From Pirellulales bacterium (GTDB lineage: Bacteria > Planctomycetota > Planctomycetia > Pirellulales > JACPPG01), in NCBI GenBank assembly GCA_036490175.1, contig DASXEJ010000359.1, positions 1 to 64,000 of the forward strand: a DNA stretch of 64,000 nucleotides. The letters run 5' to 3'. The notes beneath the pieces are model-generated. The model saw only the letters and a list, made by a program, of their open reading frames with translations, had not been told where the DNA came from and ran no database searches. A program made the translations under genes and the position numbers. Positions 1 through 64,000 of this stretch are shown in pieces. Each line of letters opens with the position of its first letter. Positions within the stretch are counted from its first letter, which is position 1.

Positions 1-23
1 AGCCGTCTCAAAAGGAATGAATC

Positions 24-983
24 GTGGCCAAGAAGTTGTGGATTGCCTGTGGATTTGTCACGGCTTTGTCGTACGTCGTTGCCGGCCAGCATTCGTGGGC
101 CGCGGAGCCTGCACCACTCAAACTACACGCCCGCAGCCGCACATTGGTTAAGAACGCCACTGGAACTAGGGACGCTGTGGCCAAGGAGGAATCGGGCAAG
201 GAGGGGATCGAGGCCGCGAAGCCGACGGTTAGCGAAAAGCTGGTCGAGTGGGATCCGGCGAAGACGGCCCTCATCATTTGCGATATGTGGGACAACCACT
301 GGTGCCGGGGCGCCGCCGAGCGCGTCGTCGAGTTGGCGCCGACCGTGAACAAGCTGGCCCAGGAACTTCGGCAGCGCGGGGTACTCGTGATCCACGCCCC
401 CAGTACCTGCGTTGACTTCTACAAAGACACGCCGCAACGCAAACGTGCCCAGGCCGCACCTGTGGCCAAGGCATCCGTGCCCCTCTCGCAGGCGACACGT
501 TGGGGAACCAAATGGTGCTGGCCGGACCCACGCCGCGAGAGTGAGCTGCCGATCGACGATTCAGACATGGGCTGCGATTGCACGCAGCAATGCGAGATTA
601 GCGGCCCCTGGACGCGCGAAATCAGCTTGATCGACATCGCCGAGCCCGATGCCATCAGCGACGACGGGCAGGAAGTCTACAACCTGCTTGCCGAGCGTGA
701 CATCGACAACATTCTCATCGCCGGAGTGCATCTCAACATGTGCGTGCTGGGGCGGTCCTTCGCCATCCGTCAGATGGTCGCGCTCGGCAAAAACGTGATC
801 TTGGTGCGTGACTTGACCGACACGATGTACAACTCGCGGATGAGACCCTTTGTCAATCATTTCCGCGGCACGGACCTGGTCGTGGAACACATCGAACGTT
901 ACTGGTGCCCAACAATTACCAGTGCCGACGTGCTCGGGGGCGATGCATTTCGATTCAAGGCAGACACAATGAACGGGAAATGA
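24..983 (+). CDS. Secreted isochorismatase-family cysteine hydrolase
   Basis: The 319-residue protein starts at a GTG and opens with a basic, hydrophobic signal peptide ending near SWAAEP, so export is likely. From about residue 80 it follows the isochorismatase-like hydrolase fold: the ALIICDMWDNHW strand carries the first catalytic Asp, and the nucleophilic Cys lies in the GVHLNMCVLGRS segment. The family hydrolyses amide, ester or vinyl-ether substrates. It is longer than most members because of the leader and a Cys-containing insert (MGCDCTQQC) around residues 180-190. That insert could bind metal or form disulfides, which is inference. The substrate is unknown. The neighbouring gnd gene runs on the opposite strand, so they do not form an operon. 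Confidence 0.8.
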   Translation: MAKKLWIACGFVTALSYVVAGQHSWAAEPAPLKLHARSRTLVKNATGTRDAVAKEESGKEGIEAAKPTVSEKLVEWDPAKTALIICDMWDNHWCRGAAERVVELAPTVNKLAQELRQRGVLVIHAPSTCVDFYKDTPQRKRAQAAPVAKASVPLSQATRWGTKWCWPDPRRESELPIDDSDMGCDCTQQCEISGPWTREISLIDIAEPDAISDDGQEVYNLLAERDIDNILIAGVHLNMCVLGRSFAIRQMVALGKNVILVRDLTDTMYNSRMRPFVNHFRGTDLVVEHIERYWCPTITSADVLGGDAFRFKADTMNGK

Positions 984-1049
984 TGAACTGGCTGAAGGGC
1001 CGTTCCGTGGCGCGATTCCGCCTGTTCGTCACTCCGCATGTATCGTTCA

Positions 1050-2060
1050 TTATTTCTTCTCGATATGTCCCCCGAATTGAAAGCGCATTGCCGAGAGCAG
1101 CTTGTCGGCGAATTCTTCTTCGCCGCGTGAGGTAAAACGTTGATAGAGCGCAGTGCTCAAAACCGGTGACGGCGCGCCTTCCTCGATGGCGGCCAGGATG
1201 GTCCAGCGCCCCTCGCCCGAATCCGAAACGCGGCCAGTGAATTGCGCCAACTGAGAATCTTTGGCCAAAGCGGCCGCCGTGAGATCCAACAGCCACGAGG
1301 CAATCACGCTGCCCCGTCGCCAGACTTCGGCCACATCGGGCAGATTCAGCTTGTACTGATAGTGCTCTGGGTTGCGTAGCGGCGTGGTCTCGGCATCGAT
1401 CGATTGTGTGCGCGTGCCAACGTCGGCGTGTTTGAGGATGTTCAGCCCTTCGGCGTAGGCGGCCATGATGCCGTACTCGATGCCGTTATGGACCATCTTG
1501 ACGAAATGGCCGGCTCCCGAGGGACCACAATGCAGATAGCCCAATTCGGCGGTGCCGCCGAGTTTCTCGCGGCCGGGCGTGCGATCGATCGTTCCCACAC
1601 CGGGAGCCAGCGTCTTCAGAATCGGGTCGAGCCGGGCCACGGCCGCATCGGGGCCGCCGATCATCATGCAATACCCACGGTCCAGTCCCCACACGCCCCC
1701 TGAGGTGCCGACGTCGACATAGTGAATCCCCTTGGGGGCGAGCAGCTGGGCTCGCCGAATATCGTCGATGTAGTAGGAATTGCCACCATCGATGAGGATA
1801 TCGTCCTTAGCCAGGCGCGCGGCGAGGTCAGATACCGAGCTTTCTACCACGGCAGCCGGCACCATTAGCCACACCGCGCGCGGCGGTGCGAGCTTGGCCA
1901 CAAAATCTTCGATCGACGTCGCAGCCGTGGCACCGTCCTTGGCCAGTTCCTGCACCGCGTCGAGATTGCGGTCGTAAACGACGCACTGGTGGCCCGCCTT
2001 AATCAACCGGCGAACCATGTTGGCCCCCATCCGTCCCAGGCCGATCATTCCGAGTTGCAT
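1050..2060 (-). CDS. gnd: 6-phosphogluconate dehydrogenase, decarboxylating (short GntZ-like type)
   Basis: This 336-residue protein oxidatively decarboxylates 6-phosphogluconate to ribulose-5-phosphate, the third step of the oxidative pentose phosphate pathway. The N-terminus [15 protein letters not shown] is the Rossmann dinucleotide motif. The diagnostic substrate-binding segment [19 protein letters not shown] lies near residues 175-195. The length fits the short dimeric class (about 300-340) rather than the 470-residue form. The ATG is preceded by AAGGGAG at about 8 bases. pgl, the preceding pathway step, lies upstream on the same strand about 150 bases away, so co-transcription is plausible. 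Confidence 0.93.
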
Positions 2061-2206
2061 GCCGAAACTCCCTTGAAAAGAAATTGGTGAATGCGAAATG
2101 ATGAACCAGTGACAGCGAAGACGGCAAGCCTTACGGCGCTTCGTACCACTTCATTCATCGATCATCATTCAACGTTTGCAATGTCATAGCTCTCGTCCGA
2201 GCAGAG

Positions 2207-2962
2207 TTACGGACGCGGCAAGAGTTCCGCTGCCGCCTCGTCCAAAAGCCACGTTATCGTACCATTTTGCGGCTGCACGCCCGCGGCCGGACGATCCGCG
2301 ATCGTGGCCTGTCCGCCGAGCACGTCGCGCACGGGCTCGGCTTTGTTGGTTCCTGCAACCAAGAAGACAACATGCCGCGCCGCGTTCAATACAGGAAACG
2401 TCAGCGTCACACGATCGACCGGAGGGGGCAAAACGCCGGGTGGGCTGCTGATGACCCAGGCCCGTTGTTCGGCGAGCGCCGCGGCGCGGGGAAACAGCGA
2501 TGCGGTATGTCCGTCGTCTCCCAGGCCCAACAATACCAGATCGAACGCTGGCGGAGCCGCGGACAGCGGCACACCGAAGAATCGCGCTAAATCGTTGGCA
2601 TATGCCGCGGCGCTGTCGGCGGGCGTGGCCAGATTGGTCGGAATCGACAAGGCATGATCCGCAGCGATTGGTGCCTGTGCAAGTAGTGCGCGACGCGCCA
2701 TCGCGAAATTACTGCGCGAGTCGTCGTGCGGCACGAAGCGTTCGTCGCCAAAAAAGAAATAAGTCTTACTCCACGGGATCTGTACCGAGGCAGGCGCCGT
2801 GACGAGCAGTGAATACGCCTTCTCCGGCGTATGGCCGCCGGCTAGCACCAAAGTAAACCGGCCGCGTTGGGCCACCGCGGTAGTTGCAGCCCTCTGGATT
2901 AAATCCGCCGCAAGCGCGGCCAATTCGTCGGCGTCCTTGGCGATGCGGATTTCCCGATTCAT
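2207..2962 (-). CDS. pgl: 6-phosphogluconolactonase (DevB/SOL type)
   Basis: The 251-residue enzyme hydrolyses 6-phosphogluconolactone to 6-phosphogluconate. Family landmarks are the LVLAGGHTPEKAYSLL strand-loop, YFFFGDERFVPHDDSRSNFAMAR, and LVLLGLGDDGHTASLFP. The reading frame is open 24 codons further upstream, but the start at 2962 is chosen because GAGGA lies 7 bases before this ATG and the protein then begins exactly where the family does (MNREIRI). It lies directly upstream of gnd. The ROK-PGI gene is divergent from it. Confidence 0.92.
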   Translation of the reverse strand: MNREIRIAKDADELAALAADLIQRAATTAVAQRGRFTLVLAGGHTPEKAYSLLVTAPASVQIPWSKTYFFFGDERFVPHDDSRSNFAMARRALLAQAPIAADHALSIPTNLATPADSAAAYANDLARFFGVPLSAAPPAFDLVLLGLGDDGHTASLFPRAAALAEQRAWVISSPPGVLPPPVDRVTLTFPVLNAARHVVFLVAGTNKAEPVRDVLGGQATIADRPAAGVQPQNGTITWLLDEAAAELLPRP

Positions 2963-3323
2963 GCACGCGTCCTCGATCAGCGTCATCACACGTGGCAAAG
3001 TCGTCGTGCCGACCCCGTTTGGGCGGCAAGACATTAGCTGGGCAAACTACCGGGTCTAGCGTCTGACGGTCCAACAGTCTAGCGTTTCACCGGCCCGACA
3101 TTCTAGCTGCGTCGACCAAACTTCCTCGGACCAAGGAAAAAAACGGACGGCGACGATCGAAAGTCCCAAAGTGTCCACAGCCCGGATTACCATGTCTCGC
3201 GGCGCGGCAAGAGTGTATTGTGTCGGTGGGTAAAATCTGGGCCGAGCATGGGCAAAACACCCGTCGGTGACGCATGAGTTGTCGGTCGACTAAAGTTTGA
3301 TTCTGAGTGCGAAGGAGAAAGCG
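2963..3323. promoter_or_regulatory. Divergent intergenic region with a degenerate 22-24 bp tandem repeat
   Basis: This region separates pgl (minus) from the ROK-PGI fusion (plus) and must carry both promoters. It contains a tandem array with a TCTAGC-type core: TTAGCTG near 3034, TCTAGCGT at 3055, TCTAGCGT at 3078 and TCTAGCTG at 3102, a period of 22-24 bases. Repeats two and three share the layout GTCTAGCGT-N-ACA. The spacing is about two helical turns, which suits a multi-site regulator; that role is inference. No convincing gene was seen here. Confidence 0.5.
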
Positions 3324-5684
3324 ATGCAGGTGCTGGCCATCGATGTGGGAGGAACGCATGTCAAGATACTTGCCTCGGGGGCAGACACTCCGCGCAAGTT
3401 CGTTTCGGGCCCCACGCTTTCGGCGGCACAAATGGTGCCACTGGTTCAGCAGTTGGCCGCCGATTGGCAATACGACCATATCGCTATCGGCTTTCCCGGC
3501 CCCGTGCTGCGGGGCAAGCCGATCTCCGAGCCGTATAATCTCGCCCCGGGCTGGGTTGGCTTCGATTTCGCTGCCGCCTTCGACCGACCGGTCCAGCTCA
3601 TCAACGACGCGGCCATGCAGGCGCTCGGTAGTTACGAAGGGGGCAAGATGCTGTTCCTGGGTCTGGGCACCGGACTAGGTTCGGCGATGGTGATCGACGG
3701 CGTCCTCGAGCCACTGGAGCTTGCGCATCTCAGGTATCGCAAACGCACCTATGAAGACTATGTGGGTCTGCGTGGCCTAGAGCGATTCGGCAAGAAGAAA
3801 TGGCGTGCCTTAGTCAATGACGTGGTCGTTACCTTGTCGGCCGCGCTGGAACCAGACTACGTCGTACTCGGCGGAGGTAACGTCAAGAAACTTGAGACGC
3901 TCCCCAAAAACTGCCGCGCCGGCGACAATGTCAACGCGTTCCGTGGCGGCTTCCGCCTGTGGGAACAAAGCGGTACGCTGGCGGCGACACCTATGGCCGC
4001 CCAAGTGTCGGCCGCCGCACCCTCGACCATGGACGCGACAACAATGAGCACAGGCAAGCCGACTTCCGCCCCATCGAAAACATGGTCAGCCCTGCAAGCC
4101 CATTACGAAAAAATAAGGAACACGCACCTGCGGCAATTCTTTGCCGATGACCCGGGCCGCGCCGAGCGATTCTCGATCGACGCTGTTGGCCTGCATCTGG
4201 ACTACTCGAAGAATCGCATCACGGACGAGACCATGCGCCTGTTGCGGCAACTGGCCGACGAGTCGCGCCTGGCCGAGCGACGCGATGCCATGTTCCGTGG
4301 CGAGCGGATTAACATTACCGAAAATCGTGCAGTGTTGCACGTCGCGCTACGTGCCCCGCGCGGTGAAAAGATCCTCTTCGATGGCCAGGACGTGGTGCCC
4401 GAGGTTCACGCGGTGCTCGACAAGATGACCGAGTTCGCCGACCTTGTGCGCAGCGGTCGCTGGCTGGGGCATACCGGGCGGCCGATCCGCAATGTGATCA
4501 ACATTGGCATCGGCGGCTCGGACTTGGGACCAGTCATGGCCTACGAGGCGCTGCGGCATTACAGCGACCGCAGCCTGACGTTTCGTTTCGTATCGAACGT
4601 GGACGGCACCGACTTCGCCGAGGCGGTGCAGGGCCTCGATGCCGCCGAGACGCTATTAATCGTCTCTTCGAAGACTTTCACCACGCTTGAGACGATGACC
4701 AACGCCCACACGGCCCGCGACTGGTCTCTGCGTACCTTGAAGGACGAGTCGGCGGTGGCGAAGCACTTCGTGGCCGTTTCGACCAACGATAAAGAGGTGA
4801 AGAAGTTCGGCATCGACACCGACAATATGTTCGGCTTCTGGGATTGGGTCGGCGGCCGCTATTCGATGGACTCGGCTATCGGATTATCGACGATGCTAGC
4901 CGTAGGGCCCGATAACTTTCGCGCGATGTTGGCCGGCTTCCACGCCATGGACGAGCATTTTCGCACGGCGCCCTGGGAGGGCAATCTGCCGGTGATCATG
5001 GGGTTGTTGTCGATCTGGTACAACGATTTCTTCGGAGCAGAAACCGTTGCAGTGCTGCCGTACGATCAGTATTTGAAACGCTTTCCAGCGTACTTGCAGC
5101 AGCTGACGATGGAGAGCAATGGCAAGCACGTCACGCTCGCCGGCGCGCCAGTTGCGCACAAAACCGGCCCCATCTATTGGGGCGAGCCTGGCACCAACGG
5201 CCAGCATTCGTTTTATCAATTGATCCATCAGGGAACGCGGCTCATTCCCTGCGACTTTCTTGGCTTTTTGCACACGCTTAATGCGCTTGGGGATCATCAC
5301 GATATTCTCACCGCCAATCTGTTTGCGCAAACCGAGGCCCTGGCCTTCGGCAAAACGCCCGCCGAGGTCAAGGCCGAGGGGACGCCGGACTGGCTCGTGC
5401 CGCACAGGGTGTTTGAGGGAAATAGGCCGACGAATACGATCCTGGCCGATCGACTGACGCCCGAGGTGCTTGGCAAACTGGTGGCTCTATACGAGCACAG
5501 CGTTTTTACGCAGGGCGTAATCTGGGACATCGACTCGTTCGATCAATGGGGAGTCGAGTTGGGCAAGGTGCTGGCCAACCGGATTATCCCGGAGCTGAAA
5601 TCACCGAAAGAACCGGAGTTGAAGCACGATAGCTCGACCACGGCGCTGATTCACCGTTACCGCGAGGCCCGCGGCGCGACTTGA
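3324..5684 (+). CDS. Bifunctional ROK-family sugar kinase / glucose-6-phosphate isomerase fusion
   Basis: One 786-residue open frame joins two enzymes. Residues 1-215 are a compact ROK kinase like the short polyphosphate-glucokinase branch: phosphate loop DVGGTH (7-12), catalytic Asp in INDAA (D95), GLGTGLGS (113-120), ELAH (132-135) and VLGGG. The Cys-rich zinc motif of larger ROK proteins is absent. Residues 216-250 are an Ala/Ser/Thr/Pro linker. From M241 the remaining 546 residues are a complete phosphoglucose isomerase, with both family signatures ([14 protein letters not shown], and [18 protein letters not shown] with the catalytic Lys). The start is set by AAGGAG 6-7 bases before ATG 3324; there is no Shine-Dalgarno sequence before the internal M241 codon at 4044. 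It probably converts glucose to G6P and then F6P. zwf follows on the same strand. Confidence 0.88.
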
Positions 5685-5920
5685 GCGGCAAATGCGAGAG
5701 GTCGAAACGAATTCTGCCCCGCACGCCTGCACAAGGATGATAACGACCCATCGACAGAAATCGGCCTCGAAAGTGACCCGGACAATGCACTTGCAGAAAT
5801 CTCAAGAGCCAACTGAATTCTTTTCGTGCTTTCAACTGTTGGTTATTCAGACAAGCTGACTCGAGGCAGCACGAACACAACGAGTGATAATACGGAACGT
5901 GTTTTTCGCGGGAGGGTACG

Positions 5921-7315
5921 ATGCCCAATGAAAAGTCCGATGCGCTAGTCTTCTTCGGCGCGACGGGAGATCTCGCCTACAAGAAAATCTTTCCATCGCT
6001 TCAGGCGATGATCAAACATGGCAATCTCGACATGCCGGTCATCGGCGTCGCCAAGGCGGGCTGGAACCTGGACCAGTTGCGAGCACGGGCGCGAGCCAGC
6101 CTGGCCGAGCATGGAGGCGTCGATGAAGCGGCCTTCGCCAAGCTCTCGGAACGACTCCGGTACGTGGACGGTGACTATAATGATCCGGCTACATACGTGG
6201 AGCTGAAGAAGCAACTGGCCAGCGCACAGCGGCCGTTGCACTACCTGGCCATCCCGCCCAGCTTGTTCGAGCGTGTTGCCGAAGGACTGGCCTCGGCCAG
6301 CTGCACGATGCACTCTCGTGTTGTAGTCGAAAAGCCATTCGGCCAGGATCTAGCATCGGCCCAAGAACTGAACCGCATTCTGCACAAGTTCTTTCCCGAG
6401 TCGGCGGTCTACCGAATCGACCATTACCTGGGCAAAGAACCGGTCATGAACCTGGTTTACTTCCGTTTCGCCAATCCTATCCTGGAGCCGATCTGGAACC
6501 GGCACTATTTAGACTGCGTGCAGATCACGATGGCCGAGAGCTTTGGCGTTGAGGGGCGCGGCAGATTCTACGAAGAGGCCGGCGCCATTCGCGATGTGGT
6601 GCAAAACCACATGCTGCAACTGGTGGCAGAGATCGCCATGGAACCGCCAGCGGGACGCGATGCCGAGTCGATGCGCGATGAAAAGTATAAGGTGCTGCGG
6701 ATGATGGAGCCGCTCTGCCCCGAGTCGGTTGTACGCGGCCAATTTCGCGGTTATCTGCAAGAGAAGGGAGTGGCTCCGGATTCGACCGTCGAGACCTTCG
6801 CCGCTTGCCGCTTCTCGGTAAACAACTGGCGCTGGGCCGGCGTGCCGTTCTACGTGCGGGTCGGCAAGTGTTTGCCCGTCACCTCGACCGAAGTGAGGGT
6901 CATCCTGAAAAAGTATCCGCAGACGATTCTGGGCGAGACGACCCCCTCCTGGTCGAACTATCTCCGCTTCCGGCTCAACCCCGAGGTGGTGCTGGCCCTC
7001 TCAACGCGCGCCAAGGTGCCCGGCGAGCAAATGATCGGAGAGGAAGTCGAATTGCACGCGCAGCACCAGAGTCCCGAAGATCGCGAACCGTACGAACGAC
7101 TGCTGGGAGACGCCATTGATGGCGACCAAACACTGTTCACGCGGCAGGATGCCGTCGAGGCAGCCTGGCGCGTTGTCGACCCTGTGCTAGGCAATGCCAC
7201 GCCGCTGCACATTTACGAGCCGAACACGTGGGGACCGCCCGATGCCGACAAGGCACTGATTGATGGCCACGGCCCGTGGTACAACCCCGCGGCAAGCGAG
7301 CCTGTAAAAGATTAG
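5921..7315 (+). CDS. zwf: Glucose-6-phosphate 1-dehydrogenase
   Basis: The 464-residue enzyme oxidises glucose-6-phosphate to 6-phosphogluconolactone, the entry step of the oxidative pentose phosphate pathway. The N-terminus has the nucleotide motif [12 protein letters not shown], and the active-site signature [13 protein letters not shown] lies near residues 165-178. [13 protein letters not shown] and the C-terminal dimerisation core are also recognisable. GGGAGG lies about 5 bases before the ATG. It is about 235 bases downstream of the ROK-PGI fusion, which makes G6P, and shares its orientation. pgl and gnd complete the pathway on the other strand. Confidence 0.95.
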
Positions 7316-7352
7316 ATCGTCGCACGGCTTTCCGCATCTCGGCAGCGCGTAG

Positions 7353-8795
7353 CTACGCGATGATCTCGCGCACTACGCGGCCATGCACGTCGGTCAGTCG
7401 AAAGTCGCGGCCGCCAAAGCGATAGGTCAACCGTTCGTGGTCCATGCCAAGCAGATGCAGAATCGTGGCGTGCAGATCATGGATCGTGCAGACACCGTCG
7501 ACGGCTTGCATGCCAAGCTCGTCGGTCGCTCCATAAATCGTGCCGCCGCGGATGCCACCACCGGCCATCCAGACAGAGAATCCTTCGGGATGGTGGTCTC
7601 GTCCGTCGCGGCCCGCAGAATGGGGAGTGCGACCAAACTCGCCGGCCCACACGACGAGCGTTTCGTCAAACAGCCCACGCGCTTTGAGATCGCGAATCAA
7701 TCCAGCTACGGCCTGATCGGTATCTAGCGCGTTCTTTTCGTGTCCTTTTTTCAAATCGCCATGTTGGTCCCAAGTTCCGTTTGATGCACCCGGAGGGCAG
7801 GTGATCTCGACAAAACGGACGCCCGCCTCGACCAGCCTGCGGGCACGCAAGCATTGAATGCCGTAAAGCCGCTTGGTCGGTACATCGGAATCGATGCCGT
7901 ACATCTTGTGCGTGGCAGCCGTCTCGCGACCCAGGTCGAGCACGTCGGGCACAAGTAGTTGCATGCGGGCGGCCATCTCATAATTCTTGACGGCACTTTC
8001 GACCGCGTCGTCACCTCCGAGGGCGCGAGAAAAGGCCCTGTCTTCGCCGGCCAGCAGAGCCAACTTAGCTTGCTGGAGTCGTTGGTCCTTATCGGCAGGC
8101 TGGATGTTATCGATCGGCGTTCCGTCGGCGGCAAACAACGTGGCCTGGTAATTGGCTGGCAGAAAGCCGCCAGAAAAATTCTCCAGTCCTCCGCAAGGAA
8201 CCACACCAAAGCTCAGCACGACGAAGCCTGGCAGGTTCTCGTTTTCGCTTCCCAGGCCATAGGTGACCCACGACCCCAGGCTCGGGCGGCCGGCGTTGTT
8301 GACGCCGGTGTGCAGCCGCAGCACGCCGGTGGAATGCAGCGGCAAATCGGCTTTCATCGAGCGGACGACGGCCAGGTCATCTACGCAGGCCGCAATATGT
8401 GGAAACAATTCGCTGACCGGCATGCCCGATTCGCCGTGCTGGCGAAAGGTCCAAGGACTCTTCAGCCATTGGCGGTTGCCGTTGGCTGTGGGATTGGTCG
8501 ATGTCGTGAACGGCTGACTGTCGAGCTCTGCAAGCTTGGGCTTCGGATCGAACGAGTCTACATGCGATACGCCGCCGTCCATGAAGCAAAAAATGACACT
8601 CTTGGCTCTTGGCGAGAAATGCGCCCGTGGCGACGCGCCGGCCGGTACTGGCGTCGCGCCAGCGTCTTGATCGATCAATCCTGCCAGCGCAAGCATCCCA
8701 AAGCCCGTCGCCGACGAAGCGAGCAGCTGGCGACGCGACAGGCCGCCGGGATGTCTGCCGAGGCAACTGGTTCGGGAAGACTTTGGCGCCGTCAT
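7353..8795 (-). CDS. DUF1501 Tat-exported protein, sulfatase/phosphatase-like fold
   Basis: The 480-residue protein begins with a twin-arginine signal (LSRRQLLASSATGFGMLAL) and belongs to the DUF1501 family, distant members of the alkaline phosphatase/sulfatase superfamily common in planctomycetes. Typical stretches are SVIFCFMDGGVSHVDSFDPKP, the WDQHGDLKKGHEKN segment, VVWAGEFGRTPHSAG and GRDHHPEGFSVWMAGGGI. The biochemical activity of the family is not established. The DUF1549/DUF1553 gene ends about 105 bases upstream on the same strand, the usual two-gene arrangement. The C-terminus is convergent with zwf, 37 bases apart. Confidence 0.88.
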   Translation of the reverse strand: MTAPKSSRTSCLGRHPGGLSRRQLLASSATGFGMLALAGLIDQDAGATPVPAGASPRAHFSPRAKSVIFCFMDGGVSHVDSFDPKPKLAELDSQPFTTSTNPTANGNRQWLKSPWTFRQHGESGMPVSELFPHIAACVDDLAVVRSMKADLPLHSTGVLRLHTGVNNAGRPSLGSWVTYGLGSENENLPGFVVLSFGVVPCGGLENFSGGFLPANYQATLFAADGTPIDNIQPADKDQRLQQAKLALLAGEDRAFSRALGGDDAVESAVKNYEMAARMQLLVPDVLDLGRETAATHKMYGIDSDVPTKRLYGIQCLRARRLVEAGVRFVEITCPPGASNGTWDQHGDLKKGHEKNALDTDQAVAGLIRDLKARGLFDETLVVWAGEFGRTPHSAGRDGRDHHPEGFSVWMAGGGIRGGTIYGATDELGMQAVDGVCTIHDLHATILHLLGMDHERLTYRFGGRDFRLTDVHGRVVREIIA

Positions 8796-8901
8796 TACTC
8801 GGTCTCTGCAATCGTAGACGGAAACGTTGAACGAAATCGCGGGCGTGGCTTTTCTTCTTCCCTAGGATTTGTCCCGTTCGACAAGGAACGTTCCAACTCC
8901 A

Positions 8902-11900
8902 TCAAGGAATAAAAATGAACTCCTTGAGATTGAAGACCGTGTGCGCCACATCCCGCCACACGTCTCGGCTACGTAATATGTCCGTCGTCGGCACCTCGTG
9001 AAGTGCGGCAAACGTCGTAACCGTCTCGGCGAACCGAAGCTGTTCTTCGTCGGTCGGAGCCCGACAAAGAGCTTGCCGGAATACGGCATCGATCCGCGCG
9101 GCTACCGACAAGTCATCTCGCGATACTAGTCGACCTGCCCATTCGTCTGCCTGACCGAGCACAAACGGATCGTTCAAAAGTGCCAAAGCCTGGGCCGGCA
9201 CATTGGTCATGTCACGGCGGCCGCGCGACACTTTGCCGCCGGGCAGGTCGAAGGCGCTGAGGAACTTGGGCGCTTCCATCAAGTTGTTCTTGATATAAAT
9301 GCTCCGCCGTCCGGCACCGTCGAGCGGGCCGGGGAACAGTCGCCGGTCCGCATTCTCCTTGTCGCGATACGGCTGGATGCTCATGCCGTACAGCGTGCCA
9401 TCCAGCCGACCCGAGGTCGCCAAGATGGAATCACGAATCGTCTCGGCTTCCATCCGACGCGCGGGATAGTGCGCCAACATCCGGTTCTGTGGGTCGATTT
9501 CCGTCTCGCCGGCGCCTGGACGATTAGCGGCGCGAAACGCCCGCGTTAGCACCAACGAGCGTATCAACTGCTTGACCGACCACCCCTCTTCGACAAAGGT
9601 GGCCGCCAGATAGTCGAGCAATTCGGGATGTGAAGGAAGGTCGCCGACATGTCCAAAATCGTCAACCGTACGGACCAAGCCCGTGCCGAACACGTGATGC
9701 CAAATACGATTGACCATGACACGTGCGGTGAAAGGATTATCAGAACTGGCGATGCGATTAGCTATTTCCAGGCGACCGCTACCAGGATCCGCAAAGGGGG
9801 CGACGGACGTCGAGAGCGCCTCGAGATAGCGGCGAGGTACAGTCTGCCCCGGCCGCCAGCAATCGCCGCGGAGGAGTACAGCCTGGTCTAATCCTGGCCC
9901 AAAGTCGGCCACCCCAGGCACGACGCGCGGCAACGACAGCTCGGCTTCGATCTTTTGGTATTGCGAGACAAGCGATGCCAATTGAGGGTAGCGCGCGCTG
10001 GAATTCGAGAGTAGCCCACCGCGCGCGAGCGTGTCGAGCCAGCGTACATCGTCGTCGGTCGCCTGATTCGCTCCCCAAGCCTGCACCGCCGCCGCGACGA
10101 TTGTCGCATAGCGGTTCGCCAGTTCGGTCAGGGTCGTTGGCTCGGCTCCGGCGAACAGAGATCGCAGGTGTGCAAGCTCAGGCTGGGGCGGATTTTCGCC
10201 GTCGTGCACAACGGCGCGCGTGATTCCGAAATACGAACGAGGATTCTCAGCTGCCTTTTCCCACGGCAGCTTGTAGTTCTCTTTGTCGCCGCCGAGAGCG
10301 CTAAGTTGGTCGGGAAACTTCGGATTGTCGAACATCGTCATCAGCTCGGCGTATGTGCGCAAGCTTTCGCGATCATCCGGCGGCTCGAAGGTGATCCAGG
10401 TCAGGTCGCCGCTCGTTAGTGCTTTATAATTCTTGTAGTTAAGTTGGCAGTTGTTCGACACGAGCCGTAGCGCGCTGCTGCGCTGGCCCATGACCTGAAA
10501 GCTGATGTATTGTTTTCCTGTCGCGAGCACCGGCGAACGGAGCGTGCCGTTGAGCTTGTCCGAAACGGCATGCGTAAAGCAGCCTGCCGGCAGAACGGCG
10601 CGGACCACGGCGTCACCATCAACACTGACAACGAAATCGCCACTCCGGCCCGGTGGCTCGCGCAGGCCTTGACCCCCGACCTGCCAGCCGGCATGGTCGC
10701 CGTGGCGAAAATCGGCATAAGTCTGGAATTGCTGCTCATTGGCAACGGTGCGTTCGTTGTCATCGCGCGCCAGTGCGGTCGCCAGTTCGCGCCACTTGGC
10801 CACGAATTCCGACTCGTCCGCGGCCGCAGCAGCGCGCCAAGGCTCGAGGGGATCTTCGCGCGGGGCTTTTTCAACTGACAGTGCCGCGACCCACTTTTCT
10901 AATCGTTGTGGATCGAGCCCCGTGATCAGCGATTCAACCGCGGAACTCTTGGTGCGCTTGGCCTGCGCCGCCAACAGGTAACGGGCGAATTCCGTCGCAT
11001 CATGCTGCCATAGTTCTGCAAGTTCCTTGCGCAGACGCCCTTTGGTTTCGCGCAGTCGCTGGATCCGTTCGGCATTTACTTCCGGGGCATCGATCGTATG
11101 ACTGACCTGCCGACTGCCGCGCACGACGCCCAGCAGTGCATAGTAATCCTCGGTCGAGACAGCATCGAGCTTGTGATTATGGCACCTTGCGCAGGCAATC
11201 GTGGTGGCCTGAAAGGCCTTGCTGAGCGTGTCGATCTGATTATCGGCCAGGTCGTAGCCGATTTGCCGCAGAGCGATGCAATCGTCGTGATTCGCCTCGC
11301 CGAAGCGATAAAACGCGGTGCCGATCACCGATTCGTTGAACTGCTCTTGAGGGTTGTAGCGCGGTTGCGGCAGCAAATCTCCGGCAATGTGCTCGCGCAC
11401 AAACTGATCGTAGGGGAGATCATTGTTGAAGGCGCGGATTAAATAGTCCCGATAACGCCAGGCATGATGTACTTCGTAATTCCACTCGTTGCCATGCGTC
11501 TCTGAGAATCTCACAATGTCCAGCCAATGCCGCGCAAAACGCTCGCCAAAATGAGGCGATGCAAGCAGCCTGTCAACAAGCCGCTCAATGGCAGCTTGCG
11601 CGTCGCCTGATGCGCTTTGCTCGCGCGTAATATCCCAATCGGTGAGGAACGTTGTTGTCTGTTCAAGAGTCGGCGGCAAGCCGGTAATCACCAACGAAAG
11701 TCGGCGCAACAATGTGCGAGGGTCGGCGGCATTCGCCGGAGTCAGCCCTTGCGATGCCAGCGCGGCCTGGAGGAATCGATCTACAGGATGTGTCGACCAT
11801 GACGCGTCGGCCAACGGAGGTAATTCCGGTCGGCGTACGGGCTGCATGCTCCACCAGGCGCGGCGTACCTGCAAAGTCTGCTCCCACGGCTCGGCAGACG

Positions 11901-12297
11901 TAGCAGGCGGCGGTGCGGTATCGCGCGGGTCGGGCGCGCCGAGCTTAACCCACTCTTCGAAATCAGCGATTACCTCCGCCGACAGCTTTCCGTTGGGAGG
12001 CATGTGGACGGAATCCGCGCTGTAGCGCACCGCTGCCACCAACAGACTCTCGTCCGGTTTGCCCGGCACGATCACCTCGCCCGATTCCCCCCCTTTACGC
12101 ACGGCGTCACGGCTGTCGAGCAGTAGATTGCCACCCAGCTTCTTGGCCTGCGCCGAGTGGCATTCATAACAATGCTCGACAAGCACGGGGCGAATCTTGG
12201 CCTCGAAATACTCGCTGCCAGCGTCCGCGGCCCAAACAACCGCTGGGAACAAAACGAATGCGACTATCAGGCTCGGCAGGGCCACGGGTCGTCGCAT
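8902..12297 (-). CDS. Planctomycete cytochrome-type DUF1549/DUF1553 protein
   Basis: The 1131-residue exported protein has a signal peptide (ends near WAADAG) and a PSCyt1-type heme segment with HCYECHSAQ near residue 45. A DUF1549 domain follows (PVDRFLQAAL to ARHWLDIVRFSETHGNEWNYE), with a second CxxCH, CARCHNHKLDA, near residue 395. An insert of about 300 residues (roughly 520-830) has a jelly-roll-like look (FVVSVDGDAVVRAVL...). The C-terminal DUF1553 domain includes NPFTARVMVNRIWHHVFGTGLV and VPAQALALLNDPFV. GAGGAG about 9-10 bases upstream supports the ATG. It is probably a periplasmic or envelope c-type cytochrome-like partner of the DUF1501 protein encoded next; that role is inference. 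Confidence 0.88.
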   Translation of the reverse strand: MRRPVALPSLIVAFVLFPAVVWAADAGSEYFEAKIRPVLVEHCYECHSAQAKKLGGNLLLDSRDAVRKGGESGEVIVPGKPDESLLVAAVRYSADSVHMPPNGKLSAEVIADFEEWVKLGAPDPRDTAPPPATSAEPWEQTLQVRRAWWSMQPVRRPELPPLADASWSTHPVDRFLQAALASQGLTPANAADPRTLLRRLSLVITGLPPTLEQTTTFLTDWDITREQSASGDAQAAIERLVDRLLASPHFGERFARHWLDIVRFSETHGNEWNYEVHHAWRYRDYLIRAFNNDLPYDQFVREHIAGDLLPQPRYNPQEQFNESVIGTAFYRFGEANHDDCIALRQIGYDLADNQIDTLSKAFQATTIACARCHNHKLDAVSTEDYYALLGVVRGSRQVSHTIDAPEVNAERIQRLRETKGRLRKELAELWQHDATEFARYLLAAQAKRTKSSAVESLITGLDPQRLEKWVAALSVEKAPREDPLEPWRAAAAADESEFVAKWRELATALARDDNERTVANEQQFQTYADFRHGDHAGWQVGGQGLREPPGRSGDFVVSVDGDAVVRAVLPAGCFTHAVSDKLNGTLRSPVLATGKQYISFQVMGQRSSALRLVSNNCQLNYKNYKALTSGDLTWITFEPPDDRESLRTYAELMTMFDNPKFPDQLSALGGDKENYKLPWEKAAENPRSYFGITRAVVHDGENPPQPELAHLRSLFAGAEPTTLTELANRYATIVAAAVQAWGANQATDDDVRWLDTLARGGLLSNSSARYPQLASLVSQYQKIEAELSLPRVVPGVADFGPGLDQAVLLRGDCWRPGQTVPRRYLEALSTSVAPFADPGSGRLEIANRIASSDNPFTARVMVNRIWHHVFGTGLVRTVDDFGHVGDLPSHPELLDYLAATFVEEGWSVKQLIRSLVLTRAFRAANRPGAGETEIDPQNRMLAHYPARRMEAETIRDSILATSGRLDGTLYGMSIQPYRDKENADRRLFPGPLDGAGRRSIYIKNNLMEAPKFLSAFDLPGGKVSRGRRDMTNVPAQALALLNDPFVLGQADEWAGRLVSRDDLSVAARIDAVFRQALCRAPTDEEQLRFAETVTTFAALHEVPTTDILRSRDVWRDVAHTVFNLKEFIFIP

Positions 12298-12649
12298 AGG
12301 GGGATTCTCCTCGCTGCCAACAAGGTGGGTGTAGTCAGGGCAGCGCCGGCAGCCGCGAGGGTCGTCCCTTGACTCACCTCAGGCGGCCACTTAGACCAAT
12401 GGTAATCTAATTGATAAACCGTGGCGAATGGGCCGTCAATACAAGGGAAAATGCTTCCGGGCCGCCCTGTTGCGACGCGCAACTAAGCATCTATCGTACA
12501 GCGACATGACCAACCTCTGGAAAAAGTCGCTTGATAACTGTGCGAGTCGCCCGGCTGCAAAGGGTTGCTCCGTGAACACCACTCTGAGAGATCGACTACC
12601 TCTACGATCCATCGCCAGCCCCAACAACGACTACAACGCGGGAGAAGAC
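12298..12649. other. Divergent intergenic region without a recognised gene
   Basis: About 350 bases separate the minus-strand DUF1549/1553 gene from the plus-strand SMP-30 gene. The plus reading frame of the SMP-30 gene stays open through this stretch, but its translation here (poly-basic, no domain) looks non-coding. Both promoters must lie here. I see no clear -35/-10 pair or repeat. Confidence 0.4.
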
Positions 12650-13726
12650 ATGCTACGAATGCTACGCTCGCCCAGGCCCTTGATGATCTTCTTTCTGGTA
12701 ACCCTTTCCTGCCTGACGTTGACTTCTCGACAGGTCCGCGCCGACGAGCCAATCATCCCCGCTAACGCCAAGCTCGAAAAGCTCTACGAGGGAAGCGTGT
12801 TGACCGAGGGGGTGGCCGTGGCTCCCGACGGCATGGTCTATTTCAGCGACATCACGTTCTCGCACGTGTCGCGCGATGCGCAGGGCGTGATCGAAGCCGG
12901 GCACATTTATCGTTACGATCCAACAACTGGAAAAACCGTCGTCTTCCGCTCGCCTAGCGGCATGTCGAATGGCATTAAATTCGATGCCGCAGGTAACATG
13001 ATTGTGGCCGAGGGCGCCGACTACGGTGGGCGCCGTGTTACGCGTACCGACATGAAGACGGGCAAAAGCTACATCATTGCCGGGTTGTTCGAAGGGCGTC
13101 CCTTCAACTCGCCGAATGATGTAACTATCGACGAAAAGGGACGGATCTACTTCAGCGATCCTCGCTACATGGGGCACGAGCCGATCGACCAGCCTCTGGT
13201 GGGCGTGTATCGCATCGATCCCGACGGCAAAGTACACCGCATTGTCACTGATGCTGGCAAAGCAAATGGGGTTGCCGTTTCTCCCGATCAAAAGACTCTG
13301 TACGTAATTAGTAATGAAAACGGCGCCACCAGCATTGATCGATTGGGAAGTTCGACCGGTCAAGCCGACAAAGTCGCAGTCCCTCTCCGCAAGGGACTCA
13401 TGGTTCTGCAGGCATACGACCTGGCGGCCGATGGAACCGCAAAATTTCGCAAGGTCCTCGTCGACTACTCTCCTTACGATGGCCCCGATGGCATGATCTG
13501 TGACGCCGACGGCAACCTGTGGGTTGCCGTGCGTGCCGAGAACCGACCGGGTATCTACGTCTATTCTCCGGAAGGAAAGGAATTGGCCTATCTCAAGACC
13601 GAGGTGCCGACGAACGTCGGGTTCGGTCGCGGACGCGAGAACAAGACGCTGTACATTACGGCTGGCAAGAGCCTGTATCGCGTGCATGTGAACCGTGCCG
13701 GATATCAACTGCCCGCGAAAAAGTAG
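12650..13726 (+). CDS. Secreted SMP-30/gluconolactonase-like beta-propeller hydrolase
   Basis: The 358-residue protein has a signal peptide (RSPRPLMIFFLVTLSCLTL to VRADEP) and a six-bladed SMP-30/gluconolaconase/LRE-type propeller. Metal-site landmarks are LTEGVAVAPDGMVYFSDI (Glu), RPFNSPNDVTIDEKGRIYFSD (Asn), and the DGMICDADGNLWVAV strand (Asp). Family members hydrolyse sugar lactones or aryl esters using a divalent metal. The start at 12650 is preferred to in-frame upstream codons because GGGAG lies 7 bases before it and it gives a normal leader. The sugar-lactone theme matches the nearby pentose-phosphate genes, but this protein is exported, so it would act on external substrates. Confidence 0.83.
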   Translation: MLRMLRSPRPLMIFFLVTLSCLTLTSRQVRADEPIIPANAKLEKLYEGSVLTEGVAVAPDGMVYFSDITFSHVSRDAQGVIEAGHIYRYDPTTGKTVVFRSPSGMSNGIKFDAAGNMIVAEGADYGGRRVTRTDMKTGKSYIIAGLFEGRPFNSPNDVTIDEKGRIYFSDPRYMGHEPIDQPLVGVYRIDPDGKVHRIVTDAGKANGVAVSPDQKTLYVISNENGATSIDRLGSSTGQADKVAVPLRKGLMVLQAYDLAADGTAKFRKVLVDYSPYDGPDGMICDADGNLWVAVRAENRPGIYVYSPEGKELAYLKTEVPTNVGFGRGRENKTLYITAGKSLYRVHVNRAGYQLPAKK

Positions 13727-13806
13727 GCGCCGTCCTCTCGATAGTGCGGGCTGAAGATGTCGGGCGTCGCCCGGCGCGCCTCGCATCAGATCGACACCCG
13801 GAGCAG

Positions 13807-14709
13807 ATGCCTGTGGCCGACTCGTGGAGATACGCGCTGCGAAAAGCATTTCGCGTTGGTCTGAGTGCCCTGCGTAGGATTGTCTATTTTCCGCGGCGTC
13901 AGCTCAGCCGGTGGAGTGTCCCCGATGCGCCCCCCGCGACCACGGTCGACGGCACGCCTGCTCGCGCGGTGCATCGTATCCGCTGTGCCGAGGTGTGGGG
14001 TGGCATTCATAATGCCGATCTCGAATGTGTCACCAGCGGCGTCCGCGCTAGCTTGCACAGTAGCGCCTGCGACGGCGGGCGCGGGGGCGACGTCTATTAC
14101 TTTAGCGTCTGCGGCGCGGACTCCTTGACGCGCGTCGCACTGGCCGACGTAACGGGTCATGGCGAAGCCGTGAGCCGCGTGGGACAATGGCTGTACGACG
14201 CCCTCGCGGCACGAATGAATTCGCTGCGCGGCGACCGGGTGCTAGGCGAGTTGAACGATCTGGCAGAACACTACGGCTTCGCTGCCATCAGCACGCTGGC
14301 TGTGGTGCAATACTATCGTCGCAAGACGCGGCTTTATGTCTCTTACGCGGGCCACCCTCCAGCGCTCGTCTTTCGACAGCAACTGCGCACCTGGCAACCG
14401 GCCGAAGTACCGGAGGGCGCGGGCCTCGTGAACCTGCCGATTGGCGTTAGCGATCAGACGCACTACCAGCAGCACGCCATACCTTTGGCAAGCGGAGACC
14501 GGGTCCTCCTATATACCGATGGTGTGCTCGAAGCTCCGGGTCGCGACGGATCGCAATTCGGCCTGGAGCGATTGGTTTCGATCGCCCAGGCTTCGAATGG
14601 AAAAACGCTCTTCGAGTTCAAAACGGCGGTGATGGATGCCGTACGCGAACATACGGGCGGACCACTGGAACATGACGACGTCACAGTGCTGGCAATGGAG
14701 GTGATTTAA
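13807..14709 (+). CDS. SpoIIE/PP2C-type serine phosphatase domain protein
   Basis: The 300-residue protein carries a PPM/SpoIIE phosphatase domain from about residue 60. The metal-binding acidic positions are visible in order: GGRGGDVYYF, VALADVTGHGEAVS, RVLLYTDGVLEAPGRDG, and EHDDVTVLAME at the C-terminus. Such domains usually act on anti-anti-sigma (STAS) proteins or in second-messenger cascades. No STAS or anti-sigma kinase gene is adjacent, so the partner is unknown. The first 55 residues are basic and Arg-rich with no recognised sensor domain. The start is uncertain: an in-frame GTG at 13744 would add 21 residues. It begins 80 bases after the SMP-30 gene and may share its transcript. Confidence 0.8.
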   Translation: MPVADSWRYALRKAFRVGLSALRRIVYFPRRQLSRWSVPDAPPATTVDGTPARAVHRIRCAEVWGGIHNADLECVTSGVRASLHSSACDGGRGGDVYYFSVCGADSLTRVALADVTGHGEAVSRVGQWLYDALAARMNSLRGDRVLGELNDLAEHYGFAAISTLAVVQYYRRKTRLYVSYAGHPPALVFRQQLRTWQPAEVPEGAGLVNLPIGVSDQTHYQQHAIPLASGDRVLLYTDGVLEAPGRDGSQFGLERLVSIAQASNGKTLFEFKTAVMDAVREHTGGPLEHDDVTVLAMEVI

Positions 14710-14903
14710 GGCCCGAAAAATGATTCCGTAGACCTCCATATTACGCACTTTTACCCGTGGCATCCGAAATATGCCCGATAGGCCGCACAAAAAGCCTGGC
14801 GCCGGGGACGCTTGCAGGCGATACAATGAATGCACGTTTCCACGGGCCAACGTTCGCACCGCTTGACGGTGCGCCCACGTTTCATGGATCTAAGGGGTCA
14901 GAC

Positions 14904-16520
14904 ATGTCGCGCATTGGCCGATCCGTATCGTCGGTTATTGCGGTTCCTTTAGCGTCGCTCGCGCTACTCCTCACTGACGCGCGCCAAGCTACCGCCGAGT
15001 CGCCAACGGTGGTTTCCGATTCCGTGGAACCTCGGGCAGAGCGCGCCGACCAGCGCATGACGGCACGGATCGATGAACTGTTAACCGCCGCCTGGACTGG
15101 CCAGCACATGGAGCCGGCTCCTCTTGCGAGCGACGCGGAATTTCTGCGCCGTGTCAGCCTGGATCTGACAGGCGTCGTGCCGACGGTCGCCGAAGTCCGG
15201 GCCTTCCTCACAGACGCTGATCCCGCAAAGCGCGCGCGGGTCATTGATCGCTTGCTCGATTCGCATCGGCATGCCGACCATTTGGCTACCACCTGGCGCA
15301 ACATGATGGTGCCACGGGGCAGCACAGTGGACGGCTTCGATGGCCAGGCAGGCTTACAAACTTGGCTGCGTACCGAGTTTGCAAAAAACGCTCGCTACGA
15401 TCACCTGGTGGCCGATCTGTTGGTAGCCACGGGTGCCGCACGGCAAGGACCGGGGCTGTTTTTCACCGCATTTGATCTCAAGCCGGAGGAACTCGCGGCC
15501 AATACGGCGCGCATGTTCCTGGGCATTCAGATTGAGTGTGCCCAGTGTCATGACCACCCCTTTGACAAATGGACGCAGCAAGATTTTTGGGGCTACGCTG
15601 CATTCTTTGCCAGGCTCGGGCGCGATGGAGACATGCGGCCCGGACAAACAATGCGACTGATCGACAAGCGGGCCGGCGAAGTCATGCTGCCTGCCACGGA
15701 CGTCGTGGTGCCGCCGCGATATCCGCGTGGCGAGGTGACTATAGATGATGGCTTCGGCACCCGTCGGATGAAACTCGGCGTGTGGATGGTTTCGCGGGAC
15801 AATCCTTTTCTCGCGCGTGCGGCGGTGAATCGGGTGTGGGCCAATTTGTTCGGGCGCGGCCTGGTCGAACCCGTCGATGATCTGTCGGTGCGCAATCCTG
15901 CCAGCCATCCAGAGCTTTTCGAGGAATTGGCGGCGTATTTTACGGAGACTGGCTACGATCTGCGAAACCTGTTCCACACGCTGGCCAACACGCGCGCGTA
16001 TCAACTTTCGAGCCGCACGTGGGACAACGCACCGGGCCGGCCGGAATTGTTCGCACGCGCCACGGTAAGGTCTCTCACTGCAGAGCAACTCTACGATTCG
16101 GTAATGCGCGTAGCACTTGCCGACGACGCGGGCGCGGCCCGCGGGCAATCGGATAGCGGTTTTGACGTGCGGCGGCAGGCATTCGTCGCCAAAATGCAGT
16201 CGCAAGCACAATCGAAGCTCGACTACGACGCGGGCGTCGCGCAAGTGCTGGAACTATTAAACGGATCGGAGATGGCATCGGTAACGGCCAATCCGACGAG
16301 CGGAATGTTGGCGGCACTCGAAGCGCCAGTATTCACGGACCGTGAACGGATCGAAGTCCTTTTCCTGGCGACGTTGTCGCGCGGCCCGGACGAGAACGAA
16401 CTGACTCGATCGCTTGAACACCTCGCTCAAGGCAACTCGGCAAGTGGTGATACCAGTAGCGCCCTGGGAGATATCTTGTGGGCCCTAGCTAATAGCGCGG
16501 AGTTCGGCTTGAATCATTGA
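14904..16520 (+). CDS. Short DUF1549/DUF1553 protein with CxxCH motif
   Basis: The 538-residue secreted protein has a leader (SVIAVPLASLALLLTDARQATAES), then DUF1549 (residues ~45-230) and DUF1553 (~270-510). It lacks the N-terminal PSCyt1 heme segment of the longer members but retains one CxxCH in IECAQCHDHPFDKWTQQDFWGYAAFF. DUF1553 landmarks include NPFLARAAVNRVWANLFGRGLVEPVDDL and NPASHPELFEELAAYFTETGYDLR. The ATG at 14904 is selected because AAGGGG lies 8 bases upstream and it gives a normal leader; the frame is open 49 codons further upstream. DUF1501 follows 64 bases downstream, and an EF-hand protein overlaps that gene's end, making a three-gene unit. Confidence 0.87.
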   Translation: MSRIGRSVSSVIAVPLASLALLLTDARQATAESPTVVSDSVEPRAERADQRMTARIDELLTAAWTGQHMEPAPLASDAEFLRRVSLDLTGVVPTVAEVRAFLTDADPAKRARVIDRLLDSHRHADHLATTWRNMMVPRGSTVDGFDGQAGLQTWLRTEFAKNARYDHLVADLLVATGAARQGPGLFFTAFDLKPEELAANTARMFLGIQIECAQCHDHPFDKWTQQDFWGYAAFFARLGRDGDMRPGQTMRLIDKRAGEVMLPATDVVVPPRYPRGEVTIDDGFGTRRMKLGVWMVSRDNPFLARAAVNRVWANLFGRGLVEPVDDLSVRNPASHPELFEELAAYFTETGYDLRNLFHTLANTRAYQLSSRTWDNAPGRPELFARATVRSLTAEQLYDSVMRVALADDAGAARGQSDSGFDVRRQAFVAKMQSQAQSKLDYDAGVAQVLELLNGSEMASVTANPTSGMLAALEAPVFTDRERIEVLFLATLSRGPDENELTRSLEHLAQGNSASGDTSSALGDILWALANSAEFGLNH

Positions 16521-16584
16521 CGCCTGTCAGAAGCACCGGCACACTTTGTCCGGGAGTCGAGTTTAGGTTACGCCCGAGGACCCT

Positions 16585-17937
16585 ATGAAAAATAATCTGC
16601 TGAAATTGCTCGCGGAAACGCCCTCGCGACGTCAGTTTCTCAAGGCTGCAGGCTGGTCCGCCTTGGGTTGTAGTGCCAGCGGCTGGTTGCCGCGTTTGGC
16701 GCACGCGCTGGCAACGGACGACAAGCGTCGTCGGCAGTGCATCTTGCTGTGGATGAATGGTGGTCCCAGTCAGCTCGATACCTTCGATCTGAAGCCAGGG
16801 CACGCCAACGGAGGAGAGTTCAAGGAGATTGATACCACCGTGCCGGGCCTGCGGATTAGCGAACATCTGCCACGTTTGGCGACCCAAGCCCAGCGGCTGG
16901 CGATCCTACGCGGCCTCAGCACGAAGGAGGGGGATCACGGTCGCGGTACATATCTAATGCGCACCGGACACTCGCCGGGAGGGCCGGTGCGTTATCCGGC
17001 GATCGGATCGTCTTTGTCGAAGGAATTGGGCAGCGATGACGCCGAACTGCCGCATTACATCAGCATCGCCCCTTACCAACAATTCAACCAGGCCGCCTTC
17101 GGACCAGGATTCCTGGGGCCCAAGTACGCGCCAGCCGTCGTCGACGCGCGGCGCACGGGCGGCGACGCCAACCAAGCCTCCAGCTATGCCGACCTGCGTA
17201 TCGAGAACTTATTGCCCGGTGATGCCGCCGCCGCGCGATTGCCAAATCGCGTCGATTTATGGCAACAGTTTGAGACCAATTTCCTGGCGTCGCACCATGC
17301 TCCGTCCGTGGTCGGGCATAAAACGGTCTATCAACGGGCGATGCGCATGATGCGCAGCCCCGCCGCCGCGGCCTTTGATCTTACTTCTGAGCCGGACGCC
17401 GTGCGTGACACTTATGGGCGAGGCGTATTCGGTCAAGGTTGCCTGCTCGCGCGGCGATTGATCGAGCAGCGCGTTCCGTTTGTCGAGGTGAGCCTCGGCG
17501 ATTTCAGCAACGGGACGAACAATTGGGACACACATCAGAACAACTTTGCCACGGTCAAAGTGCTCTCCGCGCAACTTGACGCCGGCTGGGCGTCGCTCAT
17601 GCAGGATCTTGAAGATCGCGGCCTGCTCGACTCGACGACAATACTCTGGATGGGAGAATTCGGCCGCACGCCTATCATCAACCAGATGGGTGGCCGCGAC
17701 CACTACCCCAACGCGTGGAGCTGCGTCATGGCGGGAGGGGGCATACAAGGAGGCCGCGCCTGCGGTCGCACAAGCGCCGATGGCACTGCGATCGAGGAAG
17801 GAAAGGTGGCCGTCGGGGATGTACTCGCCACCTTGTGCCAGGCCCTCGGGGTCGATCCCGAGCAGAAGAACACGTCGGAGCAAGGGCGGCCCATCCGCAT
17901 CGCCGAAGGTGAGCCGATCCGTGAAATCCTCGCCTGA
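16585..17937 (+). CDS. DUF1501 exported protein
   Basis: The 450-residue DUF1501 member has a leader with a Tat-like start (ETPSRRQFLKAAGWSALGCSASGWLPRLAHA). Family landmarks: CILLWMNGGPSQLDTFDLKPG, GDHGRGTYLMRTGHSPGG, NNWDTHQNNF, ILWMGEFGRTPIINQMGGRDHYPNAWSCVMAGGGI and VLATLCQALGVDPE. GAGGA before the ATG supports the start. It is the middle gene of a probable operon. Its 3' end overlaps the GTG start of the EF-hand gene by 17 bases, which suggests translational coupling. Its biochemical role is unknown; the fold relates to sulfatases and alkaline phosphatases. Confidence 0.88.
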   Translation: MKNNLLKLLAETPSRRQFLKAAGWSALGCSASGWLPRLAHALATDDKRRRQCILLWMNGGPSQLDTFDLKPGHANGGEFKEIDTTVPGLRISEHLPRLATQAQRLAILRGLSTKEGDHGRGTYLMRTGHSPGGPVRYPAIGSSLSKELGSDDAELPHYISIAPYQQFNQAAFGPGFLGPKYAPAVVDARRTGGDANQASSYADLRIENLLPGDAAAARLPNRVDLWQQFETNFLASHHAPSVVGHKTVYQRAMRMMRSPAAAAFDLTSEPDAVRDTYGRGVFGQGCLLARRLIEQRVPFVEVSLGDFSNGTNNWDTHQNNFATVKVLSAQLDAGWASLMQDLEDRGLLDSTTILWMGEFGRTPIINQMGGRDHYPNAWSCVMAGGGIQGGRACGRTSADGTAIEEGKVAVGDVLATLCQALGVDPEQKNTSEQGRPIRIAEGEPIREILA

Positions 17938-19831
17938 AATTGCGCACCGATCGTTACTTGTCGCAGGATGCAGTAGCCGCGATGTGCTGCGTCGCGGCGG
18001 CCTTTTCATGGCACTCTGCTTAGTCGCAAACGTCTGCGGGTGCGGAGTAGCGCCGGGTGAGAGCGCTACATCGGATCCAGCGGCCGGACCCGCATCTCTT
18101 GTTGATAAGAAAGACGCGCTGCCGCCTTCCGAAAAAACACCAGCGGACGAAAACGCGAAATTGCCCGCCGACAGCGCTGCGAGCGATTCTGCTGCATCTG
18201 CCGCCGCGGTCGACGTGGTCACCGAACCCGCTGAACCTACCGTGTGCGCGATCCCTGTGGGGAGATTCCTACTGATTACGCCCGCAGGGCCTTTCATCTG
18301 CGCGGTAGCGGTTGGCGGCGATGGTCAACGCCAGGTCGAGGAACTGGAGAAGCTCGTCGATGAAGCGATGCAGACCGCCCTACCTGTGGGCCAGGAGACA
18401 CCGACGTGGCAAGCCGCCGTCGAGAGCCGGCCGTTTCGCTATGGTCAATTCGGTAATCTGGCATTGAAGACAAGCGAAGAGCGCCAGAAAGCGATCAGGG
18501 ACTACGATTGGAATCGAGACGGACGAATTAATCGTGAGGAGATGCGCCGCTTTTTGACGCGCAATCGGCGCAGTGGCGACGGATTCCTGACCGTACGCTC
18601 GAACGACCCGCGAGCAGGGCAAGACGCGGTTGCCGCGCCGACGTGGCGATTGATCGACACGGACGGCGACCAGATCCTCTCACCAGGTGAGATGCAAGCA
18701 GCCCCGGCGCGATTGCACAGCCGAGACGAGCGCGACGACGATCTGCTGACCACCGGCGAGGTCGCGCCCCGCGTCGAACCGCTGGAATCAGGGCGACGCC
18801 CCATCGCGTCACCACAAACCGCCTTGGCAATGCTCTTATCGACGGACACGAAGTGGGATGAATTGCCAGGCATTTTCCGTGTTGCCTACCCTCGCGGCCA
18901 AAAGTCTACGGCGGTCGGTGCGCAGCGCGCCGTAGAACTGCTGCAAGAACTCGATCGCAATTTAGACGGCTATTTGTCGGACGAGGAGCGGCAGTTGTTT
19001 GTCACGGACGAACCCCATCTACAGATCGAGGCAAGTTTCGGCGCGCAGGACACGGAGTCTCCTGATCAACGGCCGCTGGCGATCGTGCCCGCGGTTTCGG
19101 CGGACGTTTGGAAATCGGTTCAAACGGATGCGGTCGCGGCGCGCGTTTCGCTCGAAACGAGCGGGCTGACACTGCAATGGTTCCTGTCGCCAGCATCCGC
19201 CGCGACAGGCGATACGGAAATGACCGCACAGTCGCAGCTATCTCGCTACGACCGGGACGCCAACGGCTATCTGGATCGTGAAGAGGGGAGTGCCGCGGAA
19301 CAAGCGATCGGACCCTTCGACGGCCTTGACGCAAACGAGGATGATCGGGTTTTTCCGGAAGAATTCGCGACGTATCTCACGCGGCAGCGCACTGCCTCGC
19401 TCTCGCAGGTGCAAGTCCTCGTCACCCGCGCGGCGGATCCGGTCTTTGGGGCACTCGATGCCGATTATGACGAAAGGCTCGGCGCGCGGGAAATCGACGG
19501 TGCCGCGGGGCGCCTCGCGACTTTCGACGCCAACGGCGATGGATCCGTTACGTCCGACGAGATCCCAGACCGGATGATGATCGAGTTGTCGCGCGGTACG
19601 ACCACGGGTGGCATGATGGCCGACGTACCGAGCACGAGCCCGGTGATCGTCCCGCGACGGCAAGGACCCACGTGGTTTCAACGCATGGACTCTAACGGGG
19701 ACGGCGATGTGTCGCGGCGCGAGTTTTTGGGCTCGCACGATCGCTTCGTGCAATTGGACAACGACCAAGACGGTTTCATTGATGCCCACGAGGCCGATCG
19801 CACGACGGTACCCGCCGACAAAGACGAGTGA
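17921..19831 (+). CDS. EF-hand-rich lipoprotein candidate (nine EF-hand-like loops)
   Basis: The 636-residue protein carries at least nine calcium-loop-like motifs between about residues 193 and 626. They include DYDWNRDGRINREE, DTDGDQILSPGE, DRNLDGYLSDEE, DRDANGYLDREE, DANEDDRVFPEE, DADYDERLGARE, DANGDGSVTSDE, DSNGDGDVSRRE and DNDQDGFIDAHE. The N-terminal region holds RDVLRRGG, a hydrophobic stretch and a lipobox-like VCGC, so it is probably a membrane-anchored lipoprotein. The GTG at 17921 has AAGGTGA 8 bases upstream and overlaps the DUF1501 stop. A GTG at 17984 would give a tidier lipoprotein signal (MLRRGGLFMALCLVANVCGC) but lacks a well-placed Shine-Dalgarno. It is likely a calcium-binding structural or regulatory partner of the module. 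Confidence 0.8.
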   Translation: MKSSPEIAHRSLLVAGCSSRDVLRRGGLFMALCLVANVCGCGVAPGESATSDPAAGPASLVDKKDALPPSEKTPADENAKLPADSAASDSAASAAAVDVVTEPAEPTVCAIPVGRFLLITPAGPFICAVAVGGDGQRQVEELEKLVDEAMQTALPVGQETPTWQAAVESRPFRYGQFGNLALKTSEERQKAIRDYDWNRDGRINREEMRRFLTRNRRSGDGFLTVRSNDPRAGQDAVAAPTWRLIDTDGDQILSPGEMQAAPARLHSRDERDDDLLTTGEVAPRVEPLESGRRPIASPQTALAMLLSTDTKWDELPGIFRVAYPRGQKSTAVGAQRAVELLQELDRNLDGYLSDEERQLFVTDEPHLQIEASFGAQDTESPDQRPLAIVPAVSADVWKSVQTDAVAARVSLETSGLTLQWFLSPASAATGDTEMTAQSQLSRYDRDANGYLDREEGSAAEQAIGPFDGLDANEDDRVFPEEFATYLTRQRTASLSQVQVLVTRAADPVFGALDADYDERLGAREIDGAAGRLATFDANGDGSVTSDEIPDRMMIELSRGTTTGGMMADVPSTSPVIVPRRQGPTWFQRMDSNGDGDVSRREFLGSHDRFVQLDNDQDGFIDAHEADRTTVPADKDE

Positions 19832-19895
19832 TCCTGCTGCGCAGGCCGGCGCAAATGGGACACCCTCTATATCAACGCTGCCAGGCGGCGCATCA

Positions 19896-20159
19896 TTATT
19901 GTCCCATTTCGTGCGATAAAGCCGGAGCGAGCGAAGCGGACGCCAGTCGCACCGTGGGCCAGAGACGATTTTTCGGCAGCGAGTCGGCGTTGCCCGTGTC
20001 GGTGCGAAGACGCTCGAGAACCTCACTACGGAATACCGGTGTCTCGCGCGGTGCTTCGATTCCTAGGCGGATCGTCTGACCTTGCACGCTCAACACCGTA
20101 ATCTTGATGTCACCGTCGATGACGACTGACTCTCCCTTTTTGCGCGATAGAACAAGCAT
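19896..20159 (-). CDS. csrA: Carbon storage regulator CsrA (RNA-binding, C-terminally extended)
   Basis: The first 50 residues are a complete CsrA/RsmA fold: MLVLSRKKGESVVIDGDIKI, then TVLSVQGQTIRLGIEAPRETPVFRSEVLERL. CsrA dimers bind GGA motifs in mRNA leaders to control translation. The protein is 87 residues, longer than the usual 60-75, with a tail ending LASASLAPALSHEMGQ. AAGGAGG sits 8 bases before the ATG; it contains GGA, so autoregulation is possible (inference). It lies about 57 bases downstream of a small same-strand ORF. Confidence 0.93.
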   Translation of the reverse strand: MLVLSRKKGESVVIDGDIKITVLSVQGQTIRLGIEAPRETPVFRSEVLERLRTDTGNADSLPKNRLWPTVRLASASLAPALSHEMGQ

Positions 20160-20186
20160 GGTAATGTCCTCCTTGACCGTGTCGAA

Positions 20187-20231
20187 TATTGACCGTCGAA
20201 CTATTGATCGGTGCGCTATTGGTCCTGATTA
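20187..20231. repeat. Three 15-bp tandem repeats upstream of csrA
   Basis: Units begin TATTG at 20187, 20202 and 20217 with exact 15-base spacing: TATTGACCGTCGAAC, TATTGATCGGTGCGC and a more degraded third. They lie in the csrA leader (csrA is on the minus strand), overlapping the stop codon of the small upstream ORF. They could be regulator or RNA-binding sites; the function is not known. Confidence 0.55.
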
Positions 20232-20410
20232 TGAAGACGCCGGGCATGCCAAAGCGCTAGCTCGCTCTTCGGCCGCCGAGCAACGGATCGGGACTGATAC
20301 TTCGCGATGACGAAAGGCAGGATCTCGCCAATGATCCTGACGGTGACTTGTTGACGCTCTGCCGGACAGATCGTGGGGTCCGTGCACAAAACATCGAAGC
20401 CGATTCCCAT
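20216..20410 (-). CDS. Small hypothetical protein upstream of csrA
   Basis: A 64-residue ORF starts at an ATG with GGAGGG 8 bases upstream. The product (MGIGFDVLCTDPTICPAERQ... ending HARRLHNQDQ) is basic with a hydrophobic core (RIIGEILPFVIAKYQ) and two Cys spaced CTDPTIC. I recognise no family. The good ribosome site and close spacing to csrA on the same strand suggest a real co-transcribed gene. The support is moderate only. Confidence 0.4.
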   Translation of the reverse strand: MGIGFDVLCTDPTICPAERQQVTVRIIGEILPFVIAKYQSRSVARRPKSELALWHARRLHNQDQ

Positions 20411-20554
20411 CGAAACGCCCTCCGTGCATGGTTTTCATAGCATACCTACATAGTGTACGCATGTCAACTTCATGTGGTTCGCTACGCCAGAGGAATTCTC
20501 GCTCGTGATAGAAAAAGCTTTGGTGGTAAGGGGTAACAACTGGGGCGAGCACGG

Positions 20555-21442
20555 TTAACCATAGACGCTACTCTCGGCGGGACGATCTGCCAGAACGATC
20601 GCGATAGCCACCGCCGCCAGGGCCAGTAAGATCGCCGCCTGCACGCACCATCCGATGAGCGGACGATGGCGAAAGCCCGGCACCTCTCCGAGCCAGGGAA
20701 CTACGGTGAAGGAGTGCAGTGTAAGGGCGGACGCAAGCGGCAGTTCGGCAAACAGGTGGGCCGCCGCCAGCGTGGCGCCCAACACTGCTGCCGACAGCTG
20801 ACCTACCGTGCCATTTGCGGCTAGCCACGGCTGACGCCAGGCAAATGCCGCGAGAACCGTCAGGCATACCGCAAAGCCACCGCAGATCTGTCCCAGGCTC
20901 AGGCTCCCGCCCATAGCGACAGCGACTGCACAGGCGGACGAGCACGCGGCCAATAAGAGCGGCAAGCCAACTCCCGGGCGACGCAGCGCGATTTGTCCCA
21001 GCGCGACCTGCCCCGCCAAGATCATTGTTCCCAGCGTGCCCCACCACAAACCTTTTGATAGTGGTGGCAACTCGCTGGTCGGCGGCGAGGGAGCAAAAAC
21101 CGAGGCAATGCCTCCTGCCGCCAGCGCGCTACTTAGAATCGTTGCACGCGAGGTCCGCCACCGGCCGGCGCGCGCGGCAGCCAGCGCCACGGCGCTGGCT
21201 GCCACCACGAGCAAAGCCACATACGGTAATCGGCGGGTAATATCGGCCGGCCAGAAGTTCTGCCAGCCTCGAATACCCACATCCGCGACGGTGATTCCGA
21301 TAGCGAGCGTCAATGCGACCGCCAGCCCCTGCGTGGTGGGCCGGCCTGTGGCCATCGCCATCGCCAGGCAAAGACCCACCGCCGTCGCGCAAGCGGGCAA
21401 CAAAATGGTCACTAGCGCGGCGTGCAACTCGATATCGGTCAT
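20555..21442 (-). CDS. Hypothetical polytopic membrane protein
   Basis: The 295-residue protein is hydrophobic throughout, with about eight predicted membrane segments separated by short charged loops (RAGRWRTSR near residue 95; RHRPLIGW near 265). No family motif is recognised. Its ATG lies 8 bases after the yceI stop codon, so it is almost certainly co-transcribed, perhaps translationally coupled, with yceI. A membrane partner beside a secreted YceI lipid-binding protein could be functional, as YceI genes often accompany cytochrome b561-like membrane proteins. This one lacks the obvious paired heme histidines, so I do not assign it. Confidence 0.65.
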   Translation of the reverse strand: MTDIELHAALVTILLPACATAVGLCLAMAMATGRPTTQGLAVALTLAIGITVADVGIRGWQNFWPADITRRLPYVALLVVAASAVALAAARAGRWRTSRATILSSALAAGGIASVFAPSPPTSELPPLSKGLWWGTLGTMILAGQVALGQIALRRPGVGLPLLLAACSSACAVAVAMGGSLSLGQICGGFAVCLTVLAAFAWRQPWLAANGTVGQLSAAVLGATLAAAHLFAELPLASALTLHSFTVVPWLGEVPGFRHRPLIGWCVQAAILLALAAVAIAIVLADRPAESSVYG

Positions 21443-21450
21443 GGAAGCAC

Positions 21451-22026
21451 TTACTTGCGAATCCCTTCCAGACTTACGATCAAGACGACGTCATCCCCTA
21501 ATCCTTGCGGCATAAACTGAATCCCAAAGTCGTGCCGGTTGATCCGCAGTCGGGCTTCTAGACCTTCGCGATAGTCCTTGAAGGGGCTTGGTCCTCCGCC
21601 AGTCAATTCGACCACGATCGGCACGGACTTGGTGACACCGTTGATCGTCAGGTTTCCGGTAACGTCTAAGGTGCTGGCATCTTTGCCGGGCCGCACCGCG
21701 GTACTCTTAAACGTGGCCGTGGGAAATTGTTTGACGTTGAAGAAATCGGGACCCTTGAGATGCTTGTCACGGTCGGCGTTGGCCGTGTCGACACTGGCGG
21801 TTTTCACCGTTAGATCCAGTGCGCTTTTGGCCGGCGCCGTCTTGTCGATGACAAAACTACCAGAGACGTCGTTGAACCGTCCGTAAGAATATGACGTGTT
21901 CAAATGCTTGATGCGAAACAGCACGGTGGAGTGCGCCGTGTCGACGGTAAACGTCTCCTGGGCAAGCCCAACGCCGGACGAAACGGCAATCAACAATGCC
22001 GCGGACAACATCTGACGGATGCGCAT
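21451..22026 (-). CDS. Secreted YceI-family lipid-binding lipocalin-like protein
   Basis: The 191-residue protein has a signal peptide (RIRQMLSAALLIAVSSGVGLAQE) followed by a full YceI domain: FTVDTAHSTVLFRIKHLNTSYSYGRFNDVSGSF at the N-terminus, DLTVKTASVDTANADRDKHLKGPDFFNVKQFPTATFKS in the middle, and ELTGGGPSPFKDYREGLEARLRINRHDFGIQF near the end. YceI barrels bind polyisoprenoid or amphiphilic molecules in the periplasm. AGAGGTG lies 7 bases before ATG 22026, so that start is chosen over an in-frame GTG nine bases upstream. It is the second gene of a marR-yceI-membrane-protein unit. Confidence 0.9.
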   Translation of the reverse strand: MRIRQMLSAALLIAVSSGVGLAQETFTVDTAHSTVLFRIKHLNTSYSYGRFNDVSGSFVIDKTAPAKSALDLTVKTASVDTANADRDKHLKGPDFFNVKQFPTATFKSTAVRPGKDASTLDVTGNLTINGVTKSVPIVVELTGGGPSPFKDYREGLEARLRINRHDFGIQFMPQGLGDDVVLIVSLEGIRK

Positions 22027-22112
22027 GGTATTCACCTCTCGTTAAAAGCCGCTCACGACGCGCGTCGCTCAATCGTTCGCGCGCACGGTGTGGCGTTATT
22101 GAAACGTTACGA

Positions 22113-22592
22113 TTACTCGCTTGCTTTGTTCTCGCGCGGAGGCCGCACTTCTTCCAATAAGGCGTTGAGCTGTTGCAGTTTGCTGCGAGTGACATGCTTG
22201 AACTGTGCGGCGTGCATGGCGACCACAGCGGAGTCCAAGGGGGCCAGTAGCGCGAGCCCGGCCGGCGTGATCTCGCTTAACACCATTCGCCGATCGGCCT
22301 GCGAACGCGTGCGGCTAATCCAACCTTGCCGCTCGAGCGTGTCGAGGAGCCGCGTCATATCCGGATCGCGGGCGATCATGCGCTCGGCGATCTCGCTGCA
22401 GGGAAGCGGCTCGGCCGCGCCACGCAAGATGCGCAACACGTTGTATTGCGATCCGGTCAAACCCTGCCGGCGCAACAGTTGCGCGCTATCCCCCGACAGT
22501 TGATCGACGGTACGAACCAGATTCAAAAAGACTTCTTGTTCCAGGCTCTGGAAAGGCCCGCGTTTCTTGATTTCCTGTTGCAGGCGTCCCAT
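22113..22592 (-). CDS. MarR-family transcriptional regulator
   Basis: The 159-residue protein has the MarR winged helix: GLTGSQYNVLRILRGAAEPLPCSEIAERMIARDPDMTRLLDTLERQGWISRTRSQADRRMVLSEITPAG. The wing motif QADRRMVLSEIT is diagnostic. A 20-bp imperfect palindrome lies 11 bases upstream of the start, where a MarR dimer would bind to repress its own operon. yceI and a membrane protein follow on the same strand and are the likely regulated genes. A Cys in the segment PLPCSEIA could be redox-active (inference). No good Shine-Dalgarno lies at the usual distance. Confidence 0.88.
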   Translation of the reverse strand: MGRLQQEIKKRGPFQSLEQEVFLNLVRTVDQLSGDSAQLLRRQGLTGSQYNVLRILRGAAEPLPCSEIAERMIARDPDMTRLLDTLERQGWISRTRSQADRRMVLSEITPAGLALLAPLDSAVVAMHAAQFKHVTRSKLQQLNALLEEVRPPRENKASE

Positions 22593-22603
22593 GCCGGGTA
22601 GAT

Positions 22604-22623
22604 ATACTCCTCGTGAGGAATAT
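22604..22623. promoter_or_regulatory. Palindromic operator candidate for the MarR regulator
   Basis: ATACTCCTC-GT-GAGGAATAT forms two 9-base arms with a single mismatch around a 2-base centre. The size and position (11 bases before the marR start) fit a MarR dimer operator. Binding is inferred. Confidence 0.55.
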
Positions 22624-22724
22624 CCGCAATAGGAGCTTTCTTGCTGGAACGGCCGTGAGCATTTCCGTGCGATTGCCGGAGTTCCGCGCGACGCAGCGTA
22701 CCGGTCGAGAATCCGCGCAGGGCG

Positions 22725-23522
22725 TTATGGATCTTGTGCCGATCGCCCCAGAATCGCGTCGACCGCGGCACCAATATCCGGGCTGGCCATGAGCGATTCG
22801 CCTACCAAAATGGCGTCGACCCCGGCTTGCTCCAGGCGTTCCACATCCGCACGATTGCGAATACCACTCTCGGCCACTAGCACACATTCGTCGGGCACGC
22901 GCTCGCGCATCCTCAACGTGTGATCGAGATCCGTGACAAAAGTGCGCAGATCACGATTATTGATGCCGATCAATGTCGCACCGGCATCAAACACGCGCTG
23001 CAGGTTCTGCGGTTCGTACAACTCCACCAACGGCGACATGCCTAGTTGGACGGCTTCGTTATGTAAGGAACGGAGGTGGCAATCGTCCAAGCACTCGGCG
23101 ATCAGCAACACCGCATCGGCGCCTGCCGCCCGGGCTTCCAGCAGCTGATACGTATCGAGGATGAAGTCTTTCCGTAACACCGGCAGCGAGACGTCTTCCC
23201 TAATGGTTCGCAGGTATTCCAGGCTGCCTTGAAAGAAATGCTCGTCGGTGAGCACGCTCAGGCAGGTGGCGCCGTGCTGCTCGTAAGTGCGCGCGATCGT
23301 CAAAGGGTCGAAGTCCGCGCGAATAACCCCTTGCGAAGGGCTCGCTTTTTTTACTTCGGCAATCAGTCGAATGGGCCCAGGGGCCGCCAGTGCGGCGAAG
23401 AAGTTGCGCGCCGGCTGGGCGTCGGCAATTTGTCGTTCCAGGACCTTTGCCGGGCAAGCGGCTTGCGCCGCCGCGATTTCACGGCGCTTGTGGGCGACAA
23501 TCTCGTCGAGAATCGTCGACAT
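22725..23522 (-). CDS. trpC: Indole-3-glycerol phosphate synthase
   Basis: The 265-residue TIM-barrel enzyme closes CdRP to indole-3-glycerol phosphate in tryptophan synthesis. The family signature LIAEVKKASPSQGVI (catalytic Lys), VLRKDFILDTYQLLEARAAGADAVLLIAE, IGINNRDLRTF and VAESGIRNRADVERL are all intact. The length is typical. ATG 23522 gives the family-like start MSTILDEIVAHKRREI. It stands apart from other trp genes, lying between purH and marR on the same strand. Confidence 0.95.
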   Translation of the reverse strand: MSTILDEIVAHKRREIAAAQAACPAKVLERQIADAQPARNFFAALAAPGPIRLIAEVKKASPSQGVIRADFDPLTIARTYEQHGATCLSVLTDEHFFQGSLEYLRTIREDVSLPVLRKDFILDTYQLLEARAAGADAVLLIAECLDDCHLRSLHNEAVQLGMSPLVELYEPQNLQRVFDAGATLIGINNRDLRTFVTDLDHTLRMRERVPDECVLVAESGIRNRADVERLEQAGVDAILVGESLMASPDIGAAVDAILGRSAQDP

Positions 23523-23619
23523 GACTAACAATCACGCATTGAGGAAAAACTTGCAAAGGGCTCGCTAATGCGGAACGCCAACTATTCCCTAATCGATACG
23601 CGTTGAACATGCTGCCGCG

Positions 23620-25203
23620 TCAATGCTTGAAATGACGGCGACCGGTAACAGTCATCGAGATGCCGTGCCGATTGCAGGCGGCCGTCACTTCGTCGTCATT
23701 GCGCGAGCCACCGGGCTGGATCACGGCCTTGATGCCCGCCGCAGCGGCCAACTCGATTGAATCGGCAAAGGGGAAGAAGGCATCCGAAGCGAGCACTGCC
23801 CCCGGGGCGCGATCCGCAGCCTTTTCGATGGCGATTCGTACACTGTCCACACGACTCATTTGGCCGGCCCCCGTGCCGATCAGCGTGAGATCCTTCACCA
23901 ATACAATGGCATTGCTCTTCACGTGGCGAACGACGCCCCAAGCGAAGTCCAAGTCGGCACGCTGTGCGTCCGTGGGGCTCGTCGCCGTGACGGTCGACCA
24001 CTGATCGTTCGGGTCGGGCAACGCATCGGCCTCTTGCCGTAACCAACCACCATGGACTTGCCGGTGCTCCCAGCGCGGCTGTGGTGGCCCCCACTCACCG
24101 ACTTCCAGCAACCGCACGTTGGCTTTCCATTTCGGACGTGTCGTCAGTGCGGCAATGGCTTCTGGATCGAATTTCGGGGCCACGATCGCTTCGATAAACA
24201 GCCCCGGCTCGCACAGCACCTCGGCCGTTGCCAGGTCAACCGTGCGGTTAAAGCCCAAGACTGAGCCGAAGGCACTGAGCGGATCGCCAGCCAACGCGCG
24301 CCGGGTCGCATCACCGAGCGAGCTACCGGCGGCAGCGCCGCACGGATTATTGTGCTTGATCACGACAGCCGCCGCTTCCTTGACGCCACGCACGATTGTC
24401 AGGGCGCTATCCAGATCGAGCAAGTTGTTGTACGACAACTCTTTGCCGTGCAATTGCCGCCCTCCGACAAGGTTCGGCTCCAGCGTGCGATCAGAGTAAA
24501 GTGCTGCCCGCTGGTGTGGATTCTCTCCATAGCGAAGCACTTCCTTCAGTTCCAGTGCCGGATTCAGGCTGGCGGGGAAATCACTATCGCTGCCGGGCTC
24601 GGCCGCGGCGAACCAATGGGCGATCATCGCGTCATACCGCGCCGTGTGCGCGAAGGCCTCGGCCGCTAGCCGCCGCCGCAACTCGAAAGTGAGTCCGCCG
24701 TGGGACGTCATTTGTTCGAGAATGGCCCGGTATTGGCGGGGGCTGGTGGCGATGGCCACGAAAGCATGGTTCTTCGCGGCCGCCCGTACGAGCGATGGTC
24801 CACCGATATCGATGTTTTCGATCGTTTCTTCGGCGCTGGCGCCGCGCGCCACCGTTTGCTCGAACGGATAGAGGTTTACCACAACCAGTTCGAACGATTC
24901 CATGCCATGCTCGACCAGGGCGCGCTTGTCTTCGTCGTGGTCTCGCCTCCAGAGGATGCCGCCGAAGACCTTGGGGTGCAGCGTCTTGACGCGGCCGTCC
25001 ATCATCTCGGGAAAACCGGTGTAGGCGGCGATGTCTCGGACGGCCAACCCTTGCTCGACCAGGAACCTCCGCGTGCCGCCTGTGCTGTAGATATCTACGC
25101 CCGCTGCGGCCAGTCCATGGGCAAATTCCGCCAATCCTGTTTTATCGCTGACGCTGATCAGTGCGCGGCCGACTTTGACTGCCCGGTCTGATGAAGTATT
25201 CAC
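23620..25203 (-). CDS. purH: Bifunctional AICAR transformylase / IMP cyclohydrolase
   Basis: The 527-residue enzyme performs the last two steps of IMP synthesis. The N-terminal MGS-like cyclohydrolase domain (ALISVSDKTGLAEFAHGLAAAGVDIYSTGGTRRFL... MMDGRVKTLHPKVFGGIL) is followed by the transformylase domain with the KHNNPCGAA active-site Lys-His and FFPFADSIELAAAAGIKAVIQPGGSRNDDEV near the end. A GTG start at 25203 gives the usual length; the frame stays open 25 codons upstream without matching the family. trpC lies downstream on the same strand. Confidence 0.95.
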   Translation of the reverse strand: MNTSSDRAVKVGRALISVSDKTGLAEFAHGLAAAGVDIYSTGGTRRFLVEQGLAVRDIAAYTGFPEMMDGRVKTLHPKVFGGILWRRDHDEDKRALVEHGMESFELVVVNLYPFEQTVARGASAEETIENIDIGGPSLVRAAAKNHAFVAIATSPRQYRAILEQMTSHGGLTFELRRRLAAEAFAHTARYDAMIAHWFAAAEPGSDSDFPASLNPALELKEVLRYGENPHQRAALYSDRTLEPNLVGGRQLHGKELSYNNLLDLDSALTIVRGVKEAAAVVIKHNNPCGAAAGSSLGDATRRALAGDPLSAFGSVLGFNRTVDLATAEVLCEPGLFIEAIVAPKFDPEAIAALTTRPKWKANVRLLEVGEWGPPQPRWEHRQVHGGWLRQEADALPDPNDQWSTVTATSPTDAQRADLDFAWGVVRHVKSNAIVLVKDLTLIGTGAGQMSRVDSVRIAIEKAADRAPGAVLASDAFFPFADSIELAAAAGIKAVIQPGGSRNDDEVTAACNRHGISMTVTGRRHFKH

Positions 25204-25424
25204 GATCCGTCGTTCCCCTCGCAACTCTACCGCTGAAACGGCGCCCGCTACTGAATCAGGCGCGCCATGATCCCCCACACTGCCCTAGAAGATACCGCGC
25301 CCTGTCACACACCGACAGGACCGCATCCTTCCCTAGACACAAGCAGTCCGTGCGGCGCGAGCGTTTCCGCCAGGCCGCATCCCAGGCACCATGCCGCGCT
25401 AGCAGCGCATGGCGTTCGTCGGGT

Positions 25425-26690
25425 TTATGGTTGGGAAACGCTGCCGAAGGGATCTTCGGCCGGCGCGCCCTCGTCGGCGGCCGGTGCTTCAGCCGTCGCA
25501 GCGGGTTGCCGAGCGGCGGCAGCAGGGGCCGGTGCCAGGTTGGGATCTGGCGGCAGGGCATGAACCAGCGGGGTCACCCGCTCGATCTCGCGCAAACACT
25601 GCACGAGGCCTTTCTTGGTGGCCAGGTAAATGCGATCCGTTTGAATGTTGACGACTTTGATGGGTAGCAACTCCGTCGACAAACGATCGAGATGCGCGCC
25701 ACTGCGGCGGTCGAGAATCATGAGACGCCCCGTTTCGTCGGCCGTATAAAGTCTCGTAGCGCTAGCAGAAATGAATTTCGACACGTTTCCCGTAAACCAT
25801 CGTTCGGCTCCCTTTTCCGCCGACAAGCAGTACATTCCGGATATCTCGGAAATCGTATAAAGGTTGCCGTCGAGTGCGACCGGTGCCTCGCGGGAAGGAG
25901 AACCGGTCGAGAACTGCCAGCGTCGCTTGCCGGACTTCTCGTCGATCGCATAAACATAGCCATCCGCCGAGGCGACATAGACCAAAGGCGGCCAATATCC
26001 CAAACCAGCTGTGATCTCACCCCGCGTCATAAAGCGATAGACGGCCGTGAGATCTTTCGTGGTTGCCGAATAGACTGCACCCACGTGCGTTGCCCAGATC
26101 ACGTTCTCTCCGGCAAGCACTGGCGCTTCCTCGATTGTGCCGCGGGTGCGGTACGTCGTTGGCCAGAGTTTGGGTTCTACCAAATTGATTTCGTAGCTCT
26201 CCACGGCTCCGGCAAACGTTGGAATATAAACGCGATCTTCGCTCACCGCCGGGGCCGCCGAAGGCGAACCCTGCATGCGACGAGTAAACAGAATCTTGCC
26301 GTCCATTCGGCCCAGGACGAACAAGGTCGATCCGTTGCAGACGGCCACATACGAAGCACTGGCACCAACGGCCGTGCAGGGGTGGCCGGGCTTGCCGATG
26401 GGCGTGATCCAAAGCGTCCGCCCGCTCTCGGCGTCCAGCGCCTGCACTGTTCCCTGGTCGGTGACGCTGATCAGCGTCCCCTCGTGCAGCGTGATTTCCT
26501 TGATTCGTCCCCGACCAGGATCCACCTGCAGTCGGGTGGCCCAGGCGCGGGTCAGTCCATGGCTGCGGGCCATGGTTTCGGGAATCAGTTCAGGGTGACC
26601 GGCCTGGCCGAATACGCACTCGGCCCAGGCGCTCACCCATAGCATGCTGACTATCAAAATGCGTGACGAACGGGGGGTGAAGCGCATCAT
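25425..26690 (-). CDS. Secreted PQQ-like beta-propeller repeat protein
   Basis: The 421-residue exported protein (leader RILIVSMLWVSAWAECVFG) is built of PQQ/BamB-type blades, each ending in the Ala-x-Asp...Gly-x-x-x-W pattern: VQALDAESGRTLWI, LFVLGRMDGKILFTRRM, YVYAIDEKSGKRRWQF, MYCLSAEKGAERWF and LMILDRRSGAHLD. The C-terminus is a disordered Ala/Pro/Glu tail (about 40 residues). Such propellers are scaffolds or, with bound PQQ, dehydrogenases. Dehydrogenase catalytic residues are not apparent, so a binding or assembly role is likelier. Its stop lies about 220 bases before purH. Confidence 0.8.
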   Translation of the reverse strand: MMRFTPRSSRILIVSMLWVSAWAECVFGQAGHPELIPETMARSHGLTRAWATRLQVDPGRGRIKEITLHEGTLISVTDQGTVQALDAESGRTLWITPIGKPGHPCTAVGASASYVAVCNGSTLFVLGRMDGKILFTRRMQGSPSAAPAVSEDRVYIPTFAGAVESYEINLVEPKLWPTTYRTRGTIEEAPVLAGENVIWATHVGAVYSATTKDLTAVYRFMTRGEITAGLGYWPPLVYVASADGYVYAIDEKSGKRRWQFSTGSPSREAPVALDGNLYTISEISGMYCLSAEKGAERWFTGNVSKFISASATRLYTADETGRLMILDRRSGAHLDRLSTELLPIKVVNIQTDRIYLATKKGLVQCLREIERVTPLVHALPPDPNLAPAPAAAARQPAATAEAPAADEGAPAEDPFGSVSQP

Positions 26691-27097
26691 GTCAACCGTT
26701 AGTGTGAGTTATCTGCAGGCGTCGAAGGGGCGAAACAAACTCGCGGTCAATGTGTTCATAGTAATCCCAAATGACCCGCGCCGCTGCGGATTTGATGGCT
26801 CCTGGGACGTGACCTGTCCCGCGGTGCGCCACAGATTGGATGATGCCGATGGGTTGTGCATTTTCAGGGCCACTCTTAGGATGTGACCGGCGGTGGCAGA
26901 TTCGTTAGGAATGCCAACGCCCACGCCGCAATGTCCGCCCATATCCACCACGACCCGGCCCGGTGCCTGCTGCGAGATCGCAATTGCAACGCTGGTCTCC
27001 CTGAGAGGCGGGGTTCCACCACAACGGGGGGTAGTTTTTGGCGGTCTTTGCGCCCGACGAGATGGCACCTATCCGATGAATTCTGTGCCGCGCCCCC
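26691..27097. other. Intergenic region, no gene recognised
   Basis: A divergent gap lies between the PQQ-propeller gene (minus) and the 1319-residue protein gene (plus). Short open frames on both strands translate to Pro/Arg-rich sequence without family character. No repeat or hairpin of note was seen. Confidence 0.4.
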
Positions 27098-30000
27098 ATG
27101 AACAACGCTGCTCTGCAGAAGCTGCTCGGGTATCTCAACCTGTCCTCGGGTGCCCCTGATCCCCAGTTGTTCCGCAGCGTCAACGAGGCATTTGGGCTCC
27201 TGTCAGCTGCCGGGGCATCCCAAGCACCGTGGCGAGCCTTGGGCACGAAGCTTGATAAGGAGTTGGCGGCGCTTTCTGCCGCCAGTGCGCCGGGATTCGA
27301 GAGCATCGACCAGGCGTCAGCGGTCTTGCCGCTGGTCTTCCAAAGGCTGCTGGCCGAGTATCGGGCGTTTCATAGCGACCTCTTGGGGCATCATAGTGAT
27401 GCAGAACTCTGGCAGCCGTTTTTTATCGCCAAGGCTATCCAGGCGGTCCTGCGCGAGCAGCCCCCCTGGCCCGAGGGAGACCGGATCATCGCTGGGGCGA
27501 TCGAGGGACTCAACAGCTTCATCGGCCATCGCCCGGTGGCCGTGCTACGCACAGCTCAGAAGATCGAACCGTATCCGCACGAATGGGTTTGCCCCCTTCC
27601 TCTGTACGTCGTGGGCGCCGGCGTCGCCCAGGGCCGGTATCACGACCTAATTGTGGCGACACTCGACATTTTGCGCACGAGTGATCGACGAATCCTGGAC
27701 CAGGCCTGCTTCGATCCCGAGCTGCTCAATGAGTTGGCCCTGGACCCGCGTGCCTACGATTTCGACCATCCGGTCAACAAGCGCCCCAATTACCAGTTTG
27801 GCCAGTGGGATCCGCACGCGATCGACAACTCCGGGAATTATCGCCGTTTCGTGTTGCAGGCCGTTACTCTGGACGCCTTGTTGGAACGGGTCGACGACAG
27901 TCCGGGCGATAAGGGGGAACTGCTGGCCGAGTCCGCGGCCGTATTGGCCGGCACAATGTTGATGGCAGCCGGCGTCTCGGGTCGTGGTCCTGAAACGCAC
28001 GATTCGACGACGACCCTGGCCAATTTGCTACCACGCATTGCCGCTTACCGCGACGAGTTCTATCGCAGCTTGCTGGCACGATTCCCGGGCCATCATGGCG
28101 ACCGGCTACGTACCGAAGCGCAAACATTGCGACAGCCTTTTGGCGGCGCCAGGCATGATCTCAATCAACGGCTGGCCCGTCTGCGTGCGGTGCAGCTGCA
28201 GCACGTTCACCTGGCGCGGCTGTTCGCCGCGATCGGCAATCTCGACGCCAGTTCTCGTCAGGCGCAGGTCGTGCCGGTGGCCTCGGCACGGATGCTCTCC
28301 GAAATCAGTGGGCGCATCACGATTGGCCACCTGGCGCTCGCCCGCGGGAATGTGAACGATGCCGCCCAACACCTGGCCGAGGCCGACGATCTGCTCAAAC
28401 GGGCCATCCAGTGCGGCGCTGTCGTCGACCCCTGGAACATCCTCGGATTTCACGGACAATTCAGCCTCTTCCCTGGGTTGGAGAATAGTGTTCGTGACCA
28501 TCGCGTCGACGTCTTGATTCACCTGGTCACACAAATGCTCAACCTGGCTGTGCAAACGGCTGCCGAAGCAGCGGCCGTAGGCGCCGACGACGCACTATCC
28601 GCGGTGACCCAACGTCTGAGCGCGATTGCCCAATGGTGGGACGGCTTCGCGACGTTCGACGTATCGAGCGTCGAAAGCGTCTCTGGCCGCGAATCGGTCG
28701 ATGCGGCCAATGCTGTCGTCACCGCGTTGACCGCCTGGCGACAAGCCGGTGCGACCGGCGGCGACATCGCCTTTTGGCGAAAGCACGTCAGTCGCTTCCA
28801 CTCGCCACGCGCCTATGCGCTGGTGATCCAAACTCTGCTCGTGAAACGCGATTTCGTCGCCGCCATGGGGTTGCTGGTCCAATGGCTTTCGGAATCGGAA
28901 CAGACGTCGCTATCCGATGGCGAAGCTTCGTTTCATCGCCTATCGCAGCAATGGCTGACTTCACTGCTGCCGCAGGCAGAAACCGGCGAGGCCGAGGCCG
29001 GCACGGGTTCCGAGCGTTGGGCGCTAGCGGCCAAATTTTTCGACTACCTCGAGGCCAACGCCGGCGACTATTGGGAGGCCCCGCGCCTGGCCTTCGCGGC
29101 CACGCAGAATCTCGCACCGGCCGATGAGGACGATGACGAAGACGGGCAAAATCGCTTTGACGCCGCCTATGAAGGGGTAACCTATCTCGACACGACCGAC
29201 GATGGCGTCGAGGGGGCAACGCTTTCCGGCGACGAACAGGCAAGCGACTACGAACTCGAACTCGAGAGCGGGCGGCTGCGATCTCGGCTGGCCTTCCTGC
29301 GTACGCTGGCACGCTTGCGCGTCATCGCCGCGATCAACTGTGGCGCGCCGCCGCAGGCAAACGCAACCGAGCAAAAACACTCCGGCGCCAAGAGCCTTAC
29401 CGCGCAGCTGGACCATTCCGTCGCGCTGGAACGTGGGCTGGTCGGGCTACTCTCGGCGATCGATCACTTTCGGATCCCGCAACCATCGGCCGAGCATAGC
29501 TCGTTGGTCGAGTACGATCGGCGCCGACGAGTCAAGGAATCGCTGCTCGCCGATGTGGCTTCGGCGACCGTCGAATCCGGCGGGTCGGTGCGCTGGATTC
29601 GCGCCGCAATCAGTCCGGCGGCCCACGAGCAGCCTGACGCGCCAGAAACGGCGGAAGCGACCGATCGACCACGGTGGGAGGTCTTGGCCACGCCGGTACT
29701 CCGCGGCATCCTCGATTCCGATCCGGAACGCGTGCGCGCGGCCTTTCCGGCGCTCCGTGCCGAGCTGGAAAGCCGGCCGATCCTGTATGTGCCCCTGGCA
29801 CGCGGCGGCGATCCAGAGCAATTGGTCCTCACGCTGTCGATCAAGCAACTGGTGGTCGATCTGCTGGTGGCACTGCCACGGTTGGGTCTGCCGATTGAAG
29901 CCTGCCAGCTGATTGCCACGGCCTACGCCATGGAGCGGCATCGCCCCAAGGGAGACCGGGTCGTCACCGAGTTCGATCGCTTGTTCGAGGTCGGATATCG

Positions 30001-31057
30001 GCCGTTGGTCGAAAGCATTGTCGACGCCGCGGCCGTTGATGCGCAGCAAGACAATCCCCAGGCTGACACGTCGACCGAGGCCAAGCTCGTCGAGTGCTTG
30101 CAAGCGCTGACTCAGCCTTTGTTGCAGTTGTGGTTGGAACATAGCCGCTCGGTCCGCTTGTCGGTCTTGGAACGGGTTGCCGAGCCTGACCGCTGGCAGG
30201 CTTTGGTCAAGTTCATCGAAACATACGGCCACGACCTGTTCACGCAAAAATTCCTGAACCTGGGACGGTTGCGGGCAATTCTCGACCAAGGGGCAGACGC
30301 CTACCTGCGACTGTTAGAAGAGAATCCCGACCCGGCACATAGCTGTCTACTGACCGACGATCTGTCGGCCGGTACCTTGCGTGGCTTCACCCGCGCCGAG
30401 GTGGTCGAGCATTTGCAGACCGTCGTCGAGGCGGTGGTCGAGAACTACGCGGAATACAAGGATTTCAATACCACCACGACGCAGTCCGACCACGGCGAGC
30501 TGTTGTACACGTTGCTGGATTTCCTGCGGCTGAAGGCCAGTAACGAACGGGTGTGCTGGAATATTCGACCGATCGTGCAGGCGCACGAGATTCTCGTGCG
30601 CCGCGGCCAATTGGCTGCCGCCGAGCTGTGGCGCCGCGCCCTGGCCGAACAAACGACCGAAGCTGCGGATGCCCTGCTGAAACAGGCCAGCACCTTGGCC
30701 GACCGTTATCAAATGCGTCTCCCCAGCATCACAGCCCGGCTGGCAGAGCGATTCGTGCGTCCGCTGGCGGTCGACGGCATGCGGGCGTTGGTGCGGCCCG
30801 CCATCGACGAGGTTCGCACCGCCGGACCAGGCGAGGCCTTTGCGCGGTTGGAGCAAGAGATCGCCGAATTTGCCGATCAACCGACCGGCTCGGGCTTGGA
30901 AGTCCCCCCCTGGCTCGCGGCGCTTGAGGAAGAAGCCGCACTTGCGCAAATGCCGATCGCAGATCGAGAATCGGCCGACGTGCTGGCGCGCCGCCTGAAG
31001 CGGGTACCGTTATCGCTGGCCGAGTACGCGCAACTGCTGCGCCAGTGGGATGAGTAG
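27098..31057 (+). CDS. Very large uncharacterised protein (1319 residues)
   Basis: I do not recognise this protein. It has no signal peptide and no clear membrane segment, so it is probably cytoplasmic. The composition is Ala/Leu/Arg/Glu-rich with long amphipathic stretches suggesting a mostly helical, perhaps repeat-type (TPR/HEAT-like) scaffold; this is impression, not a domain call. Features seen: RLFAAIGNLDASSRQAQVV and GNVNDAAQHLAEADDLLKRAI (TPR-like, residues ~370-430), an acidic low-complexity segment PADEDDDEDGQNRFD near 675, and a second acidic patch, ELELESGRLRSRLAF, near 715. Codon use looks native and the frame is unbroken for 4 kb. No operon partner is adjacent. Confidence 0.75.
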   Translation: MNNAALQKLLGYLNLSSGAPDPQLFRSVNEAFGLLSAAGASQAPWRALGTKLDKELAALSAASAPGFESIDQASAVLPLVFQRLLAEYRAFHSDLLGHHSDAELWQPFFIAKAIQAVLREQPPWPEGDRIIAGAIEGLNSFIGHRPVAVLRTAQKIEPYPHEWVCPLPLYVVGAGVAQGRYHDLIVATLDILRTSDRRILDQACFDPELLNELALDPRAYDFDHPVNKRPNYQFGQWDPHAIDNSGNYRRFVLQAVTLDALLERVDDSPGDKGELLAESAAVLAGTMLMAAGVSGRGPETHDSTTTLANLLPRIAAYRDEFYRSLLARFPGHHGDRLRTEAQTLRQPFGGARHDLNQRLARLRAVQLQHVHLARLFAAIGNLDASSRQAQVVPVASARMLSEISGRITIGHLALARGNVNDAAQHLAEADDLLKRAIQCGAVVDPWNILGFHGQFSLFPGLENSVRDHRVDVLIHLVTQMLNLAVQTAAEAAAVGADDALSAVTQRLSAIAQWWDGFATFDVSSVESVSGRESVDAANAVVTALTAWRQAGATGGDIAFWRKHVSRFHSPRAYALVIQTLLVKRDFVAAMGLLVQWLSESEQTSLSDGEASFHRLSQQWLTSLLPQAETGEAEAGTGSERWALAAKFFDYLEANAGDYWEAPRLAFAATQNLAPADEDDDEDGQNRFDAAYEGVTYLDTTDDGVEGATLSGDEQASDYELELESGRLRSRLAFLRTLARLRVIAAINCGAPPQANATEQKHSGAKSLTAQLDHSVALERGLVGLLSAIDHFRIPQPSAEHSSLVEYDRRRRVKESLLADVASATVESGGSVRWIRAAISPAAHEQPDAPETAEATDRPRWEVLATPVLRGILDSDPERVRAAFPALRAELESRPILYVPLARGGDPEQLVLTLSIKQLVVDLLVALPRLGLPIEACQLIATAYAMERHRPKGDRVVTEFDRLFEVGYRPLVESIVDAAAVDAQQDNPQADTSTEAKLVECLQALTQPLLQLWLEHSRSVRLSVLERVAEPDRWQALVKFIETYGHDLFTQKFLNLGRLRAILDQGADAYLRLLEENPDPAHSCLLTDDLSAGTLRGFTRAEVVEHLQTVVEAVVENYAEYKDFNTTTTQSDHGELLYTLLDFLRLKASNERVCWNIRPIVQAHEILVRRGQLAAAELWRRALAEQTTEAADALLKQASTLADRYQMRLPSITARLAERFVRPLAVDGMRALVRPAIDEVRTAGPGEAFARLEQEIAEFADQPTGSGLEVPPWLAALEEEAALAQMPIADRESADVLARRLKRVPLSLAEYAQLLRQWDE

Positions 31058-31266
31058 AGGGCGGGACAAATGGCCGACGGATATAAATTGCCACCACCCC
31101 AGCTGCAGTTCCGCCAAAAGCAATCGGGGAACCACGAATCACACAAATGACACGAATGGGCATTCCGTTTACGGTCTCCCCTTCGTTTATTTCATAGCGT
31201 GCGTGGTTAGTATTCGCGGCGTTTCCACTCGACCGGACCTAAACTTTGCATCCCCGGCCGGAAAAT

Positions 31267-31767
31267 CTACGGGCTGGGCTTCTTGTCTCCCTCGCCGGAC
31301 GGTGACTTTGTTATTTCGTCCGTGTCTTTCACGCGCACAAAGACCTCGGTTCGTCCGAATAGCGAGATGCCCACATAACCGCGGGCGCTGAGCCGGCTGG
31401 TGTCGCCGTTCTCGAACCACAGCGTAGCGTTATAGGTTTTGCCGCTGTCGCCGTCGTAAATGGTGCCGCCGACCCATTCTTTTTTCTTGGGGTCGTACGT
31501 AAAGTCTTGCAGCATCTCGACGCCCACAAAGGGGCGCTTGCGCAGCTCGAGATCGGGGTTGTATTTGTCGAGTGCGCCCGGCTTGTCGTACTCGATCACC
31601 TTGCCGAAGTATTTCCCCTTCTCCAGGCGAACTTCCATCTTGCCGTTTTTCTTGGGAAACCACCATTTGCCCAACACGGCATCCGCAGCGGACGGTTCAG
31701 CGGCAGAGACCGGCGCCGCGGCGAAAACGACCAGCATGACCAGCAGACATGCGCAGCGAAGTTTCAT
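31267..31767 (-). CDS. Secreted DUF2147-like protein
   Basis: The 166-residue protein has a signal peptide (KLRCACLLVMLVVFAAAPVSAAEP) followed by a DUF2147-like small barrel: VLGKWWFPKKNGKMEVRLEKGKYFGKVIEYDKP, then LRKRPFVGVEMLQDFTYDPKKKEWVGGTIYDGDSGKTYNATLWFENGD and a GYVGISLFGRTEVFVRV terminal strand. The family is periplasmic with unknown ligand. The ATG 31767 start is preferred over an in-frame TTG twelve bases upstream; the ribosome site is weak either way. It is convergent with the large hypothetical gene. Confidence 0.8.
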   Translation of the reverse strand: MKLRCACLLVMLVVFAAAPVSAAEPSAADAVLGKWWFPKKNGKMEVRLEKGKYFGKVIEYDKPGALDKYNPDLELRKRPFVGVEMLQDFTYDPKKKEWVGGTIYDGDSGKTYNATLWFENGDTSRLSARGYVGISLFGRTEVFVRVKDTDEITKSPSGEGDKKPSP

Positions 31768-32632
31768 CGATGCACCCAAGCGGGTTGAAGGAACAGCGTC
31801 GTACTAAACGCCTTGTGACAGACGTTAGTTTACCGTGGCTGCACGGAAAACAGCAATGACGGTTTGCTCCCAACCGTCGCGGCAGAAGTAATCGCGTTCC
31901 ATTGGGGTAAAAACCCCAGTTTGTCGCCGTCCGGGGCGCTCCGATTTATTCAATTAATGGAATTATTCACCGGTCGGAGAATTGATCACTTGACCGACGA
32001 CCGTGCACAAATTCCCAGGGAAATCGACGTATTGCGTCCGATTCTGTCCGCGGGGCGGTTTTTCTCGGCTGGCCATCACGATAATGAATTTTGCCACCGC
32101 CCCCCCCGGCCCCGCAGGCCGAATTGCCGACCGCGGCGACGGCGTCACGTGCCACCTTTTAGGGCGCGCCGCCCAAGGAGACTTCCCCAACCGGCTGCCC
32201 GCAATCGCTCTCGCCGACGGCGCGACACAACGCAGAGCGGCAGGCGCAGTGCAACTCCGCAACCGTTGCGCTTTGGATATATTCCGCGTGTCCCGACGGT
32301 GCATCGTGGAGGAAGCCCGACGGCGCGCGTTAGGGTTCACCGCGTGGCAAATCGTTCTGCCGATCCCAATGGAACGATCTGGCTCCTCGGCAAACGACAA
32401 CGACGAACCGGGCCACGAACTTAAGCAAATGGCTACGCCCCTAGCCCAGCCGGCATTGCAGCACTTCCTAGCCAGGCGAGGCCGGAAAGACAGGGCGGGA
32501 GAGAATATCCATAGGAACTTTTACCGTGTGCTGGACCATGGAAAGGACCAGTTACTATAATCGCCGCTATTGGCTGTCTGAGCTCGTCTCTGTGCTCACG
32601 TTTTGTCGGAAATGTCAGAAAGGAGGATGCCC
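31768..32632. other. 865-bp region with no supportable gene
   Basis: Overlapping open frames up to about 185 codons exist on both strands (for example 32003-32560 plus, 31963-32400 minus), but their translations are Arg/Ala/Pro-rich with no family look and no Shine-Dalgarno sequence, as expected of random high-GC sequence. A C-run (around 32100) and an AT-rich stretch (31945-31985) are visible. It could be decayed sequence. Confidence 0.4.
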
Positions 32633-33705
32633 GTGCATTCGAACATTCGACGGGTCCGTGTTGTGCGGAGCGTAACAGCTCGCGAATCCTGCGCGTCCTC
32701 AATACACAACGTCAAATCTGACGTGCGCCGGCGTATCGTCTGCACGGTGCTCAGCGCCGCAGCACTCTGGGTCATGCCCACCATCGCGTACGGGCAGATA
32801 CTGGTCGCCGACAACAGGGCGGTTCGCGAGTACTATAACAATGGTGCGACGTTGAACCCGTCGTTGATCACAGGGGTTGATGTCGCCTACGACTTGGCAG
32901 TGTCTGGAATGGATCTCTACCTCACAAACTTCGGCAGCGGCCTTGCTAGCGACGGTTCGATTGCCAATACACAATTGCAGGCGCGTCCTTGAATACGCCG
33001 CTGGTCTCTGGGCTGACAAGCCCAACAGGGATCGCGGTATCGAGTACGAACGTTTATGTCGCGAATTTTAATCTCGGCACGATTGGCGAGTACGATGCCG
33101 TCACAGGCGCAGCGATAAACACGGCGCTGGTCACCGGCTTGGACGGCTCGTCTGGCATTGCCATCTCGGGTAATGACCTATTTGTCACGACAACTGGCGA
33201 TGGCACTGTGGGCGCCGGATCGGTTCTCGAATACGACGCAACCACGGGTGCGCTCATCAACCCCTCGCTAGTGACGGGCCTGAATTATCCCGTAGGGGTT
33301 ACGGTGTCTGGATCGAACCTGTTTGTCGTAAATAACGGCGGTGGTGCCGTGAGCGGTTCGATCGGAGAGTACACTACCGCAGGGGTGACGGTGAATGCCG
33401 CGTTGGTGACCGGACTGAATGATTTCCCTCAATATCTCGCGGTGTTTGGAACCAGCCTTTTTGTCACGAACGAAACCGCCGGAACGTCTAGCAGCGGTTC
33501 GATTGGTGAATACGATATCGCAACCGGGAGCCCGATCAATGCCGCATTGGTCACAGGATTGTTTCAGCCATTTGGCATCGCCGTAGTTGGCCCGCTCGTG
33601 CCGGAGCCCTCGACATTCGTCCTCGGCATCGCAGGCCTGGCAGGGCTTATCCTTGTCGCGATGCGGAAAACAAATCGCCACGTTCAGCGCGCCCCGGCCG
33701 CGTAA
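32633..33705 (+). pseudogene. PEP-CTERM repeat beta-propeller protein interrupted by one frameshift
   Basis: The N-terminal part (GTG 32633, AGGAGG 6 bases upstream, signal peptide ending IAYGQ) runs in one frame to a stop at 32992. The rest runs in another frame to 33705. The shift falls near 32964: frame one gives ...ASDGSIA, frame two resumes QYTIAGASLNTPLVSGL, which together restore the repeat. About six repeats of 45-53 residues follow the pattern NxxLVTGL-x-PxGIAVSGxxLFVxN...GSIGEYDxxTG. The C-terminus has the sorting signal VPEPSTFVLGIAGLAGLILVAMRKTNR. This may be a true frameshift, programmed shifting or a sequencing error. A single missing base restores a protein of about 357 residues. 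Confidence 0.75.
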
Positions 33706-33720
33706 TTTCTTCCCGCTCCA

Positions 33721-33756
33721 GCCCCGCCCGACGCGTTAGCCTGGCGGGGCTTTTTT
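33721..33756 (+). terminator. Rho-independent terminator after the PEP-CTERM propeller gene
   Basis: A perfect 8-bp stem GCCCCGCC / GGCGGGGC with a 14-base loop is followed immediately by TTTTTT, 15 bases after the stop codon at 33705. Confidence 0.9.
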
Positions 33757-33807
33757 GCTTCGCAGCCCTGGACATCGACGACGGGAGTGCAGGCCCATTG
33801 CAGAAAC

Positions 33808-33850
33808 GCAAACGGCTGCCTCAGCCTATATGGAAGCCGTTTGCATTTTT
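33808..33850 (+). terminator. Second hairpin with T-tract
   Basis: A perfect 10-bp inverted repeat GCAAACGGCT / AGCCGTTTGC with a 17-base loop is followed by ATTTTT. It lies about 50 bases after the first terminator and could be a backup terminator or a structured RNA element. Confidence 0.55.
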
Positions 33851-34205
33851 GATTTGGGGGGGACGGCCTCGGACGATTGCGAAGTCCAATTTTTTTTGGG
33901 GTGGCTCGGGTCGAGCGGAGCAAGCCCCTAGTTTGTCGCCAAGATCTGGGGGGCGGCGAATGCGCCGACCCCAGGCACCCAGCGACTTTGCAATGCTCCT
34001 GGGGGACGGCCCGGCGAACAGCGTCATGAGCTGAAATCGCCTAGGCGGACGGTACCATTGGCCGCACTGGACGCCGTTGGCACGGGAGCGTCTTTTTGCT
34101 TGTGTTCACCCATATGGCTCGTATAGTGCTCTAGGCTGGCGTCCCAACAGACGCACTCGAGACCATCGGGAAGTTAGCCGAGAATTTTCAACGGGGAGAA
34201 CGCTA
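33851..34205. other. Intergenic region, no gene recognised
   Basis: The sequence contains G-runs and an eight-T run near 33890. No convincing coding frame was found. It should hold the promoter of the PEP-CTERM gene at 34206. Confidence 0.35.
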
Positions 34206-35249
34206 ATGAAGATCAGTAGTCGCGTTCTATATGGCGGTCTTGCCGCCCTCTACCTTTGCGTTTTGGCGCCATCAGTCCACGCGACGCAGATTCAATTCAC
34301 GATCGATCCCAGCGGCACGGCCAATGGTCTAGTGGGGGTCGCGCCGACCGCGGCCAATCGTGGCATCTACGCCGCCGGTAGCTATTTGAATCTCAGCGGA
34401 AACATGAACGTTCCCTTCAGTCCGGTCGCGGCCTCCGGCAATCTCAAAGCCACATCAACGAGCAGCGGCTCGTTTCCGACAGGCGATCCTGGCAGTCTGA
34501 CCGGTTTCTTCGGCGGCACACTCAATGTCGATCTCGACAACCTTGCCAATCCATCCTCGATCGCATTGACGGGCGGCAGTAACATCGCTGGCATCAACTA
34601 CAACAGGGCATACGCTGAAACCCCTGGAAACCCTGTTTTTTCACTGGCGCCTGCGATTGGTGGCGGCACGCTCGCTACTCCTGGAAAAGCTCCCGCCGAC
34701 TTCGGCATTCGGCTGATGCTTTCCTCCATCGCCACTGCGCCCATAAATGGCAACGCTGCGTTGCGGAATGTCGTAGGGGACATTGCCCAGACGGTGCCCC
34801 TGTCGAGCGCACCACTTTCGGGGCCGGCCGGAGACCAGACATTCCCAACAACTGGCAACCTAAGCCTCGGCCTAACCTCGGCCGATTTAGACTACAACAT
34901 GACCGGCAGCGCATCTCTAGGGGTGCAGTATCCTAGCTTCCTTGGCTCCGGCTCGATTGGCAGCACTACCCTCTCTCCTGCAAATGACGTCGCAGCCCAT
35001 CTGACCTCTGTGCCCCTGGGCGCGGGCCAGACATTATTGCGGCTCTCGATTCCGTTCCAGACGACGATCACCGAAACGCTTACGGGATTCTCGCCGAGTG
35101 CGACGGGCACGATCAGCTTTACCTTTAGTGGTTCAATCGCGGCCTTTGCGGTCGTGCCGGAGCCCACCAGCATGGCGCTGATCGGAATCGGGCTGGCCTG
35201 TCTGGCGCCAGTGGGTGTGCGCCGCTTGAGACGAAAAAGGATCGGCTAG
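34206..35249 (+). CDS. PEP-CTERM sorting domain protein
   Basis: The 347-residue secreted protein has a signal peptide (SRVLYGGLAALYLCVLAPSVHAT), a low-complexity Gly/Ser/Thr/Leu beta-rich body without a recognised domain, and a C-terminal PEP-CTERM signal: VVPEPTSMALIGIGLACLAPVGVRRLRRKR. The PEP-CTERM segment is expected to be cleaved by an exosortase, placing the protein in the envelope or extracellular matrix. The start at 34206 has GGGAG 8 bases upstream. Its ribosome-site context GGAGAACGCTAATGA is identical to that of the PEP-CTERM gene at 44272. No exosortase gene is in the window. Confidence 0.85.
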   Translation: MKISSRVLYGGLAALYLCVLAPSVHATQIQFTIDPSGTANGLVGVAPTAANRGIYAAGSYLNLSGNMNVPFSPVAASGNLKATSTSSGSFPTGDPGSLTGFFGGTLNVDLDNLANPSSIALTGGSNIAGINYNRAYAETPGNPVFSLAPAIGGGTLATPGKAPADFGIRLMLSSIATAPINGNAALRNVVGDIAQTVPLSSAPLSGPAGDQTFPTTGNLSLGLTSADLDYNMTGSASLGVQYPSFLGSGSIGSTTLSPANDVAAHLTSVPLGAGQTLLRLSIPFQTTITETLTGFSPSATGTISFTFSGSIAAFAVVPEPTSMALIGIGLACLAPVGVRRLRRKRIG

Positions 35250-35573
35250 CTCGCGCGCCCGCGAGATCAAAAATTCGCAAGGGTCGCGAGCCCTAAAAAA
35301 TCCTGACCGATCGAAGCAGCATACGCGTCGTATTCCGGCAGCCAGCATTTGGCAGGCATTTGCGACCCGACGTGCGCGCGTCGCTGGCTGTTTGGCGGAA
35401 GTGGTCCAATGGATGCAGTCTCGGCGAGAAAGGACCAAGGGCTGTCCCGCGCAGCTACCGCACCGGACGCTTCGGCTCGTCAGTGTAGCATCCAGTGTTG
35501 CAGACCCAGCTCGCGGCCAGATTCAAGTGCGTTATGTCGTTGAAGCGTAGCGGACTCCGTACTGGGTGCATTC
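35250..35573. other. Intergenic region, no gene recognised
   Basis: The region holds a small GC hairpin (CTCGCG-CGCC-CGCGAG, 35251-35266) directly after the PEP-CTERM stop; it is followed by A-rich, not T-rich, sequence, so it is not a typical terminator. Nothing else is recognised. Confidence 0.35.
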
Positions 35574-37331
35574 ATGCTTAGATCGTGCGGCCACTTAGCG
35601 GGTTTTTGGGTCATGGCCTTGTTGGGGACCGTGGCGCTCGCGGATTACCCCGATGAAGTCCGACAAGATCTGCCGATCGGCTATTGGCGGTTTGTTGATG
35701 AGTCCGCCGACGAGGGCATGCTCGCCAAGGATGAGATCGGTCGGCACCCGGGAGTCTATCACGGCGGTATAACGCTCGATGTGGACGCACCCGCGACTGG
35801 CGGCAAAGCGGCACGATTTGACGGCAAGTCCGCTTATGTTGAGATACCTTCGCATGCGGATTTCGCGCTCGACGAAATGAGCGTTGAGTTGTGGTTGAAA
35901 TCGACGCAGTCTTGGGTAGCCCCTTTTTGGCCCGCGAGTGCGACGTTGATCAGCAACGCGACCGCGGGCGATGGCTCGGGCGATTGGGCCCTGCTGGGCG
36001 GGTCGACCCGGGATGGCGATCGGCAAGGCTGCGTGATCGTGGGAGTGGGACCAAAAACGGCACACGATGTGTTGGTCGAATCTCCCGGCGCCCTCAACGA
36101 CGGAGCTTGGCATCATCTTGTGTGGACGCGGTCGAGTCGGGGACTCAATAGGCTCTACGTCGACGGAGGATTGGCGAACGAGGCCGCTGACGGCGGAGGC
36201 AGCATTGTCAACGACCGTCCGATTCAGTGCGGTGGCGATCCGTGGCTGAAAGGCAGGTCGCTCATGGGGTCGTTGGCAGAAGTCGCCATCTATCGCACGG
36301 TGCTTTCAGCCGATCGCGTGCGAGCACACGCCGAAGCCGCCGGATTGAAGCCTCGTCAGTGGCAATTTGCCACAAGCAATTCCGCAGCACCGGCCACGAC
36401 CACCGGGCCGCAGACAACCGCGGGTTGGCTTAAATCGAAGGGCAATCCGTTTCTGGGCGGCGCGCTGGGGACGTGCTTTGATATATCGGTTTTGAAGGAC
36501 GACGGAAAATATCGCATGTGGCTTTCTTGGCGGCCGAAGGCGTCGGTCGCTTTAGTCGAAAGCCTCGACGGTTTGCATTGGACGCCGCCGGAAATCGTCG
36601 TCGCTCCGCGCGCAGAAAGCGGATGGGAAGATGACATCAACCGTCCTGTCGTGCTGAAACGCGGCAAGACGTATCACATGTGGTACACAGGCTTCAACGC
36701 AAAGGGGTCGGCCCTGGGTTACGCCACAAGCCATGATGGCCGCAATTGGCAACGCATGAGCGAAAAGCCAGTGCTCATTTCCGATCAGCCGTGGGAAGAA
36801 GCGTGCGTGATGTGCCCGCACGTGCTTTGGGACGATGCTGAACAGCTTTACAAAATGTGGTACAGCGCGGGCGAGCGAAACGAGCCTAACGCCATTGGCT
36901 ATGCCACAAGCAGGGATGGCCTCTCCTGGAAGAAGCACTCGGGCAACCCCATCTTCGTGCCAGATCCGCAAAGTATTTGGGAGCGGCACAAAGTCACTGC
37001 CTGTCAGGTGATTCAGCAACCCGACGGCTATGTCATGTTCTATATTGGTTTTCGCGACGAGAGCACGGCTCAAATCGGCCTGGCACGATCCAAGGATGGC
37101 GTCACGAATTGGTGCCGTCACGGGGCAAATCCGATCGTGCGGCCCGGCAAGAACCAATGGGATCACGACGCCTGCTATAAGCCTTATGCAATATTCGACG
37201 GCGGGCACTGGATGTTGTGGTACAACGGTCGTCGTGGTGGTTTGGAGCAGATCGGCTTGGTGACGCACGAAGGCGAGGATCTGGGCTTTGACGTCAAGCC
37301 AACAAAGGATGAAGCGTCGGTCGGCAAATAG
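35574..37331 (+). CDS. Secreted LamG-domain plus glycosidase-like five-bladed propeller protein
   Basis: The 585-residue protein has a signal peptide (GHLAGFWVMALLGTVALAD). A LamG/concanavalin-like jelly roll covers about residues 25-255 (IGYWRFVDESADEG, ARFDGKSAYVEIPSHADFALDEMSVELWLKS, GAWHHLVWTRSSRGLNRLYVDGG, GSLAEVAIYRTVLSADRV). The C-terminal half is a GH43/GH32-like five-bladed propeller with repeated MWYxxx...IGYATSxDGxxW blades (YHMWYTGFN, YKMWYSAGE, YVMFYIGFR, HWMLWYNGR). It probably binds or cleaves a polysaccharide. The catalytic residues are not assignable by eye, so I do not assign a GH family. Confidence 0.8.
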   Translation: MLRSCGHLAGFWVMALLGTVALADYPDEVRQDLPIGYWRFVDESADEGMLAKDEIGRHPGVYHGGITLDVDAPATGGKAARFDGKSAYVEIPSHADFALDEMSVELWLKSTQSWVAPFWPASATLISNATAGDGSGDWALLGGSTRDGDRQGCVIVGVGPKTAHDVLVESPGALNDGAWHHLVWTRSSRGLNRLYVDGGLANEAADGGGSIVNDRPIQCGGDPWLKGRSLMGSLAEVAIYRTVLSADRVRAHAEAAGLKPRQWQFATSNSAAPATTTGPQTTAGWLKSKGNPFLGGALGTCFDISVLKDDGKYRMWLSWRPKASVALVESLDGLHWTPPEIVVAPRAESGWEDDINRPVVLKRGKTYHMWYTGFNAKGSALGYATSHDGRNWQRMSEKPVLISDQPWEEACVMCPHVLWDDAEQLYKMWYSAGERNEPNAIGYATSRDGLSWKKHSGNPIFVPDPQSIWERHKVTACQVIQQPDGYVMFYIGFRDESTAQIGLARSKDGVTNWCRHGANPIVRPGKNQWDHDACYKPYAIFDGGHWMLWYNGRRGGLEQIGLVTHEGEDLGFDVKPTKDEASVGK

Positions 37332-38115
37332 CCGATCGTCTCTCCGTCCTCCCGCTAATCTGGGCTTTGCCGCTGCGGTCCTGCACCACTAGCTTCGGGC
37401 TGATTCTGTAACCAGTCATGCCCGCGCTGACGGTGTGCCGGTTCTGTTTCATTTGAAGGAATCCTTGCCGGGCTTCCGGCCCGTCAGAACTCTTGCACAT
37501 CCGCTGGCACAATTTCGCGAAAGGGACGAACGTCGTCTGTCGTTTCTTGTATATTCGCGCGACAATGCGACGGATGGTGTGCAGACTAGGGCTCGGCAGT
37601 TGGACACGCGGCGGGTTGCGAATTTGAGTGTCGTCACTCGATGACTCCTTACAAGTCCGCAATACACGGCGGCACTTGTTGATTCCCGCTGCAGACCGTC
37701 ATATGTTGCGCGCCATCAGCATGAAGCAGTCGCGATGACGAAAAACCATTCCGGGATTGTCTCTGTCTTCGCGAACTACGCCGTGGCACTGAAAGCAGCC
37801 GATTTGGGTGTCGTTACAAGGTTCTACACGGAGGGCGCTGGTACTCATGTCGCAGGAAGTCGCCCCCGGCTGCGAGTTCTGCCGCCCTTCGGCAAGCCAA
37901 CGCCGGGTTATTTGCGATGATCGCACTGGACGTTGCGTTTGACGCGTCGCAAGTCGTCGCACTGGCTGCCGAGTTGGCGATTGTTTGCACAGCTTCGACC
38001 GGGACGATCAAGAACAATCCGAACAGTTACCGGGCAGTGGCGTTCCACTGACTAGAGATGGCCCTGCGACGTCGCGTGGCTGACGTTCACCTGCGTTATA
38101 CGGAGCGGTGCGACA
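37332..38115. other. 785-bp region with no supportable gene
   Basis: Several short frames on both strands (longest about 120 codons, 37294-37662 minus, overlapping the upstream gene) look random. One minus frame (37699-37962) contains CFQCHG, but it has no ribosome site or leader and no cytochrome context. Possibly decayed sequence. Confidence 0.4.
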
Positions 38116-39057
38116 ATGGTCGATAACGACAAACTTCGCTATACAAAGATCGCCCTCAACAATGGATCGGGCGCAATTCCCGCGCTCGGCTTTGGCACAC
38201 TCATTCCCGACCCCATCGCAACCAGAACCGCGACCAAGGCGGCGCTGGAGACAGGATTTCGTGCGCTCGACGCGTCGGAACGTTACCGAAATGAAAAGGA
38301 GGTCGGCGAAGCGGTGCAGGAGGTATTCAAGGCCGGGAGGATCAAGCGGGAGGAAGTGTTCGTCGCCACGAAGCTCTGGAATAACAACCATCGCCCCGAG
38401 CGCGTCAAACCCGCCTTCGAGGCCAGCCTCAAGAGACTCCAAGTCGACTACGTTGATCTCTATCTCATCCACACTCCTTTTGCGTTTCAACCTGGAGACG
38501 AGCAAGACCCCAGGGATGCAAATGGCAATGTGCTCTATGACAAAGGGGTGACGCTCCTGGATACATGGAGGGCGTTGGAGGGCCTCGTGGACGGTGGCAA
38601 GTGCAAAGCCATCGGATTATCCGACGTCAGCCTGGAACAGGCGAAGGAGATTTTTGAAGCCGCGCGAATCAAGCCTGCGGTCGTTCACGTTGAGTCCCAT
38701 CCATACCTCCCCGAATGGGACCTTTTGAACTATTGCAAAGCGAATGGCATCGTGCTGCAAGCATTCGCGGCGCTGGGACACAGTAGCGAGCCCAAGTTAA
38801 TCGAAAATCCTGTCGTCACCGCAATTGCCAAGCGCGTCAACAAGACGCCAGCCCAGGTCTTGCTCGCCTGGGCGATCCAACGCGGGACGGCACTCCTGAC
38901 CACGGCGACGACCCCTCGCTGGATCAACGAGAACTTTGACATCTCGACGATTCCAGAAGATGCCATGCGGGAGATTAACGAAGGAATCACGTCGCGGGTC
39001 AGGTTTAACGCCGTTGTGGAGACTGGCGTTCCCGGGTTCATTCCGAGAGAGAAGTGA
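38116..39057 (+). CDS. Aldo/keto reductase
   Basis: The 313-residue NADPH-dependent oxidoreductase shows the complete AKR tetrad: D52 and Y57 in RALDASERYRNE, K86 in VATKLWNN, H119 in LYLIHTP. The N-terminal ALGFGT and the C-terminal cofactor-binding region (LTTATTPRWINENFD) are recognisable, though the usual IPKS motif reads LTTATT. The substrate is unknown. The methylmalonate-semialdehyde dehydrogenase gene follows 225 bases downstream on the same strand; this gene begins a run of five same-strand metabolic genes. Confidence 0.88.
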   Translation: MVDNDKLRYTKIALNNGSGAIPALGFGTLIPDPIATRTATKAALETGFRALDASERYRNEKEVGEAVQEVFKAGRIKREEVFVATKLWNNNHRPERVKPAFEASLKRLQVDYVDLYLIHTPFAFQPGDEQDPRDANGNVLYDKGVTLLDTWRALEGLVDGGKCKAIGLSDVSLEQAKEIFEAARIKPAVVHVESHPYLPEWDLLNYCKANGIVLQAFAALGHSSEPKLIENPVVTAIAKRVNKTPAQVLLAWAIQRGTALLTTATTPRWINENFDISTIPEDAMREINEGITSRVRFNAVVETGVPGFIPREK

Positions 39058-39281
39058 TATTGAGATGTTCCTCGGCTTGAAACTCATCGTTCCAACACGA
39101 CCAAGCCGGTGTAGCGCCATGTATGGCCCAGATCGAGATCGATGGAGTAGTGAGGCTTTATGCGAACTTCTCGATGGGCCGTTCTGGTCCGACATCGGCC
39201 CCGGGTTTTTCTGCCAGCGAGTCCGATGATTCGATAGGCATCTGTCCCTGGACAGGCACTCATTAGCTTCTGGAACACTTC

Positions 39282-40790
39282 ATGGGCACCAATGCTGTCC
39301 CTGATCGGTCGACTGCAACATCTTCGCGATCGGCTTCCGCGCCGAATTTGATTGGCGGAGCCTGGATCGACGGTCGTGGGAACGCGAGCCGCGATATCTG
39401 CAATCCGGCCGACGCGGCCGAGCTGTTGGCGCCGGTGCGCGAAGCCGCGCCGGAGCAGGTGGACGAGGCCTGCGCTGCCGCCGCCCGTGCCTTACCTGGC
39501 TGGCGCGCTACGCCGGCGCCGGATCGGGCTCATGTCTTGTTCAAGTTCCGGGGCCTATTGGAACAGAACCTCTCTGAGTTGGCGCACAGCATCGTCCGCG
39601 AAAACGGCAAGTTGCTCAGCGAGGCACATGGTTCGCTACGGCGTGGGCTTGACGTCGTCGAATTTGCCTGCGGCATACCCTCTCAGTTGATGGGACAGTC
39701 GCTGACCGGCATTTCGCGCGACGTCGACTGCCATACGATCCGCGAACCTGTGGGTGTGGTGGTCGGCATTCCGCCATTTAATTTCCCGGCCTTGATTCCG
39801 CTGTGGATGATGTCGCTCGCCGTCGCCTGCGGGAACACGTTCGTCCTTAAGCCTGCCGAGAAGGCACCCCTCACGGGCACGCGACTGATCGAGCTGTTCG
39901 CTGAGGCCGGCTTGCCGCCGGGTGTCGTCGGCGTCGTGCAGGGCAGTAAGGAAGTAAGCGAACGGCTCATCGCCAACCCACATGTCCAGGCCATTTCCTT
40001 TGTCGGAACATCGGCGGTGGCGGAGTCGGTCTACCGCATCGCGGCAGCGCACGGCAAGCGCGTTCAGGCGCACGGCGGAGCGAAGAACCATCTGATCGTC
40101 CTGCCTGATGCTGACTTGGGGCGCAGCTTACCCGCCTTGATGGGATCGTGCTTCGGCTCTGCCGGACAGCGCTGTCTGGCCGGCAGTGTGCTGGTGGCGG
40201 TCGGCGATCGGGCGCGACAGGACGCTGTCGTCGATGCCTTCATTCGCTCGGCGAGTGAACTGAAATTGGGAGACGGCCTGGACGACTCCGCGACGCTCTG
40301 TCCCGTGGTGAACGCAAAGGAGGAAAAGCGGATTCGGGCTGCGATCGAGCGCGGGGTGACGGAAGGAGCGCGGCTTCGCCTCGACGGCCGTCGCCAAACA
40401 GTCCCCCATAGGCCGCGCGGCTGCTTCATCGGGCCGACGGTCTTAGACGATGTAACGCCGGAGATGTTCGTGGGGCGGGAGGAGATTTTTGGCCCGGTGG
40501 TGAGCGTGATGCGCGCCGCGGACCTGGACGCTGCGATTACGTTGACGAACTGCAGCCGATACGGCAATACGGTCTCACTGTTCACGCAATCCGGCGCAGC
40601 GGCGCGCATCTTCCGCGAGCGCATTCAGGTTGGGATGCTCGGCATCAATGTCGGCGTGCCGGCGCCGATGGCGTTCTTTCCGTTCGGCGGCTGGAAGAAT
40701 TCGCTTTACGGTGATGTCGATGCGCAGGCTGACGCCGTCGCTTTCTACACACGAAAGAAAGTAATCACCGAACACTGGTTCGGCGCCTAG
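39282..40790 (+). CDS. mmsA: CoA-acylating methylmalonate-semialdehyde dehydrogenase
   Basis: The 502-residue aldehyde dehydrogenase matches the MMSDH subfamily: HTIREPVGVVVGIPPFNFPALIPLWMM, KRVQAHGGAKNHLIVLPDADL (Asn in place of the general base Glu of other ALDHs) and the nucleophile C298 in FGSAGQRCLAG. The C-terminus has VGMLGINVGVPAPMAFFPFGGWKNSLYGD. The enzyme converts (methyl)malonate semialdehyde to propionyl- or acetyl-CoA in valine, thymine or inositol breakdown. None of those pathway genes is adjacent, so the physiological substrate is open; iolA is an alternative name. The SDR gene follows 94 bases later. Confidence 0.9.
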   Translation: MGTNAVPDRSTATSSRSASAPNLIGGAWIDGRGNASRDICNPADAAELLAPVREAAPEQVDEACAAAARALPGWRATPAPDRAHVLFKFRGLLEQNLSELAHSIVRENGKLLSEAHGSLRRGLDVVEFACGIPSQLMGQSLTGISRDVDCHTIREPVGVVVGIPPFNFPALIPLWMMSLAVACGNTFVLKPAEKAPLTGTRLIELFAEAGLPPGVVGVVQGSKEVSERLIANPHVQAISFVGTSAVAESVYRIAAAHGKRVQAHGGAKNHLIVLPDADLGRSLPALMGSCFGSAGQRCLAGSVLVAVGDRARQDAVVDAFIRSASELKLGDGLDDSATLCPVVNAKEEKRIRAAIERGVTEGARLRLDGRRQTVPHRPRGCFIGPTVLDDVTPEMFVGREEIFGPVVSVMRAADLDAAITLTNCSRYGNTVSLFTQSGAAARIFRERIQVGMLGINVGVPAPMAFFPFGGWKNSLYGDVDAQADAVAFYTRKKVITEHWFGA

Positions 40791-40884
40791 GCGCCGAAGG
40801 ATGGATGGGTTTGATCGAACCGGCAAGCCGGGAGTGCCAGCGACCTGAGTTCATTCAACTTTCACCGAAGACGAGGTAAAGACG

Positions 40885-41628
40885 ATGGGACGAGTCGCAC
40901 TAATCACGGGTGCCAGCCGGGGAATCGGTGCGGCAACCGCATTGTTACTGGCCAAACAGGGATACCGGGTGGTCGTCAACCACCGCGCCAGTGCGCCGCA
41001 TGCCGAGGAGGTGGTGGCCACCATCGCAGCGGCCGGCGGGGAAGCGGTGGCGATTAAAGCCGACGTCACCGTGCCTAACGACGTCACCGCCATGGTCGAT
41101 GAAATCGATCGGCGGTGGGGTGGGACGGACGTGCTCGTACACAATGCGATGACGCCGTTCGTGATCACCTCGTTCGCCAAGCTGAGCTGGGAGCAACTCG
41201 GCGGCAAGTTGGATAGTGAGCTGCATGCCGCTTTTCTGATGACCAAAGCCGTTGTGCCGGGAATGACTTCGCGCGGATATGGTCGGCTGATCTATCTGAC
41301 TGCCGGGCTGTCGCGCCACGCGCGCGAGGGGATGATCGCGCTGGGCACCGCCAAGGCGGCCCTGGACCAGTTCGTGCGGTACGTCGCTCTGGAGCTGGCG
41401 TCGCAGGGAATTACCGCGAACCTGGTCGCTCCGTCTACGGTGGAAGGAACCAGGGTGACCGAGCAATTGACGGCCGAGCGGCTGCGCGAGCTGGCCGCCG
41501 CCACACCGATGCGTCGGCTGGTGCGGCCCGAAGATATCGCCAAGACAATTGCCTTCTTGGCAAGCGAGGATTCCGGCTTCACCACCGGCCACTACCTTCC
41601 CGTCAACGGCGGCCTGGCAATGGACTAA
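40885..41628 (+). CDS. SDR-family protein lacking the catalytic Ser and Tyr
   Basis: The 247-residue protein is a classical SDR in outline: TGASRGIGAATALLL (cofactor), KADVT, LVHNAMTP, and a typical C-terminus ending FTTGHYLPVNGGLAMD. Aligned on the GR(L/I)I strand and the KAAL helix, the position of the catalytic Ser holds A140 and that of the catalytic Tyr holds L153 (IALGTAKAAL instead of YxxxK), while K157 is retained. A FabG-like reductase activity is therefore doubtful; binding, another chemistry or a subunit role is possible. It sits between mmsA and an NMT1-like gene, 52 bases before the latter. Confidence 0.83.
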   Translation: MGRVALITGASRGIGAATALLLAKQGYRVVVNHRASAPHAEEVVATIAAAGGEAVAIKADVTVPNDVTAMVDEIDRRWGGTDVLVHNAMTPFVITSFAKLSWEQLGGKLDSELHAAFLMTKAVVPGMTSRGYGRLIYLTAGLSRHAREGMIALGTAKAALDQFVRYVALELASQGITANLVAPSTVEGTRVTEQLTAERLRELAAATPMRRLVRPEDIAKTIAFLASEDSGFTTGHYLPVNGGLAMD

Positions 41629-41680
41629 ATGCAGCAAGCGCGAACGCACGATCCTAGATTCCGAGATAAGGAGACAGGCT

Positions 41681-42562
41681 ATGCCGCCTGCGCACACGAT
41701 CGATCTGGCCTTCGTCGGCCGCGGACTCCACGAAGAACTGATCGCATTTGTGGCCGATCAGGAGGGGTATTTCGAGGATGAAGGCATCCACGTCGCGGTC
41801 CGCGACGGAATCAGGTGGAAGACCGAACGATTGCGCGGCGGCGCAACCATCGGTTTAGGTCGGACCTTGTTGTCACGGCTGACCGATGGCATCCCCTGGA
41901 ATATGCTGGCCGTCAACACGCATCGTCCCCTGTTCTGGTTCCTTGGGCGCGGCGAGGTGAAATCCATGCAGGATCTTCGCGGGCGCCGATTGGCGGTCCA
42001 CCCACCCCGCACCGCACCCGGCTGTTTCGCGCGGATCGTGCTCCGCAAGCACGGTCTCGACCCCGATCGCGATCTGCAGTGCCTAGCACGATTCCCGGGT
42101 GACTACCAGATGGATCTACGCCGCCTTCGCGACGGTTCGATCGATGCGGCCTACGTGGGCAGCACTTTGGCGCCCGAACAGGTTGCGGCCGAGGAGGGCT
42201 ATTCGGTCCTGTCCTGGGTCGGCGACCACTTTCAGATTCCCACCGTGGGGATCGCTGTGGACCCCACGCATATCCCGCTCGACGACCCGGCGCTTTTGGC
42301 GCTGGTGCGAGCCAACCAGCGCGCCCTTCGTACAATCGCCGAAAAACCCCAGTTAGCCATCGACTACATCGCCTATTTCCTAAACCGGCTGACGCGTGAT
42401 GAAGTGCAGCAATACTACGATCGCTACATTGGCCCCTACTTCACGTCTGACGGTCGGGTAGATCTCAACGTTGCTCAGCAGGCGGTCAACGCGGTCGCCA
42501 GCGAACTCGGAGTCGCCCCGGCATCCGCTGACGAGATCTACCGCCCTTCACCGAACGGCTAG
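41681..42562 (+). CDS. NMT1/SsuA-like substrate-binding-fold protein without a signal peptide
   Basis: The 293-residue protein has the two-lobed NMT1/THI5-like binding fold: IDLAFVGRGLHEELIAFVADQEGYFEDEGIHVAV at the N-terminus, SMQDLRGRRLAVHPPRTAPGCFARIVLRKHGLDPDRDL in the middle and DGSIDAAYVGSTLAPEQVAAEEG. AAGGAG lies 8 bases before ATG 41681. No leader or lipobox is present and no ABC permease or ATPase gene is nearby, which is unusual for a transport binding protein. It could act as a cytoplasmic sensor or enzyme (inference). It follows the SDR gene by 52 bases and precedes a monooxygenase gene by 73 bases. Confidence 0.78.
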   Translation: MPPAHTIDLAFVGRGLHEELIAFVADQEGYFEDEGIHVAVRDGIRWKTERLRGGATIGLGRTLLSRLTDGIPWNMLAVNTHRPLFWFLGRGEVKSMQDLRGRRLAVHPPRTAPGCFARIVLRKHGLDPDRDLQCLARFPGDYQMDLRRLRDGSIDAAYVGSTLAPEQVAAEEGYSVLSWVGDHFQIPTVGIAVDPTHIPLDDPALLALVRANQRALRTIAEKPQLAIDYIAYFLNRLTRDEVQQYYDRYIGPYFTSDGRVDLNVAQQAVNAVASELGVAPASADEIYRPSPNG

Positions 42563-42635
42563 GCGGCGGCGTGGCGGAACGAGTAATCCAAGAGACCGGG
42601 ATAACCTTTTCACTGAACAGGCGACTGAGGCATTG

Positions 42636-43688
42636 ATGAGGATCATTATCAATGGGGTAGGCATCGCCGGTCCGACACTCGCGTATTGGCTATCGAAGTC
42701 CGGTCACGACGTGGCGCTCGTTGAGGAGGCGCCACAGCTCCGTCGTGGCGGCTTCTCGGTCGACGTTTTCGGCCGGCTGACTCATGGCCGGTTCACAAGC
42801 CTACGGCGCTCTGATCTTTCCGCCACGATCTACCAAGCGCTGAATGATCAAGTCGAAACGATCTTCGGCGACTCCATTGCCAGGGTCGAGGACGCGGGGC
42901 AGTGCGTGCGGGTCAGCTTCGATAATGCCGCCCCGCGCGAGGCCGACCTAGTCATCGGTGCCGACGGGCTGCATTCGCGCGTCCGCCGGCTCGCGTTCGG
43001 GCCCGAAGCAGGGTTTGAAGTCTCGCTGGGTTATCACGTCGCTGCGTTTGAGGTCGAGGGGTACCGGCCGCGTGACGAACTCGTTTACGTCAGCTACGGC
43101 GTTCCGGGAAAACAGATTTCTCGATTTTCCATGCGCGAGAACAAGACGCTCTTTCTCTTCGTTTTTCGTGACGAATACTTGCCCGTCGAGAACATCTCGA
43201 CTGAACAAGAAGGCAAATCCGCGCTGAGGAGCGTCTTTGCCGGCCTCGGCTGGGAATGTCCCGAGATCCTTGCCGCCATGGAGAAGGCCAGTGAAATCTA
43301 TTTCGACCAGGCCAGTCAGATTCGGATGGATCGCTGGACAACTGGCCGCACGGCGCTGATTAGTGATGCGGCAGCTTGCGTTTCCCTGCTCGCGGGTGAA
43401 GGCACCGGACTGGCGATGCTAGAGGCCTACGTGCTTGCCGGTGAGCTTTGCGTTTGCGGGGGGGGCCACTGCATCGCCGTTGCCCGCTATCAGGAGCGCA
43501 TGATGCCGCTGCTGAAGCGCAAGCAGAAATCGGCGGCGAAATTCGCCAGCTCTTTCGCCCCGAAGAGTGCTTTCGGAATTCGGTTCCGCAACATCGTCAC
43601 CCGGCTGATGGGACTACCATGCGTTACGGATTTCTTCATCGGTCGCGATCTGCGCGATACCGTCGCAATACCTGACTACGGCTACTGA
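42636..43688 (+). CDS. FAD-dependent monooxygenase, UbiH/PHBH type, apparently internally shortened
   Basis: The 350-residue flavoprotein has the N-terminal FAD motif INGVGIAGPTLAYWLSKSGHDVALVEEA, the DG motif VIGADGLHSRVRRLAFG, and the second FAD motif ALISDAAACVSLLAGEGTGLAMLEAYVLAGEL. It is shorter than typical members (about 390-410). After GGFSVDVFG the sequence jumps to RLTHGRFTSLRRSDL, where relatives I recall carry about 40 extra residues, so an in-frame deletion is suspected. ATG 42636 has GAGG 6 bases upstream. It is the last of five same-strand metabolic genes. The substrate is unknown. Confidence 0.8.
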   Translation: MRIIINGVGIAGPTLAYWLSKSGHDVALVEEAPQLRRGGFSVDVFGRLTHGRFTSLRRSDLSATIYQALNDQVETIFGDSIARVEDAGQCVRVSFDNAAPREADLVIGADGLHSRVRRLAFGPEAGFEVSLGYHVAAFEVEGYRPRDELVYVSYGVPGKQISRFSMRENKTLFLFVFRDEYLPVENISTEQEGKSALRSVFAGLGWECPEILAAMEKASEIYFDQASQIRMDRWTTGRTALISDAAACVSLLAGEGTGLAMLEAYVLAGELCVCGGGHCIAVARYQERMMPLLKRKQKSAAKFASSFAPKSAFGIRFRNIVTRLMGLPCVTDFFIGRDLRDTVAIPDYGY

Positions 43689-44271
43689 GGTGGGCGAGGC
43701 GGGGAGAAAAATCCCTACCGCCCAGTTGTCATAGAGACGTTCATGACACTCGCAACTCCGCGGACATCGCCGGAGCATCTGCCCAGAACGCGTTGCGTCT
43801 TCCGGTGTGACACGAACGGCAGCCACGACTGCACTCTTTGCCGCACTTGCACGGCGCTGATCGCCTGAAGCAAATGATCGGCAGCCTATTGCCATTTTGC
43901 TGACGGCCATGCCGTCGTGCCCGCAGGCAGTTCGATCCGTAACACCGTCCTCAATTGCAGCGCCCGGTGAATCGTCCCTAGCAACAGACTGAATTCGCGT
44001 CCAGCAAATCGTTCGTACCAGCGTACGACGTTGCTTGTCTGCTGCGCATTTCGAGTAATGTCGCTACAAAGCAAAGCGAATGGCGATGCGCGGCGAGAAT
44101 AAGGTGCGAAAACCCCGGCGGACTCTCGACTACGGAAAGTCCGTGATTACGCTGGGAACCACTGCGATTCCTGGATCGATTTGACGTCGTCCGAAGTTGA
44201 CGATCATCGGTTGGCGTCGATCGAACAGAAGGCATGTTGAGTATCACCATTCGGACCACAGGAGAACGCTA
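43689..44271. other. 583-bp intergenic region, no gene recognised
   Basis: Short frames on both strands lack ribosome sites and family character. An imperfect hairpin (GGCGGGGA / TCCCTACCGCC, about 43698-43723) follows the monooxygenase stop but has no T-tract. The promoter of the PEP-CTERM gene at 44272 should lie here. Confidence 0.4.
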
Positions 44272-44943
44272 ATGAGACTCTTTCGTCGTGCAGCCATAGC
44301 AGCCACTGCGCTGCTGGCTTTCTCGAACCATGTTGGTGCCACGACTCTCGACGCCGGTGCCAACTTTCAAAACGGGCCCCTCTACATCACCCTTACCGGT
44401 GCGAATGATGGCCAGCCCTTTCAAACAAGCAGTGGAAGTATCTCGCCAAGCTTTTTGGATGGCGTACCGGTGCCGTATCTCTACTGCGTAGAGATTACCA
44501 CGAACATAAACGTTCCCGGCTCTTACTTCGCCACGCTTTCCGATGCCGGGATCGTTCATGGTGGTCTTCTCTCGAATGCGGGACAGGTCGCCTGGCTATT
44601 GGATAACATTGCCCCCGGAGCGACGTCGGCAGATGCTCAGGAAGGTTTGCAGGCCGCGATCTGGTCGCAGGTTTTCGGCGCAAATTTTGGCTTGGCCACC
44701 GGGCCGGGAGAGACGAGTGCTGCTATCCAAGGTTTCTACAATGCGGATCTTGCGGCGCTCGGAACCAACACGAGCCCGTTGAGCGACGTGATATGGATCA
44801 GCCCTTACAACTCCGATGGCTCAAACGCGCAAGGATTAGTTACGTCTAGCTCCCACCCTGTACCTGAGCCGTCGACTGCGATCCTGTTGGGATTAGGCAT
44901 TGCTTCGCTCGTCGGCTATAGCCTGCGAAAGCGTAAAGCCTAG
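44272..44943 (+). CDS. PEP-CTERM protein with a thioester-domain-like (TQXA) Cys/Gln pair
   Basis: The 223-residue secreted protein has a signal peptide (MRLFRRAAIAATALLAFSNHVGAT) and the C-terminal sorting signal VPEPSTAILLGLGIASLVGYSLRKRKA. The body resembles a thioester domain: C72 in PYLYCVEIT, a hydrophobic AWLLDN segment, and Q127 in EGLQAAIW, which matches the TQxAIW motif that supplies the Gln of Cys-Gln thioester crosslinks in Gram-positive adhesins. If formed, the bond would allow covalent attachment to amines. This reading is by motif only. The ribosome site context GGAGAACGCTAATGA equals that of the 34206 gene. A terminator follows. Confidence 0.78.
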   Translation: MRLFRRAAIAATALLAFSNHVGATTLDAGANFQNGPLYITLTGANDGQPFQTSSGSISPSFLDGVPVPYLYCVEITTNINVPGSYFATLSDAGIVHGGLLSNAGQVAWLLDNIAPGATSADAQEGLQAAIWSQVFGANFGLATGPGETSAAIQGFYNADLAALGTNTSPLSDVIWISPYNSDGSNAQGLVTSSSHPVPEPSTAILLGLGIASLVGYSLRKRKA

Positions 44944-44967
44944 CTGCCGAGAGTGAATCAAAACGAC

Positions 44968-45000
44968 AGGCCGTCCGACGGGGCGGCCTTTGTTTTATTC
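44968..45000 (+). terminator. Rho-independent terminator after the 44272 PEP-CTERM gene
   Basis: Stem AGGCCG / CGGCCT (44968-44973 with 44984-44989), loop of 10 bases, followed by TTGTTTTATT. It lies 25 bases after the stop codon. Confidence 0.8.
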
Positions 45001-45306
45001 GCTCTCGTTGATGTCGGGAACCGATGCGGTATCGGCAGAGTGCATGCCCGCTCGCATGAACTGACGCCATTAGGCCGCAACGATCCCCAAGGCGCTTGTG
45101 GCCGTTTCACGCGCCTCTAGGAAACCAGTTTCCGAAAGGGCAAATCCGGCAGAACGTGCGCGCTCCCAGATTACGCTTCCGCCATCTAGGCGCAATTGGG
45201 TCGCGAGCTTGTCATCATTAGCTCAACCTATCTGGCACGTTACGGCCGTATTCACTATTCGCACGGTCACTGGCGCGCGGCTATCCACAAGATCGCGAGA
45301 AACGTC
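45001..45306. other. Intergenic region, no gene recognised
   Basis: No supportable coding frame, repeat or hairpin was seen between the terminator and the start of the following pseudogene. Confidence 0.35.
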
Positions 45307-46460
45307 ATGACAAGCGACCGTCGAATCGCCTACGCGGCTATGACACTTGCGTGTTGAGCGTGACCGACTCGCATGGTCAGACCTTTCTGAATTCCTTCGG
45401 AGGAGCCGGCAGCGCTGTCGGACAGTTCAGCTTTCCGACGGGCCTGGCTTACGACAGCACTAACGGGCTACTCTATGTCGCGGATAGCGGTAACGGCCGC
45501 GTGGAATACGTCGATTCTGCCGGGCACGTGGGCACTCTCGGTTTCGGACTGTCGTCGCCTCAATCCGTGTCAACGGACTCCGCCGGAGATGTCTTTGTCG
45601 CACACAATCTGGAGGACTACTCCAGATCGGCAACGCAACCTTCAATGCAAATGCGCCCCCACTCGACGGGCCAGCAATGTACAACAGCGCGGGCGCAGAG
45701 ATTCGTTTTACGGATGCCGCGCATGCCATGTTGAACGCGACATCGGTCACAAACTACGGATTGATCGACGGTGCAGGGAACATCGTTGGTTCGTTCAACA
45801 ATGTTGGCGGTACTGTGCAGGCTGCGAGCGGGCAAATACTGAATGTGGTGTCAAGCGCAACGAGCGGTGGCACGCTGTCGCGCGCCAGCGGTGGCACTTT
45901 AAACTTTCAATCCAACCTTATGCTGCAATCCGGTAGCGCTGTGCAATTCGCGCTCGCCGGGGGCACGCTCGGCACGCAGTACGGCCAGCTCGGCGTGACC
46001 AGCGCCCTGACGGCGACGGGCAGCCTTGCTGTAACGTTTGCAGGCGGTGACGACCCGCATAACGGTGAGCAGTTTCACCTGCTTAAATTCGGATCGGAAA
46101 GCGGCACGTTTTCCTCAGTCACGCTGCCGTCGCTGGATCCAGGCCTGCACTGGGATACATCGCTCTTATACACGCAAGGGATTCTGCGTGTGTCGATTCC
46201 CGGCGATGTAACCGGTGACGGCATTACGAACGGGCTCGACATCAACTTGATAGCCAACAAATGGCTGCATACAGGCAGTCCGGCCACTCTGCCTGGTGAT
46301 GCGAACGGCGATGGCACGGTGAACGGGCTCGACATCAATGTGATTGCTACGCATTGGCTGCAAACCTATGGAGCAGGCGGCGGTCGTGCCCGAGCCCTCG
46401 ACACTCATCCTCGCCGCGCTCGGCGGACTCGTATTGCTGACTTGTCGCCGTCGCCGCTAA
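45307..46460 (+). pseudogene. Degraded NHL-propeller / dockerin / PEP-CTERM gene with several frame breaks
   Basis: Remnants of one secreted protein lie in different frames. ATG 45307 (GAGAAACGTC upstream) starts a signal-like peptide, MTSDRRIAYAAMTLAC, that meets TGA at 45355. An overlapping frame from 45351 encodes NHL-type blades (FGGAGSAVGQFSFPTGLAYDSTNGLLYVADSGNGRVEYV). Another frame from about 45600 gives LLQIGNATFNANAPPLDG, then a beta-rich body and two dockerin-like repeats (GDVTGDGITNGLDINLIANKWL and GDANGDGTVNGLDINVIATHWL). The sorting signal AVVPEPSTLILAALGGLVLLTCRRRR lies in yet another frame, ending at TAA 46458. At least three shifts are needed, so decay is more likely than sequencing error. 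Confidence 0.75.
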
Positions 46461-47528
46461 GAAAAATCGCAGTATGAGCGAAGAATCGTGGTGACTGCGA
46501 GCATGATCGATCTCGGGGTGATCCATGTGGTAATGCGGTCCCCAAGGCAATATCCGAATCGAGCAGACCACGCAGAATCTCCGCGTATTGCCAGAAGGAT
46601 CGGCTTTCCTTTGGAACGACAGCACAGACGCTGATCGACAAAGGGCTGCCGAACTATTCCCCGAGGCATCGATTGGTCGACGGGCCAAATCTTGAGGTGC
46701 TATCGGATCAGCCGGCAACACGCTGCTAGAAGGTCGCCAGGTAGGAGGCGGCAACAGCTACCATACAGTATCGTATGGGTTCCGCCCGATTCAGCACCAC
46801 AGCCTTAAGACGTTACCCCACAATTGGCTAGTTGGAGAGTACGCCATCCCTGCGATAGATTAACGATTCGACGCTGGCGGTGCCAATTACCCGTCTAGCG
46901 CACGCCGTTGACGAGAATTCTTCGCGAGGGGCACAGTGGTTGCTGGCTTTAATCGCAACTGTCAATGAATTGCTTTCCATGCGAACGGGCACAACGATCA
47001 TTTGCGATACCCGGAGGATGGCCATTACAGACCACCAAGCGAATGCCGGCCGCATTACGCAACTTACGATGCCTTTCGAGCCACTCTGCAACTTCAGGAT
47101 CAATGGCTGATACGCAGCCACCCGATAGAAGTCCCGAGTGCCGTCGAGCGCGTTCGTGGGCTGGTCCGGCCGAGTGCTGGCGTAGCAACGTCGACACCTC
47201 GGCCTGAGGAGTCGACAGGTGGAAAATAAAGGCCAGGTCATTTAACCTCTTTTTTCGGAAAAATTCAGCTAGGCCGCCGAATCATACCTGCGAGATCCAT
47301 AGATGCCGAATTCGATCTCATCGTTGCCTGCGGGAGCCATTCGCAGCGCATCCTTTGAAAGCTCCTCAATTAGCGGATTCGATATGGCAAGAGAACGGCC
47401 GGCAGTGCCAGGAGCAACCCGACGGTGTGACGCAAGACACCCGGGGCGGACGACGCCGGAGTTCTTCGGCCGAAAACAAGTCACGAGCAGTATTGGACAT
47501 GAGTCCCATTTTCGGAGCAGCAAGCGCG
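46461..47528. other. About 1.07 kb with no supportable gene
   Basis: Frames up to about 137 codons occur on both strands (46347-46754 minus, 46828-47241 minus), with no ribosome site or recognised family. The efflux adaptor frame is open upstream to 47355, but its translation before 47499 does not look like adaptor sequence. This may be decayed mobile or accessory DNA following the pseudogene. Confidence 0.4.
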
Positions 47529-48734
47529 ATGAAACCCATTAGCCTTGTCACGCGGCGCCCCGTCATCTTCCTCGTGGTATTCGTTGCGCTCGCCATTGGC
47601 GGAATTCTTGGATTGTCGAAGATGGGGGCCGATGGCTCCTCTGGTGCTTTGTTTGGAATGAAATCCATACGGCAGTTTGTCAACGACAGGTTCAAGTCGA
47701 ATTCACATAAGGACGAGGGGGAGGCGCAGAATGAGCAGAAAATCGTAGTAACCACTCCCATGGTCGAAGACGTCACCATTACCGAGTCATTTGTCTGCCA
47801 GATTCGCTCGCAACGCCATATCGACGTTCGCACCTTAGAGGGTGGATATATCAACAAAATCTCGATCAACGAAGGTCAGGCGGTGAAGAAGGGCGATTTG
47901 ATGTTCGAAATCCTGCCCGTTCTTTACAGGGCAAAATTGGACGCCGAGCAGGCGAAGGCCAGCGTCGCGCAACAGAAGTATAAGTACACCCAGCAGTTGG
48001 CCGACGACAAGGTAGTCTCTCAGAATGAAGTGTCACTCCAGAAGGCCGAAATGGAAGAGGCCCAGGCCCAGGCGAACTATGCCGACGCGCAGTTGAAGTT
48101 TACCGACGTGAAAGCACCGTTCGACGGCCTCGTCGACCGCCTTCTGCAGCGCGAGGGCAGCCTGGTCAAGGAGGGGGACGTCCTCACCACTTTGGCAGAC
48201 AACAGCACCATGTGGGTGTACTTCAACGTACCGGAGAAATACTACCTGCATTACATGGCGACCAAGAAGCAGCGTGAGACGGACGACAAGATTGAGCTCG
48301 TGCTGGCGAACGGCGAGGTGTTTCCGCAGGCCGGCAAAATCGGGGCAATCGAGGCCGACTTCAACAACGAAAATGGAAACGTCAAATTCCGCGCGGATTT
48401 TCCCAACCCGGATGGCTTGCTGCGCCACGGCCAGACCGGCACCATCAAGATTCTCCGGCCATTGAAGAACGTCCTCGTCATTCCTCAGCGGGCCACGTTC
48501 GATATCCTTGACAAGCGGTACGTTTGGGTCGTAGGCGAGGACTCCGTTGCGCATCAAACCCTGATCACCCTCAAGTACGAATTGGAGGACATTTTTGTCA
48601 TCGAAAGCGGACTTAAGGTGACAGACAAGATTGTTCTGGAAGGGGTGCGAGAGGTTGAGGACGGCACAAAAGTGGAATACAGCTTTGTTACGCCGGAGGA
48701 GGCTCTGAAGAACCAAAAATTCCACGCCGAATAG
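47529..48734 (+). CDS. RND efflux periplasmic adaptor (HlyD/AcrA family)
   Basis: The 401-residue membrane-fusion protein has one N-terminal membrane anchor (RRPVIFLVVFVALAIGGILGL), a spacer, then the lipoyl half (VRTLEGGYINKISINEGQAVKKGDLMFEILPVLYRAKLDAEQAKA), an alpha-helical hairpin (QKYKYTQQLADDKVVSQNEVSLQKAEMEEAQAQ), the second lipoyl half (VKAPFDGLVDRLLQREGSLVKEGDVLTTLAD) and the barrel region (LLRHGQTGTIKILRPLKNVLVIPQRA). It links the inner-membrane pump to an outer-membrane channel. The start is not certain: ATG 47499 is also possible. The pump gene follows 54 bases downstream. Confidence 0.9.
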   Translation: MKPISLVTRRPVIFLVVFVALAIGGILGLSKMGADGSSGALFGMKSIRQFVNDRFKSNSHKDEGEAQNEQKIVVTTPMVEDVTITESFVCQIRSQRHIDVRTLEGGYINKISINEGQAVKKGDLMFEILPVLYRAKLDAEQAKASVAQQKYKYTQQLADDKVVSQNEVSLQKAEMEEAQAQANYADAQLKFTDVKAPFDGLVDRLLQREGSLVKEGDVLTTLADNSTMWVYFNVPEKYYLHYMATKKQRETDDKIELVLANGEVFPQAGKIGAIEADFNNENGNVKFRADFPNPDGLLRHGQTGTIKILRPLKNVLVIPQRATFDILDKRYVWVVGEDSVAHQTLITLKYELEDIFVIESGLKVTDKIVLEGVREVEDGTKVEYSFVTPEEALKNQKFHAE

Positions 48735-48788
48735 CCGCGCCTTCGCGAGATTCTCGACACCGAACGGAAACAATATAGTCGCGGAACC

Positions 48789-51700
48789 ATGTTCACGAAA
48801 ATTCTCACTCGACCGGCATTCGCGATCGTCATTTCCATCGTCCTCCTATTCCTAGGAATTTTAGGGATCAAAACCCTTCCGGTCGCACAGTTCCCCAACA
48901 TCGCGCCGCCGACGGTGATGGTGTCCATTTCTTATCCCGGCGCCAGCGCCAATGTCCTGGTCGACTCGGTACTGGTCCCGATGGAGCAATCCATCAACGG
49001 CGTCCAGAACATGCGTTTCATTTCGTCCTCTGCGACCAGTGCCGGTGAAGCGACAATCATTATCTACTTCGAGCCGGGCACGGATCCGAACATCAACGTC
49101 GTGAACGTGCAAAACCGGGTCAACATCGTGCTGTTTCAGCTCCCACCTCTCGTGGTGCGCGAGGGTATCCTCGTCAGCCAGGTCGTGCCGAGCATGCTGA
49201 TGTACTTGAATATTTACAGCACTGATCCCAATGCCGACCAGACGGACCTTTTTAACTTTGCCAACCTCTACGTCATGCCCCGGCTGAAGCGGATCAGAGG
49301 CATGGGCATCCCCAGAAACCTCGGCAACCGCATCTTTGCGATGCGGATTTGGCTTGATCCGGACCGCATGCGCGCCTACGACGTGTCTACCGAGGATGTC
49401 ATGAAGGCTCTGTCGGAACAGAGCGTGATCGGCTCGCCCGGACGACTCGGCGAGGCCACTGGGAAGACATCGCAATCCAAAGAGTACGTGTTGACGTATA
49501 TCGGGCGCTTCAACAAGTCGGCGCAGTATGAAAACATCATTTTGAAAGCAAACCCCGACGGCGAGATCTTGCGGCTCAAGGATGTTTGCGAGGTCGAGTT
49601 AGGCTCCCAGTTCTTCGACATTTATTCCGACATCAACGGGCATCCCGCAGCGTCCATCGCTCTCAAGCAGGCCCCGGGATCGAACGCGGCCGAGGTCATC
49701 GAGGCGATCAAGGCCGAACTCGAAAAAATCAAGAAGCAGTCGTTTCCTCCAGGGATGGACTACGAATTCGCCTATGACGTCTCGAAGTTCCTGGACGCTT
49801 CGATCGAAAAGGTGCTGCATACGCTACTCGAGGCATTTATCCTCGTGTCGCTCGTTGTCTACATGTTCCTCGGGGATTTACGATCCACGCTGATCCCGAC
49901 ACTAGCGGTTCCGGTTTCGCTGGTCGGGACGTTCTTTGTTTTGCGGTTGATGGGACTCTCGATCAACCTGATCACGCTCTTCGCCATGGTTCTCGCGATT
50001 GGGGTCGTGGTGGACGATGCGATCGTGGTCGTCGAAGCGGTGCACGCCAAAATGGCGCAAAAGCATTTATCGCCCTACGTAGCGACAGGCGAGGTCATGC
50101 ACGAGATTTCGGGCGCAATCATTGCCATCACCCTCGTAATGACGTCTGTTTTTGTGCCGGTGACATTCATACCCGGGGCGACTGGTACCTTCTACCGTGA
50201 GTTTGGGATCACGATGGCCACGTCCATCGTCCTATCCGGCCTGATCGCCCTCACGTTAACACCCGTGCTCTGCGCGATGATTCTGAAGCCGCACAACCAC
50301 AACGGCGTTGGCTCGCATACAAGCCCTGGCATGGACACGAGCGACGTGAAGCGGCCGCGCGGGCTCGGAGTCAAGGTGCTTGTTGCGCTCGCAGGGGCGA
50401 TCGTCTTGTGCGGCGTCACGTATCTGGCCTATGAGTTGTGGGGGCCGATTGGGTTCGGACTCATTGCCCTGCCATTCGTGCGTAAGCCGTTTGATCGCGC
50501 CGTCGAGAGGGTCACAGGCGGTTATGCTGCCGTCATACGGCGGATCGTCACGCGCCGCACGCTCACCATGGCCGTCGTCGTGGGCTTTGGCGTCGGTATT
50601 ATTGTTGTCGACGCGGAGCTGGCGACGGGCTTTATCCCGGGCGAGGACCAAGGCATTATTTACGCGGTCCTTCAGACACCTCCGGGCTCCACGCTCGAGT
50701 ACACCAACGCCAAGTCTCATGAGCTGGAAAAAATTGCAAAGGAGGTCCCGGAAGTTGCCTCGGTTACCTCATTGGCCGGATACGAGGTTCTGACCGAAGG
50801 TCGCGGCTCGAACGCGGGTACCTGCATCATTAACTTGAAAAACTGGTCGGATCGCAAGCGAACCGCACGCCAGCTCATCGTGGATCTCGAAGAAAAATGC
50901 CGCAAGATGAGCAACGTGAAGCTGGAGTTCTTTGAACCGCCCGCAGTTCCTGGGTTTGGCAACGCGGGAGGTGTCTCGACCTTGGTGCTCGACACGACTT
51001 TCTCCGCTGATTACCAGCGACTCGGAGAGGTGACCAACAAGTTCATGGCCGCCCTGAAAAAGCGCAAAGAGGTGACTAACCTGTTCACCTTCTATGCTGC
51101 TAATTACCCCCAGTACGATTTGGTCATCGACAATGACGTGGCCATGCAGAAGGGCGTGACCATCAAGGATGCAATGGACAGCCTCAACATTCTCATTGGT
51201 AGCACCTGGGAGCAGGGATTTATTCGGTTCAACTACTTCTACAAGGTTTTCGTACAGGCCAAGCCGGAATTTCGGCGCTACCCGGCGGATCTCGACAACC
51301 TATTCGTCAAGAACAACAAAGGGGAAATGGTCCCTTATTCCGCCTTTCTGACGATGAAGACGAAGCAAGGTCTGAACGAAATCACGCGCTACAACCTGTA
51401 CACCTCGGCCGCTATTCAATGCGCGCCGAGTGCTGGTTACAGCACCGGTCAGACCATTCAGGCCATCAAGGAGGTTGCCGCCGAGACGTTGCCGCGCGGT
51501 TTCGATCTCGGCTGGATGGGCCTGGCTTACGACGAATCAAGAAAGGGAAACGAGGCGGTTTATATCTTCCTAATTGTCGTCGTCTTTGTTTATCTCGTGC
51601 TGGTCGCTCAATACGAAAGTTTCATCCTGCCGCTGGCAGTGGTCTTGTCGTTACCGGTCGGGCTTTTTGGTTCCTTCTTCTTCCTGAAAGCACTGGGTCT

Positions 51701-52133
51701 GGCTAACGATGTCTATGCGCAGATCGGGCTGATCATGCTAGTCGGTCTGTTGGGCAAGAATGCGATCTTGATCGTAGAATTCGCGACCCAGCGGCGGCAG
51801 GAAGGCGCCTCGCTTCAGGACGCGGCCGTCGAAGCTGCGAAACTCCGTTTCCGGCCGATTCAGATGACCTCCTTCGCTTTCATCGCCGGTCTGATTCCAT
51901 TGGTCATTGCCACAGGCGCCGGGGCGATCGGCAACCGGACCATCGGCACCACGGCAGCGGGCGGCATGCTCATCGGCACGGCCATTGGAGTCTTGATCAT
52001 TCCCGGCCTTTATTTTTTCTTCGCCCAGCTTCAAGGCGGACGAAAGCTACTCAAGGACGAAAGCAGTTCTCCGCTAAGCGAGGCGATCGAGCTACCGGCA
52101 CAGGGACGCCACGGACAGAATTTGAATCCGTGA
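48789..52133 (+). CDS. RND multidrug efflux pump (AcrB/HAE1 type)
   Basis: The 1114-residue inner-membrane transporter opens with FTKILTRPAFAIVISIVLLFLGILGIKTLPVAQFPNIAPPTV, typical of AcrB. The proton relay Asp pair is in LAIGVVVDDAIVVVEAVHAKMA, and the Lys partner in LVGLLGKNAILIVEFA. It is 60-80 residues longer than AcrB; the excess is mostly an insert between the two halves (about residues 500-570), which includes an extra hydrophobic stretch, GVKVLVALAGAIVLCGVTYLAYELW. It forms an operon with the adaptor gene. No TolC-type outer-membrane factor is encoded alongside, so that component must come from elsewhere. The substrate is not predictable. Confidence 0.93.
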   Translation: MFTKILTRPAFAIVISIVLLFLGILGIKTLPVAQFPNIAPPTVMVSISYPGASANVLVDSVLVPMEQSINGVQNMRFISSSATSAGEATIIIYFEPGTDPNINVVNVQNRVNIVLFQLPPLVVREGILVSQVVPSMLMYLNIYSTDPNADQTDLFNFANLYVMPRLKRIRGMGIPRNLGNRIFAMRIWLDPDRMRAYDVSTEDVMKALSEQSVIGSPGRLGEATGKTSQSKEYVLTYIGRFNKSAQYENIILKANPDGEILRLKDVCEVELGSQFFDIYSDINGHPAASIALKQAPGSNAAEVIEAIKAELEKIKKQSFPPGMDYEFAYDVSKFLDASIEKVLHTLLEAFILVSLVVYMFLGDLRSTLIPTLAVPVSLVGTFFVLRLMGLSINLITLFAMVLAIGVVVDDAIVVVEAVHAKMAQKHLSPYVATGEVMHEISGAIIAITLVMTSVFVPVTFIPGATGTFYREFGITMATSIVLSGLIALTLTPVLCAMILKPHNHNGVGSHTSPGMDTSDVKRPRGLGVKVLVALAGAIVLCGVTYLAYELWGPIGFGLIALPFVRKPFDRAVERVTGGYAAVIRRIVTRRTLTMAVVVGFGVGIIVVDAELATGFIPGEDQGIIYAVLQTPPGSTLEYTNAKSHELEKIAKEVPEVASVTSLAGYEVLTEGRGSNAGTCIINLKNWSDRKRTARQLIVDLEEKCRKMSNVKLEFFEPPAVPGFGNAGGVSTLVLDTTFSADYQRLGEVTNKFMAALKKRKEVTNLFTFYAANYPQYDLVIDNDVAMQKGVTIKDAMDSLNILIGSTWEQGFIRFNYFYKVFVQAKPEFRRYPADLDNLFVKNNKGEMVPYSAFLTMKTKQGLNEITRYNLYTSAAIQCAPSAGYSTGQTIQAIKEVAAETLPRGFDLGWMGLAYDESRKGNEAVYIFLIVVVFVYLVLVAQYESFILPLAVVLSLPVGLFGSFFFLKALGLANDVYAQIGLIMLVGLLGKNAILIVEFATQRRQEGASLQDAAVEAAKLRFRPIQMTSFAFIAGLIPLVIATGAGAIGNRTIGTTAAGGMLIGTAIGVLIIPGLYFFFAQLQGGRKLLKDESSSPLSEAIELPAQGRHGQNLNP

Positions 52134-52330
52134 TCGTTGTAGCTGGTGGGCCGACTGCCATGATTCCCAACTTTTGTGGGCATCGAGCGAAGCGGTACAA
52201 TGGATTTGCACAGCAGCCAAACGGTCTTTAGTTAAAGGACCTGTTGCGCGGCAAGCATTAGTGTCGCCCGTTGCACTTCTTAGGAACCCGCGCCTATTTA
52301 ATTTCTTGGCACCGATCTCGAGGAGTGACT

Positions 52331-52837
52331 ATGACAAACGATGTAAGTCGCCGAGACGCAATCAAGTTCGCGGCGGTGCTGGCCGTGGGAGCAGGCGCGA
52401 CGACTGCAGATCTGGCGCTAGGCCAGCAGGCGGACAAGCCCACAGAGACCGCGGACGTCAATACCACTCGGGATGCGTTTTTAGCGCAAGCCAAGCAATA
52501 TCCCGAGAGCCTCATGCTCGGCGAGCCGGTGATTCTCATGCTCAACACCGATAAGTACAGTCGCGATTTGCTCATCACCTCGGCCGTTGACGAGCAAGGC
52601 AATAAAGTCGAAGTAGGCGTCCGTTCGCGGTGCGTGCGGATTTTTCGGGCCGACCCAACCGTGGACGAGTTCACCAGCCAAGGCGGCGTCTACTGGCGCT
52701 TCCGCGATTTCTCGGGCAAGGTAAAGCTAAAGACGACTCCAGGCTGGGGCCACGCCCACTCCGGCGCAATCGTGATGGTGGTGCGGGAGGAGGAAACGGT
52801 TCGCCTTTACACGATGAACCTAGACCTGCGGTGTTGA
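52331..52837 (+). CDS. Small Tat-signal protein of unknown function
   Basis: The 168-residue protein has a twin-arginine leader (VSRRDAIKFAAVLAVGAGATTADLALG) and a body with no family I recognise (PESLMLGEPVILMLNTDKYSRDLLITSAVDEQGNKVEVGVRSRCVRIFRADPTVDEF... GWGHAHSGAIVMVVREEETVRLYTMNLDLRC). The segment TTPGWGHAHSGA is rich in His and Gly and could bind a metal or substrate. GAGGAG lies 5 bases before ATG 52331. It is 200 bases after the RND pump, on the same strand. Confidence 0.75.
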   Translation: MTNDVSRRDAIKFAAVLAVGAGATTADLALGQQADKPTETADVNTTRDAFLAQAKQYPESLMLGEPVILMLNTDKYSRDLLITSAVDEQGNKVEVGVRSRCVRIFRADPTVDEFTSQGGVYWRFRDFSGKVKLKTTPGWGHAHSGAIVMVVREEETVRLYTMNLDLRC

Positions 52838-52962
52838 GGCCGGCGTTTGGCATCGTGGGTATCTCACTGAATAATCGCCAGAGCCGCTTTGACGGCAGCG
52901 ACCGTTGGCTGTCAGGCGCGGTTAGGTCGAAACGACTGGGGGATAACTCCGCAGCTGCGGCT

Positions 52963-54231
52963 TCAGTCGCCTTCGACATTGAACTGCTTCGCGCTGGCCT
53001 GGACGATCGACCACGCGACTGACTCAGCCCGCGCAATATCGCAATCGTTTGATGTGACGGCAACCGCCATGTTCTTATCGGGAATGAATGCGACCAGCGC
53101 GTACCACATCGTGTTCGATCCGTTGTGCCAATATGTGGTGTACGGGAGTTCGTCGGTTGGATTCTTCTTTACCCAGCCGCATCCATAGTTTTCGAGATTA
53201 GGAGTATGGAGCCGTTTATAGGTTTCGGCGGTGAGTAGTCTTCCGGTCCCCAGGTCGCCACGCAGGTGTTCAGTGGCATACGTGCCAAGGTCCGTCAACG
53301 TCATGTGTATGGTCCCGGCAGGGCCGATGATCGGAGTGATGTCTGAGTTGTCGCTCACGCTCGTTTTCCCATCGCGCGTCCTGAGATGACCTCTAGGTTG
53401 AGCAAGCGTTTCATGCGGGCTTTTTGGTGGGCCGAATCCGGCGCTGGTGAGTGCGAGCGGCTCAAAGACTTCTTTTTTGACAAGATCTTCCCAACTCATG
53501 CCGGTTGCTCTCTCGGCCATCGCACCGGCGATCGTGTACCCGATATTTGAGTAGGCATACTTGTCTCCCGGCGGGCTTGCCGGTTTTTTGGCGATCACAT
53601 CCATAACCGCTTCTCGGCGCTTCTGGGTGCACTCGGGACCAGGCACAGGTCGTAATAGCAGTACCCACATGGGAAAGTTGGCCGGCGCACCCGAGGTGTG
53701 CGTCAGCAGTTGCAGGAGCGAAACTCGCTTCCAGTCGTCTTGGACCGTTGCGTCAGGAAAGCACTCGCCGATCGAGTCCGACCATTGCATCTTTCCCGAC
53801 TCGACCAAGCGCGCGATCATGGTGGCCGTGACCGACTTCGTGACCGAACCGATGTGCCAGCGGTCGCCAAGTTCGACGGACACACTACTGCCAATCTTGC
53901 GCTCTCCATCAACGGCAGTCGCTACAGTCTGGCCGTCAACGACTACGATAGCCCCAAGGCCAACAAGTTCATTGTGCTTGCGAAGATCCGTAACCAGCCG
54001 CGCGAGCCAGTCGCCTGATGGTCCGTCGCGTCGAGAGGCTGGTACACCGCTGCACGCATCGGCGGATTCAGCCGTGCCGGCCTGGTGAAACTCGCTGAGT
54101 CCGCTCGCGAGTCGCTGTGGGTAGGCGGCATTCGTCAGCGCTACCAATACCAGTATGCACAAGGCCACCCGACGTGGCTGCGGCTCGATCGCGCCACGAG
54201 ACCGTCGACTCTCGCATTCTCTGTGTCTCAT
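52963..54231 (-). CDS. Secreted class C beta-lactamase-like serine hydrolase
   Basis: The 422-residue exported protein belongs to the beta-lactamase/transpeptidase-like family (EstB, AmpC and D-aminopeptidase relatives). The SxxK nucleophile motif is HIGSVTKSVTATMIA, the YxN motif KYAYSNIGYTIAG, and the third motif HNGSNTMWYA in place of KTG. The leader is near VALCILVLVALTNAAYPQ, and AGGAG lies 9 bases before the ATG. These features fit an esterase or peptidase rather than a resistance enzyme, but the substrate is unknown. It stands between the Tat protein and the PRISE reductase, with no operon partner. Confidence 0.85.
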   Translation of the reverse strand: MRHRECESRRSRGAIEPQPRRVALCILVLVALTNAAYPQRLASGLSEFHQAGTAESADACSGVPASRRDGPSGDWLARLVTDLRKHNELVGLGAIVVVDGQTVATAVDGERKIGSSVSVELGDRWHIGSVTKSVTATMIARLVESGKMQWSDSIGECFPDATVQDDWKRVSLLQLLTHTSGAPANFPMWVLLLRPVPGPECTQKRREAVMDVIAKKPASPPGDKYAYSNIGYTIAGAMAERATGMSWEDLVKKEVFEPLALTSAGFGPPKSPHETLAQPRGHLRTRDGKTSVSDNSDITPIIGPAGTIHMTLTDLGTYATEHLRGDLGTGRLLTAETYKRLHTPNLENYGCGWVKKNPTDELPYTTYWHNGSNTMWYALVAFIPDKNMAVAVTSNDCDIARAESVAWSIVQASAKQFNVEGD

Positions 54232-54384
54232 TTCTCTTCTCCTGCTTCCGCCGAGGTTATGCCAGAGACAGCTCGATTATCAGCATTCTCTCTGGCCATC
54301 GCCACCGTTCGCTGGTCCTGCAGCGTTGATGGCTGGGCCGTGCCAACGGGAAACTTTATCCCGGCCTTGCGAGTGGCCGGCGGC

Positions 54385-55467
54385 TCAAGGTTTGGGAATG
54401 AAGCGCCGTTGTTGAAAGTCCTGCATCTGCCGGAGTAGCATTTCCTCGGTATCGACGACGTCGTGGAACCCGAACCGTCGGGCCTTCGTTGTATCGGACA
54501 TCACGTCGTATTCGAGATTGAAGACCGCTTCGCCGAAGGGCCAGGCCGCCGCGTCGCGGAACGAGTAATCCAAGAGGCCGTACTTCTGAACCATACTGCG
54601 CCACAACGGCTCCTTGTCGGCCATGAATTGGGTCAGCGGGAGGCGTAAGGGGGGCGCGAGCGGAAGTTGAAAAAAGTCTGCCAAGCGCGGCCAGAGGTTC
54701 TCCCAGCGGTGGAAGTCGCCGTTGGTGATGTTAAAGGCTTCTCCATCGCAGCAGTCGCTCTCGGCAGCCCAGATAGCGGCCTTGGCCAGCAAGTCGGCGT
54801 CGGTCATTTCCATCAGGCCGCCATAGGCTTTGGCCGAGCCCGGGAAGCGCAGGGGCAGGCCAAGCTCGCGACAGAACGACGCGTAGACGGCGATGACCGT
54901 GGCCATGTTCATCGGGTTGCCCACCGCAAAGCCGCAGATGCACGAGGGGCGCAGCGCGGTCCACGACCAGTTCCGACCGGCAGACTTGGCCTGGAGATAA
55001 TCCTCCTGGTCGTAATAGAAATTGGGCGGCAAGTGACGCGGATCCTGCTCGCGGGCCGGTGTCTTGTAGGGACCCAGATGGGCGCCGTAGTACTTGGCCC
55101 CCTCCATGAGCACGACCTTCCTGAGTCGGCTCGACGAGCGCTCGACGGCCTCGACCGCGTTCCGCAGCATTGCCAGGTTGAGCCCGACCTCTTCGAACGG
55201 ACTCGGCCGCATCTGCAGCGCCGTGTAGAAGACGTGGCTGACGTCGTGAAACTCGCCTTGGCACCGCGCGACCTCCAACGGATCGAGCAGGTCGACCGTC
55301 AGGAACCGGGCCGACGTTGGAAATTCGGGAGCCCGGCGCGAGATGCCGATAACCTCCCAATCGCCCAGCGCCGTCAGGTGGTTCACAATCGCCCGGCCGC
55401 TCACGCCCAAGGCGCCTGCGACCACAGCTTTCTTGCGTGCAGGTTCCGTGTGCTGGGGGCGCGTCAT
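54385..55467 (-). CDS. PRISE-type extended SDR (progesterone 5-beta-reductase / iridoid synthase-like)
   Basis: The 360-residue enzyme has an N-terminal Rossmann motif, VVAGALGVSGRAIVNHLTALGDWEVIGISRR, and the family-typical NFYYDQED segment near residue 150, where the catalytic Tyr of this family lies. KYYGAHLGPYKTPAREQDPR and WTALRPSCICGFAVGNPMNM are also characteristic. Such enzymes reduce activated C=C bonds of enones. It is a single-gene unit, in opposite orientation to the monooxygenase at 56366. The physiological substrate is unknown. Confidence 0.85.
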   Translation of the reverse strand: MTRPQHTEPARKKAVVAGALGVSGRAIVNHLTALGDWEVIGISRRAPEFPTSARFLTVDLLDPLEVARCQGEFHDVSHVFYTALQMRPSPFEEVGLNLAMLRNAVEAVERSSSRLRKVVLMEGAKYYGAHLGPYKTPAREQDPRHLPPNFYYDQEDYLQAKSAGRNWSWTALRPSCICGFAVGNPMNMATVIAVYASFCRELGLPLRFPGSAKAYGGLMEMTDADLLAKAAIWAAESDCCDGEAFNITNGDFHRWENLWPRLADFFQLPLAPPLRLPLTQFMADKEPLWRSMVQKYGLLDYSFRDAAAWPFGEAVFNLEYDVMSDTTKARRFGFHDVVDTEEMLLRQMQDFQQRRFIPKP

Positions 55468-55668
55468 CGAGCTCTCCTGGGGAATGAAAGCAGCGGATCT
55501 TTCGAAAACTATAACGGCAGTGTAGAGCCAGTGTTAGGCGATCTTACGGTGACGGGACGGGATAGCACATCCGCAACGAGAGACGCTGCCGGACATTGTC
55601 CGCTTAGCTCATGTTGCCCGCAGGCGGGTTAAATTCGGCGTGTGGCAGCGCAGTGGCACGAGCGCGGT
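55468..55668. other. Upstream region of the PRISE gene, nothing recognised
   Basis: AT-moderate sequence between the PRISE gene and the first copy of the dispersed repeat. No gene or hairpin was identified. Confidence 0.3.
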
Positions 55669-55753
55669 GGCCAGGTCGGATTGGATCCCAGGGGGGAGCT
55701 GACGAGAATCAAGGTCGCTTTGATCAGGTTTCGTCGCTCAGGTATCTGGCAGG
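55669..55753. repeat. Dispersed repeat, copy 1 of 3
   Basis: An imperfect element of about 85 bases begins GGCCAGGTCGGAT and has the core GACGAGAATCAAGGTCGCTT, then TTTCGTCGCTCAGGT. The same layout recurs at 56094 and 56285. On the minus strand each copy reads as a related peptide with RRN-x-IKA (here RRNLIKATLILV), though no complete gene is evident. Confidence 0.65.
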
Positions 55754-56093
55754 ACAAGAAGGGACCAAGAACTTGCCCTGCGTAGTCTCTGCCGGTGGCC
55801 GGAGCTTTGCTTGGAAGCGGATTGTCGAGGCGCTTTTACTCGTTGCTGCGCGGGGGCTGATGACCGTAGCTTCGACGGATCCCCGCATGATAGTATCGCG
55901 GGTCGCACTCTTGAGTCCTTATCGTGCAGCCCGACAAATCGACGGCACGGACCGGTTAGACGCCAAGGGCCTGGCAATGCACGTCGCCGTATGATGCGAA
56001 TACGAGGTAACCGGGAGGGCTGTGAGCGTTGATCGTGAGTCTGCCGCCGATCACATCGACCTATGACGCGTTCGTTCATTGTTGCACCGCAGC
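55754..56093. other. Spacer between repeat copies 1 and 2
   Basis: About 340 bases with no supportable gene. A minus-strand frame (55738-56193) runs through it and into copy 2, but it has no recognised family. Confidence 0.35.
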
Positions 56094-56176
56094 GGCCGGT
56101 CGGATCGAGTTTCACGGCAATGCCAATGAGAATCAGGCTCGCTTTGATCTCGTTTCGTCGCCCAGGTGCCATGCGG
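56094..56176. repeat. Dispersed repeat, copy 2 of 3
   Basis: The copy begins GGCCGGTCGGAT, with core ATGAGAATCAGGCTCGCTTT and TTTCGTCGCCCAGGTGCCATG. The minus strand reads RRNEIKASLILIGIAVKLDPT. Similarity to copy 3 seems to extend about 25 bases further on the 5' side. Confidence 0.65.
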
Positions 56177-56284
56177 TCACTGGCCGCGCGCACATCACGA
56201 ACCTATCTAAGCCACGACCTGAGATTGTAATGACGTGCCTTGGTCGTTGCCCACGGGCGGATTTGTGCGGTGTGTCGCGGCGGC

Positions 56285-56370
56285 GCCGCAGGTTGGATTG
56301 ATTTTCCTGGGCGAGGTAACGAGAATCGAGCACGCTTTAATCCCGTTTCGTCGCACAGGTGCCACGTGGC
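56285..56370. repeat. Dispersed repeat, copy 3 of 3, overlapping the monooxygenase start
   Basis: The copy begins GCCGCAGGTTGGAT, with core ACGAGAATCGAGCACGCTTT and TTTCGTCGCACAGGTGCCACG. Its last bases supply the CAGGTG ribosome site and GTG start of the following monooxygenase gene. The minus strand reads RRNGIKACSILVTSPRKINPT. Confidence 0.65.
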
Positions 56371-57943
56371 TGCTGATACAACCGTTCTCGTCGTGGGGGC
56401 CGGGCCGACAGGATTGCTCTTGGCTGCCGAGCTGATTCGTCGCGGGATCGATTGCACGATCATCGATCGCCAGCCGACGCCGTCGGTGTGGGATCGGGCC
56501 ACGATCGTTCACCCACGTTCGCTCGAGGTGTTCGAGTCGCTGGGGATCGTCGATGCCTTTCTCGAGCGCGGCGTGAAGCAACGCTTCGCCCGGCTGCACT
56601 CGGCGGGATGCGTGCTGGGTGACATTGATCTTTCGCTGTGCGGCAGCCGGTACGAATTCAACATCGGCATTTCCGAGGAAGTGACCGAGTCGATTCTGAC
56701 CGACTATCTTCACCGGCAGGGGGGCCGCGTTACTCGCACATCGCAATTGGTCAAGCTGGACCAGCAGTCAGAGTGTGTTACGGCCACCATCCTCTGCGAA
56801 GGCGCCACGAAAGTTATTTCGGCCGACTGGGTGGTCGGTTGCGACGGATACCATAGCGCTGTGCGGCAGCAATGTGGAATCGAGCTCCGCGGCAGCGATT
56901 CGGACGATCCCTGGGCCGTATTCGATACCACGCTGATCGGCTGGCATGGTTCGCATGAAGCCATTTATGGATATCTAGACGTGGTGCCGGTGATCCTCAC
57001 CTCGCTGCCTCGATCGCGATGGCGCGTCTATCTGAGGCCAAGTGCTCTTGACTCCGATCTGCTGGACGATGCGGCGGCTACGCTTCAGCCGTATTTTCCG
57101 GCGATCGCATTCGCAGACGTTGCCAATCCGACGCGCTTTCGTTGCCACGCCAAGGTTGCAACCAGTTTTCGAGCGGGCCGCGTGCTGCTGGCAGGCGATG
57201 CGGCCCACATCTGTTCTCCGTCGCAAGGACATGGCATGAACAGTGGTCTGCAAGACGCATTCAATCTGGCCTGGAAGCTGGCTCTTGTCGCAGGCCGCCA
57301 TTGCGCGCAGGACTTGCTGAACAGTTATGAAGCCGAGCGGCGCCCCGTCGCTCAGAAGAACGCCCTCTCGGGGGACGAGTTCGAACGAGCTCAGGACCTC
57401 ACCGACCCGGAACAACGACGCCAGCGCGACAAGGGACTCACGGCCACATTTACCGACCCTGCGTCTTGCTATCGCGAATCGATCTCGGAGGCCGAACTCG
57501 ACATCGACTACGCCACCTCTCCGATCGTACTCGGCGATGCAAACTCAACGATCGGCCCGGGACAGCGACTGCCCAACACGATCGAGGTGTTTCCGGCGAG
57601 CGGCGAAGTCAGCCGGCTGCACGAATTAACGCATCGTGCCGGCCACACCGTGCTGCTGATAGACGGCGCCGACGCCGCGGGCGATCGCCTGGCTGACATA
57701 GCCGAGTTACTGGCGGCTCGCGGCAGCCCGCTGCTTCTCGAAGCGACGCTCCTCTTGGCTGTCCATCCCGACCAGCGGTGCGCGTCCATTCCTTTGACTC
57801 GGGGGACCGCCGAGGAGTTGGGAGTTAGCGAGATCACGATGCTGGTGATTCGTCCCGACGGACACGTCGGCCTGCGCGCCGATCGCGACCACCTTCAGGC
57901 GTTGACGGACTATTGCAACTTGTTGGCATCCGTCGAGAGTTAA
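56366..57943 (+). CDS. FAD-dependent aromatic-type monooxygenase (PheA/TfdB family)
   Basis: The 525-residue flavoprotein hydroxylase shows FAD motif one, TVLVVGAGPTGLLLAAELIRRGIDCTIIDR, the DG motif WVVGCDGYHSAVRQQCGI, and motif two, GRVLLAGDAAHICSPSQGHGMNSGLQDAFNLAWKLALV. The C-terminal thioredoxin-like domain of this family (VLLIDGADAAGDR... ITMLVIRPDGHVGLRAD) is present. It would use NAD(P)H and O2 to hydroxylate a phenolic or polyketide-like substrate. The GTG at 56366 is the best start; the frame is open upstream into the dispersed repeat. It has no neighbouring ring-cleavage genes. Confidence 0.88.
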   Translation: MAADTTVLVVGAGPTGLLLAAELIRRGIDCTIIDRQPTPSVWDRATIVHPRSLEVFESLGIVDAFLERGVKQRFARLHSAGCVLGDIDLSLCGSRYEFNIGISEEVTESILTDYLHRQGGRVTRTSQLVKLDQQSECVTATILCEGATKVISADWVVGCDGYHSAVRQQCGIELRGSDSDDPWAVFDTTLIGWHGSHEAIYGYLDVVPVILTSLPRSRWRVYLRPSALDSDLLDDAAATLQPYFPAIAFADVANPTRFRCHAKVATSFRAGRVLLAGDAAHICSPSQGHGMNSGLQDAFNLAWKLALVAGRHCAQDLLNSYEAERRPVAQKNALSGDEFERAQDLTDPEQRRQRDKGLTATFTDPASCYRESISEAELDIDYATSPIVLGDANSTIGPGQRLPNTIEVFPASGEVSRLHELTHRAGHTVLLIDGADAAGDRLADIAELLAARGSPLLLEATLLLAVHPDQRCASIPLTRGTAEELGVSEITMLVIRPDGHVGLRADRDHLQALTDYCNLLASVES

Positions 57944-58033
57944 GAAGATGCGCCCGCGAGGTGCGCTGCAGCAGAAATCACTTGCAGGACGGGGTCCAAA
58001 CCAAAGAGAATGGCCCGGCAAGTGGACTTCCAG

Positions 58034-59758
58034 CTATTTCTTGTCGGCCGCGGTGATCGTTAGCCAGACATCCTTGGTTCGCCGTGTGCGACCGGACATG
58101 GTCGCTTCGGCGAAGTGGACCGAGGATTCGGTGCCTGCGGCTGTTCCCACCACGCGAATGGGTCCCGTAAACGGCGCGTCGCCCGCAGTAACGACAAGCT
58201 GCACGCTCTTGGCCGATTCTCCCTCGGGCTGCGACACGACAGGTTCGGCGGTTACGCCGCTCGGCAATCCCTTGATGCGTAGCTCGATCGGTACGTTAAA
58301 CCCCTGCAATCGCTCAATCGTCACCGGCAGCTCGAGTTTTTGGCCGGTGGCGACCGTGAAGTTGTCGGCAGCGAGCGACAATGTAAAGTCCGCGCGCGCG
58401 ATCGTGGCCGAAAGTCGATAGACGAAGCGCGGTCCGCCCTGCCGGTGCAAATCAGTCACCGTGACGTCGTAGGCGCCGTCGGCCGGCGCGGCGAAGGCGA
58501 GTTGCGCGTCACGGTTTTCTCCCAAATCGTCGACGCGCGCGAGTGATTTGCCTTGGCTGTCGATGATTTCCAGCACCGGATCGAGCGGAAATCCGAGCGC
58601 GCGGCTTTCGATCCGCAAGTTGATCGTTTCGCCCGCTTTCGCACTGAAGCGAAAGGAGTCATTATCTCGCGGCGCTTCGATGCGGCCACTGATCGTCACC
58701 GGAAGTTGGATGGCTTGCGGATGGCCGGGCACACTGGGCTCGGCCGCCACGATGCAGGGATGCGTTTCGAGCGGCAGGACGAGCGTGTTGACGATCCGTG
58801 GATGAGCCAACAGCGCCTGCTTCGCTTCGGGCAGCAGTCGCGGAAGCAGTTGCCGTGCGTCGTCGGGCAGGTTCCAACCGTGAACTTCGACCTGTTGATC
58901 CACGCTAGCGACCGCAAGGGGAAGCGCATAATCCCCAAACCCGCCGACAGCAATCGTCAGGCGGTACACCGAAGTTTCATCTCCGGCGAGCGAGATCGTG
59001 CTGTTGGGCGTGGCCGGAAAACAAAACGTGCGCACCAGGTAAACGCCACTCGCTGGCGCGGTGAACACAATGCGAGGATCGATCTCCTGATCGTCATCAT
59101 TGTGCGCGAGCACAAAGCCCTCGGCTGAGACGACTTCCAGTAACGTATCGATGGGCGAGGCCAATGTGCGATGCGCTTCGACGTCGGCCACGAGGGTTTG
59201 GCCTTTTTCGACGCGGACCGCGAATGTGTCGACGTCCCCCTTGCGCCGCAATCGGCCATTCACCACGACGTTGGGTGCGTCAAGTTGCTGCGGCTTGGTT
59301 GGCGAGTCGTTCGGCTCCTGCTCGTTCACCTCGGGCAGATTCCCCACGATCAAGGGCGCCGGCGAACTTGTCCCAGCGGCATCGTACAGCCGGAGCCAAT
59401 ACAGGCCCGGCGTGGCGTCTGCGGCGACCGTGACGGACAACTCCCCTTTCGATTCTTTGGGACTGACCGATACGCCGGGCTGATCGACCCACACCCTGAC
59501 AGGCCAGGAGTCGAACTTTCCATGCGCTTCGATATCGAGCGTCTGTCCGACCTGCGCGCCAGCCGGAACCAGGTACTTCAGTTGCGGGGGCGCCGCAGTG
59601 CTTGTCGTGGGGAACAAGAACATGCAGAAAAGTAGCAGTTTCCCACCGCATGGCAGTCCGAATGGCAGTGCCCAGCGGAACAAAAGAGTCCAACGGGGTG
59701 CCGGCGCCAGACACCGTGGCCGCAGGCGCCGCGTGAGGGAACAAGGCCCGTCGATCAT
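58034..59758 (-). CDS. Exported PPC-domain protein (two bacterial pre-peptidase C-terminal domains)
   Basis: The 574-residue protein has a long N-terminal basic segment and a hydrophobic leader (GGKLLLFCMFLFPTTSTAAPP). An Ig-like domain (LKYLVPAGAQVGQTLDIEAHGKF) is followed by two PPC-like jelly rolls: NEQEPNDSPTKPQQLDAPNVVVNGRLRRKGDVDTF... (residues ~150-270) and SGRIEAPRDNDSFRFSAKAGETINLRIESRALGFPLDPVLEIID (~345-450). A last beta domain ends FAEATMSGRTRRTKDVWLTI. PPC domains mediate secretion, binding or sorting. It starts 17 bases after the DUF1501 stop, as the last gene of the operon. The start is uncertain. Confidence 0.8.
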   Translation of the reverse strand: MIDGPCSLTRRLRPRCLAPAPRWTLLFRWALPFGLPCGGKLLLFCMFLFPTTSTAAPPQLKYLVPAGAQVGQTLDIEAHGKFDSWPVRVWVDQPGVSVSPKESKGELSVTVAADATPGLYWLRLYDAAGTSSPAPLIVGNLPEVNEQEPNDSPTKPQQLDAPNVVVNGRLRRKGDVDTFAVRVEKGQTLVADVEAHRTLASPIDTLLEVVSAEGFVLAHNDDDQEIDPRIVFTAPASGVYLVRTFCFPATPNSTISLAGDETSVYRLTIAVGGFGDYALPLAVASVDQQVEVHGWNLPDDARQLLPRLLPEAKQALLAHPRIVNTLVLPLETHPCIVAAEPSVPGHPQAIQLPVTISGRIEAPRDNDSFRFSAKAGETINLRIESRALGFPLDPVLEIIDSQGKSLARVDDLGENRDAQLAFAAPADGAYDVTVTDLHRQGGPRFVYRLSATIARADFTLSLAADNFTVATGQKLELPVTIERLQGFNVPIELRIKGLPSGVTAEPVVSQPEGESAKSVQLVVTAGDAPFTGPIRVVGTAAGTESSVHFAEATMSGRTRRTKDVWLTITAADKK

Positions 59759-59775
59759 GCCACCTGCATTGCGAC

Positions 59776-61125
59776 TCACCCCATCAACTCCTTGATCGGC
59801 GTGGGATCGCTGACAAGGTGGGCTGGCCGACCATTGGGGGCGTAGTAGATCTTGCCAGGATCGATACCGAGCTTGGTGTAGACGGTCGACACGAAATTCT
59901 CGGGCGAAAGGATCCGCTCGACGGCGGAATGCCCCGTGCGATCCGTGGCGCCAATGACTTGGCCCCCTGGCGTACCACAACCTGCAAAGAGGATCGACAT
60001 GGCGTTCGCCCAATGATCGCGGCCGGCCTTCTTTTGGTCTGGCAGTGTCGAGATCTTGGGCGTCCGGCCAAACTCGCCCAGCGCGACGATGAGCGTCGTC
60101 TCTAACAGTCCGCACTCTTCGAGATCTTCGATCAGCGTAGCGATGGCGTTCTCGAACGGAGGAAGTCGCTTACGTATGGCGCCAAAAATATCGGAGTGGT
60201 GATCCCAGCCGCCGTCGTAGAGCGTGACGAACGGCACGCCGGCCGCCACCAGGCGCCGCGCCAACAGTGCGCGTTGGCCGAACGGGTTGCGGCCATAGCG
60301 ATCGCGCATCTTGTCGGATTCGGCACTGATGTCGAATGCCCGCTGCGCTTCCGGGCTGGTTACCAGGCTGTAGCCTTGTTCGTAGTACTCGTCGAGTGCT
60401 CGGACCGGGTCGCCGGCGGCTTCGTCGGGGATACGGGCAAGTCGATCGACGACGGAGCGCAGATCGCGCCGCGATTGAAAGCGATTGTCGGCCAGACCGG
60501 CCGGCGTGGCGACGTCGCGGACGCGGAAGTCTTTTTTGTTCGGGTCGTCCGCCACGACAAAGGGGGCGAATCGAGCCCCGAGAAAATTCGGCCCGCCCGA
60601 GCGCGACATGCTGGGCATCGAAAAATAGGCCGGCAGCCCACCTTGGTTACCGCGTTCGTACGCGGTAACCGAACCCAGGCTCGGATGGAAACTGACGAAG
60701 GCGCCGCAACCGACCGGAATGCGCGGCGGGGTGCCTGTCATCATGTAATGATTGCCGGCGCCGTGGTTCCCCTGGTTATGGCAGACGGAACGCACGACGG
60801 CCAACTTGTCGGCAATCCCTGCCAGCCGTGGCAAGTGCTCGGAAAAATGGACACCGGGGATCTTGGTCGAGATCGCCCCCAGCTCGCCGCGAATTTCGGC
60901 CGGCGCGTCGGGCTTGGGATCGAACGTTTCGAAGTGTGAAGGACCGCCGTCCATCCAGATGAGAATACAGCTCGTCGGGCGGCGCGAGGGCTTGCCCGAC
61001 GTCGTTTCGTTCGCCTGGCCCACGAGCCGCAGCAGATCGACAAAGCCACCGCCGGCCAAACAGCCGACTCCCAGCTTCAAGCAATCACGGCGACTCCAGC
61101 CTTCGCAGTTGCGCAGCCAATTCAT
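59776..61125 (-). CDS. DUF1501 exported protein
   Basis: The 449-residue DUF1501 member begins NWLRNCEGWSRRDCLKLGVGCLAGGGFVDLL, a Tat-like leader. Landmarks are SCILIWMDGGPSHFETFDPKPDAP, NQGNHGAGNHYMMTGTPPRIP, LYDGGWDHHSDIF, IVALGEFGRTPKISTL and GRDHWANAMSILFAGCGTPGG. ATG 61125 has AAGGA 8 bases upstream. It lies 27 bases downstream of the DUF1549/1553 gene and 17 bases upstream of the PPC-domain gene, forming a three-gene operon. Its catalytic activity is undetermined. Confidence 0.9.
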   Translation of the reverse strand: MNWLRNCEGWSRRDCLKLGVGCLAGGGFVDLLRLVGQANETTSGKPSRRPTSCILIWMDGGPSHFETFDPKPDAPAEIRGELGAISTKIPGVHFSEHLPRLAGIADKLAVVRSVCHNQGNHGAGNHYMMTGTPPRIPVGCGAFVSFHPSLGSVTAYERGNQGGLPAYFSMPSMSRSGGPNFLGARFAPFVVADDPNKKDFRVRDVATPAGLADNRFQSRRDLRSVVDRLARIPDEAAGDPVRALDEYYEQGYSLVTSPEAQRAFDISAESDKMRDRYGRNPFGQRALLARRLVAAGVPFVTLYDGGWDHHSDIFGAIRKRLPPFENAIATLIEDLEECGLLETTLIVALGEFGRTPKISTLPDQKKAGRDHWANAMSILFAGCGTPGGQVIGATDRTGHSAVERILSPENFVSTVYTKLGIDPGKIYYAPNGRPAHLVSDPTPIKELMG

Positions 61126-61152
61126 ATTTGCGATCCTTGCCGCTGGCCCCAA

Positions 61153-63399
61153 CTAATTCTTAAAGACAAATTCCGGTGTATTCAGCAGTGCCCACAGCAG
61201 ATCTTCGATCGCCTGGCGTCGCACGGCGCCTTCGCCCACGATGAGTGGGACTGTGGCCGCTAGTTCTTCACTGGTCGGACCGCGCGAGTAGGTCGCCAGA
61301 TACAGCTCCTCGACAATTTGTTCCGCCGAGAGTGTGCTGGCCGCCAGATGGGCCACGCGTCCGTCGTCGCTGGTTAGCTGGCGGTTCACGCTGGGCGCGT
61401 TCATCAAGTGCAGTGTCTGCACGACGGTTGTCTCGCCGGTCCGCTCGCAGGGGGGATCTTGATTGGCGTCGGGCCGGCCAAAGGCATCGAGAAACAATGA
61501 GTCGATGCGATGCGTCCACAGTTGCACGGCGCGGGCCTCGGGCGGCAAGCCGCTGAACGACTCGCGGACCTGGGTTACGTCGCCAATCGCGTCCAACAGC
61601 GATTCTGCCTCGAGCCGCTGCCGATAGTGTCGCGAGAAATTGTGCGTGTCCGTAACGTTCTGCTCGACCGGCAATGACGATAGCCCGTATACGTACGAGC
61701 TGACGATCAGGCGGAGCAGTTCCTTCTGATCGTAATTCAAACGGCGGAACTCTTCGGCCAGGGCGTCGAGCAATGCCGGGTTGCTGGGAGGATTCGTAGC
61801 CCGCAGATCGTCGACCGGACCGACGAGTCCGCGCCCCAAGAGTGCTGCCCAGATGCGATTGACCGCCACGCGCGAGAACAAGACTTTGCCGTCGTTGAGC
61901 ATCCAATCGGCGAACACTTCGCGCGGGTCGTCGTCAGGGCCCACCTCGCGGGCGCTGCCAAACAGGGGCCGCGGCGGCAATGGCTTGCCTGTCAGCGGAT
62001 GGACTACGCCGCCGGTTGGGGCAGTGAACACGATCTCTTCGCCGCCGGAAATCGGCGGTGAGATTCCAGCGCCCTTGTAGCCTACGCGGCTGAAGAAGGC
62101 CGACAGGCTGTAGAAATCGTCCTGGCTCCAAACCTCGAATGGATGGTGGTGGCACTTGGCGCACTCCAAACGGGTCCCCAAGAACAATTGGCTGATCATG
62201 GGAGTGATCTCGTCGGGCGAGCGCCGGTCTCGAAAGACCGTGACGGCTCCGTTCCGCCAGGTGCTTCCTTGTGCTGTGACTAACTCGCGGACAAAGCGAT
62301 CGTACGGCCAGTTCTGTCGAAACGCTTCGCGCAACCAGCTGTCGAGACTGAGCGTCGCCTTGATTCCCACGCGATAGGGATTCGGCCGCAACAAGTCGGC
62401 CCACTTGCTGACCCAATAGTCTGCGTACTCCGGCCGTGCCAACAGCGCATCGACCAGGCGCGCCCGCTTGTCAGAACTTGGGTCGGCCAGATAGCGCCGG
62501 CTCTCTTCGACGCTGGGCAGGCGACCGATAACGTCCAGGTGGACGCGGCGGAGAAACGTGCTTTCATCGGCCGGTTCGCTGGGCAGAATATTCAATTGCT
62601 GCAGCTTGTCCCAGACAAGCGCATCGATGAAGTTGTGCCGTGGCAACTGCGCATAGATCGCGGCGTCGACCGGCGTTGGCAGTGGAATCGCCGTATTCCA
62701 CGTCGCGATGTTCCCCATGTAACGGGCCATGATGCTGGCCTCGCCCGGCAGTGATCCAGCGGCGATCAGTCCGTGGGCGTCGATGGCCACGATGGCCGCC
62801 TCGTTCGAGGCGAAATTCGTGAGCCGAGTGACGTCGCGCAGCGAACCGTCGGAGTAATACGCGGTTACAACCAGCTGCTCTTTGGCGCCGGCTGGCAGCA
62901 CGTGCTCTGGCGGCGCGAGTGCGATCTTCACGAGTTTCGGATCGCGCTCCTGGACGCGTGGCATTCCCGCGGTAATCCAGGCGCGGATCGTCTCATAGTC
63001 GGCACCGCCGCGTTCTAGACGCAGTCCACCGCCATGCGGTTCCGTGCCCGAGGCCTTGCGCAGCAACAAGCTATTCGTGGGCGCGGCGGGGAAAATGCGC
63101 CGTCCGCGAGCATTCTTGACGATGGCGTCGTAGTCTGTGTCAGCGTCGAAGCCCAAGAGCGACAGCGCAAAACCGTTCTGGCCGCGGGCCTTGCCATGGC
63201 AGGCGCCAGAGTTGCAGCTCGCCTTGCTGAGGATCGGTTGCACATCGAGCTCGAACAACACGGGTCGATCGGGCCCGGTCGTGTCGTTAGGTTGCTCTAC
63301 GGCGACCACTGCCGACGGGACGAACGCGAGCAGGCCGATCGCGCAGCAAACGCGGATCGGAACTCGAGTCCTGGCCCGAATGAAGTCGTTTCGCGGCAT
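61153..63399 (-). CDS. DUF1549/DUF1553 protein with Big2-like domain and cytochrome motifs
   Basis: The 748-residue secreted protein has a leader (RTRVPIRVCCAIGLLAFVPSAVVAVE) and the heme-like start ILSKASCNSGACHGKARGQNGFALSLLGFD. A Big2-like domain follows (PEHVLPAGAKEQLVVTAYYSDGSLRDVTRLTNFASNE... GLIAAGSLPGEASIMARY), then DUF1549 (FIDALVWDKLQQLNILPSEPADESTFLRRVHLDVIGRLPS) with LECAKCHHHPFEVWSQDDFYSLSAFF, and DUF1553 (VAVNRIWAALLGRGLVGPVDDLRATNPPSNPALLDAL). It lies first in an operon with DUF1501 and a PPC-domain gene. The start is set by the leader; no clear ribosome site is visible. Confidence 0.87.
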   Translation of the reverse strand: MPRNDFIRARTRVPIRVCCAIGLLAFVPSAVVAVEQPNDTTGPDRPVLFELDVQPILSKASCNSGACHGKARGQNGFALSLLGFDADTDYDAIVKNARGRRIFPAAPTNSLLLRKASGTEPHGGGLRLERGGADYETIRAWITAGMPRVQERDPKLVKIALAPPEHVLPAGAKEQLVVTAYYSDGSLRDVTRLTNFASNEAAIVAIDAHGLIAAGSLPGEASIMARYMGNIATWNTAIPLPTPVDAAIYAQLPRHNFIDALVWDKLQQLNILPSEPADESTFLRRVHLDVIGRLPSVEESRRYLADPSSDKRARLVDALLARPEYADYWVSKWADLLRPNPYRVGIKATLSLDSWLREAFRQNWPYDRFVRELVTAQGSTWRNGAVTVFRDRRSPDEITPMISQLFLGTRLECAKCHHHPFEVWSQDDFYSLSAFFSRVGYKGAGISPPISGGEEIVFTAPTGGVVHPLTGKPLPPRPLFGSAREVGPDDDPREVFADWMLNDGKVLFSRVAVNRIWAALLGRGLVGPVDDLRATNPPSNPALLDALAEEFRRLNYDQKELLRLIVSSYVYGLSSLPVEQNVTDTHNFSRHYRQRLEAESLLDAIGDVTQVRESFSGLPPEARAVQLWTHRIDSLFLDAFGRPDANQDPPCERTGETTVVQTLHLMNAPSVNRQLTSDDGRVAHLAASTLSAEQIVEELYLATYSRGPTSEELAATVPLIVGEGAVRRQAIEDLLWALLNTPEFVFKN

Positions 63400-63629
63400 G
63401 CGTGCGTAGCGTGGCGGGAGAGGTGCGCGGCAGGTCGGAGCGGTAATTGCGTCGCGTAGCAAGGCAAGGACGTAAAAATCCTCAGCGATCGCTCAAACCG
63501 CGAACAACTCCGCACGGGGGGCATGGAACTTGCGTTCAGCCTAGTCGATATTTGCGGGGGGTTCAACGCTTTTAGCCCCTGCCGACCGGTGGTCCGAACT
63601 CGGCATCTTGGCCCCAAGCCGAGGAACGT

Positions 63630-64000
63630 CTAGGAGATAATGTCCAAGAGCGGACTGGCAAGCGGGTCGACCAGGCGGATGGGGCGGTCGACATTGGACA
63701 TGTTTTGCTTTTCTGGATCGATGCCCAAGGCCACGCAGATCGTCGCCAGCAGATCAGGTGTCGACACCGGCCGCTCCTCGACATTTGTACCGTCGGCACT
63801 GGTGCGCCCCACGATTTGTCCTCCGCTGATTGGTCCGCCGCCGAGAACGACGCTCCATGCTTTGGGAAAGTGATCACGTCCGAGTCGGGGATTGATCGCC
63901 GGCGTTCGCCCAAACTCGCCCATCCAGACCACCAACGTGGAATCTAATAGTCCGCGCTGCTGAAGATCCTGCATCAGCGCCGACCAACCCATGTCGAGCG
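63630..64000 (-). CDS. DUF1501 protein, C-terminal part (gene continues beyond the window)
   Basis: The last 120 or so residues of a DUF1501 protein are present: VVWMGEFGRTPAINPRLGRDHFPKAWSVVLGGGPISGGQIVGRTSADG... LLATICVALGIDPEKQNMSNVDRPIRLVD, ending in a stop at 63630. The start lies outside the window. It is the fourth DUF1501 copy here, in the same orientation as and upstream of the 63399 operon, about 230 bases away. Confidence 0.85.
   Translation of the reverse strand, partial: LDMGWSALMQDLQQRGLLDSTLVVWMGEFGRTPAINPRLGRDHFPKAWSVVLGGGPISGGQIVGRTSADGTNVEERPVSTPDLLATICVALGIDPEKQNMSNVDRPIRLVDPLASPLLDIIS

Follow-up and report, generated by a model that had tools for sequence, protein, structure and literature searches.

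An imperfect three-copy direct repeat between divergent reductase and monooxygenase genes of a Pirellulales bacterium

The locus and its neighbouring genes

The window, that is, the whole stretch of 64,000 nucleotides that was analysed, comes from an assembly of 7.58 Mb in 393 contigs, and it includes a monooxygenase gene and a divergent reductase gene separated by a spacer of 898 nt, in which all three copies of the repeat described here are contained (Table 1).

Table 1. Position of the genes and repeat copies in the window
Feature	Coordinates	Strand	Remarks
PRISE-like/SDR reductase (PF22917)	54385..55467	-	divergent; separated from the monooxygenase by the copies
weak sigma-70-like promoter match, 9/12	55508..55537	-	precedes the PRISE gene, not within the repeats; consensus match only
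copy 1	55656..55752	+	core 55704-55743; gapped homology with copy 3 from near 55612
copy 2	56080..56176	+	core 56128-56167
copy 3	56273..56369	+	core 56321-56360; gapped homology with copy 1 from near 56245; ends in AGGTG ribosome-binding-like site
FAD-binding (PF01494) aromatic-ring-type monooxygenase	56366..57943	+	start GTG 56366

In the four other genomes of the genus that were compared, the sole match to the monooxygenase at E <= 1e-60 is 33% identical, and the reductase has no match at the same threshold. To the right, a DUF1501 gene, adjoined by a PPC-domain gene, is 86-92% identical in three of these four genomes. DNA similarity with three same-genus genomes stops at 58038-58311, and synteny with them breaks off where the PPC-domain gene has its stop end (window position 58038); to the left of this point, the monooxygenase and reductase genes are without a close counterpart in the four genomes. 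The monooxygenase and the reductase are accessory genes here. The nearest monooxygenases are found in a Pirellula MAG (62% identical) and in alpha-, betaproteobacteria and others (50-60%). Furthermore, Pfam scans of the neighbouring genes detected no transcription regulator. Elsewhere in the window, two overlapping plus-strand ORFs occur at 41549-43688, the second being a weak FAD_binding_3 match; such an overlap may reflect a broken frame or a start codon that was wrongly assigned.

The repeat copies and their shared core

The preliminary description of this DNA had reported a three-copy imperfect repeat ending at a gene start, and our analysis confirmed it, roughly where it had been placed. 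The three direct copies follow one another in a row, with start-to-start spacings of 424 and 193 nt, and all of them share the same orientation, directed toward the monooxygenase gene. Their pairwise local alignments score 38.0, 40.5 and 43.0, whereas 300 dinucleotide shuffles of each reach at most 21.0, 18.5 and 20.0; a pattern of 34 nt, with no more than 3 mismatches allowed, has three sites in the window and none in 100 shuffled windows; and when 316 window tiles were each compared with the next 700 nt, the top two scores were those of the repeat copies. The three-copy repeat is real and limited to one spot; as a finding, it is real but ordinary.

The ungapped homology of the three copies covers about 97 nt, and copies 1 and 3, which additionally have the upstream block GTTGCCCRCRGGCGGRTT in common, show gapped homology over about 150 nt, so that the length of the element, internal indels included, is closer to 130-150 nt. 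The flanks of the copies decay gradually, and the homology has a sharp 3' edge at the CAGGT/ribosome site, downstream of which the sequences of the copies are unrelated. In copy 3, AGGTG lies 4 nt upstream of the GTG at 56366, which directly follows the conserved columns on their 3' side, and many monooxygenase homologues align from residue 1 of this start; the earlier proposal that the last copy supplies the ribosome site of the monooxygenase gene is borne out by this arrangement.

All three copies share a 40-nt core, GAGAATC-N5-CGCTTTRATC-N2-GTTTCGTCGC-N-CAGGT. The elements GAGAATC, GCTTTRAT and CAGGT of the core as initially described are indeed common to all copies, but GAGAATC is followed by a longer gap than had been written. 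The core has 32 invariant columns out of 40, and the stretch directly preceding it 13 out of 29 (p = 0.004 in Fisher's test; p = 0.008 by permutation for the best window), a contrast weaker than these p-values since the bounds of the core were chosen after inspection, from three sequences. The sites are repeated in a putative promoter region, and, judging from the three copies, their sequence may be under constraint.

Distribution, coding potential and RNA structure

With 3 mismatches allowed, the core has exactly three sites in its own genome, all in this spacer, and among 396 genomes of the order this is the one that has any, the remaining 395 having none. Exact-match scans with part of the core, from which the own record may be excluded, found no match in the approximately 85,000 species genomes of genome_contigs, where 20 of 22 positions were required without mismatch, or in viral_contigs. 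A sequence model built from the three copies scores the true copies at about 77 bits and the next best matches in 20 genomes at no more than 20 bits, among the candidates scored (the first 150 in most genomes); in the own genome, where 150 of 292 candidates were scored, the matches beyond the three copies are weak (E 0.044 and 1.24 among those 150). The best non-self match of the model (genome G008, 20 bits versus 77) sits in a protein frame and was rejected.

No record in the plasmid and phage collections carries the whole core. A looser plasmid search (E up to 10) returned six records, four of which are Hymenobacter arsB genes with a 23-nt exact match, of which 11 nt fall within the copy 2 core; none of the six records has the whole core. 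Short matches (19-56 nt, E <= 0.1) occur in 18 of 39 other genomes, where some touch part of a core and none spans one. Two matches to part of copy 2, one in an Allorhizobium plasmid (E 0.02, 41 nt) and one in genome G011 (E 3e-4, 33 nt), lie without the core in frames that read, from their translations, as oxidoreductase-like and response-regulator/phosphatase-like, respectively, and both were taken as chance. Moreover, the repeat model has no match in 80 homologous monooxygenase loci (59 and 21 in two sets), and the element is absent upstream of the homologous gene in the 68 of them that, counted by eye, extend 900 nt or more beyond the match on its upstream side. Within the flank examined, the reductase is next to the monooxygenase in none of the 80 loci, and the four loci that were checked for upstream direct repeats of their own of at least 25 nt have none.

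The preliminary description had offered a small mobile repeat as one explanation, to be abandoned if the genome held no further copies and relatives did not conserve the core. A MITE- or REP-like element would agree with the likeness of the copies in length and with their single orientation, and such dispersed repeats are likewise short noncoding copies of similar length; unlike them, the copies studied here show no dispersal and no terminal inverted repeats, nor any palindrome pairing the copy ends. This reading fails because the copies are found at this locus only, with exactly three sites in 7.6 Mb, none in the 395 other genomes of the order and no exact match to part of the core in genome_contigs or viral_contigs; it is largely refuted, and we regard it as highly improbable. 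Integron attC cassette sites also come as copies of about 60-140 nt with ORF-sized spacers between them, but on reading the sequence we recognized neither inverted-repeat ends nor RYYYAAC/GTTRRRY sites, and no integrase is present among the neighbouring ORFs scanned. Motifs of attC-like and hammerhead-like type were considered by eye and discarded: CTGACGAG is present in copy 1 and is not kept in copies 2 and 3.

The other explanation initially put forward was a relic of a repeated short coding element. The minus-strand RRN-x-IKA...ILV peptides had been correctly read, and neither the plus-strand ENQARFD frame nor the minus-strand RRN-IKA frame is interrupted by stops in the three copies; a coding relic is nevertheless not supported. 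The six-frame amino-acid similarity of the copies is not above that given by random bases at the variable columns, the best frame being plus ENQARFD (p = 0.03 among 12 tests, not significant beyond chance after these tests), with p = 0.14 and 0.43 for minus RRN-IKA-ILV, and the test revealed no protein-level conservation between copies. Against a coding element, moreover, the changes in the core fall equally on codon positions 2 and 3 of the plus ENQARFD frame (6 and 6 of 14), the spacings of 424 and 193 nt shift the frame, and the ORFs overlapping the copies match no Pfam or PHROGs family. A plasmid search with one of the copy frames gave no match. A repeated coding element is therefore disfavoured and can be considered extremely improbable.

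A structured RNA leader, such as a riboswitch, an attenuator or a ribozyme, would be consistent with the location before the ribosome site and with a nested stem in the extended alignment, in which 4 of 31 pairs are changed on both sides. Conversely, on both strands shuffled alignments have on average a better consensus energy than the alignment of the copies (z +1.1 to +1.8), none of 19 pairs covaries in the 74-column alignment, and single copies are not clearly better folded than shuffles (z +0.4 to -1.6). No conserved secondary structure with covariation was found, within the limited power of three sequences, and no curated Rfam family matched above threshold, the one sub-threshold match (E 0.47, 17.4 bits versus a gathering score of 49) lying outside the cores. 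This reading is likewise disfavoured, and we deem it very unlikely. The lack of a coding signal, together with that of a common RNA fold, leaves constraint at the sequence level, on DNA or on unpaired RNA.

Origin of the copies and possible role of the core

The facts are accounted for most simply by a noncoding leader or regulatory segment having undergone local duplication, which fits the lack of additional copies in the genome, unlike a mobile repeat. It is possible to hypothesize that such a segment, about 75-150 nt long, gave rise on the spot to the three direct copies found in the spacer of 898 nt, copy 3 being the 5' leader of the monooxygenase gene that carries its ribosome-binding site. 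The core would be conserved because a DNA-binding protein (a repressor, an activator or the polymerase holoenzyme) recognises it, in which case copies 1 and 2 may be extra upstream sites controlling the monooxygenase and perhaps the divergent reductase too. We tentatively favour this local duplication with sequence-specific constraint on the core, at somewhat less than an even chance. In its favour are the contrast between core and flank, the sharp 3' edge at the ribosome site and the shared orientation toward the monooxygenase gene; against it, the element occurs in no homologous locus and the neighbouring genes include no regulator in Pfam scans. Furthermore, none of the 80 homologous loci has the reductase beside the monooxygenase, and this makes joint control of the two genes less plausible.

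Neutral decay of the duplicated copies comes close to this reading in likelihood, a putative binding-site core being only slightly preferred. Replication slippage or unequal recombination could have duplicated the segment twice, and the copies would now be decaying, with the better preservation of the core due to chance or to local gene conversion; the restriction of the copies to one spacer, the gradual decay of their flanks and the accessory neighbourhood make this a quite possible origin, although the core/flank contrast and the retention of the same short blocks by all three copies argue against it. We consider it unlikely, instead, that each copy once led a gene of its own and that the genes following copies 1 and 2 have disappeared except for remnants of about 290 and 60 nt, respectively. 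Such a loss would agree with the end of the copy 3 homology at the ribosome site and with the AGGTGCC-ATG after copy 2, which on direct reading opens a short frame, about 20 codons long; the remnants, however, resemble neither the monooxygenase nor the reductase nor the beta-lactamase-fold gene (DNA and six-frame protein comparison, best E 0.28), and their ORFs match no Pfam or PHROGs family.

As for the binding-site core within the favoured local duplication, multiple imperfect operator or promoter copies form a general class in which direct imperfect copies likewise occupy a divergent spacer, one of them overlapping a gene start. Different from that class, the 40-nt core is longer than the usual operator, no linked regulator is seen and relatives do not conserve the element; for a single dimeric regulator, 40 nt is a long motif. 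That the core is a regulatory site of an undescribed kind, used three times by an unlinked planctomycete factor on the accessory monooxygenase and perhaps on the reductase, seems improbable. If the core were a binding site, the locus would show an accessory enzyme gene gaining local control through duplication of its own leader, and if it were not, the repeat would represent a routine local duplication.

Three imperfect direct repeats of 30 nt are also present at 33073-33522 of the window, in the reading frame 32989-33705, where they probably correspond to a repeated protein motif.
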